This document shows positions 1-64,000 of a stretch of 64,000 nt of DNA, piece after piece (position 1 is the stretch's first letter; the number at the start of each line of letters is the position of its first letter). The position numbers and the translations under genes were made by a program. Origin of the DNA: Cylindrotheca closterium. Taxonomy: Eukaryota > Bacillariophyta > Bacillariophyceae > Bacillariales > Bacillariaceae. The stretch covers positions 764,816 through 828,815 of the forward strand of contig CAKOGP040001869.1 of NCBI GenBank assembly GCA_933822405.4. The letters are read 5' to 3'. The notes beneath the pieces were generated by a model. The model was not told the DNA's origin and did not search any database. It was given only the letters and a program-made list of their open reading frames with translations.

Positions 1-1
1 C

Positions 2-1666
2 GTTCAATCAGATCACTTTGATCGTCTAGACCTCAAGTTGGGCGATGGGATTGTCGTGGATCGTGGATTGGCGCAAGAAGAAGAGTTGGGCGGAGCTATA
101 TATGATATTCGACATGATCATAATAACGACTGTGTCATTCTGCACTTTTCCAAGGATGTAGAGCGGAAATGGAAAAAGCTTGATGATGGAGCTCGAAAAG
201 GTTTTGGGTCCGGGACGGAACTTGCACCAGAAGGAGCACATGTGTGGAAGACTAGTGACGCGAAGGTAGACAAGAAGATGAAACGGCTGAGTGAATCTGG
301 TGCTCCACGAAACACTGCGCGGGTCTCTGTCTCCGGATCCATTGGATCGCCTCTGAAGGTTGAAATCATGGATGGTAAGGGAAACATGGGCATTGGAGTG
401 TCGCCTGGAGAATTGGCGCTGCCAGAAAAGGGTGGATTGAATGTCAAAAGCGTCAAGAAAGCAATCGGAACACTTGGAAATACCCAATGGACGATTGAAG
501 AAGGAATTGATATGGATGATTTGGGAGACAATGTTTGGTGCCCCGTATCCTGGATCAAAGAAGCAAGAAGGCAAGCGGTCTTGGAATTGGAGGCCCAAAC
601 TGAAACGGAAGATGCCCCACTGAGTGAGCTCCACTTTGATGTGACGAGCAGCCTGATGAAAAAGATGAAGTTAGAAGAGTCGTCAGAAGATGAGGCAATG
701 ATTCCACGAGTTGTAGTACTTGCTCGGAATTATGGACAAGTCGAAAGCCTCTGCACAATGATCGAGAATGGAGTTGGAATCAGCGAGGTCATCGTCGATT
801 TCTTGGAGGTTGATGGCATGGAGAAAGCTGTATCAAGGTTACGAGAAACACGAGTTCGAACAGTTGTGGCAAGTCCGCGAGTCATCAAACCAAATGAATC
901 GGGCATCTGGCGAACACTACTTCGTTTGGAGCCAGATGCATTGCTAGTCCGTTCAACTGGATTGTTGTATCGGATGATGAAACTGGGTGGACCAGGCGCT
1001 CAGGCGTCAATCAAGACCACTGAAGACGAAGAGCAACTAGTCACGATTCCCGAATTAATCGGAGATTTCTCATTGAACGTTGCCAACGCGCTGACGGCAT
1101 GGGAACTACTGCAGTACGGATGCTCCAGAGTGACTGCATCATACGATCTTAGTGCGAATGGTATCACAGAATTACTCAAGTCAGTTGGATCGAAAAATGC
1201 GGGAAATGTGGAAGTTGTGGCCCACACGCATCTTCCAATCTTTCACACGGAACACTGTGTCTTTGCACGTTTCTTGAGCAATGGTGACAGTTACTTAGAC
1301 TGTGGCCATGCATGCACGCGACATAATGTACATCTGCGAGATCAAGGCGGTGCGGACAACTTGGTACTTGCTGATATGGGTTGCCGCAATACTGTATTTT
1401 CGGCGCAGGCTCAGTCAGGGGCACACTCGCTTTCTGATTGGAGAAGTGCTGGGGCCAACTCCTTCCGTATTGAACTCGTGGACGAATCCGACAAGGATAT
1501 TCAGACCATTGTACAGGGATACATTGACGTGTTGAATGGTGAACTTAGGCCAAACATGCTTTGGGAAGAGTTGGAAGATGTTCGTGACAGCAATGGACGG
1601 AAAGGGGGCGTTTCTTTTGGATCGCTTCGTAATGGGGTAGAACGAAGAGCTGGGGAAATCGTATAA
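2..1666 (+). CDS. Peptidase U32 / DUF3656 family protein, 3' part
   Basis: The reading frame is open to the left edge, so the start lies outside the window; 554 residues are visible. The first ~190 residues resemble the DUF3656 region that accompanies U32 proteins. The C-terminal half is the U32 domain, with the diagnostic segment around nt 1235-1400: HTEHCVFARFL, then DCGHACTRHNVHLRD and ADMGCRNTVF. Several conserved Cys residues (EHC, DCGHAC, GC) could bind a metal or Fe-S centre. Known bacterial DUF3656-U32 proteins (RlhA/YdcP) are needed for hydroxylating a cytidine in 23S rRNA, so an rRNA-modifying role in an organelle is a reasonable inference. The older label collagenase-like protease is less likely to describe the function. 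No intron is seen in the visible part. Confidence 0.85.
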   Translation, partial: VQSDHFDRLDLKLGDGIVVDRGLAQEEELGGAIYDIRHDHNNDCVILHFSKDVERKWKKLDDGARKGFGSGTELAPEGAHVWKTSDAKVDKKMKRLSESGAPRNTARVSVSGSIGSPLKVEIMDGKGNMGIGVSPGELALPEKGGLNVKSVKKAIGTLGNTQWTIEEGIDMDDLGDNVWCPVSWIKEARRQAVLELEAQTETEDAPLSELHFDVTSSLMKKMKLEESSEDEAMIPRVVVLARNYGQVESLCTMIENGVGISEVIVDFLEVDGMEKAVSRLRETRVRTVVASPRVIKPNESGIWRTLLRLEPDALLVRSTGLLYRMMKLGGPGAQASIKTTEDEEQLVTIPELIGDFSLNVANALTAWELLQYGCSRVTASYDLSANGITELLKSVGSKNAGNVEVVAHTHLPIFHTEHCVFARFLSNGDSYLDCGHACTRHNVHLRDQGGADNLVLADMGCRNTVFSAQAQSGAHSLSDWRSAGANSFRIELVDESDKDIQTIVQGYIDVLNGELRPNMLWEELEDVRDSNGRKGGVSFGSLRNGVERRAGEIV

Positions 1667-1906
1667 CTCTTTCCATCAGTTCATGGCCTACAAAGATCGA
1701 AGTTTTGTCTAGAAGCAAGAAATGATTCCCTACTTCGATGAGCGCCTAATGATAGATCCACAGTTGTCTCTCAGCCCTGCCTTGGCCATACCGGTATACT
1801 CGTACGTACTATTTATTTTCCTCTCAATCTTTAGTTCCCCCTTTGGTCCGTCCACCCCTCCCCTAACACCGATTTCATTACACCACACAAAGAAACAACG
1901 CATTGC

Positions 1907-3333
1907 ATGATGAAACGACGCAGACCTTCTAGAAATCCCTCTTGTCTTGGAAGGCTAGCACTGGGATGCATCTTATTATGTCAAAAACAAACATCAGCGT
2001 TTACTTCCAGGCCTCATGCCGGCGTAGGACTCGACATTCACGCGTGGAAGATCCCATGCTCTTCGTGGCCAACAAGGAAGAATGATTTACGAAGGCCCAA
2101 ATGTCGGCAATTTTTTTCACATCCAGCTACGTCAGCGGGTTGGGAGAGCCCTGACGCTGGTGCAAAGAGACGGCCTCGATGGGCAAGAAGTTGGATGCCG
2201 ACATGGCTATTTAATCTGCGACCATCCGTTCAGATCGCTGCTCTCCTATTGACCTATTTGTTGCACATTACTGTACTTTGTCAGAGGTCGATTCACTTTC
2301 CCGTTCAACTCATTCCAAATGAACGAGGCCATTTTCAGAGTATTGGTTTGGACTCGTAAGTTTCGTGGTTTGAAAGATTTTCCGATTTTTACAGTCGTCG
2401 TCGGCATCTGACGTTATCTTTCTTCTTTTTTCCAGGGTTGCAGGAATGGTTTCCTTGGCCATCTACCAATATATAAGAAGGCTTAGCAAAAGTGCTAAGA
2501 GCAATGTTTCCAACGTAGAAAGCAGCGACGCGGTTGAACTAGCGAGTACCGTCCCATCCCTCTTGTCAACCCCAACCCTTGAGGAATCTCCTTGGAAGAG
2601 TGTTTTCAACTCGAAATTTGCTGAACTTAGCTCGTTCCTGGCGTTCTGTGCCCTGGTACTAGGTTATTTTTCAACTGGTAGATTCAGCATTTTCTGGGAG
2701 GACGCATTCTACTACATTGCAAACTTCTATCCAATGACAATAGCAATGCACCGATCGTTGTGTGTCCTTTTCGGTCACCTTAGCTGGATAGCCATTGGCT
2801 TTGTGATTCTTCGGGCAATTCCCCGTCCACAGAATCTATTCAAGAATCAATGGTACACTCGAAAGTTCCGCGGTGCGCAGTGGCTATGGTGGACACTTGG
2901 GGGCTACTTTGTGTCATCATGGTTCTTCAACATAGCTGATTTTACAAATCAATGCGTCCTGCCTCTTCCGATCCTAGAAGAAGCCCAAAATTCTGTTGTC
3001 TCTCAATTAATCAATCCAGAATTCAACGACTGGATCGCTTCGGCGGTAGGATACATTGCTCCATGCATAACTGCCCCTTGGTGGGAGGAAGTCCTCTATC
3101 GTGGTTTTCTTTTACCCGCATTCACTTTGCGGATGAAATTCAAATGGGCTGTCTTTTTAAATGGGATAATTTTCTCAGCCCATCACATGTCAATTACGGG
3201 TGCTATCCCGCTCGCTGTGTTGGCTTGGACCTGGTGCATCGTCTACGCCAAAAGTGGAAATCTATTGTCAACAATTCTGATTCACACCATGTGGAACTCA
3301 AGGATATTCATTGGTAGCTGGTTTGGTTTATAA
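1907..3333 (+). CDS. Plastid CPBP-family (CAAX protease-like) intramembrane protease
   Basis: Two exons, 1907-2355 and 2436-3333; intron 2356-2435 has GTAAG and TCCAG ends and the joint restores the frame (448 residues). The N-terminus is a signal-peptide-like stretch ending in TSAFTSRP, a diatom SAF plastid-entry motif. The C-terminal half has several membrane segments and the CPBP/Abi motifs: EEVLYRG (about residues 367-373), FSAHH (about 396) and a late His in LIHTMWNS (about 433). These supply the Glu and His residues of the presumed metal site. The family includes Rce1 prenyl-protein proteases and chloroplast envelope or thylakoid members in plants. The substrate cannot be told. It ends 69 bases from the stop of the convergent fibrillin gene. 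Confidence 0.85.
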
Positions 3334-3402
3334 TCGAGCTATTTGCTATATTTCACATGAACTAGAATAAACACTTTTATATCATGATTTACGCGGTCTA
3401 TT

Positions 3403-4272
3403 CTATGCAAGAAGTGCCTCAACAAATTCTGGTCGGAAGTGAACAAACAAACCACCTCTATTCCCCCTCGTGATCCTGATGTCATCGTCCATATACAGAA
3501 ACTCTAGGAAGCCACCCTTTCTTTTCAAAAAGAAAAGATTAAGAGTGGGCAACTTCCACCACTTAAATGTCGCTTTTTCAATGTCACAACCAATTCTTCG
3601 TAGAACAATTTTTCCGTCTTCTGTTTTCGAGTAAGCATCAGTAGAAGGGGAATACTGTTCACAAAATGGTTAGTGGACACGAATTTACAAAATTCAATCC
3701 TATGCACACTGCATGAATCTCACCTTCACCCTGGAATAAACACGACCCTTCTTCAAGACGTTGACGCCTACTTGAAACGTCATGGAATCGACATCGAAGG
3801 TATTGATAGGGAAGCCTTTGTATTCTCCCTTCTCTGCGGCCTTCTGAAAACTGGAAGATTTGGAGCCTTGCTTCGTGAGAACTTCTGCCCAATCCCCGTC
3901 AACTAGATCAGCTTGAAATCCTTTTCCTTCGGCGTACAGAAGAGTTGCCAGTGCCTCGATCTTTTCATCATTGGTCTCGTCCGATGTGACTTTTTTGTCA
4001 GCAGATTTGATGCCGTCAATAATGGTCTTAACCAATTCTTCTTTGGGATTGCCGCAAAGCTGTTGCATATTGTAGTAGCCTCCACACTTGACAACGTTCA
4101 TGTTCTCTGGAAGGAGACCCTTCAAGCCTGCAAACTTCTCCTTGAGTTCTTGTGAAGCATCGATAGAGGTAGCATGGAAAGCTGTCGTTTGTCGTGTGGG
4201 ATGCAAGTTGACAAAGCAGCTTCCAAGTTGGAAAGTTGCGAGTGAAGAAAGAAACAGTGTTGCGAATCTCAT
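3403..4272 (-). CDS. Plastid lipid-associated protein (PAP/fibrillin family)
   Basis: Two exons on the minus strand, 4272-3724 and 3654-3403, with intron 3723-3655 (GTGAG..CAG); phase 0 joint, 266 residues. Without the second exon the protein would stop a few codons past the donor and lack the diagnostic end. That end reads YMDDDIRITRGNRGGLFVHF, the C-terminal PAP/fibrillin signature. Residues 1-20 form a signal peptide ending GSCF, with Phe just after the likely cleavage site, as in diatom plastid precursors. Fibrillins are lipocalin-like proteins on plastoglobules and thylakoids that bind lipids or quinones. The exact subgroup is not clear. Convergent with the CPBP protease gene. Confidence 0.88.
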
Positions 4273-4445
4273 GATAAACCAGAACGAAGGAGTGATAGCT
4301 AAGTTCGCTTGGTGTATTTCTATTATTCACACCGTCAAGTCTTATTTTGGCCACCTACTGTGTGCTGGCTTTGAGAACTTCAAACTGCGAGGTGAGTCAG
4401 TTCATGTTTCAACACAATTTCAATCCCGCGAAAGAGGCGAAAAAA

Positions 4446-6250
4446 TCACTCGAGAGATCGTCGTCGAGCCAAAAGCATTCGAACCTTCCGGAAGAATGTG
4501 AGCTTCCCTATCCTTTGTAATACCCTTAAAACTGGTGCCTTCACAGAACTGCGATAGGTCAGTTGGATCAATTCTATCACACCCCGGAAAGGACGCAATA
4601 TTGGATTCTCATCATCGTCCGAGCTGTATTCGAGAGCAAGGGTCGACGCTGCTTGCATGGCTGCCTCTGACTGAACTTCACACCGAGCCTTGGATACCGA
4701 AGCTGCAGCTGCAAACAATGCGGAAAGTGCAGGGAAGGCTGCGACCACAACCATCTCGCTTGTGAGACTACCGAGTGTGCCTGCAGCAGAGAGGGACTCG
4801 AGGAATGGCAATTCAACAATGGCTGCTGTCGCTGCAGCACACAGGCCAGAGAGTGCAGAGGTAAACGGCAAGATGGCAGCGGATCTTGTTCCTTGGTTGG
4901 CGTATGTGTCACATACAGCAGCACTTCTTGCCTTGACGGCACAGGCATCTGTAGCCCTCGCAAGAACATCTTCGCATTTGGTGAGTAAGTAGGCAGTTTG
5001 GGCGGCTGCCAAAGCAGTCACAATGATACTCTTTGTATTAAAATCAGCACCAGGAATCAAAACGCCGACAAATGGTGCAGGGAGAACATTGAGGAATAGA
5101 CTTCTCCACTTCTTTTGCGATGACTCGGATTTGTTCTTGATTTGTTCTGGCGATGATGTCCATGTTCGTCCAACCAATCCAGAACGGGCAAACCGACGAT
5201 TTCCGACCGATGTCGCTCGTCGTGCAAACAGCCTCGTATCCTGTAAAGCAAGACCTGCGACTGCCGCTGACAAAACACTGATAATGGGACAAGCTAGATA
5301 AAGTTCTCCCAAGATGAACGTATCTGCATTTTCCAAAAGAACTGGGACGAGCAGAGATAGTGTCGTTGCTGTCGCACTGACACCAACGCACAAGGGAGTA
5401 ATGGCTTTGGCACGTTCCGCATTGGCTAGAAATCCTTCCGCTTCAGCTGCACATACAATTGTGGCGGCAGCTACTTCTTTACCATCTGCAACAGAAACAC
5501 GACCAACATATTCGGCACCAATGCCAATGGCGGCAGAAACTGACAATCATAATGTTAGGGGTTGGAAGATGTTTTGTCATTGGTTCAACAAGGTTCCGAT
5601 CGGATAGATATATTATACTTACAAGCAGCAGACGTAGGTGCGAGGAACTCTGTCAATTCGCCTCCCATGATAAATGGACCAGAAGCTGCTGCAGTTACGG
5701 AGAGACTTAACATGATGAATTCCAACTTTGTCAGTTGGGGTTGTTGACCAGCCTGGTCGTCCAGCATTTGCATATCCAATTCTAGATTCTTCAGAGCAGA
5801 CCAAACTTGTTCTTCCCGCTTGTTCCTGGAAGAAAGCTGGTAGTTTGGGCGTAACACAGATGATTGTTGATCCAGCACTTGTTTGGATCTTTGTTTGAAT
5901 ACGTCACCGCCGGTTCCGGCGACGTTTTTGGGGCTATTTTCGTAGTCTTGATCCCTTACATCGGCATATCCTACGTCTTTACTCTCTGCCACTTTTGATG
6001 CCATTCTTTGTACTTGTCTCAAGGCACTTTCTCCAGTTTGTTCTGACCAATCGGATAGGGAACTCATTCTCACCACGCTTCCATGGTGATGGCCGGAATT
6101 CCGACGAGCAATGATCCTGGGTGGAAGATTCTTGGAATCGAATGCTGATGTGATGCTAGAGGTGAACAAGCACTGCACCGTTGGAATACTGAATGACAAT
6201 GATAACAATAGTAGCAAAATGGAGGCTGATGCAGGTAAGACGCAATGCAT
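4446..6250 (-). CDS. Plastid-targeted multi-spanning membrane protein, function unknown
   Basis: Two exons, 6250-5623 and 5539-4446; intron 5622-5540 (GTAAG..CAG). The phase-1 joint makes TSAAFSAAIG, giving 573 residues. I chose the Met at 6250 because it starts directly before a strong signal peptide (MHCVLPASASILLLLL..). An in-frame Met at 6331 would add 27 polar residues and bury the signal. Residues to about 60 contain ITSAFDSKN, a plastid-type motif. A coiled, acidic stretch precedes a long Ala-rich region with perhaps eight hydrophobic segments, including GPFIMGGELTEFL and LCVGVSATATTLSLLVPVLL. The C-terminus is basic (RRRSLE). I do not recognise the family; it looks like a conserved plastid membrane protein, possibly of the inner envelope. 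Confidence 0.75.
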
Positions 6251-6486
6251 CTTAACTAGTTGATGTGAGGATGCGACGGCAGATATTGCTCGATGAGATT
6301 TCATCTGCTTCAGTCGAAGCACATCCATCAAAATGCATGCATATTTGACTCAACTGACTGACTGACTCGACTCAAACACCTCGACCCATTTGACTTTCCT
6401 GTACAGCACCATCTTGGTTACTTTTCTGTCTTATATTATTCTCTACTGTACCTATATTGATTACCAATACTCTTGATGGTATTAAA

Positions 6487-8110
6487 TTAACGCTGGAAAT
6501 ATGCACAGGCACCGCAGGTACTTGGACAGTCGTATGAAACCTGGAAGAGTTGACACAAATATGAGTACTTCTCGAGGTTCTCCGTTAGGAACGCGCACAC
6601 TGGTGCCGATGGATTGTCCACGCAATCAGCGGTCGGTGATTCTCTATCCATGTCATTGCCGCCTCCTTCAATGAGATCATTTTGTCCAGTACTAAGGTCT
6701 TCCTCGTTAACTTCGGGGCTTGGTGCGTCTGTTGGAGGTGTGAACTCATTTTTTGGTTCATTCGGATCATCCGGTACAGATAGACCAATGAAAAGTGTGT
6801 CATTGAATATTCCACTACCAGCTGCAAGTGAAATCATGTTTCCGTCTGAAAAGGTTGCTGTAACTTCATACGAACCGTTTCCATATTTGCAGCACATTCC
6901 GTCCCCAAATGAGTCCATCAGTTTCATCTCATAATCACCAGGAAGCAGATGAAGTGTCTCTGAGAATGATTCCATCCCAGAAAAGGCACCCTCATAATGT
7001 CTATGTAGTACCTGTGAGCTACGAATGAACTCAAGGCTAACTTCTTCGGGATAGTTGTCAAAGACAAGTGATATTTGCACCGGAAGAGATCCTTCAGGTG
7101 GCGGCGTTGGTGCTGGTGTTGGCTCTCCTCTACAGCTCCCTGGCTTCGTATCAGAAAGATCACATATCTGCTCGCTGATCCAGTCAAGGCTACCACTGAC
7201 ACGAGCATAAACGCCGGGGTAGTCTGCATGGCCGCAGCCGTATCTACCGAGAGACAAAAGAAGCGGTGTTAGTGTTCTATCAAACCGTTTCATGTCCACT
7301 CTGCCAACCAACCTATCACTCACCCCCATGAAACCACACCGATTTGTACACCGAATTCGTCAATGATTGGGCCACCTAACAATGTCGCTACTGTTAGTTG
7401 GTCATTTCATTGCAGTAGTGCCAAATGAAAGTTTGTTGGAATGACTTACCAGAATCTCCTTGACAGCTGTCCTTTCCACCTTCTGTCGTTCCAGCGCAGA
7501 ACATGTTTTCTTCCGTAACTTCTCTACCATATCTTGCATCACATTCTTCGATAGAATACGCCTTCACATTGACTTCCATTAGAGTATCGCTTCCACCAGT
7601 TGCCGCTTCTTCTTCGAGTCCGAAACCCATCACAGTCAGCATTTCCTGAGCTGCTGGACTTGATGCATGTTGATTCAGTGTGACAGGAGTTATGGAAACT
7701 GGACTGTCCAACTTCATAATCATATAATCGTTCTCCATGGAAGTATCGTTAAAGTTTGGATGGATTCTCCGTTCCACGATCATTCGTCCTTGTGCTCCAG
7801 GCACTGTGTCGTCGAATCGCAGATGTGAACCAATAATGACGTCGTTGTACTCAATAAGATCGCAGTGAGCAGCTGATAGCAGGATATCTTCGTGTATCAG
7901 CGAAGCTCCGCATCCATGCCACTGCACAAAGAATGGATATTGACCCGCAGGTGCATCATTGCCACCAATGATTCTGGATTGAAATGCCCAGTGTTTCTTG
8001 ACAGGTTTTTGTCGTTTCTTGGACGATTTTTCTCTTCTCAATCCATTCTGGCTCTTTACAGGGCCACTAGAGATGACAAATAGAGCTAGTGTTACAATCC
8101 AATGCCTCAT
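6487..8110 (-). CDS. Secreted trypsin-like serine protease (S1) with C-terminal extra modules
   Basis: Three exons: 8110-7450, 7375-7324 (only 52 bases) and 7243-6487. Both introns have GT..AG ends and all phases fit, giving 489 residues. Signal peptide at residues 1-20, then a basic propeptide to Arg46 and the mature start IIGGND. The catalytic residues are visible: His82 (SAAHC), Asp128 (MENDYMIMKL) and Ser220 (GDSGGP, built across the first intron). Asp214, six residues before the Ser, predicts cleavage after Lys/Arg. The protease domain ends near WISEQIC. Then follow a Pro/Thr linker, a domain with DSFGDGMCCKYGNGSYEV, and a Cys-rich tail (CVDNPSAPVC..CPSTCGAC) resembling a ShKT-type module. 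Likely extracellular or vacuolar. Confidence 0.9.
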
Positions 8111-8556
8111 GTTCCTTTTGTATTATCATTTTGTGATGGCAGTCCAGGGAAGATGCTTGCACCGTTGTTTTCAGTTTACACTGTGTTACGAATGAGGTTT
8201 TCTTGCTCGTGTCCTTAAGTATTTTTGGCAAGATTAATGAATCCCGCTTGATTTACCGTGTGTTTCACATGTTGTTGCAATCTCGTCACCGCGATCAACT
8301 GTTCCACCGATTACTTTGATACCTTACAGTAGCTAATGTGTTTCAAGAATGAGATTGCTACTACGGTACGTGAGATTCCTGCCTATTTCCGCCTACTCGT
8401 CCCGTATCAAACACAAGCTGATCCTCTCATGATTGCAGATAGATGTGACATATGTGTGCTGTTGGTGACGAGGGAAGGATTATAATATCATATGTACAAG
8501 GTGATGGTGGATGGTCTAAAGCATATTCATTCTTTTACACGATAATTTTACTTTGT

Positions 8557-9978
8557 TTAAGATAGAAGTGAGTCAAGGCTATCGGAAACATCGGCAAGTG
8601 GGTCAGAACCATCATCGTCATCTCCATTCAAACCGTCTAGAGAATCACCCAATCCAAGGACAATATCTCTGGCAGTCTTTTCTCTTGCTTGACGTTCTTC
8701 CTCCATCTTTCGGTGGTACTCCTTTGCGGTATCTTCGGCATTGTCAAAGACATTTTGTGGATCATCGAGCATATCACCTGGTTCCATTTCTAGTGTCTTC
8801 GTGCTCAACGCAATTCGGCCATTGACCTTATCGTGGTCAATGATCATGCACTTAATTTGCATACCTGGTTGAAGAACCTTCTCGAGGTCTTCGATTCTCT
8901 TGAAAGAGATTTGAGAGATGTGCAAAAGACCGGACATTCCACCTACTTCGATGAAGGCACCGTATGGCTTCAATGCCTTGACAAGACCACTGACAACATC
9001 ACCTCGGCTGAGGTCAGCCATTTGTGTCTCAACAACTGCCTTTCTGTTGGAAACAACAAGCTTGTTATTTTCTTGGTTGACCTCAAGGAACTTGAGCTTC
9101 AAAGTTTGGCCAACAAGATCATCAGTGGGCAATTGTCCAGCAAGGTGGGATCCTGGAAGGAAGGCACGAAGTCCCTCAACAAGACAGATGGCTCCACCAC
9201 GGTTAACTCCGATGACTTCAGCCTCCAAGATAGCGTCGTTGTTTTGCAATTCCTGAACAGTTTCCCATGCAGAACGGTATTGAATTCTACGGCGACTGAC
9301 AAGAAGTTGTCCATTTTCGTCCTCGTCAGAGATAATTTGGAAATCAAGTTCGGTATCCAATTCGACCAAGTCAGAAAGCTCGGAACCTGGTGGTTGGATA
9401 AGAGCGGCTTCTGTCTCCGGCAAAAAGGCGGATGCCTTGGCACCAATATCTACAAGAGCACCTCCATTGGAGTATTCAACGCAAAATCCCTTGACGATAG
9501 CATGGCGCTCGAAGCTATATTCTGTGTTTGCAACAGCACTTCCGAAATCATCGTACGAGAACTCCAAATCATCAGTAGCGATATCAGGTCGGAATCCCTT
9601 ATACTTGGACTTCAAGGTGTCGAATCGGGTGGGTCCACGGACCTTGGTCTCACTGGCTTCAGCAGGAGCCTCGGCAACAGCAGAGTTGAGGGCAACACTG
9701 CTTCGGATGCTTCAGTTTCCATCACAGAACGAAATTGATTGATATCTGATATTAGTACTTGATCTACAGGAAGACTGACGTGTACACGGACGATGACAGA
9801 CGAAAACAAGCCGACATCAAAAACAACAACGCGAAGAGGACCTTCCAAATCATCAAGTCAAGCAGAGCACCAAATCATCCATGAAAACAAATTCAAAGGC
9901 TTACCTTGGTCCGGAGACACTGAAGGCAGTGGCTGTGGCAAAAAAGGCGGCGAAAGCCGTAGCTGTGCAGAACTTCAT
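8557..9978 (-). CDS. RPS1: Plastid 30S ribosomal protein S1
   Basis: Exon 1 is 9978-9905 (24 codons plus 2 bases), a compact plastid leader: MKFCTATAFAAFFATATAFS with an AFS motif. Exon 2 is about 9697-8557, giving about 404 residues. Three S1 RNA-binding domains follow in order, at about residues 90-158, 178-250 and 258-330. The third is the clearest: VVSGLVKALKPYGAFIEVG then SGLLHISQIS. Three domains is the usual number in cyanobacterial and chloroplast S1, against six in E. coli. It helps recruit mRNA to the plastid small subunit. The acceptor could also be three or twelve bases further upstream (exon 2 from 9700 or 9709), all in frame. Head to head with the SecE-like gene. Confidence 0.93.
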
Positions 9979-10360
9979 CGTGATAGGCACAGCTTCTTTC
10001 GAAAATTGATGGGAAAGGGAAATTCCTTCTTCAGGTTGCGGTCGACGAGGGGGCGGTGAGGGATGTGCGGTCTGATGGCTCGCTTCTAGTTTCAGGGTGT
10101 TGCGTAGAAAATGTACCACAAATCAAGCAGATACGAACCATCAATCACCATTTTGGCAAGGAAGGTAAAGGGGACAAATGGACAGGCGACTGACGTGCGT
10201 CAGTTGTCACATCAATGTCGTACCCCATCTTGATGTGATGGATGTGTTGGTTTCTTGTTTCTTCACCGCTCCACGTTGAACAAACGAATTCGAAAGAGGA
10301 AAAGAGGAATACGTTGTTGTAGTAGTTGTCAAAGAAATAATTGACGATACTACTACAAAC
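9979..10360. promoter_or_regulatory. Shared upstream region of RPS1 and the SecE-like gene
   Basis: 382 bases separate two divergently transcribed plastid-protein genes, so both promoters and both 5' leaders must lie here. No clear TATA box is visible to me. The arrangement would allow joint control, which is inference. Confidence 0.5.
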
Positions 10361-11311
10361 ATGAAAACTACAATTTTGTTGACGCAGCTTTTGCTGAATA
10401 TTGAGACGCTGCAAGCTTTCTCGCCTAGCCTTCAGAGAAGCACCTTGACTCGTCAATCACAGCCTTCTTCTACCCGTGTCTTTTCGCAATGGGATGACGA
10501 GGAAGAAGAGATCCTTCAAAAATCCACTTTCGATGAAGCTGGAGTTGCATTGACGGATGAAGAAGAGCAAAAGAGGATTGCCGAAATGGGCGACGATACC
10601 AACGAAGACGTAAGTTCCGTTGTTGATTCCGTTTTGATTTCATCCATTGAACTTGTTTTGCTGATGAAGTTACTCTCCATATCCAATCTATAGTATAGCA
10701 CCGATGATATTTCCCGAGTAAGAGAAGCTATTCGGCAACGAACTGAGGCTTTGGGAATGGAACGATCGAAAGTGTCTGTCGAGGCCATCCAAGCCGCTCA
10801 AGAAAGAGCAAAATCAGCAGTTGAAAATAATTTATCTGGAGCATCGCAATTAGACCTGAGTCAAATCACCGAAAACGCACCGCGGGGAGAGGACGCTGAT
10901 AATATTCCGGCAATGTTTTACGACCCAGAAACTGAGATGACAAAGGAAGAAATGATTGAGGCAGATCCAGATAGTCAGTTGAATTTTTATGATCAAGTTA
11001 TGAAGGAAATCACATCATCAACATGGCCATCTCCTGGTGCCGCCCTCAAAGAAGTTTTCGTCCTAATCTTTGTGGGCGCTGCTTCAACTGCTCTCATCAT
11101 CAATTGGGATAATTTCCTTCGAGAGACGTATACTAACTTTGGAATGATTCCAACGGAGGAGCAAATCATGCAAGGATCCGAAAACATGGTTCTGCCCGAT
11201 GGGTGGACAAATGGAATGTCGGAAGACGACTTTATGAACTTCCGTGAGGAACAGGGCAAATCATCGTCTCCTTCTGTAGAAGCAATCAAGCAAGGTTTCC
11301 CAGAATTGTAA
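10361..11311 (+). CDS. SecE-like plastid translocon subunit (putative)
   Basis: Two exons, 10361-10609 and 10694-11311 (GTAAG..TAG intron, phase 0), 288 residues. The leader MKTTILLTQLLLNIETLQAF has AFS directly after, so a plastid location is likely. Residues 45-190 are acidic and probably disordered. Near residue 190 comes EITSSTWPSP followed by one hydrophobic span (about 202-222, VFVLIFVGAASTALIINW). This matches the SecE pattern of a short amphipathic helix with WPS just before a single membrane helix. SecE clamps SecY in the Sec translocon. Red-lineage plastid genomes generally keep secY and secA, so a nuclear SecE would complete the complex. About 65 residues follow the helix, which is unusual for SecE. 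The similarity is short, so the call is moderate. Confidence 0.6.
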
Positions 11312-11646
11312 GGAGCGTACATTGTTGAAGGCCGCCGGGGTTAATTTGAGAGCAACATTTGCACGGTGAACTATCCGACAGTCAATGCACAAGTAAATAG
11401 AGAATACATCAAAGAAATGCAGCTGTATTAGTATCATCTGCTGGAATTATAGTCGCTAAAATATTGTGTGACTGATCGATCGATTGATGGATTGATGGAT
11501 TGATGCCCTTGTTGCATCATGATGATTCATGTTACCTGCAGTAAATGATGAACTACTCTTTGGGCACGTTTGTCTAGCGATCCACCTCCCACCTATTGAA
11601 TCGATATCTTTGTGACTCCATAACTTGGACTCTCAGAATATGAGAG
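11312..11646. other. Intergenic, convergent
   Basis: Lies between two stop codons. It holds a short run of GATTGATG units at about 11474-11506 and otherwise nothing I can name; probably 3' ends of both transcripts. Confidence 0.5.
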
Positions 11647-13369
11647 CTACAGAAGTCCAAAGGCTCGTGCCATTATTCCGGCGAATACCATCCACAAAGT
11701 CAACGTCAGCATTTGAGCTCGCTTCCATACGACACTGTAGGCCAGATTTGTTTGCGAAATCTGGATTGCTAGCTGAGGAGGAGTGAGTCCAAACGACAAT
11801 TTGTTGAGGATCAAGCGAGCGCCAAAGTTGAGAGTCCAAAGAATCCTCTTGACAGTCAAGAGGCCTCCTGATTGACCGTATTGGAATGGAGCTCCATGTG
11901 TCGCAATCTTGACAAGAGCTTTCGTCTGGGGTTCAAAGGCAAAGAAAAGAGAAACTTTGTGAGCATTTATCTCCGATACATACGATGGAATACTCAAAAG
12001 TATCCCAATACATACCTCTGGCTTTCGAGCCTTGGCATACGAAGTTGCCATTTCTCCTGGCGTCTCGTTGTTCGTCAAGGCTTCATCTAGTGCTACGACA
12101 TCCTCGAGCCCTGAATTGACACCCTCGCCAAGGTCTGGTGGAAATGTGTGTGCTGCATCTCCCAATATGATAACGGCAGCGTTTCCTGTGTGCGATTGAA
12201 CCTGCAACTCGGGAGAATACTGGACGGGAGGCAACGTCAGACCATCATTAGCAGCAAAACGATCAAACTCTTCCTGCTCGATCATGGGGGTATCGGATCC
12301 GAAGTCTAGACGAGGAAATGCTTCAGAAAACCATTCCTTGAGCTTGTTGCCATCGCGAATCTCCCAAATGTCGTGCTTGGCGAGACGAATGACGTTCATC
12401 GCACGGGATGGAACCTCCCTACAAGGCAAAATCCCCAACGACATGGCTGTTTTTGGAGACTTGAATTGTGATCGAAGAGCATGGAACGTTTGAGTGTTGA
12501 ATGGAATCTGATACTCAGTACCATCACCAACCGGAATCTTAGCCTTTGGGTTCATGTGAAGGGTCTTGAACTTTAAGCCAGAGGAAGGCGAGCTATGAAA
12601 ATGCATGTGTGAGAGAGGCCGCAAAGGCGATGATAGATGCCATCTGTCATCACGAGAGGAGGAGGGGAATCTATGGTACTTACTTCCATCTCTTGACTTG
12701 GAATCCTTTCGGTTTCCCGTTGACCCAGTTGGAAAGTGAAGATTCCGGCTTGCTCAATGATTCTCGGACAGCCGAGTTCATACCGTCAGCTGCAATGAGG
12801 ATGGAGGACTTGTATTCCTTGCGCACCAGTGATCCATATTCATCCTTCGATTCTGTGCAAACGATAATTTCCGAGTCTGATTCAGTCTTGACGCCTCGAC
12901 AGGAAACTCCATTAACCAGAGTGATATTCTCCGTTTTTGTAGCTGCATCCAGCAAAATCTTGGTGAACTCATGTCGTGGGACCCAGAACCTTTCCCCACT
13001 GGGTCTAAAAATCGTAATCTCCTTTGGTTCCAAGTCTACCACCTCCTTAGGGTCGGCGGGGATGGAAACTAGTTGGGTAGGTCCTTGCACGCCCACACCG
13101 CGTTCCTTCAGTGGTTCATGGAGTAACGATGGAAAGAGCTTGGTCAAACGTTGGCCTCGCTCACCAATCAGAAATGGATACCCCTTGCGTGGATCATATA
13201 CATCAATGCGCTCCGCTGACTCCAGAACGGTAACTTGGTATCCATGTCGCTTGGCCAACACAAGAGCTGACGCCAATCCAACTGGACCCGAACCAACAAC
13301 GGTAGCCGTCTTGAAGCCTGAGACGACAACACAAAGCAAGCAACCAAGACCAAGGATTGAAAGAATCAT
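11647..13369 (-). CDS. FAD-dependent monooxygenase, kynurenine 3-monooxygenase-like
   Basis: Three exons: 13369-12684, 12592-12016 and 11925-11647, 513 residues. Intron 1 has GTAAG..TAG ends. Intron 2 (12015-11926) is exactly 90 bases with GTATG and a pyrimidine-rich CCCCAG acceptor; it has no stop, so read-through would insert 30 residues. Removing it gives KARKPETKALVKI, a smoother match to the family. Group A flavin monooxygenase marks: GSGPVG dinucleotide fold at residues 26-31, ADGMNSAVRE, and GDAAHTFPP near residue 373. The C-terminus has two hydrophobic stretches, as in membrane-anchored kynurenine monooxygenase. The N-terminal 18 residues look like a signal peptide followed by GF, so a plastid or secretory location is possible. 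The substrate is not determined. Confidence 0.82.
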
Positions 13370-13793
13370 TCCTGGTCGAAGATTGAAAAGATCGCTCCGA
13401 AGGATTTCTTCCTGAATTCGGTTGTTGGAATGGAATGAAGAAATGATGATGATTCCATTGCACGGTATTGCGTTTATTATTATATTGCGTCATCGTTGGA
13501 GAAATCGACCAAGCCGACTCAGTGTCTCCATTTTACAAACCATTTTCTAACGTAGACGGAAGAAAGCGGTCGAACCAATGGACTCAATAGTGACTCCATG
13601 AACGACGGTAGGGCGACCGTCATCTCAGTATTGCACCAGCAACCTAAGTCCGATCTACACATATCGAACTTGTGTGCAAGTATACTGGCAGAAAGAAAAC
13701 ACCAAGCAGAAGAACCCGAAAAGAAGGCGCCAGTTGGCTATCTTCGATAGGCAACTCAAACTCACCATCATCCTTTGGAACAACGTGTTCAAG
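13370..13793. other. Intergenic, divergent promoters
   Basis: Lies between the monooxygenase (minus strand) and a small single-span protein gene (plus strand); must hold both promoters. I see no repeats or other genes. Confidence 0.45.
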
Positions 13794-14222
13794 ATGGTAT
13801 TGTCAGCGCAACAACAACGAACCATGTAAGTTTTTAATTGTCATCGCGTGTAGATGGAATGGGACACTATATGTTTAATGATTCAATGAATAAATCCAAG
13901 GCAATGCAATGCTGAGAGAAATGGATTGGATGATGATGTTTCTCAACTTGACTGATATTATTGATTGATTCTTTTCCTTCTTGATTACAATTGCAGTAAA
14001 CTCTTGACTGCCTTTTCCACTGTTGGTGTCACAGTGCAGGCAGTCTTCTTTTCCGAGTATCACATCGAGGGACACGAAGGCGAACCGCACATATTTTCTG
14101 GCATTCAGCGGGACGCCCAAGACTGGGTGGATCGCAAGATTTACAACATTGACACGAGCAAGTTAAAGGCCGAGTCGTTACAACAACAACAAAAACAAAG
14201 GACTCCCCCGAAGAGCTCATGA
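13794..14222 (+). CDS. Small single-span membrane protein, probably mitochondrial
   Basis: Exon 1 is only 32 bases (13794-13825, MVLSAQQQRT plus two bases), followed by GTAAG. Exon 2 is 13997-14222 after TTGCAG. Joined it codes 85 residues. One hydrophobic segment follows directly (KLLTAFSTVGVTVQAVFF). Then comes a hydrophilic tail with SEYHIEGHEGEPHIFSGIQ and a Gln-rich end. The layout, a tiny N-terminus, one helix and a charged tail, is common among accessory subunits or assembly factors of respiratory complexes, but I cannot assign a family. The good splice sites and restored frame are the main support. Confidence 0.55.
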
Positions 14223-14694
14223 AAGGAAAAAAGAAACGAGACTGATGGAAACAATGAATGAATCCAGCATGAAAAACTTGTTTTGTAAATTAGCGATGAA
14301 CTGGTAATGCATTATATATTAATATATCATATATTATGCAGCAGAAATGAAAAGATCCTCAAAGAGTCGGTCGTCCAGAGATGGGTGCATCATAATTTTG
14401 TGGAGACTATAAGCCAGAAAAGAAGAATCGTCATCTGGACAATGATTCGCCTCTAGTAACGTAACGAAGTTTGAACATGTGTTTTCAAACTTGTGCTAAA
14501 AACTTTAGAGAACTCTAGTGCTCTAAACACGACAAGCAGAAGGACATTGTGCGTTTGTTCTTCTCATATCAGCCATGTCGAATGATGATCCAAGGTAATG
14601 ACATATGATCATTATTCAGGAGATTGAAAACGATACCAGCTTTTTGTTTGGTGCGTGCAACAACGTGCAACATTGTACATTTGAAATAAATCAT
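14223..14694. other. Intergenic, convergent
   Basis: Between two convergent small genes. AT-rich at 14310-14340 (TATATTAATATATC). No gene or repeat recognised. Confidence 0.45.
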
Positions 14695-15036
14695 CTATTT
14701 TCCTTTGTTATCTTGCACAAATTGAATGTACTTGGCCAAATCCATAACGTGTTTCTTGTCGAAATCATATCGTCGCTTTTCTTGCAATCGCTTGCGCTTC
14801 ATCCATGCCTTTTCGTGTTTGTCATTATACGAGTGGAGTGCCAACAAGCCTTCTCCATCGGATCTTCGTTGCTCTTGAAATCTATTGACCACCAATCCGG
14901 GGTCCTCGTGCTTGACCTTTCCCTTGCGATCCCGTCGCACCCGAACCACTTCTTGCCAGTAGCCTCGCTGTTGTTGTTCAAGGGCGATGATGGTATTATT
15001 GGGGATTCGTTTGGTTGCGGCTAATCTCAACGCCAT
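14695..15036 (-). CDS. Small basic protein, possibly mitochondrial
   Basis: Single exon, 113 residues, rich in Arg and Lys. The N-terminus MALRLAATKRIPNN is compatible with a mitochondrial presequence. The C-terminal half is predicted helical and charged (KAWMKRKRLQEKRRYDFDKK then MDLAKYIQFVQDNKGK). Size, charge and leader resemble mitochondrial ribosomal or assembly proteins, but no family was recognised. An antisense frame of similar length on the plus strand overlaps it and looks like a shadow, since the minus frame has an ordinary start and a short 5' gap to a divergent gene. Confidence 0.55.
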   Translation of the reverse strand: MALRLAATKRIPNNTIIALEQQQRGYWQEVVRVRRDRKGKVKHEDPGLVVNRFQEQRRSDGEGLLALHSYNDKHEKAWMKRKRLQEKRRYDFDKKHVMDLAKYIQFVQDNKGK

Positions 15037-15622
15037 ATTTCTGTACTGTCTTTGTGTGTGTGTGTGAAATGGGTGATTCTATTGGATAAATGGAATGAAA
15101 AAGATGTCGGTTTGGTAGTCGTCGTTGATGTTTGATGCGCTACACAACAAATAACTCATGATGCCTCGTTCAGCGAAAAGTTTGTCGTGCGTTCGTCGTC
15201 CGTTTTACGCACAAGACACGTACTTTCTTACGTCGTTCAGCGAGAAGAACGGATCGACGATGCCGACGATGAGGCCTTGATCCAGCATCGGCATTCAAGC
15301 CTCAACAAACTTCTCCTTTGTTGATTTTTCTAGGTGAGTGTTTATCAATAAGATGGAGCAACTGTGGTTTCCATTCAAGCTTTAGAACAATTACTTGTTT
15401 AGGTACTTTGTCCGGATTTTTTTGGCGGACTGGAACGGAAACTATCCGCTTGCAACCTCTTGTTGGTTGGTTGGTTGGTTGGTCAGTCAGTCAGTCATTT
15501 GAGAAAGTCCATTGCGCTAACTCTTGCCTTTTTCCCTTTTTTGCTTTTGACTTGTTACAAACAATCTGTCGCAATCACGCTGTCTCTCGCTCTCTTCAAA
15601 TTGCGCCGCAGAATAAGCAAGG
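15037..15622. promoter_or_regulatory. Divergent upstream region with simple repeats and a possible 5'UTR intron
   Basis: Lies between the small basic protein and the OSCP gene. It contains a TTGG run (15463-15482) followed directly by a TCAG run (15483-15496). A TCTAG/GTGAGTG donor at 15334 and a CCGCAG acceptor ending at 15611, 11 bases before the OSCP start, could bound a 278-base leader intron. That intron is inferred from splice sites only. Confidence 0.4.
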
Positions 15623-16252
15623 ATGTTCTCCTCATTTTCTCGCGCATCCTCAATGGCCATTCGCCGGGTTGCCGTCCGAGGCTTTGCTTCGGAGGCTTCT
15701 CACAAGCCCGTCATTCAAATTTACGGCATCCACGCCCGTTACGCCAACGCCACATACATGGCCGCCTCCAAGGCCGGTGTTTTGGAAAAGGTCGAGGGTG
15801 AACTCGCTGGGTTGGCCAAGAGCGCGGAAGAGTCTGCTGCCTTTGCCGGTTTCTTGGAGAATCCCATGATTCCTCGCGACGAAAAGTCGAAACAAATTGA
15901 GGACATGCTCAAGACCAAGGTTTCTCCCATCACTCTCAACCTTTGCACCACTTTGGCTGGAAACGCCAAATTGATTGATCTTCCCAAGGTTGCTGACACT
16001 TATGCAAGATTGATGAAGGCCAAGCGAGGACAAGTCGATGCCGTCATCATTAGTGCCGAGGCTTTGACTTCCCAACAATCCAGCCAAATCGCTGCCGCCA
16101 TCAAGGCATCCACCAAGGATGCCAAGGAGGTCGTTATTACTTCTGAAGTTGATGCTTCCATCATTGGAGGAATCCAAGTGCAAATTGGAGATCAATTCTT
16201 GGATCTTTCCGTCAAGTCGCGCATTGAGGAAATCTCCCGAACTCCCATCTAA
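15623..16252 (+). CDS. Mitochondrial ATP synthase OSCP (delta-type) subunit
   Basis: Single exon, 209 residues. Residues 1-22 (MFSSFSRASSMAIRRVAVRG) form a basic mitochondrial presequence. The OSCP/delta domain then begins at IQIYGIHARYANATYMAAS, the usual start. It ends with the signature near EVVITSEVDASIIGGIQVQIGD, followed by DLSVKSRIEEI. Length and order match mitochondrial OSCP, which ties the F1 head to the peripheral stalk. The presequence lacks a signal peptide or AF motif, so this is the mitochondrial form and not plastid AtpD. Confidence 0.95.
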   Translation: MFSSFSRASSMAIRRVAVRGFASEASHKPVIQIYGIHARYANATYMAASKAGVLEKVEGELAGLAKSAEESAAFAGFLENPMIPRDEKSKQIEDMLKTKVSPITLNLCTTLAGNAKLIDLPKVADTYARLMKAKRGQVDAVIISAEALTSQQSSQIAAAIKASTKDAKEVVITSEVDASIIGGIQVQIGDQFLDLSVKSRIEEISRTPI

Positions 16253-16901
16253 ACTACCTATTTGACTTGTGAATGGGTATTAATAATAGTACCAAGAAAA
16301 CTAATAAGAATAGAAGTGGACCTTTTTCCCATCTTGCAACTTGCAGTCGACTTGCAGGGTAGTGTATAGATGAGATACAGTAGTATTGGTGTTGCCATGA
16401 GGGCGGGACAACGAAAAAGATACATGAATATGTGCAAGAACAATGCAATGGCCCGCAAACGGCACATGGCAACGGTAAAGACAAGACACCATCCCGAGAC
16501 GGCTCAGTATACTCATGGTACTATCGGAGATACAAGAGTCAAAGACTATTTTAATACAATCGGAGACATTATTTATCCAAGTGTCAGCAGTGAGAACTTG
16601 TTGTTTATTACAACAGCCAAACAAAGCGCAAATAGTCTATTCCATTTGCAGGGAGAGATTGTAAAAAAGTCCGCAGTCTGCGATCTACTAGCACGGCCTC
16701 CTTTCGAGACACTCCTTTGAAAAGGAACAGGAAACCAACCGCCTTGCGATTGCCGATTCTCGTCTGCTGTCTTTATTTTCTTCCTCATCTCATCCTCCTC
16801 CTCCGCTGATTGATTGGAAATATGCCATGCTCATCTATGATCATAATATTATTATACAAATGGATTCAATATGCTTATATGCTGCTTCCCAAGAACCATT
16901 C
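16253..16901. other. Intergenic, convergent
   Basis: 649 bases between the stops of OSCP and Pam16. Open frames exist on both strands but none shows a recognisable protein or good context. I see no RNA gene or transposon. Confidence 0.45.
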
Positions 16902-17492
16902 TTATTGTTGCTTTCGTTCTTGTTGTTCTTCCTGTCGCTTTTCCTCTTGATATTCGCTGAGCAATTCCTTGGCTCTGTAAATCTTGGACTGCAAATAAAA
17001 ACTGCCTCCTTTGGAAACATCATTGGCGGCAAAGTATCGGTCAAATTGCTAATAATAGAAACAAGCAAACAGACAAACAGGAAACATAGGTGAGTTGAGT
17101 ATATCTGCCAATCACATTCAAATCGAGGTCAAATCATAAAAGCATTCCAATACACCGTTCCAATAAGAAAGAAGGACACATCAACTCTTCCTTCCAGTTC
17201 AAAACGTCGTCCACAAAAGCATTCAACTTCCACAGCAATCAATCCATGTGTTGCTTACTTTCTGAACCGCCTCAGGAGTTGCCTCCGCTTCCGCCAAGTT
17301 GAGCACTTGTAAGGCTTCTGACCGACTAATCTTCTTGCCAAATACTGGTGCCGCTGCTTCCGTCGCATCCACACCCGACTTTCGGGCATTCCTCAAGGCT
17401 TGTGAATAGGCAGCTGGGATGGTACGGGCCAAGACGGCAATCACAGGGACGACGATTTGGGCGAGAATCCGAGCGAGGGGTCCGGCAGCCAT
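16902..17492 (-). CDS. PAM16: Mitochondrial import motor subunit Pam16/Tim16
   Basis: Exon 1 is 17492-17259 and exon 2 is 17048-16902; the intron has GTAAG and a TTATTAG end, phase 0; 126 residues. The N-terminus (ARILAQIVVPVIAVLARTIPAAYSQALRNA) is the hydrophobic segment typical of Pam16. The J-like domain follows: ISRSEALQVLNL, then ATPEAVQKQFDRYFAAND and GGSFYLQSKIYRAKELL. There is no HPD motif, as expected: Pam16 pairs with Pam18 and restrains its stimulation of mtHsp70 at the TIM23 channel. The tail is Gln/Glu/Arg-rich. Confidence 0.95.
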
Positions 17493-18056
17493 TTTTGTTT
17501 ATTCGTTTTTGCTGTTGTTGTTGGTGCTAAAGTGTAGATGTGTGTGAACTGTAGGTTCTTGATTGTTCAGTGAACTTTTGCTAGTCACAGGTCAAACAAA
17601 TAATGCCAAAATGAATGATACAATACCAACACGACTTCGTGATGTTGTTGGTTTGGCAGATGTTTTGTGATGAGAAAGGAGAAACGATGAAAGGAAAGAA
17701 ATCGAAGGAAGCGCAGACGTGGTTTTTTCACGTTGCGCGAAAATGTGCGCGACTTTGGAGCAATGACTGACTGACTGACTGCTGTGTGCGTGCAACGGAT
17801 ATCCAAATGGGAAACCAATGTTAGTACAACAACACGAAACGCAAGTCTCAATTTGATTCATCAGTTGACACACAAACGTGTGTGACGACACACAAGTTGC
17901 AACCAAGAATTTGAGACCTTGGAGACATACGCAACACTTCCATCTTGTCACCACACACAACGTGCGATTGAAAAAACGGAGAGAAAAAAGTGAGGCATTG
18001 AAAACGGTTCCTATAGTCATTTTTTTTCTTAATCTTTCCTTGAATCAATCATCAAT
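17493..18056. other. Divergent upstream region of Pam16 and Sec16-like gene
   Basis: 564 bases between two start codons. It contains a short GACT run near 17767-17780. A minus-strand open frame of 142 codons covers much of it but has no recognisable features. A T-rich tract (18020-18042) lies just before the Sec16-like start. Confidence 0.45.
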
Positions 18057-21000
18057 ATGGCTTCTGGCGGTCCTCCTCCTGCCTTTGGCTTTCGACCGCC
18101 TCCGCCACCCAATGGCGGTGGTCCATTCCGTCCTCCACCACCACCTGGGCGGACATCATCGTATGATTCTGAAGGAGAGGAAGGTGGCGCATTGACTTCT
18201 ACCATTAATTTGGTCACATCGGCGGCGAACATGTTGTTTAAACCTCCTCCACCTCCTTCCAGTGGTAATGCTCCGCCACCGCCACAATCGATGCCACCAC
18301 CAAGGCAGCCCCCAGCTCCTATTGAAGCGACAAACTCCATGTTGGATACACCAGCCGCTGCGTTTCAGGCTCCTCCTCCTGAACTAGACCTGAGGACGAC
18401 TCCACGGAGTCAGAGTAACACGCCTCAAAGAATGACGACCATCAGTGGAGTTCCGCAAGCTGCTATCCCAACCATGCCCTCCTTGTCAGCAACGCCAACG
18501 CAGTTTCCTCCACCGAGATCCACGGCCGAAGGGTTGTTTGGGTCCAGTACTGAGCCTACTTCCACCATGATGCCACAACCAGGAGCGTCACCAATGGCAG
18601 CAGCCATGGCAGCAGCGAGTACTAGTAGTCCACAAAATGTGTTTCAGGCACCACCACCACCTGGCAATGCAGCGAGTGGGTTTCAAGGGCCATCACCCAT
18701 CATGCCACAACCAGGAGCGTCACCGATGGCAGCAGCCATGGCAGCAGTGAGTACTAGTAGTCCACAAAATGTGTTTCAGGCACCACCACCACCTGGCAAT
18801 GCAGCTAGCGGGTTTCAAGGGCCACCACCCATCATGCCACAACCAGGAGCGTCACCGATGGCAGCAGCCATGGCAGCAGCGAGTAGTACTACTACCACAC
18901 CACCCTCAAGCTTTCAACCGCCATCGTCGCCGGCAAACAATAATAATACACAACAAAAAGTACGGGGAGTCATCAATGCGGTTGCGGTTGCCAACAAATT
19001 CATGAAGATGAGCCCCAAGAGGAACCAAACAGCTTCACCAGTACCCCCCGCTTCTGCTGGAGGATTTCAGCCACCACCATCCTCGGATGCTCCCACATTG
19101 CGTGGAACCATTGGCGCTGTGGCAGTAGCCAACAAGTTTATGAGCATGGCAAACAACAACAAGTCTAAAACGAAAGAACAAGAACCACCAGCATCTCCAA
19201 AGCCAACGAGTCCAAGCCCATTGCGGGGTGTAGTCAATGCCGTGGCAGTGGCCAATAAGTTTATGAAAATGAAGAAGTCAGCGGATGATGAACCACCAGA
19301 AGGAAGAGACAATGGGCAACAATTTCAGGACAAACAGCAGGCATCACCAGCGCAACAGCTTCGAGGAGCGGTCAATGCAGTCAAGTTGACAAACACGTTG
19401 AAGGGTGGTTCAGAAAGTAGTACTCAAGACAAACAGCAGCCATCACCAGCCCAACAGCTTCGAGGAGCGGTAAATGCTGTCAAGTTAACAAATACGTTGA
19501 AGGGTGGTTCAGAGGAGCCAGCGTCACCAGCGCAACAGCTTCGAGGAGCAGTCGATGCTGTCAAGTTGACAAACACATTGAAGGGCCCAAAGGAGCCATC
19601 ATCACCAGCACAACAACTTCGAGGAGCAGTCAATGCTGTCAAGTTGACAAACACATTGAAGGGCCCAAAGGAGCCCGCATCACCAGCACAACAACTTCGA
19701 GGAGCAGTCAATGCTGTCAAGTTGACAAACACATTGAAGGGCCCAAAGGAGCCAGCATCACCAGCACAACAGCTTCGAGGAGCAGTCAATGCAGTCAAGT
19801 TGTCAAACACATTGAAGGGCCCAGAGGAGCCAGCATCACCAGCACAGCAACTTCGAGGGGCAGTGACAACCGTCACGGCTTCCAACAGTTTGGGGGCTTC
19901 CTCTCCAAAAAGGCCACCAATTCAAAAGTTTACACCACCACCATCGCCGCGAGTACACCAGGTGTCAACGAGGAGCCCAAAGACGCCATTGATCGCCAAT
20001 ACATTGCCACCAAGCAGCAGCAGCAGTCAGACGACGACGCCCATTCGAAAGTTGAATTTACCTACTCCCTCTCCACGTGCCCGCACGTTGGTTGCTGGTA
20101 TTACAACCACGCCGCATCGTCAACTCCGACTTCCTCCAAAGTCTAGTAGTACCACCTCTACCAGCAAGAATACTACACCGAGATCCAAATTTCGATTGCC
20201 GCCGCCTCGTACAAAGTCGACGACACCTGAGCCAGTGGTTAATCTCAAACCAAAGGTGGACGAAGCACCATCGATGCCAGAAACATCAGCAGCAAGCACT
20301 AGTAGCACTACTGCTGCTCCAGGCGGTGAAACAATAGCGACGCAAGCAGAGAATAGTACTTCAGCGGAATCCAAGTCCACCGAACAGTCTGCTGCAGCCG
20401 TCGAGGAAGCCCCAACACCAGCTTCTGCTTTTATGGAACCACCCAAACCAGCGGAGGATGCGTTGCCCGAAGGATGGGTCGCAACGAAGGACCCAACACT
20501 GGGAAAAATCTATTACTACAATACTGAGACTCAAGAAACCTCGTGGGAAAAACCGTTTCCGCAAGCGCCATCGACAGATAACACGATTGAAGTCTTGTCC
20601 CAATTGAACAAAACGTCTACGGAGGCGACTGCTATTTCGTCTGCGGCACCAGTGGAAGAGGAAGAACCGCAAACACACGATGCTACTGAGTGGTCCGAAG
20701 TCACGGATCCTGCTAGTGGAGAGGTATATTACTACAACGTAGTGACTCAGGAAACCTCGTGGGATCGTCCAGCAGCCATGGACCAACCACCTGTCAAGGA
20801 AAGTGAGACAGTGTCCGCGGCAGACTCCAAGGAGGAAATGCTGGCAGAAGAGTCCGTTGAGGAGACAGTTGCAGCGTCTTTGCCACAAGCACCAGCGACC
20901 GATAATACGATCGAAGTCTTGTCCCAATTGAACAAGAAATCTGCTGCAGCAACTGCTATTTCGACTGCACCATCTGTGGAAGAGGAAGAAACGGAGGCAA

Positions 21001-24000
21001 AATATGAGTGGTCCGCAGTCACAGATCCTGTCAGTGGAGAGGTGTATTATTATAACGTGGTGACACAGGAAACCTCTTGGGATCGTCCAGCAGCCATGGA
21101 CCAACCTGCGAAGGAAAGTGAAGCAGTTTTACCCGCATCAGATTCTAAGGAAGAGATCTCAGCAGACGAGTCCATTGAGAATACATTTGCAGAATTGAAT
21201 GCCGAGTTTGGTTACGTGGATCCTTCGGAAACCGCAGACGAAAAGGAGGAAGAACCCACGCCCGCTGGTTCAGTAACAGAAGAGAAAGATGCACTTCCAG
21301 ACGGCTGGACCGAAGTGGTTGATCCATCGAGTGGTGAAACCTACTATTACAATCCCGCCACACAGGAAACATCCTGGGAAATGCCAGCAGAGGAACCGAA
21401 AGCGACCAAGGTAACCGAGGCTCCATCCACGGATACGACGATGGAAGTCCTGTCGTCAATGTCGCAGCAACCCGAAGAATTGGCAGTACCAGCACTGGGC
21501 GAATCACCAGAGGACGATGGCGATTTGCCAGACGGCTGGGAAGAGGTTGTTGATCCAAATAGTGGAGATGTTTACTATTTCAATTCTGGTTCTAACGAAA
21601 CATCGTGGGAGCGCCCAGGTGCCGAGCCAGCAAACGAAAAAAGTGGCGAAGTGGAAGTGGTAGCATCAGAGGAGATGAAGTCATCAGCCCCAGCGGTGGA
21701 AGAAGCAGCAGAAGAGACTGCTGGCTTAGCTACAGAGTGGGAAGAAGTTATTGATCCAAATAGTGGTGATATCTATTATTTCAATTCTGTAACCAACGAA
21801 ACGTCGTGGGAGCGTCCAAGCGTAGAACAAATGAATGGAGACAGTGTCGAGTTGGAACCAACGGCATCAGAAGATGTCCAGCTGGAAGAGCCATCAGAGC
21901 TGGGTGTTGATCCCTTGGTTGTCGCAAGTGAATCAGAGGACGCAGAAGCTGATACTGAATCGAGTGATCTTCCTGAGAACTGGACCGAGGCTGTAGATGA
22001 GTCTTCCGGTCAGACGTATTTCTACAATTCTCTGACAGAGGAGACATCCTGGGAAAGACCAACGAACGACGAAGCCGTGCTTGAAGAGCAGGAAGAGATA
22101 CACGAGGACGACCCAGATAAAAATGTCGTTTCAGATTTCAAAACTGGTGCAGGGTTGAATACTGCTGTTGAAGACTCAGTTTTTCCTGCTGATTGGATCG
22201 AAGCAGTGGACGAATCTAGTGGACAGACTTACTACTACAACACTGCAACTCAAGAGACTTCTTGGGAGAAACCACTGATTACCTCAGATTTACGAGACGA
22301 GGTTGCAGCCGATGCGACCGACGACCGTAGCGAAACCGAAGATAAACAAGAGGACGCAGCTGTGAATGAGACCACACCAGAGACTGATGACGGTCTTCCA
22401 TCAGATTGGATTGAGACGGAGGATGGAAATGGTCAAGTGTACTATTACAACACCGTCACCAACGAAACTTCTTGGGAAAGACCGCGGAATGAAAGAGATG
22501 AAGATAGAGGTGTTGACGAGGTCGAGCAAGAGGGAGATAAAGCCGAGGCTGATGGTGTCGATATTGACGAGGGCGATAATGTTATGGATGAGGATCCAGC
22601 AGACGATCAAGATGAACTTCCAAGCGATTGGGTTGAAGCAGTCGATGAGTCGACTGGACAGACGTACTACTACAACACAGTGACTCAAGAAACAGCTTGG
22701 GAGAGGCCTCCAATGGCCTCAGATGGACAAGAAAAAGATGCTGGTGACGCAGATGAAGCAGAATATTCTACTGCTGAAGATGACCAAACTGATGGTGTTG
22801 TGGATGACAGTACGCCAACCACCGAAGATGAGATGCCTGCTGATTGGATCGAAGCAGTGGACGAATCTAGTGGACAGACTTACTACTACAACACTGCGAC
22901 TCAAGAGACTTCTTGGGAGAAACCACTGACTACCTCAGATGCACGAGACGAGGTTGCAGCCGATGCGACCGACGACCGTAGCGAAACCGAAGAAAATCAA
23001 GAGGACGCAGCTGTGAATGAGACCACACCAGAGACTGATGAAGGTCTTCCATCAGATTGGATTGAGACGGAGGATGGAAATGGTCAAGTGTACTATTACA
23101 ACACCGTCACCAACGAAACTTCTTGGGAAAGACCGCGGAATGAAAGAGATGAAGATAGAGGTGTCGACGAGGTCGAGCAAGAGGGAGATCAAACTGAGGC
23201 AGATGCTAGTGATGATGACGAGGGCGGCAATGTCACGGGTGATTACCATGACCAAAAAGGCGATGATGCTGATACAGATGAAGCCGAAGATCATTCTGCT
23301 GCTGAAGATGCCAAAGCTTCTGCGGCCGCGGATGAGAGTACGCCAGCTACCGAAGATGAGATGCCTACTGATTGGATCGAAGCAGTGGACGAATCTAGTG
23401 GAAAGACTTACTACTACAACACTGCGACTCAAGAAACATCTTGGGAAAAGCCATCTAGTTCTGTTTTAGAGGATGAATCTGAAGCTGTTGAGCAGGAGGA
23501 AAAGGCAGCGGAAGTCACTGATGAACATGACGATCTGAATGCTGAAGTAGACGCTGAAGAAGCGGACGAACAACAGCTTCTAGGTGATTGGGTCGAAGCT
23601 GTTGATGAACAGAATGGCCAAACTTACTACTATAATCCAGTGACACAAGAAACGTCCTGGGAGAAGCCCATTGTTGATTCGGCTGAAAAAGCAGAGGCAC
23701 AAGAAGAAATCCCAGTTGAAAGTAGTGAAGCAGAAGAAGTTCCCGAAGAAACGGATGCTGGTGATGCTGCAGGCGATTGGACGGAAGCAGTAGACGAATC
23801 TACTGGCCAAACGTACTATTACAATGCCCGCACTGAAGAGACTACTTGGGAAAAGCCACTAGTACTTCAAGAAGAAGACGAGGGTCATGAGGAGCACATT
23901 GGTGACGACACTGATGGCGATGCCGAACCGAGTGCTGAAGCCGAAGATCAGAATCTGGCCGACGAATGGATTGAAGCTGTTGACGAATCGACTGGCCAGA

Positions 24001-27000
24001 CATACTACTACAACACGGTGACCCAAGAGACATCTTGGGAAAAGCCGTCTTCTTTGATCACCAGTAACGAGAGTGAAGAAGTCGCAGATGGCGATGGCGA
24101 AAGCGAAAACTCTTTCGACGGCCAGGAAAGTGACAATATGAAAGGAGCCGGGGAACGAAGTCATCCAACCAATGATGTGTCGGAGAGCACAGATATTTCT
24201 GCACATGACCCTGACGATGATGCACCGACCACAGTTCTTCCTGAGTGTTGGACTTCAGCGATTGACGAAAGGACAGGAAAGACATACTACTTCAACTCGT
24301 TGACCCAGGAGACGTCTTGGGAATTTCCGCGGGGCAGTTCGGATGGTGAAGCTAGTGTGGGGTCAAGTGAAGAGCAAGACGTGACTGATTCAGTTCCTGC
24401 TGAGACACCTGTGGAAAAGGAGGACGAAGACCTTCCAGAAAACTGGTCAAAGGAGATCGATGAGACAACATTGAAGATTTACTACTACAACAATGTCACG
24501 CACGAATCATCATGGAAAAAGCCTGGTGTTGAAACAGATGCCGATGTTCAAGACAGCGAACATACAGAAACGGAACATTCGGAACACGATCCCGATTTAC
24601 AAGCGAGTGACGATATGTGCAAGAAAGAAGGAGAAGACCAACGAAATGAAGATGGCGAGACTCCTCAAGTTGACTGGATTGAAGCCGTTGACGAGGCTAG
24701 CGGACAGACCTACTTCTACAACACAGTCACTGGAGAAACTTCTTGGGAAAAGCCGGTTGAACTGATGCAATCTGACGACGAGGGTGACAAAGACGAAGCG
24801 GACGATGGAGCCGATAACGATATCGACGACGCTGCTCCGACCAATACCGAAGACGACAACGAGCAGGACGAAGGACCTGGGCTTCCCGTCAACTGGACCG
24901 AGGCGGTCGACGAATCGAATGGGCAGACTTACTACTACAATACAGAGACGCAAGAAACTTCTTGGGAAAAGCCTGTTTTCACACCATCGGAAACTTTAAA
25001 TGACATCGCCGACGAGAATGAATTGCCTGCTGAGGAGTTTGAAGGCGAAGTTCAAGATGCGAGCCCTTCCCCTACAGTTGATGAACCCGACATGCGCCAT
25101 GGAGAGAGCGGGTTTCCATCCGACTGGACTGAAGTCGTTGATGAGGCTAGTGGCCAGTTTTACTATTATAATTCAGTTACGCAAGAAACATCCTGGACGA
25201 AGCCTTCTGTGGCATTGGACGACGCTGCACCCGAAGCTGCGATAGACGAAATGTTACCTTTGACAGATAGTGCCGCTGAAGAATCCAGCATCCATTTTGA
25301 AGAGCCCGAATCAGAAAAGGTAGTTGATGCGGACAATAAGGAGCTTCCCGAGGATTGGATTGAAGCCGTCGATGAGGGCAACGGGAAAACTTATTATTAC
25401 AACACTGTCACTCAAGAAACTTCCTGGGAAAGTCCTAACGCTGCTTTGGAAGAAGAGATTGCAGCAACGCCCGAGAGCAATGAGAATCTTCTAGATGAGT
25501 CCGTTGCGGCACCGGAAGCGGCCGAAACGAATGACCTGGTGGTGGCCAAAGCAACCGAAAACATTCCAGGAGACGACCTTCCAAGTGACTGGATCGAAGC
25601 TGCTGACGAGTCTAGTGGACAAACATATTACTACAACACTGTTACCCAGGAAACATCTTGGGAGAAGCCTTCTATCACCCTGAAGGAGGCTGTATCTGAT
25701 GTTGCTGATGAAACCCCAAATGCTGCGATTGAAAACGCTACCGACACAGAAGATGCAGCCACTGACGGGTCTGAGGATAATAGAGCTAAAGAGGACGAAG
25801 CCGAAGATCACGGAGAAGAGCTTTCGGGCGATTGGATTGAAACAGTTGACGAAGCCAGTGGGCAAACCTACTATTTCAATACTGTCACACAGGAGACATC
25901 CTGGAAAAAGCCATCCAAAACTGTCGAAGAAGACGAAGATGTAGTAGACGAGAAGAATAAGCACGTTGGAGGCGATGGTGTCGTGGAGCAAGCAGATGCC
26001 GTAGAAGGGAAAATGGAGTCCGACAACGATGACCTTCCAAGTGACTGGATTGAATCCATGGATGAATCAAGCGGACGACCTTACTACTATAACACTGTCA
26101 CCCAAGAGACTTCGTGGGATAGGCCGTCTTCAAACACTGCTATGGAGGATGCAGCTGAGGTTGCTGACGAAATTCAAGATACACTGGTTGAGAATCCTGC
26201 TGATGCCGACGTTGGTGAGCCTCTGACTACTGAAACCGCAGTTTCGGAAGGCATAGTGCAAGAAGAAGATCCCCAACGTGAGTGGATCGAAACCGTCGAC
26301 GAGTCCACGGGGCAAGTGTACTACTTCAACACTGTAACGCAAGAAACTTCCTGGGAAAAGCCTTCCTCTTTGCAGCCAGCAGATAAGGGGCACGAGGAAG
26401 ACAGCAGTGGAATTGCTGACGAGACACTATTTTCTGAAAAGAGGATGGAAGATGACGCCATTGATGTGGACAAAACAGATGCCGCGATGGGGAATAGTCT
26501 TGATGTGTCGCAAGAATCCCTGCCTAGTGGTTGGGTCGAAGTCGTTGATGAAGATTCTGGAAATGTGTATTTTTACAACTCAGAGACCAATGAAACTTCA
26601 TGGGAGAAACCTTCGACGGAACCTTCTGAGCCAATAGCTGAGAGTCTGCCCAATGTGTTGGCTGATGAAGAAGACATCGTAGGAGAGGCATCCAATCAAG
26701 AGTGGGAAATAGTTGATGAGCCAAAGGATGATATTGTGATAATGGATGATACCAAGGATACAGATGTTGATCTTGCAACACACATTGCCAATCTATGCGA
26801 CGAGCGTGGAGGTGTTGGTATTATTGGACCTTTGAGCTTATCTGAGGACGATGCAGTTCTTTCATATATCAAATTGAAGTATGAGAATACACGAAATCCA
26901 CTGTGGGGTTTGATTGACATCGCAGCACGGTCAAGAGGAAGGCTTCGAAGCGAAGATGGCGTTGCTGATAGAAACAGTCCAGAATCTTCGATTGTTGAAC

Positions 27001-29047
27001 TACTGCTTAGAGAGTCAAATGGGAAATCCCCTGCTGCCCCATCGTCGAAACAGCAACAAAGTCCGTCTCCAGCGGAAGAAGGTAAGTGAGAATATTGAGT
27101 CATGTGATGAATGTGACTTCGTGGCTGACAACATGTTTCCGTCTTTCCATTGCAGATGACGATCTCAGAATGGAACGAGTTCAGAGTCTGTTGCTCCGAG
27201 GAAACCGAGTGGAAGCAGTGAAGGAAGCAGTCGAGTGCCAAGACTTTGCTACCGCACTGTTGGTTGCAAGTATGTGTGACCCCGAGACCTACAAATTTGC
27301 TGCCAAAGCATATGCAGAAAATGTCTTCGTCGGAGGTTCTCCAATGTATACACTTGGGATGCTTTTCTCAGGTTCGATTCAAGTGCCTTCAGAATCGTCC
27401 TCAAACAGTTTCTGGGGGATCGGTGCTAACGAGTTGAACTCAACTTGGAAAAAGCACCTTGCCGCAGTTATTAGCAATCGCACTGCTGGTTGGGACCGTG
27501 TTGTCCTTTCTCTGGGTGACAGATTAAGAGAGATTGGTGCAATTGAAGGAGCGCATTTCTGTTACATGGTCTGTGGCTGCCCTTTCACTGACCCACTGGA
27601 CCCAACTACGCGAGTATCGCTTCTGGGTTGCGATCATGTCGATAAGTCGGTCGTTTGCCTGGCAACAAATGCTGCAATCGATTCATTCTATCAAACCGAA
27701 GCGTACGAGTGGGCAAAGCGTAGAGGAAACAAAAATGCTACAATCAAGACTTTCCAACCGTTCAAGGTGATTTTCGCGACATCCTTGGTCGATTTTGGCT
27801 TTGAAGATTCTGCTAGCCTATTTACTCTGGGAATTCGTCACTGTTCTGATATCCCTTCAGCTGAGCCAATCGACCTCGCAGGAGAGCAATGGGGGCAGGT
27901 TTTTGAAGATACCAATGCCTTAGCTGGTGCTTTTTGTGCTCTTGAGATGCGCCTGGATTTGGTTCCTGACCAAGACGAACCTGAATACGACCACGTCGAG
28001 GATGAGGTACCGCCTGCATTTGAGGGTGAAAGGCCTGCTGCAATGAATCCAGATGATTCTTACGCGGAAGAAAATCGGGATGCAGTCAATTCAACCTTGA
28101 ACTTGACGGATAACGACGCCACTTTTGTTACTGCGGCTTCCAATCTTATGGAAAAGCCCGGATTCTCCATGACTCCTCAAAGGGAGACACCACAAGCACC
28201 AACAGCCGAAGCCATGGTGCTGCAAGAACCAGATGGCATGGTACCACCTCAGGTCGAACGGTTGTCGACCGTTGCTCCACCCGTGGCGCCATTGAAAGAG
28301 GATGTATCTAGAAAGCGCACCCAAGCAATGCCGCCACAAATGCCACCTACACCGACAGCGCGAAACAATGCGAGCAATAACGAGGACGTGTCCACCCCAA
28401 TGCCTGCAGATCCTACTACCGCTGCTGCAATGCCAGCCATGACGCCACAAGAAACCATGAAACAACCTGAGAAAGCGCCGAGCACTGCCCCATCAGTTAT
28501 GATGGGCAAGAAGAGCGACGCCAAGGTTAACAAGAAGAGTGCACCATCATCTACCGAGAAGCCCCGCAGTGGAGGACTGTTGAGTGGCTTTCGAAGCATG
28601 ATGATCAAGCGCTTCAATAAAGATGCAGTGGAATGCAGCTTGCCTGACAATGAAGAAAAGGCTTATTATGACGAGAAGTTGAAAAGATGGGTCTTCCCCG
28701 GTGATGATTTGGACGAGTTGGCCAAGCCCATGGCCCCACCACCTCTCATGCCAAGTGGAGGAGACTCCAAGCCAGCTATAGAGCCTGAACCAAAGCCCGA
28801 TAGTAATGATCCGTTGGCGGCCATGATGGCACCACCGTCCCGGCGACCTGCCGCATTGCGTCGCCCAGGTGCAACTCCTTCTATGCCACCAGGTGGCGGT
28901 GGAATGCCTCCGATGCCGGGAATGCCACCTATGATGATGCCGGGAATGCCTTCTCCTGCAGCTGGAGGAGGAGCTGCTGCCCCACCTCAATTTGCTGTTT
29001 TTACGCCATCCAAGAAAGAAAAGGAACAAACGAAGGAGGAAGAATAA
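18057..29047 (+). CDS. SEC16: Giant Sec16-like ER exit site scaffold with 27 WW domains
   Basis: Two exons, 18057-27081 (9,025 bases) and 27156-29047; a 74-base GTAAG..TGCAG intron with a phase-1 joint; about 3,638 residues. Order: Pro-rich start with FRPPPPP; three 44-residue repeats (172-300); ten LRGAVNAVKLTNTLKG-like repeats (300-610); a Ser/Pro/Thr stretch; then 27 WW domains (about 800-2853) joined by acidic linkers. WW consensus: W-x-E-x-x-D-x-x-x-G-x-x-YYYN-x-x-x-x-ETSWEKP, both Trp kept. The Sec16 central helical domain follows (about 2900-3245): NPLWGLIDIAARSRG, then VQSLLLRGNRVEAVKEAV and HFCYMVCGCPF. Near the end AYYDEKLKRWVFPGDD matches the conserved C-terminal Sec16 motif, followed by a Pro/Met/Gly tail. 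Sec16 organises COPII budding; WW domains are not a known part of it. Confidence 0.9.
18570..18965 (+). repeat. Three 132-base tandem repeats inside the Sec16-like gene
   Basis: Units begin at 18570, 18702 and 18834 and encode MPQPGASPMAAAMAA followed by a Pro-rich stretch with VFQAPPPPGNAASGF. The first two units are almost identical; the third diverges after about 80 bases. The period is a multiple of three, so the frame is kept. Confidence 0.85.
18960..19885 (+). repeat. LRGAVNAVKLTNTLKG repeat array in the Sec16-like gene
   Basis: Ten related units by eye. The first three read NAVAVANKFMKM-type and are widely spaced (about 18964, 19099, 19225). Six nearly identical LRGAVNAVKLTNTLKG units follow, most 75 bases apart with PKEPASPAQQ spacers. 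A last degenerate copy ends near 19890. Each unit could form a short amphipathic helix. Confidence 0.85.
22185..23190 (+). repeat. Recent internal duplication of WW domains (651-base period)
   Basis: The segment from about 22185 to 22540 recurs at about 22836 to 23190 with only a few changes, including in the acidic linker (RDEVAADATDDRSETE). It copies WW 8 and 9 as WW 11 and 12. The offset of 651 bases is 217 codons. Confidence 0.85.
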
Positions 29048-29163
29048 AATGATAACACTATCAAAGCTAATATTGCGATACGAATGTGTTGTTGTTTTTA
29101 AAAATGTCTGGTTATTAGCTGATTTGTACCAGTTGATCATTCATCTAAAACACCTTAGAATAT

Positions 29164-32090
29164 TTACTTCTTTTTCGAAAAAGGAAGCTTCTTCATCCAT
29201 GAAAACCGTGCAGTCCCTCCCGGTGTTGCCGGGGACTGAGGTGATAACCCCGGACCAAGATCCTTGCATGGAGAAGGCGGGCTGACTGCGCCAAGGTCTC
29301 CTTTTGATGAAAACAGATCCGACTGACTACCGCTAGTCTCCTTGATCTTCTCGATTTTTGGTTCCCACTTGCCTCTGAGCGGCTCTTCAGGATCATCGGG
29401 ACTACCAGGATTCGATCGTACAGAAGCACTCAGAGTCGATCGAAGGGAAGAGTCAAGTACAGCCTCAGTAATGTCGGAGACGACGGTTGCATTGTCCTCG
29501 TCGAATTCCAGGATATCGCCCTCATCAATTCGTTTCTTCTTTTTCGGAATATTTCTCTTCCGAAAGCTGGATGGCAAGGTGGATGGTTCAACCAATCCCA
29601 ACTTGTTTGTCTTCAAAATACCGCTGGGTGAACCAAATGGAAGCTGCAAATCCAGTGGGTCCACTGTAGAGCGTTTTCCTTTCAGATGCGACGTTGGCGT
29701 TGTAGTCCAACGTGCTTCACCCAAGTCAAGCTTGTATATCTGAGCACCGTTGGGTGTGGAGTTTCGTAGTGGCGACTTTTTGCTATGTCGCTTTTTTCTT
29801 GGAGTTGTTACGCCATTGTCCCCATCAAATGGCTCATGAACGTCATTTTTGTACCTTTGCGGTGACATGGCTACCAGCTGCTCGAGGGTTTGACCCTTGC
29901 ACGAAACCTCAAGTTGCGAAGCTTCGTCATCTGATTGCAATTTTTCCCGCATAAAGAAGGGCAAGCGCTCCACACTCCGTGGAACATCTCCTGGACTATT
30001 TTCAATGTCGTCGTGACCTTCATCGTCAGATTTCGAAGTATCCTTTCTAGAGCGCCTTGGTCTCCTTCCTCCCGACCGAGATCGTCTCTTTTCTCCATCT
30101 GGAACCTCGACAACATCTGGACCTCCTATTTTGGTCACGTCACATTCTTTGGGTGCTGCGGCTGCAGGTTTACGCCCTTTTCTCGGGCTCTTCACCGCAT
30201 GAAGAGGCCTCTTTTCACCCCAATCCTTACTGCCAGACCGTTTCTCGACTGGAAGTTGCTGGAGTTGCTGAAACCGATGGCTGCCGTCCAAGGAAAGCCG
30301 AAGAGACACCGACATGCTATCCGACAAGGACCACCGTCTGGTGGTAGATTTACTCAGGCAATAGCTACCCTCATCTTCAATTGTGTCCAATTCCAAATCT
30401 GCCAATCGGCTATCGGGGAAATCTTGCCAGTGCTTCGATTTTCGTTCTAGTGATACCGACCTTGGCTTCTGCGATGGTGTCACTGTAGTAGGAACGGACA
30501 TTCGTTGACCACCTCCAGGTATGCGTTGAATCTGATTAAATCTTTGTAGATTGGACAGAGTCTTGCTCTGCTTGGCCTCTGGCAGCTGTTGATGCGATGA
30601 TGAATTGAAAAATGATGGGAAATGTGTTAGCATACATCTATTGCACCATCTATTTGCAAATGCCAATCACCACTCTTTTTTTCAACATCAAATATAAAAA
30701 ACAAGCTTACCTTTGATGCATCCGAATGACTGCGCTGCATTCGTTCCGAAAACAATAATTCATCCCGCATAGATTGCATCAAATCATCCTTATTGTTGCT
30801 GCCCTTTCCACCAGCAGAAGACATGTCAGCCAAGACACCAGACCGGCCCGATGTCAATAATAGGTCATCAAAGAGTTCCGCCCGTTTGGCCGCTCGTGAT
30901 GCCGAAGTACTTCGTCGTTTCGGTGTTCTCGTTTGAGGAAGAGAAGAAAGTGCCGTTTTTGCTGCTGCTGCTGCTGCTTCCTTGGATTTGGTTTCCAAAA
31001 AGGCTTCAATGACATCAATATCACTTTCACTGAGTGTAAATATCTTTTCTTCGCCTTGAATCGACAAAGATACGACATGGCCATCACTCAAAGACTGTGC
31101 AGAAGATGATGTGGATTCAGAAGCGAAGGATTTGGCTCGTCCACTGCTGGCACTGAAGCGTCCACTGCTGGTACTACTGCGTCGTTGTCCTGCTGTCATG
31201 GACGATCGAGAAGATTCATCCAGGAGAGCCATTAATGATTTGGGCCTTATTTTTTCACCGGACGAGTCGCGTCGTTGTCCTCCTGGAGTCGTCCCGTCTT
31301 TGTTCTCACTCGTTGGTTCGTCATTCAATAATATGTATTCGTCCTCATCGTTGTCGTTGTCGTCGTCATTTTTGACCCGCGTCGCATTTCGTGATCGGCC
31401 ACGGGCTCTTGATCGAATCGACTCAATGGGACCTTTGGGCACTCTCGAATCATTAATGATTTGATCCAAAAAGGCTTCAATTTCAGATGCGCCTTTGGAT
31501 TTGGCACTGCGGCTACGACCACGAGGTTCCTGCTGCTGGCCTTTCCAGCTCCCTTCCATGGTCGAATCTCCATCCGAGTCAAAATCATCATCATCACTAG
31601 CCATGGTGGGAACACTGTGATTTCGTTTCAGCAAATTCCGCCTTGATGGCATGGGTCGCCGATTCGTAGTCGTAGTAACTTGCAACTGATGGCTACTGCT
31701 ATTGTTGCTGTCAACGCCAAGTAGGATATCACTGCCAATAAGACTATCGTCCTTTGTCGATTTGGAAATCGTATGCGCGGATTGTGACAATGCATCCTTC
31801 TTTCTTTTATTTTTGGATTTCTTGGACTTTTTGCTTTTCCTGCTCGAATTTGTGGAGTGGTTGCTTATCGCAAGAGGATCAAGAGACTTTTTCTTCTTCT
31901 TTTTCTTTTTGCTACCCGCTGAACTCTTACTAGTATCAAGACTCTTGAGCGAAATTGGTTTAGCATTGGCAATGTCCAAGCCGCTGATTTGCCGCTTGGG
32001 TTTCAGGGGGGACTTGTCCACCATGATGAAAGCAGTTTGAATCTCTTCTGGAGGTAGAATGGTATCGAGAGAGTAATCAACAACCGTCAT
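29164..32090 (-). CDS. Large disordered Ser/Lys/Arg-rich protein, probably nuclear
   Basis: Exon 1 is 32090-30711 and exon 2 is 30585-29164; the intron has GTAAG..CAACAG ends, phase 0; 933 residues. Exon 1 has Lys runs (GSKKKKKKKKSLD, RKSKKSKKSKNKRKKD) that could act as nuclear localisation signals. It also has repeated Arg-Ser segments and one more ordered patch, VVSLSIQGEEKIFTLSESDIDVIEAFLETKSKE. Exon 2 is rich in Ser, Pro and basic residues, with RSRSGGRRPRRSRK and PKKKKRID. No enzyme domain was recognised. It could be a chromatin or RNA-associated factor, or a cytoskeletal linker. The 3' end lies 116 bases from the stop of the convergent Sec16-like gene. Confidence 0.7.
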
Positions 32091-32757
32091 TAACCGTCCA
32101 GTCTAGCCTTATCGTGCTTGTGTGTGTGTGTGTGTGTGTGTGTGTGCACTTGATCTTCACCTGCTTGTGGTAATGTTAGGACGCAAAGTGAAGAGTGAAG
32201 TGCGTGGGCTGTGCAGTGCTGACATCAACGGATCGGTTTTTGCAAACGCCAAAATAGGAAGCGCCATGTATCGTGTTTCCGATGCAGCGTCCGTTTCGCC
32301 AGATTTTCGATAGAATATTTATGGTTACCTGGAACTTCGATAGCATAATTGTTTTATGCTTTGTTCTCTTTCAACGGTTTGAATCGCATAATTGTTTGAC
32401 TTTAGAATTATCGTACGAAACATAAAAGATATATAAGGAGAAATTGCCGCAGACAAATGACCCAAGTGTGGAAGCAGTACAGTAGTAAAAAGCTCCCACG
32501 CACCCCATAAAGAGCTTTCTCCCTCACCAGGAGCTTTCTGCTTTCGGACAGCAGAAAAAAAGGCCTCGGAAAATTCCGTCCTTTTGTTCGCTAAACGAAA
32601 AAGTGCCTGCAGTGAAAAAAAATCAGAGAGGAACAGCGCGACAACATCTTCAATCTTGTCAGTTGTCAATTTTCACTACAAACAATACGCTCACTCGTTA
32701 TTATTGCTACCAACTAATACATTGTCTACCTTCTGTAGACAACAATTTTAAAGCAAT
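32091..32757. promoter_or_regulatory. Divergent upstream region with a TG microsatellite
   Basis: 667 bases between two start codons. A TG dinucleotide run occupies 32119-32146, close to the minus-strand gene's start. The rest shows no gene. Confidence 0.5.
32119..32146. repeat. TG microsatellite
   Basis: Fourteen uninterrupted TG dinucleotides. Confidence 0.95.
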
Positions 32758-33843
32758 ATGGCAATGAAACTAAGAGGCGCCATTCAAAAGCTCACGGAAG
32801 ATCCAGAACTGAAAGATATTTCCTTAATTGCCGCTTCCGATGTCGACCTGGAAATTGATTCCTTTTTGGTATGCTTGCGGAAAAGTCGGATACAAAAGGT
32901 GATTGTTTGGACGGATTTCTTATCCTGTTTGGAAGAAGATAAGATGCTCGAGTTCTTGCAATTATTACAGCATCTGAGTCACCTCCAAGAGCTCATTTTC
33001 AAGTCATCTTCACGGTTTCACGTGGAAATAATACCGGGCGAAGGTCTCTTGTCGATTCGAGAGATTTCGTGTCTCAAACGATTGGTCTTTGAGGATATGC
33101 AAGTGACGGCACTCCAAACTGGATTCATTCAATCATTGAGTGATGCCTTGGAAAATCATACATCCGTACAAGAAGTAGTCCTATCCAATTTTTTTAGCAA
33201 CGACTGGGCCAATACAGAAGACAATACCTTGGATCCCTTGTTTTTGGCCATGTCGACCATTCCCAATTTGGAACGTCTCACTTTTACGGGATGTGGAGGA
33301 TGTGCACTGAACTGTCAACAAGTATCATTAGTGTCCACTAGAGCACTGGCGGCAGTCTTTCAAAATGCCTCTATAAAGGAACTTCAGCTCTCATTTTTGG
33401 AATTGGACGACCCACAATTTGAAACCATTGCCATGGAAGTGGCGAAAAATACTTCCATCAACTCTTTGGCATTGGATTATCATAATTTGGCCGAATATGG
33501 ATTTTGTAAACTAATGGCTGCCATGGAGACGAATCGACACGTCAAGAATTTGTCGTTGCGGTCCTTGTGGAATATTGGAAGAAGGGGATTTGAGGAAGCA
33601 ATGAAGATGCTCCGGCACAACTATTGGATTGAATCCTTATCCGTCACAGCATCACCCTCTCAACAAGCGGAAATTGATCTGTATTCGAGGATGAATACGG
33701 CTGGCCGAAGCTTATTAAGAGAACCAGGGACTTCGATGAGTCAATGGCTGGATGTATTGGCAGCGAATAGTGACGATATCGATGTAGTCCGAAGCCTTTT
33801 GAAAGAAATTCCAGATCTCTGTAAAGTGGCTACGCAATCATGA
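32758..33843 (+). CDS. Leucine-rich repeat (RNI-like) protein
   Basis: Single exon, 361 residues, no signal peptide. From about residue 80 there are repeated stretches of the ribonuclease-inhibitor type: LSHLQELIFKS, TSVQEVVLSNF, IPNLERLTFTGCG, ASIKELQLSFLEL, TSINSLALDYHNLAEYGF and RHVKNLSLRSL. Each has the Leu-x-x-Leu-x-Leu spacing, with helical residues between. Such cytosolic LRR proteins are very numerous in diatoms and usually have no known partner. The C-terminus (WLDVLAANSDDIDVVRSLLKEIP) is helical and may cap the solenoid. Function unknown. Confidence 0.8.
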   Translation: MAMKLRGAIQKLTEDPELKDISLIAASDVDLEIDSFLVCLRKSRIQKVIVWTDFLSCLEEDKMLEFLQLLQHLSHLQELIFKSSSRFHVEIIPGEGLLSIREISCLKRLVFEDMQVTALQTGFIQSLSDALENHTSVQEVVLSNFFSNDWANTEDNTLDPLFLAMSTIPNLERLTFTGCGGCALNCQQVSLVSTRALAAVFQNASIKELQLSFLELDDPQFETIAMEVAKNTSINSLALDYHNLAEYGFCKLMAAMETNRHVKNLSLRSLWNIGRRGFEEAMKMLRHNYWIESLSVTASPSQQAEIDLYSRMNTAGRSLLREPGTSMSQWLDVLAANSDDIDVVRSLLKEIPDLCKVATQS

Positions 33844-34407
33844 TACAAATAATGATAATGATAATACTTTTGTTATTGGCCTGGTGGGGAATAGGTGAAG
33901 GACCTATATGTACCTTGGACAACAATAACTACAAATGGTGGATACTAGAATGCTGTCGTAGCCTGGGCCTGCATTCGACGACTTTTGCTGCTGAGCAGAG
34001 GAATATTACTATTCCGTACGCACCAGGGGTGTTTGCTATCAGACTCTAGTGTATATTGTAATACACCAAACACTCTATAAAGTTTATACATTGCGCCTGT
34101 GGGAGTGTACTCTACTTCTAACACTCTTTCAAATCTCCGTGATCCAGTGACAAAAGTTCCACCATGTCGTCTGTCCGTATGCTCACCAGGTCACAAGAAA
34201 TAAGTAGATGAGAAATTTGTCATCGAAGAATGACCGACCAAGAATGAATCTAATTTCCGGAGTGAGCAAACCAAGACACACGATTGCTGCACCTATAGTA
34301 TTCCGTTCGGCGTACCTGTAGGCAATCGAATAATACATAATACCTTACAAAGAATCAAAAGACTGATCCATTGATTTCCTTCATCACGCTTCCCATACAA
34401 GAAAAAG
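33844..34407. other. Intergenic
   Basis: 564 bases between two plus-strand genes. A short 69-codon frame starts inside the LRR stop codon but has no support. A small inverted repeat (GTGTAT..ATACAC) lies near 34049-34066. The last ~100 bases must hold the promoter of the Cys-rich gene. Confidence 0.4.
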
Positions 34408-35370
34408 ATGAAAATATTATTCGGCTTGCTAGCAACCGCTCTGCCCATTCTCACGGAGGGAGCAGACTGTACCTTTTGCTTCAACGATGACGAAGTTTCC
34501 AACCTGGGTGCCGCCACTCCCAACATGGCTACCATCAAACGATCCTGTTTGGATCTAAAGGCAGAGTATGAAGTCCGAAAGGAGTCTCTCAGCAAGAATG
34601 GAGCCGAAAAGCGGTGCGTTGAATTTCAATTGGAGGGATATCAAACTGGGTGCTGCAACCAATTCAACCCAGATGGTTGTGGAATCTGTCCCGATGGCAG
34701 TCCTCCTGGTGAAGGTTATGTCGTTCCCACGGAAGGATCGGGTGATCCTAATCCCGAAGAGTGTGAGGGATACTCGTTCCAACCCTATTCGAGCAATGGA
34801 ATCTTTACGGAAGGAAGTTGTGCAGACACTCGGGCCCAACGTAGTGCCTTTTACTGTGGCTGTCCTGGACAATACCAACAAGTCTTTCTCTGTCCCGACA
34901 AGCGTCCTCCTGGTCGAAGAAGACGGGGAGATTTCACTAGAAGTGAAAACTGTGGACAAACCGAATATTTGTTTTCGCTGTTCAAGGAGTTTGAAATTAC
35001 CGATATCAACATGGATTTTGGATTTCACTACCAAGCTTGGTGCGAATGTAATGACCACGAGGGTAATCAAGTCGTCTTGGAGAATGAATTCAACTGTCCA
35101 TTCTGTCCCGATGGTGTTGACATTAAGGAAGGCTTCCACGATGTTGTCTTTAATGAAGACACTGCACTCGTGGACATTAATGGAAAGTACGATTACCGAC
35201 GCACCTGTGCCCAAGTGGCCGACTTTACTCGGTATGTCACCACCAAATTTCGGTGCAGTAACGAGAATATTGAAATTGCCAGACAATTCTGTTGCCCAGC
35301 ACCGGGTCTTGGTGTGACCTTTGGACTTTTCATTACTGGAATTGTCATGGTGCAAAACTTGTTCTTTTAG
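34408..35370 (+). CDS. Secreted Cys-rich surface protein, family member A
   Basis: Single exon, 320 residues. Signal peptide at 1-18 (MKILFGLLATALPILTEG), then about 27 Cys in the mature part and a hydrophobic C-terminal span (GVTFGLFITGIVMVQNLFF). The last span suggests a membrane or GPI anchor. Cys pairs occur as CTFC, CGICPDG, CGCPG, CECN and CPFCPDG. The region from FGFHYQAWCEC to RQFCC aligns with the gene at 56370 (FGFDYQSWCKC to ARAFCC), with matching Cys and a TC-A-x(4-5)-RY-x-T core. The family is not one I can name; it is probably a stramenopile cell-surface protein. Confidence 0.75.
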   Translation: MKILFGLLATALPILTEGADCTFCFNDDEVSNLGAATPNMATIKRSCLDLKAEYEVRKESLSKNGAEKRCVEFQLEGYQTGCCNQFNPDGCGICPDGSPPGEGYVVPTEGSGDPNPEECEGYSFQPYSSNGIFTEGSCADTRAQRSAFYCGCPGQYQQVFLCPDKRPPGRRRRGDFTRSENCGQTEYLFSLFKEFEITDINMDFGFHYQAWCECNDHEGNQVVLENEFNCPFCPDGVDIKEGFHDVVFNEDTALVDINGKYDYRRTCAQVADFTRYVTTKFRCSNENIEIARQFCCPAPGLGVTFGLFITGIVMVQNLFF

Positions 35371-35777
35371 AAAACAATTTGAAAGCGGAAATTGAGGATA
35401 GGATATTGTGGGGGAAGTATGAGTGCAAGACATTATTAGCAAAGAGTCTTTACTGAACGCAGCGTTAACATACTAAGAAATTAATGTATTTTTTATGTAG
35501 TTTGCAAACCTGACTCATGTCCTACTGTACCTGTAGTCATCCTAATCTAAAGGCCCGAGATTCGATGTATGGCTATTATACTAGTTCAGCGAGGTCAGCA
35601 TTCTATGATTCTCACATAAAGCATATTACTATTCTTCTTATCGTTTTCATACTTGATTATATTAATATTTAGGCTTCAGCAAGGTCAGCATTCTTTGAAC
35701 CACAGGTACCATGATTTTCACACACTAGTATATTACTATTATTGTTACTGTTTTCATACTTGATTATATTATTATAT
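35371..35777. repeat. Imperfect tandem repeats downstream of RPL15
   Basis: Two related units of about 90-110 bases (about 35582-35670 and 35671-35779) share TCAGCRAGGTCAGCATTCT, ATATTACTATT and TTTTCATACTTGATTATATT. A third partial copy begins AGGCTTCA at 35780, inside the last codons of RPL15. The repeat thus includes the gene's 3' end. Confidence 0.7.
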
Positions 35778-36850
35778 TTAGGCTTCAATAACAGCACCAG
35801 TGGAAGGCTTGAGGATTTCGCACTTTCCTCCAGCACCTTCAATGGCCTCACGGGCACTCTTGGTGAAGGCATGTGCTTGGACAGTGATGTCCTTGGCGGT
35901 GAATTCGTTTCTGCCAGTAACAATCTTGTGGATACCGTACTTGGCCTTGGAGATGGCCTTGGCCTCGAAAAGGGATTCGACTGAGAACAAGAGAAAGTAA
36001 GAGAAAGCAACAAAAGTATGTGAGAACAAAAAGTGCCATGCATCATAGTCAATCAACACATTTTAACATTGGCATGCTTACAGTTGCAGGTAGATCCTGG
36101 GGCAACGTCGTTAAGTTCGTCAAGCTTGATAATATTGTAAATCTTTCGCTTGTGTCCAGGTCCCAAAGGCTTTCCAACGAACTTGGGAAGACGTCTGTAC
36201 AAGGGTTGTTGTCCACCCTCGAATCCAGGTCGGACCGATCGTCCAGAACGAGACTTTTGTCCACGCATACCGAAACCGCAAGTGGCACCTTGTCCAGCGG
36301 CGATACCACGTCCCTTTCTCTTTCTGCGGTGCTTGGAACCGGGAGCTGGTCGGAGGTTGTACTCGGTGAATTCAAAGTTATCAAGGTCGTTGATGGCGGA
36401 TTCATCAGCTTGTCTGCGCTTCCAGTCGAAAATCTTCATACTAAGAGAAGAAGAGGACTTTGGAACCGAAGTCAAAGATTGGCTTCGTGGAACGAAACTG
36501 GAGGTCAAAGCATCTGATAAGAAAGAGATGGAAAGAACAACACATTAATGTCAGAAAACGATTAAACAATATAGTATCCAAATGAAAAAAACACAGACAA
36601 CCATTAACAACCAGAGGAACAAAGGGTGGATAATTTCCTTTCGTGGAGTTCATTGTTGCCGTATTCTTCCAAACCAACAGCAACAAGAACAACTCAAAAT
36701 GCCGAGAAAGATAAGGGGCATCAACCATCACCCGTTAGCTACTATATTTCGACCCCAAATTCCGCTAGTTGAAGGTTGTCGACATTGTATTGATCAGTGC
36801 ATACCTGAGGAGGCGAATAGCGCAACGAGTACAAGAAGAAAGGACTTCAT
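35778..36850 (-). CDS. RPL15: Plastid 50S ribosomal protein L15
   Basis: Three exons: 36850-36805, 36513-36082 and 35980-35778; both introns are GT..AG and all phases fit (226 residues). Exon 1 encodes a signal peptide alone, [15 protein letters not shown], cut off by a 291-base intron that is long for this window. Exon 2 carries the bacterial L15 core: [32 protein letters not shown] and [17 protein letters not shown]. Exon 3 ends with the L15 tail [19 protein letters not shown]. The signal peptide points to the plastid, not the mitochondrion. The transit start (LTSSFVPRS) lacks a classic AF motif. Confidence 0.93.
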
Positions 36851-37325
36851 GTTGTTTTCTATAGGTGTGTATCAACGTTCATAGAAACCGAGTATCGTTG
36901 ATGGCTGTTCGCTACCAGGCGGCAACGTGATCCTACGTACCACTGACGACTGATGGGGAACCTCTGATCCACAGAAAAAAAGAGAAAACATCGCAGAAGG
37001 TTTGATGGCTGACGCATGTCAAGCGGTAAGTGTGCTGGTCTGTCTGCTGTACGCAATTCATTTTGAGATGGATCAGAAACAGTCCTTTCTATCATCAAAT
37101 CATCACCACAATCTTGCTTCCACGTGAAACTAGAGTGAGAGACTTCTCTACCGATCGGTTCCAGCGCACGTTAGTTGCGCTTGGATGAAACGATGAGAGG
37201 TGTGTGAGAAGAATTCATATTATTTGTAGATCAAGGCAACGTTTCAAAATACTCGGCAGCTATTTTCGAGTGTCAACATCAACAAAATTACACATAAATT
37301 CTGGACGGATTGTCACTAAGTGCCT

Positions 37326-37367
<42 letters not shown>

Positions 37368-37711
37368 CCCTGTGTTCGATTCACAGTCGAGGCAATACTT
37401 TTGCATGCTCCGGAGTATGTTTTGGTCCATATGGTGTTTGCACTACCGTTACCACTACCAATGTGTCGGGAAGCACTCACTATTATTATACCCATTAGTT
37501 CTGTAAAATTCTGCATGAAATGATTTGATTGATTATTGGCGAAGCCTCGTCCTTTTGACATGCATAGGACAAACGGGAGAATAAATCTCTGCCGTCACCC
37601 GCCCGCCCGCCCGTCATTTTTGGCCACTTCGTGTTCTTGAAGTCATCTCAGATTTGACAACACGGTGCTGCTGAAAACGAACGCTTATCGTATACTCAGC
37701 ACACCATCGGA
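36851..37711. promoter_or_regulatory. Divergent intergenic region containing a tRNA gene
   Basis: 861 bases between RPL15 (minus) and the zinc-ribbon protein gene (plus). The only feature I can support is the tRNA-Phe at 37322-37394. A short CCCGCC run lies at about 37600-37613. Confidence 0.5.
37322..37394 (+). tRNA. tRNA-Phe (GAA)
   Basis: A 73-base cloverleaf with all stems paired: acceptor GCCTCGA/TCGAGGC with discriminator A, D stem GCTC/GAGC, anticodon stem TCAGA/TCTGA with loop CTGAAGA (anticodon GAA), and T stem CTGTG/CACAG with loop TTCGATT. No intron and no encoded CCA. A T run follows about 8 bases after the end, as for RNA polymerase III. Confidence 0.96.
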
Positions 37712-39261
37712 ATGTCCACCACATCGTCTGTGGACAGTGCTAATCAAGCGGCAGATTTTTTACCAGAAACGAATGAAGCGACAGTAGTGGACGAAATGAA
37801 AGAAGAAAAGCACAACGAAGCAGACGAGAAGCAGCAACAAGAAGCTGGGGAATCTGAAGAGACACAAAAAGTTCAAAATGAAGAGGCTCTAGCGCAAACA
37901 ATGTCACTGGATGTGGCATATAAATCCCTTGAGATGATCCGGAAAGTCAATTTGCAAGTCGAATTTGGTAGAGAAATTGAAGACACAGAATGCGTATTGT
38001 CTCTGCGACAGGCTAGAGAGGCACCCGAACTGATGCCAGGAACCCAAAGTCGATTCCGGCGATGGGTTTCCGAGAAGTCAGTCCCCAAGGCAAGCCCATG
38101 CTTGACCTGTGGAACTCCAGTTTCGAAGGCTTTTCGATCCCCTGAGTTCGCAAGGCAAAACATTGTCGTTTGCGTAGATTGTGCCAATCTCTTCTCTCTT
38201 GACTACCTAATGAAAAATATTGTCCACTCAGAGGTGGATTCTATAGATTCTACAGAAACAAGGAAAAGAAAGATGAATCATATGCTAGAGGTAAGCCAAA
38301 CAATACCGCTTTTTGCACCAAAAATCTAGGCAAATGCCAATCGAATTCGCTATTTTTATCCCCATGGCTGATCAGCAAATGGAAAATCATAACCTTTGCC
38401 CTTTGCTCCTTGAAACAGGTATATGATAGGGCTCTTTTGATACTGACGTATTCCGTTCAATTCATTGACGACGTTGTCGTAGCTCTTGAACAGAACACTT
38501 CCAGACACAACAAGGTTGGATTGGGTAGCAGTGCAACTGGAATGGTGTCTGGTGGGTTGGGTGTGGCAGCTGCGGCAACTATTTTCACTCCTGTTGGGCC
38601 TCCATTATTGCTGGCTAGCATTCTCTTTGGAAGCGGTGCTGCAGCTGCGGATGCTGCTAGTGAGGCGGTCAATTATCGCGGCGAACCCAACAAAATGGCT
38701 GACAGAATACTGACGCTCAATTCTATTATCGGCTGCATCTCACGTCTACCAGCTACGATCGACATGGAAACGACAGCAGAAGAAGAGGATGTCATACACA
38801 CGGCAGAAGGTCAAGCATCGTTGCACTGGAGAAGGACGGCCATGAACGGATTAAAGCCACTTACAGCAGGAGCCCTATCTGCTGTCTCCATTTTTACAGA
38901 AGCGCGTGAGATGAAAAGCACTGGTATGTGAAATATTCAAACCGTCACGCGACCATTTGGAATTTGTTTGGTTCTAATCGAAGTTGCTGTGCTTGTCATG
39001 TCTTTTTGAACATATTTGTTTTGTTTGACAGTGGCCAAGATCCGAGCTGGTAATCCGTGCGAAAAGGCGGAGCGACTGAAGCAAGTGAAAGAAAACGTTC
39101 CATTCCTTCCGAAAACAGACATCTTGTCCAATCAGTTGCAAGGTGCCCTTCGCCGACAACATGAAATTGCCAGCAGTCAGAATGAAACAAAGTCTTCCAC
39201 AGATGAGGTAACAACTACAGCTGATGAAGCTACTGCTGATGACGATACTGCCAGTACATGA
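37712..39261 (+). CDS. Zinc-ribbon and apolipoprotein-L-like membrane protein
   Basis: Three exons: 37712-38290, 38419-38923 and 39032-39261; both introns are GT..AG with fitting phases; 437 residues. The N-terminus is acidic and disordered. Residues ~130-155 hold CLTCGTP and CVDC, a four-Cys zinc-binding pattern like a partial FYVE or zinc ribbon. Exon 2 has a Gly/Ala-rich hydrophobic hairpin (VGLGSSATGMVSGGLGVAAAATIFTPVGPPLLLAS). Its alternating small residues resemble the membrane-inserting part of apolipoprotein L family proteins. Exon 3 is a charged tail. A role at an endomembrane is plausible but unproven. Confidence 0.7.
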
Positions 39262-39397
39262 AGTAATGCGCAACAACCAAAAAGAAAAAAAGATTCCCTA
39301 ATGAAACAGTTGATTATACATCAAGTATGCATGTTTCTCGAGACCATTGATCTTTAATTAGGTTTGTTACTTCACACTTCCAGATACTGCCATGTAG

Positions 39398-39620
39398 TTA
39401 CTCGTCTCCAACAATCATGTTAGTGATTTCCCTGTAGTCAATCTTTCCATCTGCTTGTTTCCTCTGCCATCTCTTCTGGACTCAATGCTTCTCCCATATG
39501 GTACTCGTACCTATACTCTTGATGGTACACAAGAAATGCCTGAATTCTGTGAAAGGAATTTTACCACTTCCATCTTGGTCAAAGACACAGAAGGAATCAA
39601 TTAACAAATCCTCCAATCGT
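39398..39620 (-). pseudogene. Broken calmodulin-like EF-hand gene fragment
   Basis: On the minus strand one frame reads IDSFCVFDQDGSGKIPFTEF, a good EF-hand loop of the calmodulin third-hand type, then RHFLCTIK. A second frame continues MGEALSPEEMAEE. A third reads ADGKIDYREITNMIVGDE and then stops. The three pieces follow the normal order of a calmodulin C-terminal lobe, but two frameshifts separate them and no first lobe is seen upstream. Confidence 0.7.
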
Positions 39621-41006
39621 TATCTCCATTTCCGGGACAACGACTTTCTGGAAGGCATGTCAAAATCCTAGGCTGGCCCTTCCATAATTGTTTTCCTTTG
39701 AGCTCTGCCGCCCTTGCCTATCTCTGTGAGCTCAGCGACCTTGCCAAACTCTGTAGGTTTCATTGTTGATACGCACACACATTAGATGGTTCGTGAGTAT
39801 ATCGTTATACATCTGAAGGAGACTGTCCGATCTTTTAAAGCAACCGGTCGGTATTCTTAATTTGCTGCTTGTCATCTATGAATCTTTGCCATCATGGCTA
39901 GTCCGTTGGTTGATTGTTGTGTCGACATTACTGGTGGGACATTGGGCGCTTCCTTTCAGCCTCCAAAATATCTCTTACTTGCATACGAGATCAGAATCAT
40001 ATCGCTCATTCTTTTCTGTTTCATACAAAAGCAAAGCATTCGTCAAACAGAATCAAGTCTTCAGCGACTTACAAGCAAGATTTTCATCTACTTCTCGGAT
40101 CTGCGCCATGCTCCATTCGCCGATTGCATCATACAGTACTGAATTTCGTTTGCCGGTATGTATCATTGCGGTGTGACAGTCATTCTTACGGTATGAATGG
40201 TCATCGTGTCAACTGTCATGTTGGCTACCATTGCACGGTTCAATCATTCGTGACATCATGCATAGGTACCACTATCCCAGTTAACCTGGACACTCAGCAT
40301 TCTCATGCCATCGTTCCATTCAGTCGTGGCCCTGTACCGGTATACAGTAGGTATGTTAGAAGACAGATGTGACATGTTTTTAATCACCTGCTCATTCGTG
40401 ACATTGTTGGACGGCATCAACACGCGCGATGCACCGATGGAATTCCAACAGACTGCCAACGAGCAAGGTTTCACCGAATAATCTTTATCCCTGCTGGTGG
40501 CTGCATCACCTTACTTCCTGATCGCTAGTCTGCGACAAGCAGGTACTCTAAAGTCGGAACGATGGCATTGGATTTCCCAAGCCTATCGCCAAGCCTATCG
40601 CCAGTCTCACTACCACTGGTATGAACAACACCATTGAAACGCTCCAAAAAATGGATGTGCCGTGGTGCAAACCAATTTTGTGGTATACCCCGTATCGCCA
40701 GATCCTTAGCAAGATACTCCGAAGCTCGTGCTCGAAATTTGGATTTAAAGGTGGAGTCGGACAGGTGCGCAATATGCCGTTATAGTTTAGCCTTGTAATC
40801 GTATTCAACGGTAAAAATCGCCATAGTACCACATTTGAATCTAGATCTTGTCACGACAAATCAGCCTCTACGTACTGGCAAGTACGATTGGTAGGCTAAT
40901 ATTCTATCCCGTTTGAATCCGGAAGCTCGGGGGCACGTGCATTAATAAGTCAGAAACGCTACCACAATGGAAAAGCCAATACCGTACTGCCTGTAGTTAG
41001 CACCGG

Positions 41007-41051
41007 CATCGCATCGCATCGTATCGCATCACGTCTTATCGTATCGTATCA
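41007..41051. repeat. Degenerate GCATC/GTATC pentamer run
   Basis: About nine imperfect five-base units. Confidence 0.8.
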
Positions 41052-41084
41052 CACACACGTCAAGAGGTCGTTCACTTGAAAGTC

Positions 41085-41114
41085 TTGATTGATTGATTGA
41101 TTGATTGATTGATT
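41085..41114. repeat. TTGA tetranucleotide microsatellite
   Basis: About seven and a half perfect units, 155 bases before the lipase-like start codon. Confidence 0.9.
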
Positions 41115-41268
41115 CGGAAGCAAAAAGCAAGCAGCGATACCCTTCCCAACGTAAGCATTCGCTTGTATCGCGTAAACACGTACAGGAAACCTACGATTGG
41201 GACTGAATTCGGTGACGAAAGACGACTGCCAACAGGAGGGAACTCCAAGAAGAAATTGATTACACAAA

Positions 41269-43269
41269 ATGGCAAGCTTACCTGCGCAACAACAACAGCA
41301 GCAACAACAACAGCCACAACAAGGTAATCCCATTTCCCCTCCACGTTACCCAACTCCTGGATCCAATCCAACCTCTCCCGCCACAACCACGCAACGAACC
41401 ATGATTGGAACTCAACCAGTCGTGCCTATATCCATGTTTGTGGACAATGTGATGCCGCCTCCATCCGCACAGCGAAGTCAATCGTATACTGGAGGATATA
41501 ATCCATATGGTCCTCCTGGTGGTGGTGCGATTTCGGCGACTCGTCAAAGTCGACCTTCGGCAAGAAGTCCTACGCACACAACTCACCAAAGTCTGATTGG
41601 ATTTGATCCGTTGGCTCCAGGAAGCAACCACAATGGAAGCAACCACCAACGACCTCCCACTTCTCTGGCTCCACTTTCTCCGTTGTCACCTAGAATTCAA
41701 ATGGCCATGAGTACGTCACCCATGGGTACCTCTCCCATGGTTTCACCAACCAAGAAGTCACATAGAGGAGTTCAATCATTCGATGCGGTGGATTTGATGG
41801 GTGTCAACGATATTGCAATAGAACAAGAACGAATACGCCAGGAACACAATCAAAAGATGAGAGCTCAGACGGTGGATGTTGTCACCAATGGCAAACCAGC
41901 ACCCGCAGCAACATTGTCGCCCAAGCCTCCCACACACACGGCCACTCCCAGCGGTGGAAAAGAGGGAAAAGGGGGCAAGTCCAAATCGCCAAATCGCAAA
42001 GGACGCATATCGGGCATGACAGGCATGTTCAAAAAAGATAAGCGAGACAAGGACAAGAAGGAAGTCCCTGCCCGCACTAGTTCCATGATTGAAAAGAACA
42101 AGCCGCCACCGGCACCAACCACCATGTCTCTTCCCAACACTCCTCGATCCTCTGGTGCACAAACTACCGAACAACAACGCTTGAGCATGTATCCAGGAAT
42201 TGCCTCGGACCTAATGGACTTAAAACTTGGTAATCTTGACTTGCCTCAGTTGGCCAAACCTTCCCCCACTTCCTTTTTGACGGGCAAGGAAGACGAAGTC
42301 GTTCGCACCTCCGGCGAAGCGGCCCCCTTTCAAATGGAAATTCCGGGATTGCCCGAGATTCTCGTGGTGGGTCAATTGAACTTGTTTGTCGATACCTACC
42401 GATTGACGGATCAAAATTTTGATCTCCAAGAGTGGGTGGGTTACTCTCGAATGGATCTGCGGGCCGTCAGCATTCCACAGCACATTCCCATTGCCCAAGC
42501 AATTTTGGATTGTGGGGACGATGTTTCGATTCGGGGCGTCGTTTCCAAGGGATCGGACGAAGACCGACTAGAGTGTGTCATTTTTGAAGGACAACGACAA
42601 TTTCTTGCGGTCTTTATGGGAACCCGCGAAGAACAAGCCAAGGGTGTTTCCAAAAATAAAAAGAAGGCGGTTCCAATGGATTCGGCTCATAAAAACGTCG
42701 AAGTGTATGAAGGATACTTGGAAGAATACATCAAGTTGGAAAAAGACGTCTTTACTATTTTGGACAAATTGACTGACGAAGAACCCTTTTGCGATGTCGC
42801 CTTTTCTGGATATTCCTTTGGAGGAGCCATGGCCACTTTAGGAGCCTTCCGGTATGCCAATGCCCGACCAGCTACTCGAGTCAGCTGTTTGACCATGGCA
42901 TCACCCAAGGCTGGCTTGGCCAAATTTCAAGAACTTGTCAATTCACAACCGAATTTGAAGGTCATGCGCCTCGAATTGGGACAAGATGGAAAGTGCCAAT
43001 TGCCCGGAGTCGGTGGTTCTCACGTTGGTCACACTTTGGTATTGAATGGATCCCTCGGCAACAAGTCAGAAAAGGTTACCCAACCCGTTCTGGCGTATGA
43101 ATTTGATGCACCCAAACCGAAAAAGTTTGGTACCAAGAATCCTTCTTTGCAAGCATATGTGACAGCCGTGGAAGAAATTGCTCGCTTGAAACTCAAGTGG
43201 GTCAAGGATTTTGTCGGCCATTCTGGAAAGGGGGTCGTGGTCAACAACGAATCCCGATTAGTAGTTTAG
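41269..43269 (+). CDS. Lipase class 3-like alpha/beta hydrolase with long disordered N-terminus
   Basis: Single exon, 666 residues. Residues 1-330 are low complexity: a poly-Gln run right at the start, then Pro/Ser/Thr-rich, with a Lys-rich patch (MFKKDKRDKDKKE). The C-terminal half is a lipase-3 fold. It has VFMGTREEQAKG, the nucleophile elbow FSGYSFGGAMATLGAFR (Ser within GYSFG) and TMASPKAGLAKFQ, which fits the strand before the catalytic Asp. The late SHVGHTLVLNG contains a candidate catalytic His. No signal peptide, so it is probably cytosolic or membrane-associated. Substrate unknown; it could be a glycerolipid. Confidence 0.8.
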   Translation: MASLPAQQQQQQQQQPQQGNPISPPRYPTPGSNPTSPATTTQRTMIGTQPVVPISMFVDNVMPPPSAQRSQSYTGGYNPYGPPGGGAISATRQSRPSARSPTHTTHQSLIGFDPLAPGSNHNGSNHQRPPTSLAPLSPLSPRIQMAMSTSPMGTSPMVSPTKKSHRGVQSFDAVDLMGVNDIAIEQERIRQEHNQKMRAQTVDVVTNGKPAPAATLSPKPPTHTATPSGGKEGKGGKSKSPNRKGRISGMTGMFKKDKRDKDKKEVPARTSSMIEKNKPPPAPTTMSLPNTPRSSGAQTTEQQRLSMYPGIASDLMDLKLGNLDLPQLAKPSPTSFLTGKEDEVVRTSGEAAPFQMEIPGLPEILVVGQLNLFVDTYRLTDQNFDLQEWVGYSRMDLRAVSIPQHIPIAQAILDCGDDVSIRGVVSKGSDEDRLECVIFEGQRQFLAVFMGTREEQAKGVSKNKKKAVPMDSAHKNVEVYEGYLEEYIKLEKDVFTILDKLTDEEPFCDVAFSGYSFGGAMATLGAFRYANARPATRVSCLTMASPKAGLAKFQELVNSQPNLKVMRLELGQDGKCQLPGVGGSHVGHTLVLNGSLGNKSEKVTQPVLAYEFDAPKPKKFGTKNPSLQAYVTAVEEIARLKLKWVKDFVGHSGKGVVVNNESRLVV

Positions 43270-43501
43270 AATTGAATGCGGGGGAAGTATATCATCTCCC
43301 ACCTACCTATTATAATTATAATAATAAGATATCTATAGAGTATTACAGTATTATGAGCTACAGTACAGCGATGCCTCGACGATTTCTTCCTCTTCCATGC
43401 AATCGAAAGAGTCGAGTATTGGTTCAAAAATTCAAAACCAAGAAGTGCATTGCAGTTGTGAAGTATTCTGTGTTGATCCAACAGAAAATGATTGACAGGC
43501 A

Positions 43502-44857
43502 ATGAAATGGCTTCGAACTACAAATTCTCCAAAGGGGAAATCGAATAAGATACTGCTGAAATGTCTGCTGACAGCTGCAATCTTCGACTTGCTTGCTTTT
43601 CACACGTGCACTCTCCTGGACGTCGAAACAGCAACACGCAAGTCATCATCATTGGGGCGGAACAAAGTCATGTCTCCAGAATCGACAGTATCCTCAGGTT
43701 CCTTCGACATTAACAAGATGGAAATGAGTGAAGTGATTCGAATGTATTCAAGATCATCGTATCAGCATCCTCTCTTTGATCCTCTACAAGACGGCAAGGC
43801 GAAGGAACACAGAAGGGACGATGCAGCGAGTCCAATTTCCAACAGCGATTCCACACTTGGAATATTGCAAGACCTCGGATTCAGTCAGTCCAACATCGAT
43901 TCAGAAGGGTTTGGTAAAAAGCTGCCACTGTGGAGTCAGATTATTGATAATTATGGAGACAGACCCGTCGTCCTTGGCTTGGAACGATGTCAAGCCTACC
44001 GAGAGACGGTGCCTGTTGCGAAACGAATTGTGGGACTGGCAGGTCTATTTTCTTCTGGCACCAATGTTATGCATCACTTGCTACTCAATAATTGCAAGCC
44101 CCCAGAAGGAGGACAAAAACCGCAAAGAAGTTTTCAATGGCAGGTACCATGGTAAGTCCTACCACCAAGGAGACTCTTGTGAGGAGTACGTTGTGCTGCC
44201 ATGACGGCTCTGCTAACTTCGCCTCCTTACTACCTTCTTCGCAGGGGAAAGCACCACCCAGCTGATACAAGAATGAAATATGCGGCTAGAGATCGTGAAT
44301 TTCTGAACCAAACGGCGGTCCTGCCAGTCGTGACGGTTCGGCATCCCATTACCTGGTTGAATGCTTTATGTCGCCACGGATATTCCTTGCATTGGGATCA
44401 CAATCCTGATTTGTGCGACGCCACCTTGCGACTCGATCAAGCAGTACATGCTAAATTTGGATACACCAACCAAAGCATTGTATATGACTCGTTGATCGAT
44501 GTCTGGAAAGATTGGAATCTCGCGTATTTTCAACAGCGCAAGTATCCACTCCTGATGACTCGATTGGAGGACATTGTGTACCACCCCAAACAAGTGGTGG
44601 AGGAAGTTTGCCATTGTATCGGTGGGAAATTGCATTCTGATAGACCATTTTCTGTCTTTGTCAGCTCGATGAACGACGGCAAAGGACACGGAGAACATCG
44701 AAGCAGCGGACTTCTATCTACATTTGTTAAGTTTGCAAAGCCCATGAAGGAATTGAGCGACAAATTCAGCAATGACGATTGGGACATAGTGAAGACAGTG
44801 CTACAAGACGACAGTCATTTACTATCTTCTTTGAACTATCGAATGCCCAAAGGTTGA
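43502..44857 (+). CDS. Sulfotransferase-like type II membrane protein
   Basis: Two exons, 43502-44151 and 44245-44857; GTAAG..CGCAG intron; 420 residues. A basic start and a hydrophobic span (KILLKCLLTAAIFDLLAFHTC, about 16-36) suggest a Golgi signal anchor. At about residue 180, VGLAGLFSSGTNVMHHLLLN resembles the 5'-PSB loop binding the PAPS cofactor. In exon 2, VVTVRHPITWLNALCRHGYS resembles the 3'-PB motif with the RxP and Ser/Cys positions. LMTRLEDIVYHPKQVV resembles the downstream sulfotransferase helix. It may sulfate polysaccharides or proteins in the Golgi, which is inference. Confidence 0.75.
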
Positions 44858-44910
44858 ATGAAGGGAGAAAAGGAAACGGAAACGTGTTCTTATCTAGCTT
44901 TGTGTGGTTA

Positions 44911-45690
44911 TCAAATTGTTAATGCTCCAATGAATCCAAGCCGCTTCTTCCATAGCTCCCGATACTCCTCAGGTATAGCCTCCGACTCTTCCAAATCGAC
45001 CCTACCATCCTTGTTGGCGTCGGCAAATCGCGACACCATGAAAAGTTTCATTGCTTTGTCTACGTCCTCTTTCGGGATTAATGCAAACCACCGTTTTAAG
45101 GATACGGTGGCTCCATTGGCATAATCTAGAATATCTTGCTTGTTGTAAGTCGCAGTAGGTGTGGCTGGAATGCTCACCATTAAATTTTTGAGATTGATCA
45201 TGGTATCCTCCACTAGATTGAATCGTTCTTGCTGGTCCAGTTGGACATAATTCGGTAGCTCTTGTGGATCGTACTTGATTTTGTTGGTATATGTCAAGGC
45301 AATACCAGCATAGAGATTGCGCTCGGACATGACAGCTCCCTTGAAAAATTGTTCCAGTCGTTTCTTTATCAGAGGATATTTGGATTCGTCTTCAGCCGCT
45401 ATGGCCACGGCTTGAATCGCCAATTGAAATTCACAAAACGGCTCCAAGTATTCCACTCCTGGCCATTTCTGGACCCGGGCTGTATCATATGCAAAGCTAG
45501 GAGAAGGACTCGATGTCAGGATTCCAGCTCCTGAGACAATTCCGCCCAAGGTTTGTGTGACAAAGCTCCTACGATCCGATTGGTCTCGGATTGGTGATGT
45601 TTGCGAACTCGTCGAGAATGCTTCAATGGGCACCTCAAGACTGGCAATCAAAAAGCCAAGAAGACACAAGCTCTTCCACGATGAATTCAT
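44911..45690 (-). CDS. Thylakoid lumen protein with C-terminal EF-hand, copy 1
   Basis: Single exon, 259 residues. It has three targeting parts: a signal peptide (1-24), EAFSTSS with the AFS plastid motif, and a second hydrophobic signal preceded by twin Arg (DRRSFVTQTLGGIVSGAGIL) ending PSFA near residue 67. This predicts Tat import into the thylakoid lumen. The mature part starts YDTARVQKWPGVEYLEP and is mostly helical, perhaps a four-helix bundle as in PsbQ-like proteins. The C-terminus has one EF-hand loop, DANKDGRVDLEE (about 224-235), then EYRELWKKRL. About half of its residues match the neighbour at 46051. Function unknown; it could be a calcium-responsive photosystem accessory. Confidence 0.8.
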   Translation of the reverse strand: MNSSWKSLCLLGFLIASLEVPIEAFSTSSQTSPIRDQSDRRSFVTQTLGGIVSGAGILTSSPSPSFAYDTARVQKWPGVEYLEPFCEFQLAIQAVAIAAEDESKYPLIKKRLEQFFKGAVMSERNLYAGIALTYTNKIKYDPQELPNYVQLDQQERFNLVEDTMINLKNLMVSIPATPTATYNKQDILDYANGATVSLKRWFALIPKEDVDKAMKLFMVSRFADANKDGRVDLEESEAIPEEYRELWKKRLGFIGALTI

Positions 45691-46050
45691 TGTCGCTATC
45701 CTGTTGCTCTAATGTTGTTTATTGCTTGGAAAGTGTAGTTGTAATTGTGAAGATTCACGAATGAATACTGAATCATCATCATCCGATCAACAAATCGATC
45801 CGAAATCATTGAAATCAAAACTTCAAGAAGGCTAAACAAGTACCCAAAACAAGATGTAGGCTACGCTGAAGTCTGAAGTTGCAACAAAGGGGGCGCAAGA
45901 TGATGCATACCAGTACTATATCAGAACGGCAATAGCTGCTAGCCATGAACTGTCCCTTGGAAAAGGTAAAAAGATAGCGTAGCATCATTGGATGATTTTG
46001 TTCAAATAGTATTGGTCCTACTGCACCTTGAGGTAGACTAGGCAGGCTAG
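45691..46050. other. Intergenic between tandem lumen-protein genes
   Basis: 360 bases; must hold the promoter of copy 1 and the 3' end of copy 2. Nothing else seen. Confidence 0.5.
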
Positions 46051-46854
46051 CTATAGAGGGCCTATTCCAGTAAATTCAAGACGCTTCTTCCATAAGGTTC
46101 GGTATTCTTCTGGCACTGCTTGAAGCTCTTCCACATCTACCTTACCGTCCTTGTTGGCATCTGCTGATCGGGCAGCCTCGTATAACTCCTTAGCCCGGTC
46201 CACCTCGGCGGTGGCAATCAGAGAAAACCACCTTCGCATGCAAGCTGTCGCCCCGTTGGCAAAATCTGAGATATCTTGCTTGTTCACAGTGGCGTCAGGG
46301 GTCGATGGAAGACTGATATATAGATTTCGTAGATTGTCAAGAGCATTTTCCATCAGATCGAATCGTTCTTGTTGGTCCAACCTGGCGTATTCCTGTATTT
46401 CATTGGGATCGTATTGGATTTGTGTGGTATACGACAAGGCGACTCCCGCATACACATTGCGTTCCGAATAAATGGTGCCCTTGAAAAACTTTTCCAATCG
46501 CTGCTGGAGCGAAGCATATTGTGACTCGTCTTCGGATGCCTTGGCGATGGCTTCGAATGAGAGTTTCAGTTCATAGACTGGTTCCAAGTATTCTACCCCT
46601 GGCCACTTCTGCACTCGAGCTGTGGAAGATGCAACGCTCGGCGTTGGGTTAGAAACTAGGATTCCCGCTCCAGAGATAATTCCACCCAAAGTTTGTGCGA
46701 TATATTGACGGCGACTGGATTGTTGGACAACTGGTGGTGGTGATGACGACGTCAGTTTACGTTTTTGCGATGATGCAGAGAATGCATCCACAGGGGCTGC
46801 AAGATAAACAGATGCAGCCAATATCCACAATATCCCTCTCTTTGATGGATTCAT
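46051..46854 (-). CDS. Thylakoid lumen protein with C-terminal EF-hand, copy 2
   Basis: Single exon, 267 residues, tandem paralogue of the gene at 44911. Same targeting order: signal peptide, DAFSASSQ with the AFS motif, then twin Arg (SSRRQYIAQTLGGIISGAGIL) ending PSVA. Shared mature segments include ARVQKWPGVEYLEP, LEKFFKG, LDQQERF, VNKQDISDFANGA and the EF-hand loop DANKDGKVDVEE (about 232-243). Most differences are in the linker after the AFS motif and in helix surfaces. The EF-hand loop is conserved in both, so it is probably functional. Divergent from the Rieske oxygenase gene with only 207 bases between starts. Confidence 0.8.
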   Translation of the reverse strand: MNPSKRGILWILAASVYLAAPVDAFSASSQKRKLTSSSPPPVVQQSSRRQYIAQTLGGIISGAGILVSNPTPSVASSTARVQKWPGVEYLEPVYELKLSFEAIAKASEDESQYASLQQRLEKFFKGTIYSERNVYAGVALSYTTQIQYDPNEIQEYARLDQQERFDLMENALDNLRNLYISLPSTPDATVNKQDISDFANGATACMRRWFSLIATAEVDRAKELYEAARSADANKDGKVDVEELQAVPEEYRTLWKKRLEFTGIGPL

Positions 46855-47061
46855 TATCGTCTTTGTCCCCGTCTTCTTGTCAGCGATCTTTCAGGTGTCT
46901 GGTTCTCTTCTCCAGATCTGACGAAAAATTGATGGTTTGCCTTCCATGGATCCGGGTTCTTCCACATACGTTCCAAGGAAAAACATTCCAAAATTATTGA
47001 CACTCATCAACGTCAGAATAAGCACTTTTGAACACATTATAGACGACAGAAGCAACATATA

Positions 47062-48546
47062 ATGACAGTACAACGGATACTTGGCTTCTCAAGCAGTCTC
47101 GTAAAGGTGCTGTGTATCTTGGGCTGCTATATCAACCTCAGCCATGCTTTGGCTAGCCCTGTTTCGGACCGTGCGATAGCTCTCAACAACATGAAATTTC
47201 CTCGAACATGGGTCCCAATTGCGTCCACCTATGAATTGGATCCGGATCGGCCTACGCCAGTGGAGTTTTTGGGCCAGAAATTTGCCACCTACCAAGATAA
47301 TGACGGTAATTGGGTTGTATTAGATGATGCCTGTCCCCATCGATTGGCACCCTTCTCGGAAGGTCGAGTCGATCGGGAAACGAATCGATTGCAGTGTTCG
47401 TATCATGGCTGGGAATTCAACTCGGAGGGTACCTGTATGAAGATTCCCCAAATGACCGAGGAGATGCAAGCGCAAGTACCGGCGAAACGATCGTGCGCTA
47501 CCACGTACCCGGTACAAGTAGTCAAAAATATTCTGTTCATTTGGCCATGGGAGGAAGATTGTTTATCAGTATTGGGCAATCCCAATGCCCAACCCGAAGG
47601 AATTTTGAAGGGATTTCCTGAGGATCCGTCTACCTATACTCGTGATCTACCCTATGGTTGGGATACGCTAGTTGAAAACTTGATTGATCCCAGTCACGTT
47701 CCCTTTGCACATCACGGTATGCAAGGAAAGAGAACAGATGCAATTCCCATCAACATGACAGTCCCCGAGGACAAAGGTGAAGCAGGCTTTTCGTTTGAAT
47801 GGGAAGACCGAACTATGGGAATGATGCGCAGTGGAGGTGGTGAATTCCGAGCACCCTTCTTGGTAAATTATGACGCCAAATTCATGACGGAAACACCCCG
47901 TCCATTTCGATTATCGTCCCTTTGCATTCCCACCAAGCCAGGATGGTCACGGGGTATCATCATTACTTGGAAGAGTGAAGACAATGAAAAGGCTGATAGG
48001 GAGGCCATGAATCCAGCCGAAGTAGAGTTGGCTGCGTTATCTGCCACCAAACAAACGAAGAAGAAAAAGAGTCTCATTGGCATGATATTCGCGAACTTGC
48101 CCATTTGGTTGTCTCATCAACTGAGCAATAAATTCTTGGACTCCGATTTGGCCTTTTTGCACTTTCAAGAACAGGAGCGGGGAAAACGGGCTGATTATTT
48201 CATGCCAGCTCCTGCGGATCGCTGCATTAGCGCGCTTCGAAAATGGATTGACAAGTATACCAGCGAAGATGTAGTAGGACCCCTTCCCACCTCCTTGCCA
48301 CGGTCGGCCATGTTCGATAGGTGGTCCCAACACACATCCCATTGCAAACATTGTCAGCAAGGATTGGTGACTTTGCAAAAGATTCGAAGGTCGAGCTATA
48401 TCACGTTAGCCTTGTCCGTCTTGGGAATCAACAAACATTGGGTACCCAAGATCACAGCACTCTTATCACTCGGAGTTTGGAGGATAGTTTCCAAGTTGGA
48501 GAATTCATTCCGAGAAGGAGAATTCAAACACTATGAGAATCACTAA
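47062..48546 (+). CDS. Rieske oxygenase of the PAO/TIC55 family
   Basis: Single exon, 494 residues. The N-terminal 30 residues look like a signal peptide (LVKVLCILGCYINLSHALA). The Rieske [2Fe-2S] ligands are CPH at 91-93 and CSYH at 112-115. The mononuclear iron motif is NLIDPSHVPFAHH, with Asp209, His212 and His217. Near residue 430 there is a CxxC (HCKHC), a feature of the chloroplast PAO, TIC55 and PTC52 group. A hydrophobic C-terminus could anchor it in a plastid membrane. Family members open the pheophorbide ring or hydroxylate chlorophyll catabolites, or oxidise protochlorophyllide. Which applies here cannot be told. Confidence 0.87.
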   Translation: MTVQRILGFSSSLVKVLCILGCYINLSHALASPVSDRAIALNNMKFPRTWVPIASTYELDPDRPTPVEFLGQKFATYQDNDGNWVVLDDACPHRLAPFSEGRVDRETNRLQCSYHGWEFNSEGTCMKIPQMTEEMQAQVPAKRSCATTYPVQVVKNILFIWPWEEDCLSVLGNPNAQPEGILKGFPEDPSTYTRDLPYGWDTLVENLIDPSHVPFAHHGMQGKRTDAIPINMTVPEDKGEAGFSFEWEDRTMGMMRSGGGEFRAPFLVNYDAKFMTETPRPFRLSSLCIPTKPGWSRGIIITWKSEDNEKADREAMNPAEVELAALSATKQTKKKKSLIGMIFANLPIWLSHQLSNKFLDSDLAFLHFQEQERGKRADYFMPAPADRCISALRKWIDKYTSEDVVGPLPTSLPRSAMFDRWSQHTSHCKHCQQGLVTLQKIRRSSYITLALSVLGINKHWVPKITALLSLGVWRIVSKLENSFREGEFKHYENH

Positions 48547-48781
48547 TAATCAGCATAATGATAGATGTGACTAATACATACGCTAAATAGCATATGAAAG
48601 ATTGATTAATTGATTGATTCGAATCCTCGGTCACGAGACGTCCGACGAACACTTCGACTACTTCCAAACACGGCCAACGACAGACAACAGACAACGTGAA
48701 CAAGTCTCAACTTCAAGTTGTTTCCTGTCGCATTGTTCAGAGCAAACCCAAACAGAGCACAGCAAGAAGAAGCTGGTTGCA

Positions 48782-50026
48782 ATGCATCACATGATGCGGC
48801 GTAAATCAAAGGGAAACGCACTTTCTCCTAGTGGAAGCCTTGGCAGCAACGATGGTATCAATGGTCACTGCCTGCCGACGCTTTGCGCCGACTCGCCGTC
48901 ATTGTCAATGTCGTCATCCTCATCTCCCAAACAACAGTCGCGAAGTAGAATACGGATGCCCAAAACGCGGCGACCATTCCAAAAGATTCTATTGGATAGA
49001 AAAGTTTGGATACGAATACTCCTGGTCAGTCTCTTGTTTTGGAAACGCTATGCTATACGTCGACAGTGTCATCGATATTTGGCTTTTTACCTTGCTTGGA
49101 GAGCTGATACAGTAGATGGGAGTCTTTGGAGGGGCACACTGCCGAGTTACCAATGGAAAGCTGCTACTTTAAAAAATGTCCAAGCTGATCTCGTTGTTTC
49201 TCATTGCGACTTGCCCTTGGATTGGATCTTTAAGTGGACCAAAGCAATCACTTTTGACAAAATTACGGTGATTTCCAAATGCGGAAAACCAGTAGAGGGA
49301 GCACCACCGAATGCAAACATTGTCACACTACCAAATCTAGGACGCTGTGATCAATCCTATGCTCATTATCTGTTGAATCACTATGATGATTATGGGGAAT
49401 ATGATGCTCCTGCTGCTGATAAGGAGGGTCAAGATCATCGAAAAGACAAACTCATTGTCTTTACCAAAGACAATGACAATATGAATCGAGACATTGTCAG
49501 TCGACATCGAAGTTTTGAAGAAATGGTCACAATTGCCCAATCTACTGGGTTTGCATGTCAAGAAGAACAACTCTGGGGATATTCCCCGGACCACTATTTC
49601 AAGATTTGTCAACCATCAGCCTACATGAACTGGACGGCGATGGCACCCTACTCGAGAGACACGTATGTCCGTCTGCCTCGAGACGACGCTTCTGAATTCC
49701 CCAGTCGCAATGGCAAAACGCTAAAAGACTACATTCTAAAACTCAACATTCCAGCACCCGAATCGGACATCGCACCCATGTGCTTTGGTGGTAACTTTTT
49801 GTTCAACGCCAAGTACCTACGGCAGCATCCAAAGGAACTATGGGAACGCCTAGAAAAGTCGCTAAGTCGAGGGAACAATATTGCGGAAGGGCATTATGCC
49901 GAACGACTGTGGGCTCACTTGTTGTCACCACCATTATCACACGCAAAGGTCCAGGAAATTTTAAAGCAGCACGATTCTGCGGCTTGTCCAATAGAAGTAA
50001 ATCGGGCTGGAGTCCTTACCAAATAG
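48782..50026 (+). CDS. DUF3431-like type II membrane protein
   Basis: Single exon, 414 residues from the first ATG in frame. The frame stays open upstream without another ATG. Residues 1-70 are Ser-rich and basic, then comes a hydrophobic span (VWIRILLVSLLFW, about 78-90). The lumenal part has ADLVVSHCDLPLDWI, ITVISKCGKP, VTLPNLGRCDQSYAHYLLNHYDD and LIVFTKDN. This order resembles DUF3431, a family related by context to glycosyltransferases and common in diatoms and fungi. The later MCFGGNFLFNAKYLRQHP supports that. It is likely a Golgi protein. Confidence 0.7.
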   Translation: MHHMMRRKSKGNALSPSGSLGSNDGINGHCLPTLCADSPSLSMSSSSSPKQQSRSRIRMPKTRRPFQKILLDRKVWIRILLVSLLFWKRYAIRRQCHRYLAFYLAWRADTVDGSLWRGTLPSYQWKAATLKNVQADLVVSHCDLPLDWIFKWTKAITFDKITVISKCGKPVEGAPPNANIVTLPNLGRCDQSYAHYLLNHYDDYGEYDAPAADKEGQDHRKDKLIVFTKDNDNMNRDIVSRHRSFEEMVTIAQSTGFACQEEQLWGYSPDHYFKICQPSAYMNWTAMAPYSRDTYVRLPRDDASEFPSRNGKTLKDYILKLNIPAPESDIAPMCFGGNFLFNAKYLRQHPKELWERLEKSLSRGNNIAEGHYAERLWAHLLSPPLSHAKVQEILKQHDSAACPIEVNRAGVLTK

Positions 50027-50418
50027 AACTATTGTAAATTAATAAAAGCTAATACTTTTTCACATGCTGGAAGATTGAAGGTCCGATCTCATCTTGGAAC
50101 AAGAAATATATATGAGAACCAAAAGGTGGTACCGGTACGAGACCTTAGGCATCGAACCGAACAGCTATGTTTTCGTGATTCGTGATTCATTTTCACAAGA
50201 CCCATCACTGCGTCTGTCAATCTACCATGCATCTGATGTGGGTAGATCCGTTGAGAAAATCCTCGCTCTTTTTTTCAATCTGCTTTTTCTTCCGGTGCCG
50301 AAGGATTTTCGGTAGCAGTGCCGAAGGATCAATCTTACTGTACCTTCCGTAGCTCATTCAGTTTAGTATTGAAGACTTGCAATCTCTCGACTATTAGAAT
50401 AAAAGAAAGACAGATAAC
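50027..50418. other. Intergenic, same-strand genes
   Basis: 392 bases; contains a TACCGGTA palindrome at 50130-50137 and otherwise no feature. Must hold the promoter of the next gene. Confidence 0.45.
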
Positions 50419-52621
50419 ATGGTGCTTCATCATCAACACGGAGTGAAAGGAGTTTACAGAGGAGGTGAATGGCTCGATATCGAAGATTGTGACGAGGTCT
50501 TTACCGGCATTGAAGACCAATGCTCCGGTTGCAAGATTGAAGGAGCATGCCCACGATCCCGTTCTCGTCCCAATGCTTCTTCCAAAAAGAGTAAGGGAAC
50601 TGATTACGATGTGGTGATTATTGGTGCCGGCTGCGTTGGTGCCGCTGTGGCACGTGAGCTGTCAAGATATGACCTGACTGTCTTGATGGTGGAGGCTGCC
50701 GACGATGTGACGCAGGGTGCCACCAAGGGGAACTCGGGTATTGTCCATGCCGGATATGATGACAAGCCAGGTACCAATCGTTCCAAGTATTGCTGGCCAG
50801 GAAACCAAATGTTTCCTCAATTGGACAGAGAACTCAATTTTGGATATCAAAAGAATGGAAGTCTGGTCTTGGCCACCAATAATGATGAAGTCAAAATCTT
50901 GAACGACCTGTTGAAGCGAGGAGAAACCAATGGAGTCAAGAATCTAAGAATCATTGATAAGAAGGAGCTCTTTGAAATGGAGAAATTTGTCAATCCCAAG
51001 TCGATTGCGGCCTTGTATTCTCCAGATGCTGGAAATGTAATTCCATATGTAAGTAAATGCCTCCGAGCTGCCGCTGCTTATTCTTAATTTTGGATTGTGG
51101 TGCTACAAACATGTACACATCAAACACTCACTCCCTGCAACTTTCTCCATCTCACACAAATACCACCACGATAATTAGGAATTTACCATTGCCTTGGCCG
51201 AAAATGCCGTGGACAATGGAGTCGAACTTCGCATTCGTCGCGAAGTGACTACCATTCAACGTATTACTGATGGATTTGAACTAACAATGAACTATTGGGA
51301 GCCCAGGGACTATGCCATTTTCAAGAAGGATGGGGATCAGCGAAAGATTACAAAGGTCGAAATGTTCATTATTATTGTCTTCCCCATGGTGGGCATTGGC
51401 ATTTCCTCATACTTGGGAATTATCCAACCTGAAAAGTTCATTCCCAAAATTGTGACATTCATGGCAGTCATGGTTGGTATTTCCATGCTCTTCAACTGGT
51501 ATTTTGTTCCAGCCACCGTGTTTGTGCGAAGACACACAAATCTTATCCCTTTGGTCGCAAAGGCTGGCAAACTTGAAAGTGAAAAAGGTCCCAAAGTGAC
51601 GGTTGCGGACATGAAGGTGGGTGGCAGTGGATCCAAGGAGATTCAAAAAGGACTCACCATGGAGAATGAAAAGGTCACGGCCAAATTCGTCATTAACTGT
51701 GCAGGAAGTTATTCCGACCAGATTGCTCGAATGATTGGTGACAAGAGCTTCAAAATCAAGCCACGACTTGGAGATTATCTACTGTTGAATCGTAACCAAG
51801 GACATCTTACGACTAGGACACTATTCCCATGCCCCGATCCTGTGTTGGGCAAGGGAGTCTTGGTACAAACAACACTTTGGGGGAACTTGATCTTGGGGCC
51901 AACGGCTAGAGACACCAGCGATCCTGCTGCATGGGGAATGAAGCGAAACGAAATTCAGCACTACATTTTGAGCAAGTGCAAGAACTTGCTCGCAGACTTT
52001 GATCCCAAGGAGACAATTCACGCATTTTGTGGAGCCCGCGCAAAAAGTGACAGAGGTGATTGGATCATTGAAAACTCGTCAGTGGATGGCCGCATGATTC
52101 ACGTGGCTGGAATTGATTCCCCTGGATTGGCCGGATCACCTGCTATTGCTTTGGAGGTGGTGCGACTTCTGGAAGAGTCTGGATGTGAATTAAAGAAGGA
52201 CCCAACCTTCAACCCCAGGCGTGCACCCATCATCACACCTAAGAATGGTATGAGAGGTCTCAAGATGGGTGTAGTTGGACTGCATGATTCTTATGATCAA
52301 ACCAACGAAGCCGTCATGGCCAAGAATGTTATTTGCAAGTGCGAAAAGGTGACAGAACTCGAAGTCGTCCGCGCCTTGCGTCGCAGTTTGCCCATTGACT
52401 CGTCTCAGGGCATTCGAAAACGGACCAGAGCCGGCATGGGACATTGCCAAGGAGATCCTAAGAACTACAATTGCGAGGCTCGTGTGAGAGCTATTATTGC
52501 ACGAGAGACTGGCATGCCCATGCGCTTTGTCGGTGGCCGTCCATGGCCAGCCACTTCCACCTTGATGCAAAGATGGCCGCAGGAAGAGGAGTTGAATGAA
52601 CTAGAGCGTCTGAAGATGTAA
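50419..52621 (+). CDS. FAD-dependent glycerol-3-phosphate dehydrogenase-like protein with BFD-type Fe-S domain and inserted membrane hairpin
   Basis: Two exons, 50419-51048 and 51179-52621; GTAAG..TTAG intron, phase 0; 690 residues. A Cys-containing N-terminal extension (CSGCKIEGAC) precedes the FAD fold, VVIIGAGCVGAAVARELS (about 65-82). GATKGNSGIVHAGYDD follows, as in GlpA-type DAO-family enzymes. Residues ~211-330 interrupt the domain with two hydrophobic helices (about 271-291 and 300-320). The FAD domain resumes with FVINCAGSYSDQIARMIG and ends at HVAGIDSPGLAGSPAIA. A BFD-like [2Fe-2S] domain closes the protein: CKCEKVTELEVVRALRR, then GMGHCQG and NYNCEARV (about 593-645). It probably passes electrons from glycerol-3-phosphate or a similar hydroxyacid to a membrane acceptor. 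Confidence 0.83.
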
Positions 52622-52959
52622 AGAAAGTTTATAGGAGTAGTTGGAAGACTGTGAGAAAAAATAGGTATATATTTTTAGCATAATTGGACCACTATTAATT
52701 GAATAGGTATGTCTTTAGCAATGGTACAGGTTTTAACGTAATGGTATGGTAAGAACATGGTGCCAGGTTGCACGATGTCGACGACTCGTCGGATTACTTT
52801 TCAAGTCCCATGTCACGCTCGGCACGCAGTCTTGTGAGGGATCCGGGATGTCATCACTTACAAATCCCGGAAAAATGATGAGAACCTGAATCAAAAGTGA
52901 TGTGAGACGTGAGACCGCATGTCACGTATCACAGATCCCACATAGTCATAGAAACCACC
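52622..52959. other. Intergenic, same-strand genes
   Basis: 338 bases. Short inverted stretches with GTGACGT/ACGTGAG pieces occur around 52900-52930; no gene. Confidence 0.4.
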
Positions 52960-54642
52960 ATGACAAAAAGTGATACTGATAGTGATAATACAGATCTGGA
53001 ATCCCCTAGTACAGAGGATTCCACGAAAGGTTCTAAGGAGAATCCGACAAAGAAGTCTAGTTGGAGGTTGCCAGTCACACAGCGAACCTTGCATATTCTC
53101 TTCTTTGGAACTCTTGTTGGTCTTCTAGTTTGTTTAGGAATTGGGTTGTATTCCTTGAAGCGGCTGGAAGACGCTAAAGTGGTAGAAGACGAATCGCCCG
53201 AGGCTCCCCCGAAAGCGACAAAGGGAGACGATGACGACCTCGCATTCGATATCCGACCACCTTCTTATAGCATCAAAACTGATGTTCCTACAGTCGCACC
53301 GTCGGAAACAAGAGTTGACAATGCATCACCACCACCATCAGTTAACGTAAAAGGGGAGAATTTATTGCAAGAACTTCGGTCCATCTTTGGTCAAGAGATT
53401 GCAATCAAGATACAAAATCGTAACTCACCACTCAATAAGTCCTACACTTGGATTATTGACCAGGACGAATACGTCAAGACCAATCCAAATGCGGCAACGG
53501 TACAAAGATTCATGCTTGCTGCATTTTACTATGCGACGGGAGGTCGCAGGGCAAGATCAACGTGGAATCTATGTAGTGCGGTGCCTGTTAGGACTAGTCG
53601 AGGGGATGAAAACAGGGATACTTCCTTGCCGATTCGTTGCGTCTTTGAGGAAGGCGAAAGTGTATGTGCCTTCCTAGACGAGTTCCGAGAGTGTCCAGAG
53701 TACTATCAAGACTGGGAAATGCCTCCAACTGCTCCAAAGAAAAGGTGGCTGTCAAATTCCTTTGAATGCGATTGGTATGGGATATCGTGTAACGATGATG
53801 GGGAGGTCTATCAGATAGCTCTACCTAACAATGGGCTTGAAGGATCTCTTATTCCCGAGATGACTGCATTGGAAAAGCTGACTCACATCAATCTAGATTA
53901 TAACTCTATCGGTGGCCCAATGCCATCTCTGAACAAGATGGACATTCACGAACTTTCGCTTGCTTGGAATAGTATTGTGGGCAGACTGGAACTCTCGGAC
54001 CAATGGCCGAATCTAGAACGGCTTGTACTCGGAGATGGCAACAATCTCAACATCAGCATCAGCCCGCGGTTTGGTCTTAACGAGAAGCTTGGAAACCTTG
54101 ACTTGAGCGGGAATAATATCGATTCTGGGTTGCCAGGAGATCAAGCCGCTTACAACTGGGGCGTTTTGACTGACTTGAGACTCGCAAACTGCAACCTTGG
54201 TGGAAGCCTCCCAGACGGCTTAAGCGGTTTGTCAAACCTTGTGTCTTTGGACGTTCAGCAGAACAGATTGACCGGTAACTTGCCATCTTTGCTGTGGAAA
54301 TTTGCCAACTTGCAATCGCTTCGTTTGGAATACAATTATTTTCACGGCACACTGAGCAGCGAGATTGGGAATTTGATTAATTTGCGGAAACTGTCGATTG
54401 TCGACATTGGATTAACTGGCACCTTGCCGTCAGAATTCTCGAAATTGCAAAAGCTAGAGTCTGTGTCGCTTCAACACAATGCCTTCCGGAGTCCAGTTCC
54501 AGCTGCAATGTGCAGCACCCAAATTATGCCAGAACTTCATACCCTTGAAGCTGATTGTGGATGGCGTGGTTTTGGCTGCACTTGTTGCACCTTGTGCTGC
54601 GAAGCCATCGTCTTTGACCCAAACAAGTGTCACAGTCAGTGA
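52960..54642 (+). CDS. LRR surface protein with single membrane span and Cys-rich tail
   Basis: Single exon, 560 residues from the ATG at 52960; the frame is open for 17 codons before it but has no earlier ATG. Short acidic cytosolic part, one membrane span (about 43-65, TLHILFFGTLVGLLVCLGIGLYSL), then an acidic Pro-rich stalk. A cap follows (WYGISCNDDGEV) with plant-type LRRs: LEGSLIPEMTALEKLTHINL, LGNLDLSGNNI, LTDLRLANCNLGGSLP, LVSLDVQQNRLTGNLP. It ends LEADCGWRGFGCTCCTLCC, the same Cys-rich tail as the LRR gene at 60698. It is oriented with the LRRs outside the cell. No kinase domain. Function unknown; adhesion or receptor roles are possible. Confidence 0.8.
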   Translation: MTKSDTDSDNTDLESPSTEDSTKGSKENPTKKSSWRLPVTQRTLHILFFGTLVGLLVCLGIGLYSLKRLEDAKVVEDESPEAPPKATKGDDDDLAFDIRPPSYSIKTDVPTVAPSETRVDNASPPPSVNVKGENLLQELRSIFGQEIAIKIQNRNSPLNKSYTWIIDQDEYVKTNPNAATVQRFMLAAFYYATGGRRARSTWNLCSAVPVRTSRGDENRDTSLPIRCVFEEGESVCAFLDEFRECPEYYQDWEMPPTAPKKRWLSNSFECDWYGISCNDDGEVYQIALPNNGLEGSLIPEMTALEKLTHINLDYNSIGGPMPSLNKMDIHELSLAWNSIVGRLELSDQWPNLERLVLGDGNNLNISISPRFGLNEKLGNLDLSGNNIDSGLPGDQAAYNWGVLTDLRLANCNLGGSLPDGLSGLSNLVSLDVQQNRLTGNLPSLLWKFANLQSLRLEYNYFHGTLSSEIGNLINLRKLSIVDIGLTGTLPSEFSKLQKLESVSLQHNAFRSPVPAAMCSTQIMPELHTLEADCGWRGFGCTCCTLCCEAIVFDPNKCHSQ

Positions 54643-54705
54643 CGCGAAGGATAATCCAGATCCTTCATTTGAAATAATATACTTCATTGAATCTTTTTCT
54701 ATTGA

Positions 54706-55722
54706 TCATTGTCGTTCCATTCGATGCCATTCTTCACTAATGCCTTGCCAGGTGGTGGATAGTTCCAGGGATGGTGGCATCACTTCTGATGTCAGCTGTT
54801 GAACTCCAGGAAGCAATGCTTTGGCATCGTCGAGAGTTGTACTGCTGCAAAAGTCTTCAATCCAGACCAAAATTGCAAATGCAATGGTCTGTTCAAAGCT
54901 ATCTTCATTTTCATCTTGCCCTTTCATAATGTAACCAAGTTGGTACCAATGTGCCAACCTTTGCACTGTTCGAGAATAGACCGAGCTACTGAGAGGATTG
55001 TTGTTTCTTGGCGATCCCCCCACCAGAATATACAATGGAGACGGGATTGTTGTCAACAGCAGGGATCGTATTCGTTCTTGCTTCCAAACATGAAGAAAAT
55101 ACATGGCATCTGGCTGCACAATAATATCACTATTGAATTTGGTGTTTAGAAACTCCATCTCGTCCGCGCCCCTACAATCCACCACAATGGCAGCAAATTC
55201 TTCCATTGCTCTCTCGTCGTGGTCAAGTATGGACGTGGCACGAACTGTGACTCTAATTTTCGTCCCGCCAAGAGCATCATTGACCAGAATTTGCAATCTT
55301 TGTGGCCATTCGCTGTCCATTTCTGATTTGGATAGGAGAATAATAATTTCAATTCGCTTAGGAGTCATGATTCGGTTGGCCAGGTTTTGAATCTGTGCAA
55401 TGGAAGGATAATTCTGTATTTGTCTCTTCATCACTGACGGACGCAGCTTCTTTTTTACAGATCCTAGCCCAAGCCGACTCCATATATAAGTTGCGGATGC
55501 ATCAGCAAGTCGGTGACAAATTGGATGATGGTTCTTGTCGATACCATTGAATTTTGGCAGAGTGGTGTCAAGCGTAGTCACTGATTTTGTTGCGTCCTGT
55601 ATACTTAGGCATTTCGAGCTATTCTTATTATTTTTTGTTGTGGACGTGGAGAAGAATAGAAACGTCAACAGGATGACGGCACTGACGACAAGACTCCATG
55701 AATGCCTTGCAATATGATGCAT
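54706..55722 (-). CDS. Type II membrane protein, function unknown
   Basis: Single exon, 338 residues. A signal anchor near the start (WSLVVSAVILLTFLFFS, about 9-25) is followed by a Ser/Thr/Lys stretch. A predicted alpha/beta region comes next, with RIEIIILLSKSEMDSEWPQRLQILVNDAL and FAAIVVDCRGADEMEFLNTKFNSDIIVQPD. The last third is helical (FEQTIAFAILVWIEDFC). No family recognised. It converges with the LRR gene, only 63 bases between stops. The long alternation of strands and helices and the proper start support a real gene. Confidence 0.65.
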   Translation of the reverse strand: MHHIARHSWSLVVSAVILLTFLFFSTSTTKNNKNSSKCLSIQDATKSVTTLDTTLPKFNGIDKNHHPICHRLADASATYIWSRLGLGSVKKKLRPSVMKRQIQNYPSIAQIQNLANRIMTPKRIEIIILLSKSEMDSEWPQRLQILVNDALGGTKIRVTVRATSILDHDERAMEEFAAIVVDCRGADEMEFLNTKFNSDIIVQPDAMYFLHVWKQERIRSLLLTTIPSPLYILVGGSPRNNNPLSSSVYSRTVQRLAHWYQLGYIMKGQDENEDSFEQTIAFAILVWIEDFCSSTTLDDAKALLPGVQQLTSEVMPPSLELSTTWQGISEEWHRMERQ

Positions 55723-56369
55723 TACCGGTAGGTGCAGTAGAAAGAGGAAGGATGAACTTTTAACTTGGACTCACAAATTATTCGCAGAAGAGGAGAAGGC
55801 CAGACTTTTTCGAAGGCCAGACGCCGATCAATGGATGGGTGGTACCAGGTACCGGTACCTGGTACCGGAACGGTACGAGTACCACTTTATTTTTTATTGC
55901 ACTACTGTACCGTACTGGTATGGGACGGTGTTCCCACACTTTCAGCTGTCAGTTCCCGATCAGTGAAGATGGAGAAGCTCGTGCAAGTTTCTAATTAAAG
56001 ACAGTTTCGTGGCTTTTGCCACACACAATGGTTCCTAGTGTTTCCATGGCGGGTCCTTCTTGATCCAAACGTTCTCAAGCCATTCTGGGACCTCGGTGAC
56101 AATTATGCCCTACAGAGACTAACCATCTGCTTTTCGGTCCACACACTACCACCGACCACCGACATAAGTGGGTCCCAAACGAAGCTGTATGTAAAACTGC
56201 CCTGATGTGCAGGAACTCAAGCGACTTTCTGACGTTAAATAAACTATCTATTGTCATCCCAAAATGAGAAAAAGTCATTCGAAGCAAAAAATGTCTCTTG
56301 GTGGGAGAAAGTATAATATTCCAACCACTTTTTTAAAAAATATCATTTTATTCCGATCAGTTCAAAAAA
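55723..56369. other. Intergenic with KpnI-type palindromes
   Basis: 647 bases between divergent genes. TACCGGTA occurs at 55733-55740 and again inside a perfect 26-base palindrome at 55841-55866, followed by more GGTACC-like pieces to about 55880. The last 60 bases before the next start are AT-rich (TTTTTTAAAAAATATC). Confidence 0.5.
55841..55866. repeat. 26-base perfect palindrome built from GGTACC units
   Basis: Reads GGTACC, A, GGTACC, GGTACC, T, GGTACC; each strand is identical 5'-3'. It could extrude as a cruciform or bind a dimeric factor. Confidence 0.9.
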
Positions 56370-57188
56370 ATGGTGTCACACTCTTCCTCTTGTAAGCTAG
56401 TTGTATTGGTGATTCTGGCCCTGCAGATTAATCTATTTGCTACAGCGTTTGACGGTGGTGATGATGTCAATATTGTGCTGAAGTCACCCCATCAGGCTCC
56501 GTCTGATCAGGACATGGAGGAGGAACCACTATCGTGCCATCGACTGAGGATGAGCATTCCACGGCATTTACATCCAGAAGCTCTGAAGTCTGGAAGGTGT
56601 GCTGGAATTGATAACCAAGGAGGAATCTGGTCATGCCCTCAGGACCGCCAACCAAAACGCAGTGATTTCCACTTTGGATTGCACTGTGAGGATATGGAGT
56701 TGTTGTTTTCATTGTACAGCGCAGATGAAATGGCGGGTCTTCCGCAAGACATTTTTGGGTTTGACTATCAGTCATGGTGCAAGTGCCCCAATAACAACAA
56801 CAATGTCATTGACAATAACACCAACGGCAATGCTCACAACAGCAACAACAACTTGGGTTGCGATCTATGCACTAACGGAATGATTCTGAATCAAAATGTT
56901 CAGGACAGTATTTTTAATGGTGAAACTGCTGCTGATAAAAGGTTCCAGCTTACTTGTGCGGAAGCCGCCGAATATGCCCGGTATATTACCAATGAAGAAA
57001 GGTGCGAGGATGCCTTAGATCAAGCGAGAGCCTTTTGCTGCGAGATACCACCAGAATCCTCAACGACTACACATCCACCACCAAGTCAGGATAATATGAC
57101 TTCTTATGATGTCCAACTGACCATTGGTCTAATGTTGACAGTGGTTGGTCTTTCCACCTTTTTGGTGCACGGCTCACTGCGAGCCTTG
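56370..57188 (+). CDS. Secreted Cys-rich surface protein, family member B (cut by gap)
   Basis: At least 273 residues, running into the assembly gap at 57189. Signal peptide at 1-26 (SCKLVVLVILALQINLFATA). It aligns with the gene at 34408 from FGFDYQSWCKCPN through CDLCTNG, an FNGETA-type stretch, LTCAEAAEYARYITNEERC and ARAFCC. An Asn-rich insert (NNNNNVIDNNTNGNAHNSNN) is unique to this copy. The C-terminal hydrophobic span (LTIGLMLTVVGLSTFLVHG) is a membrane segment or GPI signal. By analogy with member A the stop should be only a few codons into the gap. Confidence 0.7.
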
Positions 57189-57572
57189 NNNNNNNNNNNN
57201 NNNNNNNNNNNNNNNNNNNNNNNNNNNNNNNNNNNNNNNNNNNNNNNNNNNNNNNNNNNNNNNNNNNNNNNNNNNNNNNNNNNNNNNNNNNNNNNNNNNN
57301 NNNNNNNNNNNNNNNNNNNNNNNNNNNNNNNNNNNNNNNNNNNNNNNNNNNNNNNNNNNNNNNNNNNNNNNNNNNNNNNNNNNNNNNNNNNNNNNNNNNN
57401 NNNNNNNNNNNNNNNNNNNNNNNNNNNNNNNNNNNNNNNNNNNNNNNNNNNNNNNNNNNNNNNNNNNNNNNNNNNNNNNNNNNNNNNNNNNNNNNNNNNN
57501 NNNNNNNNNNNNNNNNNNNNNNNNNNNNNNNNNNNNNNNNNNNNNNNNNNNNNNNNNNNNNNNNNNNNNNNN
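57189..57572. other. Assembly gap (384 N)
   Basis: Run of N. It removes the 3' end of the Cys-rich gene; frames drawn across it are meaningless. Confidence 1.
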
Positions 57573-58268
57573 AAATGCTACACATGTACCCAATAGACTA
57601 CTAAATTGATAGAATAAATGACAGCTAATTTTTTAAGAAAGCACCACACGTACAGAACACACTGAACAGTAATGGGTACCCAACAGGAATGGAGAAATAC
57701 AGCAGGACTGATGATGACGAATGAATCGAGTTGAGTGGCAATAATGTACAGTACATCTTTGGCACTGCCAAACGTATTCTAGTGCTAATAATGCTGGAAC
57801 TTTTTGGACTATACAGTCAGTGGTCCTGAACCCTCTGCCAGCTGCCTGGGACCTGTTTCCCTTGACTGCCTGGATGTGGATTCCACCACGCACGAGATAC
57901 AAGTAGAGAGCATTTTGGCTCGCAAGGGATCCATGAATTTAGCATGTTTCCGGGGAAACGGCGGTGGTGTCCACTTTTGAAATTAAGAGTTGTTCTTTCT
58001 GGGAAAAACGCCACCAACGTGGCTGATTTTCTAGCGTACGAGCCCTTTTCGAGCATGTTTTTCTTCTGATCAGATTTGGTGTCCAAGTCTTTTTGCCCTA
58101 CCAGTGCACGGTCCCAAAGCAGAAAGAGTAAATGCCCCAACACTTTTGTTCCACTCACGAAACACAAAAATAAACCAAGTACAGTATATCTATTCCAGAC
58201 AATACAGTACAGTACAGTACAGCACAATACAATTCAAATCCAGCTCCTACTAAACACGTACACACACC
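57573..58268. other. Intergenic after the gap
   Basis: 696 bases. A CAGTA pentamer run (58204-58222) lies about 46 bases before the next start codon. A 136-codon minus-strand frame (57817-58227) has no recognisable protein and is not called. Confidence 0.45.
58204..58222. repeat. CAGTA pentamer run in a promoter
   Basis: Nearly four units of CAGTA, ending about 46 bases before the ATG at 58269. Confidence 0.8.
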
Positions 58269-58847
58269 ATGAAAACCTCGTGTGCCGCAGTGTTGGTAGT
58301 GTTCATCACTCTACTCGTCGGAAGCGCTAGTAGCCATTCTATGGTCGATTCCTCCACAAGATCTCGCTACATTGACACTGTCAACCTTGATGTACGAGAT
58401 GAGAAATCGCTCTTCGTGGCCAGCAATCGCCATTGCAGTATGAACCATCATCGCAATGGCAGCGAAGGATGCAGTGAACAACGATCCCGACATGCTGCTG
58501 ACAGCTCCGAGGCCCATGAAGTTTCGATTCCCAGTTCCGATCCAACGGAAAATGGGCAATGGGACAACAACCAGAACGACGTGCCTGTCTCTCTCGGAGA
58601 TCAACGCAAAAAGAACTCGAGCGTAGAGGACAGCGAACATGTTGCTTGCAAGCCAAGTGCTGCTTCCAAAAAGGAAAAGCATTCTTTTGCATACAGTGAT
58701 TTCTACTTGGCACTCGGTTTCATGGTGGGTTCTACCATCTTTGGAGCCATGTTTACCTTTGGCATATTGGCTCTCATGGAGGCCTTTGATAAAGCTACCA
58801 AACCGCAAATGGTTGATGACGATGAGGACTATGATGAGGACCTTTGA
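58269..58847 (+). CDS. Small type I membrane protein, function unknown
   Basis: Single exon, 192 residues. Signal peptide at 1-22 (CAAVLVVFITLLVGSASS), a hydrophilic Ser/Asp/His-rich ectodomain of about 120 residues with four Cys, then one membrane span (FYLALGFMVGSTIFGAMFTFGIL, about 147-170). A short acidic cytosolic tail ends DDDEDYDEDL. No family recognised. The intact signal, span and tail on an open frame support a real gene. Confidence 0.65.
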   Translation: MKTSCAAVLVVFITLLVGSASSHSMVDSSTRSRYIDTVNLDVRDEKSLFVASNRHCSMNHHRNGSEGCSEQRSRHAADSSEAHEVSIPSSDPTENGQWDNNQNDVPVSLGDQRKKNSSVEDSEHVACKPSAASKKEKHSFAYSDFYLALGFMVGSTIFGAMFTFGILALMEAFDKATKPQMVDDDEDYDEDL

Positions 58848-59334
58848 CTCCAAGCCCAGGATGGTGACTTTGGGCTTTTTGACTCCTCACAGCGAGATAA
58901 GCAGCCCATTGGGTTGCTGGTTACAACTGATTAACTCCTCAACGATATTACATCACTGAAGGACTATCCACAACCAGCGAGGGATCAAGTCCTCATCATC
59001 CGATCATGTCAAGAGAACATGGAACTCGAAAGTGGAGAAAAAAGTCTGCATCTGTGCTTGACTCACTCCATACCATCATTGCTACAGCAGCTTGCAGAAT
59101 GACACAAAAGCTTGCTTCTTGCAGGTCAAATGCTTCTGTCAAGCTGTGCCTTTCGCTAATCCTCCACACGATGGGGATCATAGAGCCACCAATAGTGCAT
59201 GCTCTGCTACAGGAACTCAACTGAAGTTATCCACAAGGAACTCTTCTATCAATTGGATCCTACTGTATCTATTAAAATAGAATTAGAAAATTCTATGCTA
59301 TGCCCACCAATCCATTCAATTCAAATCTTTTACA
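58848..59334. other. Intergenic, convergent
   Basis: 487 bases between convergent stops. Short frames on both strands only; nothing recognised. Confidence 0.45.
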
Positions 59335-60264
59335 TTAGTCTTCAAACGTGAAAGCTTCATTGAGATACTTATAGCTAAGACCGACAAAGACAGCAGCCGA
59401 CAAGCCTGCTTCGGCTTGCCACGGGATGGAATCACTATACAAAACTCCACGAGCCATGAAGGTTGCAGTCAAGGGAATGATGCCAATGGCGAAAAGTTCG
59501 GCATTGCAGATTTTGATCATTCGTTGTGCGAGGGCCTCGCTCATGGGTTCAAATTCACCATTGCGCTTGGCAATGCTTCTCTTGACTATAATGGTCGTGT
59601 TGAAAAATGAAGCTGGAACAGCAGGAAAGGGAAAAAGTATTAGTACACTTGCAATCGGATCCAATGATCAGGATCAAACATGTCAGTCAATCTTACATGC
59701 TCCAAAGATACCAAGGAAACAAATCTTCAGCCAAAAGAGTGGTTCGTGGGAGTAGAAATCGAATCCCTTTTCATAGGCGGTCGCACGTAAATATCCAGTA
59801 TACGTAATGAGTAATCCCCAAAAGCCAAAGGCAATATCAGCGGCAGCAAGGAAATCCTCTTCCCTTTCCGACATGTTTGGTTTGATGGTAAGTCGTTCAA
59901 TCATGACACATGCCAACATTCCCAGTAGAGAAGCATAGTGACCATAGGCTGCCAAGGCACCGGGAATGGCGGTGGCAGTAAAGGCGGTTGCTGCAGAGGC
60001 AGATGCAGGAGTTCCAATCATGGCAAGAGCTCCCAGTGCTAGCGCCTTGGTTTCCGCAGAATCACCTATTTTCATGTTTGGCTCCAATAAGGTCGTCTCG
60101 TGATGGTCCAGATGAAAGGGGTCATATTGGGATAGCTTATTATTCTTGGCACTCAGCGAAACATCAGTGAGGGTTCGAGCGCTTTGTGGCACAAAGGAAA
60201 AGGCTGTTGGTGTTGTTGATACCAAAAATAAAGTTGCAAGCTGGAAGACTCTCATGTCAGACAC
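59335..60264 (-). CDS. Plastid DUF2214-like membrane protein
   Basis: Exon 1 is 60264-59697 and exon 2 is 59612-59335; the intron has GTAAG..TTCCAG ends; 281 residues (three fewer if the Met at 60255 is used). The leader ends PTAFSFVPQ, a clear AFS plastid motif. After a ~60-residue linker come four hydrophobic helices: ALAAYGHYASLLGMLACVMIE, ADIAFGFWGLLITYTGYLRA, LFWLKICFLGIFGASSFFN and a last pair in exon 2 around IKICNAELFAIGIIPLTATFMARG. This order fits DUF2214, a family of cyanobacterial and plastid membrane proteins. His in the first helix and the YEKG loop are typical. Function unknown. Confidence 0.78.
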
Positions 60265-60697
60265 GTCGGTTAATGGTTGCGATTATTGATGTGTGATGGG
60301 CATGGCAGGGTGATGGCATACGGTAGCAGGTGTTGATGTGCAATCTTTGACTCATTCGATTGTAAGATTGATTACAATGATCCAGATAACACAGGATAAA
60401 AGTGCTGGATACCGCAGGACCAGTGACGGGTAAAATAAAGTATACCTACTATTCACTACCTATTCATACTGTAGAGATTTTGGAATTTAATGAAAATAGC
60501 AAGTATTTATGAACATCTTAGAATAGGACTACTGTAGCAATTGGTTCTTGTCCACAGACGGTTGTTGGTTTGTAAACAGGATAAGAACGAATTGCCATCC
60601 TATCTCCCTCTTATTCAGGCACAATTCTCCAAGAAACAGAATAAGAAAGAGAATGAATCATCACTTTGGACAGTTCTAGACGATGATGCCAATCCTG
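60265..60697. other. Intergenic, same-strand genes
   Basis: 433 bases containing the promoter of the DUF2214 gene and the 3' end of the LRR gene. No other feature. Confidence 0.45.
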
Positions 60698-63286
60698 TTA
60701 CAGGGCTTGGCAAAACTCGGTGCTGCAGCAATCGCAACATTCACACTTGTGCACGGAACAGTCCGCACCAAGTTTTTTCAATGAATATCCAGGATCTTTC
60801 ATTTCGCAAATCGCTTGTGGGAAATCTCCCGACAAGTTATTGCCTTGCAACTCAAGGGTTTGCAAGGCAATCAGTTCGCTCAGTTCTGCTGGAATTTGAC
60901 CAGACAAGCTATTGTCATTGAGCCATAGTTGTTGGAGGTTGTCAAGATTGCCAAACGACGCTGGAATGGTTCCTTCCAGGCCGTTGCCTGCCAAGTTGAG
61001 CGACCCAAGTGTTTGAATGTCACCAATGAAGCTGTAGAGTGCGCCTCCAAGATTTGGATTGTTGCTGGCAAAGTGCTCAAACAATTTTGGCATTCCCTCC
61101 AAGTAGGACAAATCTCCAGTGATTTGAGCATCACTAATGTAGAAATACTCGAGACTTGGCAATTGAGCAAACTCGGTTGGAATGGACGTCTGGAATGTGC
61201 ATCCATCAAGAAGCAACCATGTCAAGTGATCCAAGCCTTCAAAGTTGGATGCAACGAGACCACCGTTGATTTGAGTATGAGACGCATCAAATTCAATGAT
61301 TCCGGATGGTAGCTTTGGAATGGATCCTCCAAAACCAGTCTTTCCAATGAACAGGTATTCTGAAAGGAAAAAGTGCATGAGAGAAGGATTCATAGAAGTA
61401 CGTCCAATGGCGAAATAGAGAAAACTTACTGAGAGAGCTTCCCAATTCGGATACCCAGTGACTATCGTTTCCATTGCCGAGACCAGTATTCAAGTATAAG
61501 TCAAGACTTCTCAAGTTGCCAGCGCCAGTCGAACGGTAACCATCAGATGCCAAAAGTGTAACCTCAGGAGGAAATTGACCGCTGAGACCATTGTCATATA
61601 GATTAATTCCAACAATCACATTGTCGTCATCACAAGAAACACCAAAGAATCCACCGCAGGGGGCAAGGTCATCTTGTGACCACCCATCAGCAGTCACCCA
61701 TCCAGATCCTCCAGTTGCATAGTAGATGCAGTACAACACATAATATTGGATTAGTTTCTGAGCGCTTAAAGACTCTGAACCTTCTTGTCGTTCGACGCGT
61801 TGCAAAGCCTTGTATTGATATGAGCTTGGATCTTCAAATTCGACGCCGCCAAAGTAAGAGTTGGGCTCCAATCGTCCTTGGAGAATGGCAATCAGAGGAA
61901 TAATGTTGCCGTCGTCACCTCCCACACGATCCGTCACGGTCGGACTGCTAGTACCTACAGGCGCTTCAGTCGGGACCATGGTTGGGCTCTTGGTAGGGGT
62001 CGTTGTGGGTGCCTTGGTAGGTGCTTTGGTTGGGCTTGGAGTTGGGCGAGGAGTGACGGGTGCCCTTGTTGGTACCGTTACAATTGGAGCCTTGGTTGGA
62101 GTGACCGTTGGTGTGGGAGTCTTTGTCGGCTTGCTGGTGGGAGAAGCGGTTGGCGATTGTGTGGTAGGCGTCTTTGTTGGAGTTCCTGTTGGAGCTCTAG
62201 TAGGACGACCAGTTGGTGTTTGAGTTGGTTGCAAAGAGACGGGAGTCCTTGTCGGTGCGACGGTTGGAGTCTTTGTGGGGACCAGGGTAGGTTCTACCGT
62301 TGGCACGACAATCAAAGAAGGCCCGACTGTTCCAGTACGATCACTTAGGTCCACAGTTGGGGATCTAGTTGGATCTTTGGTGAGTCGGGCGATGGGAGCC
62401 TCTGTGGCAGCAGTTGCCGTTGGCTCACTGGTAGGAACCTCAGTGCGATCACTTAGATCAATGGTTGGAGATCTGGTTGGGTTCTTAGTGAGTCGGACGA
62501 CAGGGGCCTTTGTTGCCGCTGCCGTTGGTTCACTGGTCGGAAAAGAGATAGTGCCACCCGCTGGCGGGGTAGTTCCGGCCCGATCTCCATCATCGACACT
62601 CAAATTGTTGGCGTCGTCGAAACTTCCATTGTCCATGCTGATAGGACCTTCATCCACACTAATAGGACCTTCATCGATACTGATTGGACCTTCGTCAACG
62701 CTGATAGCATCATTGCTAATTGCGTCATTGCTGACTGCAATAGGAGTTTTGGTGGGCATGGCAGATGGGTACCCCGAAGGCATGGCAGATGGATAAGCGG
62801 AAGGCATTTGGCTGGGCATTTGACTGGGCATTGATGATGGGTTCATTGAAACGTTTCCTTTGCCTCCCTTGCCCGACTTCTTGGACGACTTCTTGGACGA
62901 CTTGGAAGACTTTTTGGATGTCTCTCCTCCTTTGCCGCCCTTTCCTTTTCCGTCTTTGGTTGAGGTCGTCGTGTCCATCTTGTTATTTTTGCCCTTGCCG
63001 CCTTTGCCCTTGCCGGCCAAGTTTCTGTCGCCATTGGCTCGCTATTCAAAGAGCAGAGTAGAGTAGTTGAATGGAGAAGAACACTGTGAGTATTACGTGC
63101 AAGGTAATCGTTGATTCCGATCGGATAAATTTGCAGTGTGACTGCCATCGTCGTTGTCGTCGTCGTTTCGTCGTCACTCACCATTTCGATAGTGCGAAGG
63201 TTGCCTCCATTGTTCGTTCTCGCTGCAACCTCGATAGAAGCATCCAAGAGGAGGCAGGCACAATATAGCACTGAAAGGAACTTCAT
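60698..63286 (-). CDS. Secreted LRR protein with Pro/Thr-rich mucin-like stalk
   Basis: Three exons: 63286-63182, 63041-61430 and 61359-60698; all introns GT..AG and phases fit; 792 residues. Signal peptide MKFLSVLYCACLLLDASIEVAA, then a Gly/Lys-rich block (GKGKGGKG, KKSSKKSGKGGKG) and MPSQMPS repeats. A block of DEGPISIDEGPISV repeats follows, then a long stalk of about 200 residues with PT spaced every four or five residues (TPTKTPTxxPT). The C-terminal half has a cap (ADGWSQDDLAPCGGFFGVSC) and LRRs such as LGSLNLAGNGLEGTIP and LQTLELQGNNLSGDFP. It ends with a Cys-rich tail (HKCECCDCC). The stalk is probably heavily O-glycosylated, a cell-wall or adhesion protein. Related to the LRR gene at 52960. 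Confidence 0.85.
61940..62560 (-). repeat. Pro/Thr-rich degenerate minisatellite in the LRR stalk
   Basis: Short imperfect units, 12-15 bases, encoding PTxxPT-type steps on the minus strand. A larger internal duplication is visible: LTKDPTRSPTVDLSDR and LTKNPTRSPTIDLSDR are copies about 114 bases apart. Confidence 0.8.
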
Positions 63287-63706
63287 ATTGTTATATCGTT
63301 GTTGATGTCTGTGTGGATTGTGACAATTTGGAATTCTCAAAATGCCAATTGACGGCTTCTCTTGGTTTGACTCCCTTGCATGACTCTTGTCACGCTTTGA
63401 ATTTGAACACTACGTCCCGACGGGCGCGTTTGAGATTTTGAACCCACGCACATAGGTCCGGGGGTTAGAGCGGGTAAATTTTTCAACTGCATCCCATTGG
63501 CCGCGCGCGGTCATCGTAGTTCTTGCTAAGAAGTTCAAAACTCGTGCTGTTCCGACTAGTCGAATATTCCTTTGGATTGCAATATATTATTACGCGTGAC
63601 GTGACTATAATAGTTTCAGTACTGTACTGTTCAACTTTGCACCTTCAGTGTGAAAGACACAAAAGTACCAGGTACATGTACTGTACGAGTTAGATTGTCA
63701 ACAACA
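63287..63706. promoter_or_regulatory. Divergent upstream region at the right edge
   Basis: 420 bases between the LRR gene and the last gene. It has a GC-rich patch (GGCCGCGCGCGG, about 63499-63510) and a GTACTGTAC-like piece near 63677, close to the last start. Confidence 0.45.
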
Positions 63707-64000
63707 ATGATTCTATCCAGAGCCCCCCTTTACATATCCCTCTATGCTTGTTCGATCGCAGTGACGAATGCCTTCCTTCCCAATTCTGCATCATCGATTG
63801 GAAGAATCACCACCATCACTTCCGGAGAACACAACAAAGAAGTTTCTTCCAGTACTAGTTTATCAGCAAATTTCTTGCAGGATTTCTTGAAAGGGTCTCC
63901 ATCGCTACCATTGACGGGTCGCAATTGTCAAGCTAGAGATTTAATGCAAGATTTGATCCAAAACAAAAAGTGTTTTGCTAGCGAAGTGGGTGCCTTGGCC
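63707..64000 (+). CDS. Plastid-targeted protein, 5' part
   Basis: 98 codons are visible and the frame runs off the right edge. The leader has a signal peptide (MILSRAPLYISLYACSIAV) followed by TNAFLPNSAS, a good NAF plastid motif. The mature start is helical with SLSANFLQDFLKGSPS and CQARDLMQDLIQNKKCF. The window ends before any diagnostic domain, so the product is unknown. Confidence 0.65.
   Translation, partial: MILSRAPLYISLYACSIAVTNAFLPNSASSIGRITTITSGEHNKEVSSSTSLSANFLQDFLKGSPSLPLTGRNCQARDLMQDLIQNKKCFASEVGALA

What the first reader, a model, noticed from the sequence alone, without database searches (positions are those of the whole stretch)
18057..29047. A Sec16-type ER exit scaffold carrying 27 WW domains
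Seen: one protein joins a WW array (27 copies, both Trp kept in nearly all) to the Sec16 central helical domain and the C-terminal YYDEKLKRWV motif. Known: Sec16 of animals, plants and yeast has no WW domains. The same protein starts with polyproline runs that could be WW ligands, as could the Pro-rich Sec31. Inference: this is a multivalent condensate-like scaffold for COPII sites, perhaps linked to the heavy secretion of silica and plastid cargo.
Basis: partly seen in the sequence, partly recalled or inferred. Interest (0 to 1): 0.88.

Follow-up and report, generated by a model that had tools for sequence, protein, structure and literature searches.

The report
Diatom Sec16 with 27 WW domains
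In diatoms the protein that organises the places where cargo leaves the endoplasmic reticulum carries long strings of small proline-binding WW domains, and its partner Sec31 carries one, which suggests that diatoms wire this export machinery together in their own way.

Summary
One gene (exons 18057-27081 and 27156-29047, intron 27082-27155) encodes 3,638 aa: 27 intact WW domains followed by the Sec16 central domain. The spliced protein is identical to a public Cylindrotheca closterium (diatom) gene model. The Sec16 fold is split by the intron: exon 2 alone matches yeast Sec16 only from residue 1129, an ortholog from 990. The closest solved fold is Sec16, ahead of Sec31. The fusion is general: 44 of 45 diatom-type Sec16 proteins found have 1-28 WW domains, all upstream of the Sec16 domain; five non-diatom-type ones have none. 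New here: this genome's Sec31 also has a WW domain, as have 120 of 120 listed Sec31 hits, itself included. The WW copy tested is nearest to PRP40/PRPF40A. Best reading: WW domains on Sec16 and Sec31 read proline tracts on Sec24 and on Sec16's own N-terminus, replacing part of the PPP-Sec23 wiring of yeast and mammals. Binding is inferred, not shown. The silica and plastid link is untested.

The parts
18057..27081 (+). Exon 1 of the Sec16 gene (start codon to intron): Pro-rich N-terminus, N-terminal repeat, 27 WW domains, first helices of the Sec16 central domain
   Evidence: open frame; Pfam; identical to public protein P0001 when joined to exon 2
18057..18956 (+). Pro-rich N-terminal part; 14 runs of three or more Pro lie before the first WW (aa 1-802)
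   Evidence: sequence, counts
18942..19913 (+). Ten copies of a repeat of the type LRGAVNAVKLTNTLKG, aa 296-619
   Evidence: not found in the other 170 proteins fetched
20463..26612 (+). Array of 27 WW domains separated by 26 acidic linkers of 32-75 aa (34% Asp/Glu, 4% Lys/Arg), aa 803-2852
22185..22484 (+). First copy of a recent duplication inside the array (pair with 22836-23135, 98% identical)
   Evidence: codon comparison
22836..23135 (+). Second copy of that duplication
   Evidence: codon comparison
26817..27081 (+). First helices of the Sec16 central domain, encoded in exon 1 (GIIGPL...LWGLIDIAARSRGRL...)
   Evidence: matched by diatom relatives; exon 2 alone lacks the first part of the fold
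27082..27155 (+). Intron, 74 nt, GTAAGT...TTGCAG
   Evidence: public gene model
27156..29047 (+). Exon 2: rest of the Sec16 central domain and Pro/Met-rich C-terminal tail, to the stop codon
27179..27817 (+). TPR_Sec16 (Sec23-binding) Pfam match
   Evidence: E=1.8e-31; fold match to 3mzk
28664..28708 (+). C-terminal motif YYDEKLKRWVFPGDD

Best explanation
The gene encodes the diatom Sec16, by homology the scaffold of endoplasmic-reticulum exit sites. Shown by sequence: one protein joins 27 WW domains to a Sec16 central domain; the same order occurs in nearly all diatom-type Sec16s found; the diatom Sec31s listed carry one WW domain and most lack PPP runs; in this genome one Sec24 has a long Pro/Arg-rich C-terminal extension and a second Sec24-like protein a polyproline N-terminus. 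Inferred mechanism: the WW array is a multivalent reader that holds many inner-coat complexes (Sec23-Sec24) at the exit site through Sec24's proline tracts, while Sec16's own N-terminal proline runs compete for the same WW domains and keep the array closed until better ligands arrive, as others showed for human PRPF40A. Sec31's single WW would join the same proline network from the outer coat.
Against: No binding, localisation or expression data. The 27 copies need not all bind. PPLP, the strongest known PRPF40A motif, is absent from this Sec16 and from the frames printed for the four Sec23/Sec24-type loci of this genome; it occurs once or twice in 14 of 45 diatom-type Sec16s, and PPxY in 10 of 45. 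Sec24 was examined in this one genome only, and whether such proline-rich ends are ordinary for Sec24 elsewhere was not tested. The exon that holds the Sec24 tail had no match of its own in solved structures; it is assigned by the splice join (four in-frame joins were possible). Rank 4 for the WW copy is a NEDD4-like chain, so the class call is not clean. Sec31's WW differs from the Sec16 type (YYANQ against mostly YY[Y/F]N), so the two may read different ligands. Diatom Sec23 may still read PPP; its cleft was not tested. The Sec31 search region included the WW, which favours finding it, and 44 of 164 hits were not shown.
Confidence: 0.55

Rival explanations
1. The WW array on Sec16 mainly binds partners outside the COPII coat (cargo receptors, formin-like or RNA-linked proteins), so Sec16 is a hub that brings other processes to exit sites.
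For: The copy tested is nearest to splicing-factor WW domains; WW domains of this genome also occur outside COPII, among them an ankyrin protein with five WW and a FYVE protein with two.
Against: Proline tracts lie on core coat proteins of the same genome, and a second coat scaffold, Sec31, also has a WW.
Confidence: 0.2
2. The array is chiefly intramolecular: N-terminal proline runs fold back on the WW domains and the protein associates with itself, with little role for other ligands.
For: 14 runs of three or more Pro before the first WW in this protein; 14 of the 15 Sec16s with 350 aa or more before the first WW have at least one such run; precedent in PRPF40A.
Against: Run numbers vary from 0 to 15 and were not compared with shuffled sequence; 27 WW against 14 runs; does not explain the WW in Sec31.
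Confidence: 0.15
3. The array has grown by near-neutral tandem duplication as a long acidic spacer; only a few WW domains matter.
For: Copy number ranges from 1 to 28 in 44 proteins, some of them fragments. In nine of the ten arrays that I chose to compare, the nearest WW lies in the same protein far more often than expected (21.0 of 27 against 3.6 here); the tenth, P0012, shows almost no excess (1.0 of 12 against 0.7). A 300-nt block is 98% identical to its copy.
Against: All 27 copies keep both Trp, Pro and core residues, and replacement differences are 0.29 of synonymous ones.
Confidence: 0.08
4. Two adjacent genes were joined by a wrong gene model.
For: No transcript reads could be examined.
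Against: The Sec16 domain itself is split by the intron; same fusion in 44 of 45 diatom-type relatives; one-frame fusion in P0014.
Confidence: 0.02

Closest known systems
Sec16 (yeast structure 3mzk; fungal and animal Sec16)
   Same: Central helical Sec23-binding domain by profile and fold; long low-confidence regions beside it in the models; C-terminal motif of the YYDEKLKRWV kind, in looser form also in a crab Sec16.
   Different: 27 WW domains upstream. The mid-region profile PF12932 and the FGFGG strand, kept by most diatom-type Sec16s, are not found in this protein.
Sec31 / Sec13-Sec31 outer coat
   Same: Related helical fold; the diatom Sec31s listed also have a WW domain.
   Different: The window protein has no WD40 propeller match and fits Sec16 better in both fold comparisons.
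PRP40/PRPF40A (FBP11) tandem WW proteins
   Same: Best solved matches of the WW copy tested; N-terminal proline runs ahead of the WW domains, which in PRPF40A bind back and sharpen selectivity (PMC11079029, passages).
   Different: Two WW there, 27 here; splicing factor there, COPII scaffold here.
PPP-motif wiring of COPII through the Sec23 gelsolin domain (Sec31, Sec16, TANGO1)
   Same: Multivalent weak proline-based contacts in coat assembly (PMC7594496, passages).
   Different: In diatoms the scaffolds carry WW domains, 57 of 73 Sec31s lack PPP, and in this genome long proline tracts are on Sec24.

Membership tests
Sec16 | Central helical Sec23-binding domain (PF12931) | tested here: met
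   E=1.8e-31 in exon 2; 106.9 bits against a cut-off of 22 in the spliced protein. PF12931 also matches Sec31, so the next rows are needed
Sec16 | Fold closer to Sec16 than to Sec31 | tested here: met
Sec16 | No WD40 propeller (which would mark Sec31) | tested here: met
   No WD40 match in either exon at E up to 1; the Sec31 of this genome is a separate gene with a propeller
Sec16 | Mid-region profile PF12932 / FGFGG strand (common but not taken as defining: crab Sec16 P0050 and most diatom-type Sec16s are listed with PF12931 only) | tested here: not met
   No match in P0001 at E up to 0.1; met in ortholog P0042, E=2.2e-9. FGFGG in 34 of 45 diatom-type Sec16s, variants in 3, cut off in 1, missing in 7 including this one
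Sec16 | Location at ER exit sites; binding of Sec23, Sec24 and Sec13 | not testable with these tools
   needs cells or purified protein
WW domain | Two Trp about 20-24 residues apart, aromatic core, closing Pro | tested here: met
   27 of 27 copies
WW class reading PPLP / polyproline / Pro-Arg (PRP40/FBP11 type) | Sequence nearest to PRP40/FBP11; aromatic third core residue | tested here: inconclusive
   Best three solved chains for one copy are PRP40 and PRPF40A, the fourth NEDD4-like; third core residue Tyr, Phe or Trp in 383 of 493 WW of 44 Sec16s. The class rule is recalled; ligands were not tested
Sec31 (second gene, outside the window) | WD40 propeller and helical domain of Sec31 | tested here: met
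   PDB Sec31A E=4.6e-48 and yeast Sec31 E=3.1e-44; WD40, PF12931 and WW in the same public protein P0052

The most novel reading that the evidence does not exclude
Diatoms have turned round the proline code of COPII: proline readers (WW) sit on the scaffolds Sec16 and Sec31, and proline ligands on the cargo adaptor Sec24, instead of PPP motifs on Sec31/Sec16 read by Sec23. In the Cylindrotheca/Nitzschia group the arrays grew while the FGFGG strand of the Sec16 domain (by recall, the piece that closes the Sec13 propeller) was lost, so WW-proline contacts took over part of the scaffold's coupling to the coat.
Probability: 0.35. Interest if true: 0.87.

Novelty: new variant of a known kind. Interest (0 to 1): 0.72.

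Why it matters
COPII is treated as one of the most conserved coats. A major algal group in which both scaffold proteins carry proline-reading domains would show that the flexible contacts between coat layers can be rebuilt with a different module, and gives a natural series of array sizes (1-28 WW found) to test how multivalency sets exit-site size and secretion rate. It also offers a diatom-specific handle on the secretory pathway that feeds cell-wall and plastid traffic, though that link is not shown here.

Tried and rejected
Two-gene artefact: rejected because the Sec16 domain is split across the intron and relatives are fused. Sec31 mis-named as Sec16: rejected. N-terminal repeat as an amphipathic membrane helix: 18-63% of shuffles reach the observed helical moment, so dropped. 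PPxY as the ligand class: none in the window protein or its Sec31, one in the Sec24 tail, one or two in 10 of 45 diatom-type Sec16s. Spread of the Sec31 stretch SKYGDGF...QYGNVGT: in this genome only Sec31 itself was found at E up to 1. Foldseek for the exon 2 model gave no match at E of 0.001 or better (best 0.0012, Sec16). The exon with the Sec24 tail had no match in solved structures at E up to 0.001. Sequence search of solved structures with exon 2 found only yeast Sec16, at E=0.87. My spliced Sec31 has 1,051 aa, the public model P0052 1,038; residues 470-1051 agree fully, the difference upstream was not resolved.

Literature (listings only unless said): Sec16 + WW domain, 10 papers; Sec16 + diatom, 6; WW domain + COPII, 50 papers, 15 listed; diatom + COPII + Sec31, 4; a five-term COPII evolution search, 1. 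No title or abstract start shown describes WW in Sec16 or Sec31; 35 of the 50 were not shown. PMC4419792 was seen in passages: 'WW domain' and 'diatom' do not occur in its main text. Searches with 'triple proline' and 'polyproline' plus Sec terms gave none; 'PPP motif' gave 3, of which I read passages of PMC7594496. WW/FBP11 gave 4, of which I read passages of PMC11079029. A Cylindrotheca genome search was seen as a listing.

Limits: no Sec16 named as from a non-diatom stramenopile appeared in either Sec16 search.
Full report
What is there. The window lies on contig C329 of a 47.6-Mb assembly, and the spliced product of the finding equals a public protein of Cylindrotheca closterium, a diatom. 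Exon 1 (18057-27081) reads for 3,008 codons and one base; exon 2 (27156-29047) continues in phase after a 74-nt intron with GTAAGT and TTGCAG ends. The protein has 3,638 residues. Order: Pro-rich N-terminus, ten copies of an 'LRGAVNAVKLTNTLKG' repeat (aa 296-619), 27 WW domains (aa 803-2852) with 26 acidic linkers of 32-75 aa (34% Asp/Glu, 4% Lys/Arg), the Sec16 central domain (about 2921-3260), and a Pro/Met-rich tail with YYDEKLKRWVFPGDD. This gene holds 27 of the 51 WW matches listed for the whole genome; such counts are lower bounds.

How widespread? Two searches with the Sec16 domain (candidates limited by length and shared words) gave 51 distinct proteins. Fifty have the Sec16 domain. 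Of these, five are not diatom-type: Thecaphora and Seirophora, Clarireedia, Petrolisthes and one unnamed protein with the same Pfam set as Clarireedia; the first three are fungi and Petrolisthes a crab, by recall. None of the five has a WW. Forty-five are diatom-type by similarity; ten of them are named and all ten are diatoms (Cylindrotheca, two Nitzschia, Fragilaria, Epithemia, two Thalassiosira, three Skeletonema), so pennate and centric groups are both covered. With a WW model built from this array, 44 of the 45 have 1-28 WW, 493 in all, every one upstream of the Sec16 domain; the exception, P0043, is an 845-aa protein whose Sec16 match starts at residue 95. The fifty-first protein, P0051, has nine WW but no Sec16 domain. 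In P0014 ten WW and the Sec16 domain are read in one frame that fills 5,463 of 5,510 bases of its contig.

Sec31 as well. The only other PF12931 locus found in the genome is Sec31. My model has six exons, with one WW domain in the fifth; the public protein P0052 is 13 residues shorter, identical over the part searched, and has WD40, PF12931 and WW; Sec31 is its best match among solved structures. A search with residues 470-1051 found 164 proteins, of which 120 are listed, P0052 included; all 120 have exactly one WW. The other 44 could not be seen, and the region searched included the WW. Nine listed proteins have MMETSP among their sources, with transcript names, so WW-Sec31 is transcribed as one message in those. 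Its core differs from the Sec16 type: third position Ala in 108 of 120 and the residue two further on Gln in 107 of 120, whereas Sec16 WW have Tyr or Phe in the third position in 375 of 493. A stretch after the WW, SKYGDGFVTSASHPELAxQYGNVGTSNPY, is nearly invariant in the 40 Sec31s that I aligned, of 73 of 950 aa or more.

Where are the ligands? For the one WW copy tested the three best solved chains are PRP40 and PRPF40A, the fourth NEDD4-like. PRPF40A WW domains read PPLP and PPPP (PMC11079029, passages). Sec31 in this genome has no PPP run, and 57 of 73 diatom Sec31s of 950 aa or more have none; this contradicts the 'Pro-rich Sec31' of the finding. The main Sec24 (E=1e-154 to human Sec24A, matched 38-668 of 748) can be joined through an intron to a further exon that ends in a tail of about 225 residues with four runs of four or more Pro, six Pro-Arg sites, three PGM and one PPxY, no PPLP. 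That exon has no match of its own in solved structures and is assigned by the join, the best-looking of four in-frame ones. A second Sec24-like protein (E=3.4e-21) starts with polyproline and Pro-Arg runs. Sec23 (E=5e-235) has one run of four or more Pro. This Sec16 has 14 runs of three or more Pro before its first WW; of the 15 Sec16s with at least 350 aa before the first WW, 14 have one or more (range 0-15, not compared with shuffles). PPLP is absent from this Sec16 but occurs in 14 of 45 diatom-type ones. PRPF40A shows that N-terminal proline motifs can bind back on the WW domains and filter weak ligands. Sec24 of other diatoms was not examined.

How it may work. In yeast and mammals the proline-rich region of Sec31 is the known link between coat layers, PPP motifs of Sec31 and TANGO1 bind the Sec23 gelsolin domain and are also found in Sec16, and the upstream region of yeast Sec16 binds Sec24 (PMC7594496, passages). 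In diatoms the upstream region of Sec16 holds the WW array, most Sec31s have no PPP and carry a WW, and in this genome long proline tracts are on Sec24. The simplest reading is that WW-proline contacts do part of the job of PPP-Sec23 contacts, with many weak sites giving a dense, adjustable scaffold. This is inference from anatomy; no binding was tested, and whether diatom Sec23 still reads PPP was not examined.

Evolution of the array. In nine of the ten arrays that I chose to compare (of 44), the nearest relative of a WW lies in the same protein far more often than expected (21.0 of 27 against 3.6 here); P0012 shows almost no excess (1.0 of 12 against 0.7). So most of these arrays expand and turn over within lineages. 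A 300-nt block is repeated 651 nt downstream at 98% identity. Over 127 codons of that duplication (aa 1377-1503 against 1594-1720) there are 3 synonymous and 10 replacement changes, none of the replacements inside the two WW domains; one more lies at aa 1376, at the edge of the first. Across 300 pairs, replacement differences are 0.29 of synonymous ones. The FGFGG strand at the start of the Sec16 domain, which by recall closes the Sec13 propeller, is in 34 of 45 diatom-type Sec16s, in variant form in three, cut off in one, and missing in seven close relatives including this one; PF12932, which covers it, matches P0042 but not the window protein. Four of the seven begin with Met and have 22-27 WW. 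A link between loss of that strand and array growth is a hypothesis.

Literature. No paper on WW domains in Sec16 or Sec31 was seen in the listings of five searches (of the 50 papers only 15 were listed). The COPII comparative study PMC4419792 notes that only the central Sec16 domain is strongly conserved and, in its main text, has no 'WW domain' and no 'diatom' (passages). One source names the Fragilaria protein 'COPII vesicle coating', so an annotation has already placed it in COPII.

Noticed in passing
G000 contig C329:61910-65414 (L011 1910-5414): Sec31 of this genome carries one WW domain in its own exon, followed by the nearly invariant stretch SKYGDGFVTSASHPELAxQYGNVGTSNPY; the WW is in all 120 listed Sec31s, the stretch in most of the 40 aligned.
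   Followed up: yes
L017 3463-4410 (contig C57) and L019 883-4290 (contig C535): A Sec24 with a Pro/Arg-rich C-terminal extension, and a second Sec24-like protein with a polyproline N-terminus.
   Followed up: partly
window 18942-19913: Ten-copy N-terminal repeat LRGAVNAVKLTNTLKG, not found in the other 170 proteins fetched; no amphipathic signal above shuffles.
   Followed up: partly
window 26613-26816: The FGFGG strand kept by most diatom-type Sec16s is missing here and in six close relatives; the PF12932 profile does not match this protein.
   Followed up: partly
G000 contig C329 (Sec31 near 62 kb, Sec23 near 676 kb, Sec16 near 783 kb): Three COPII coat genes lie on one 1.02-Mb contig, about 2% of the assembly; noticed after the fact, may be chance.
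   Followed up: no
L024 1525-4536, - strand (contig C289): Ankyrin-repeat protein with five WW of the same type as in Sec16 and Pro-rich parts; a stretch SKYSADGFHSSSSDVNLQQKYGHATG looks by eye like the conserved Sec31 stretch, though the search with that stretch did not list it.
   Followed up: partly
L022 2480-5341 (contig C387): Protein with two WW domains and a FYVE zinc finger.
   Followed up: no
window 15623-16252: ATP synthase delta (OSCP) subunit gene upstream of the Sec16 gene.
   Followed up: yes
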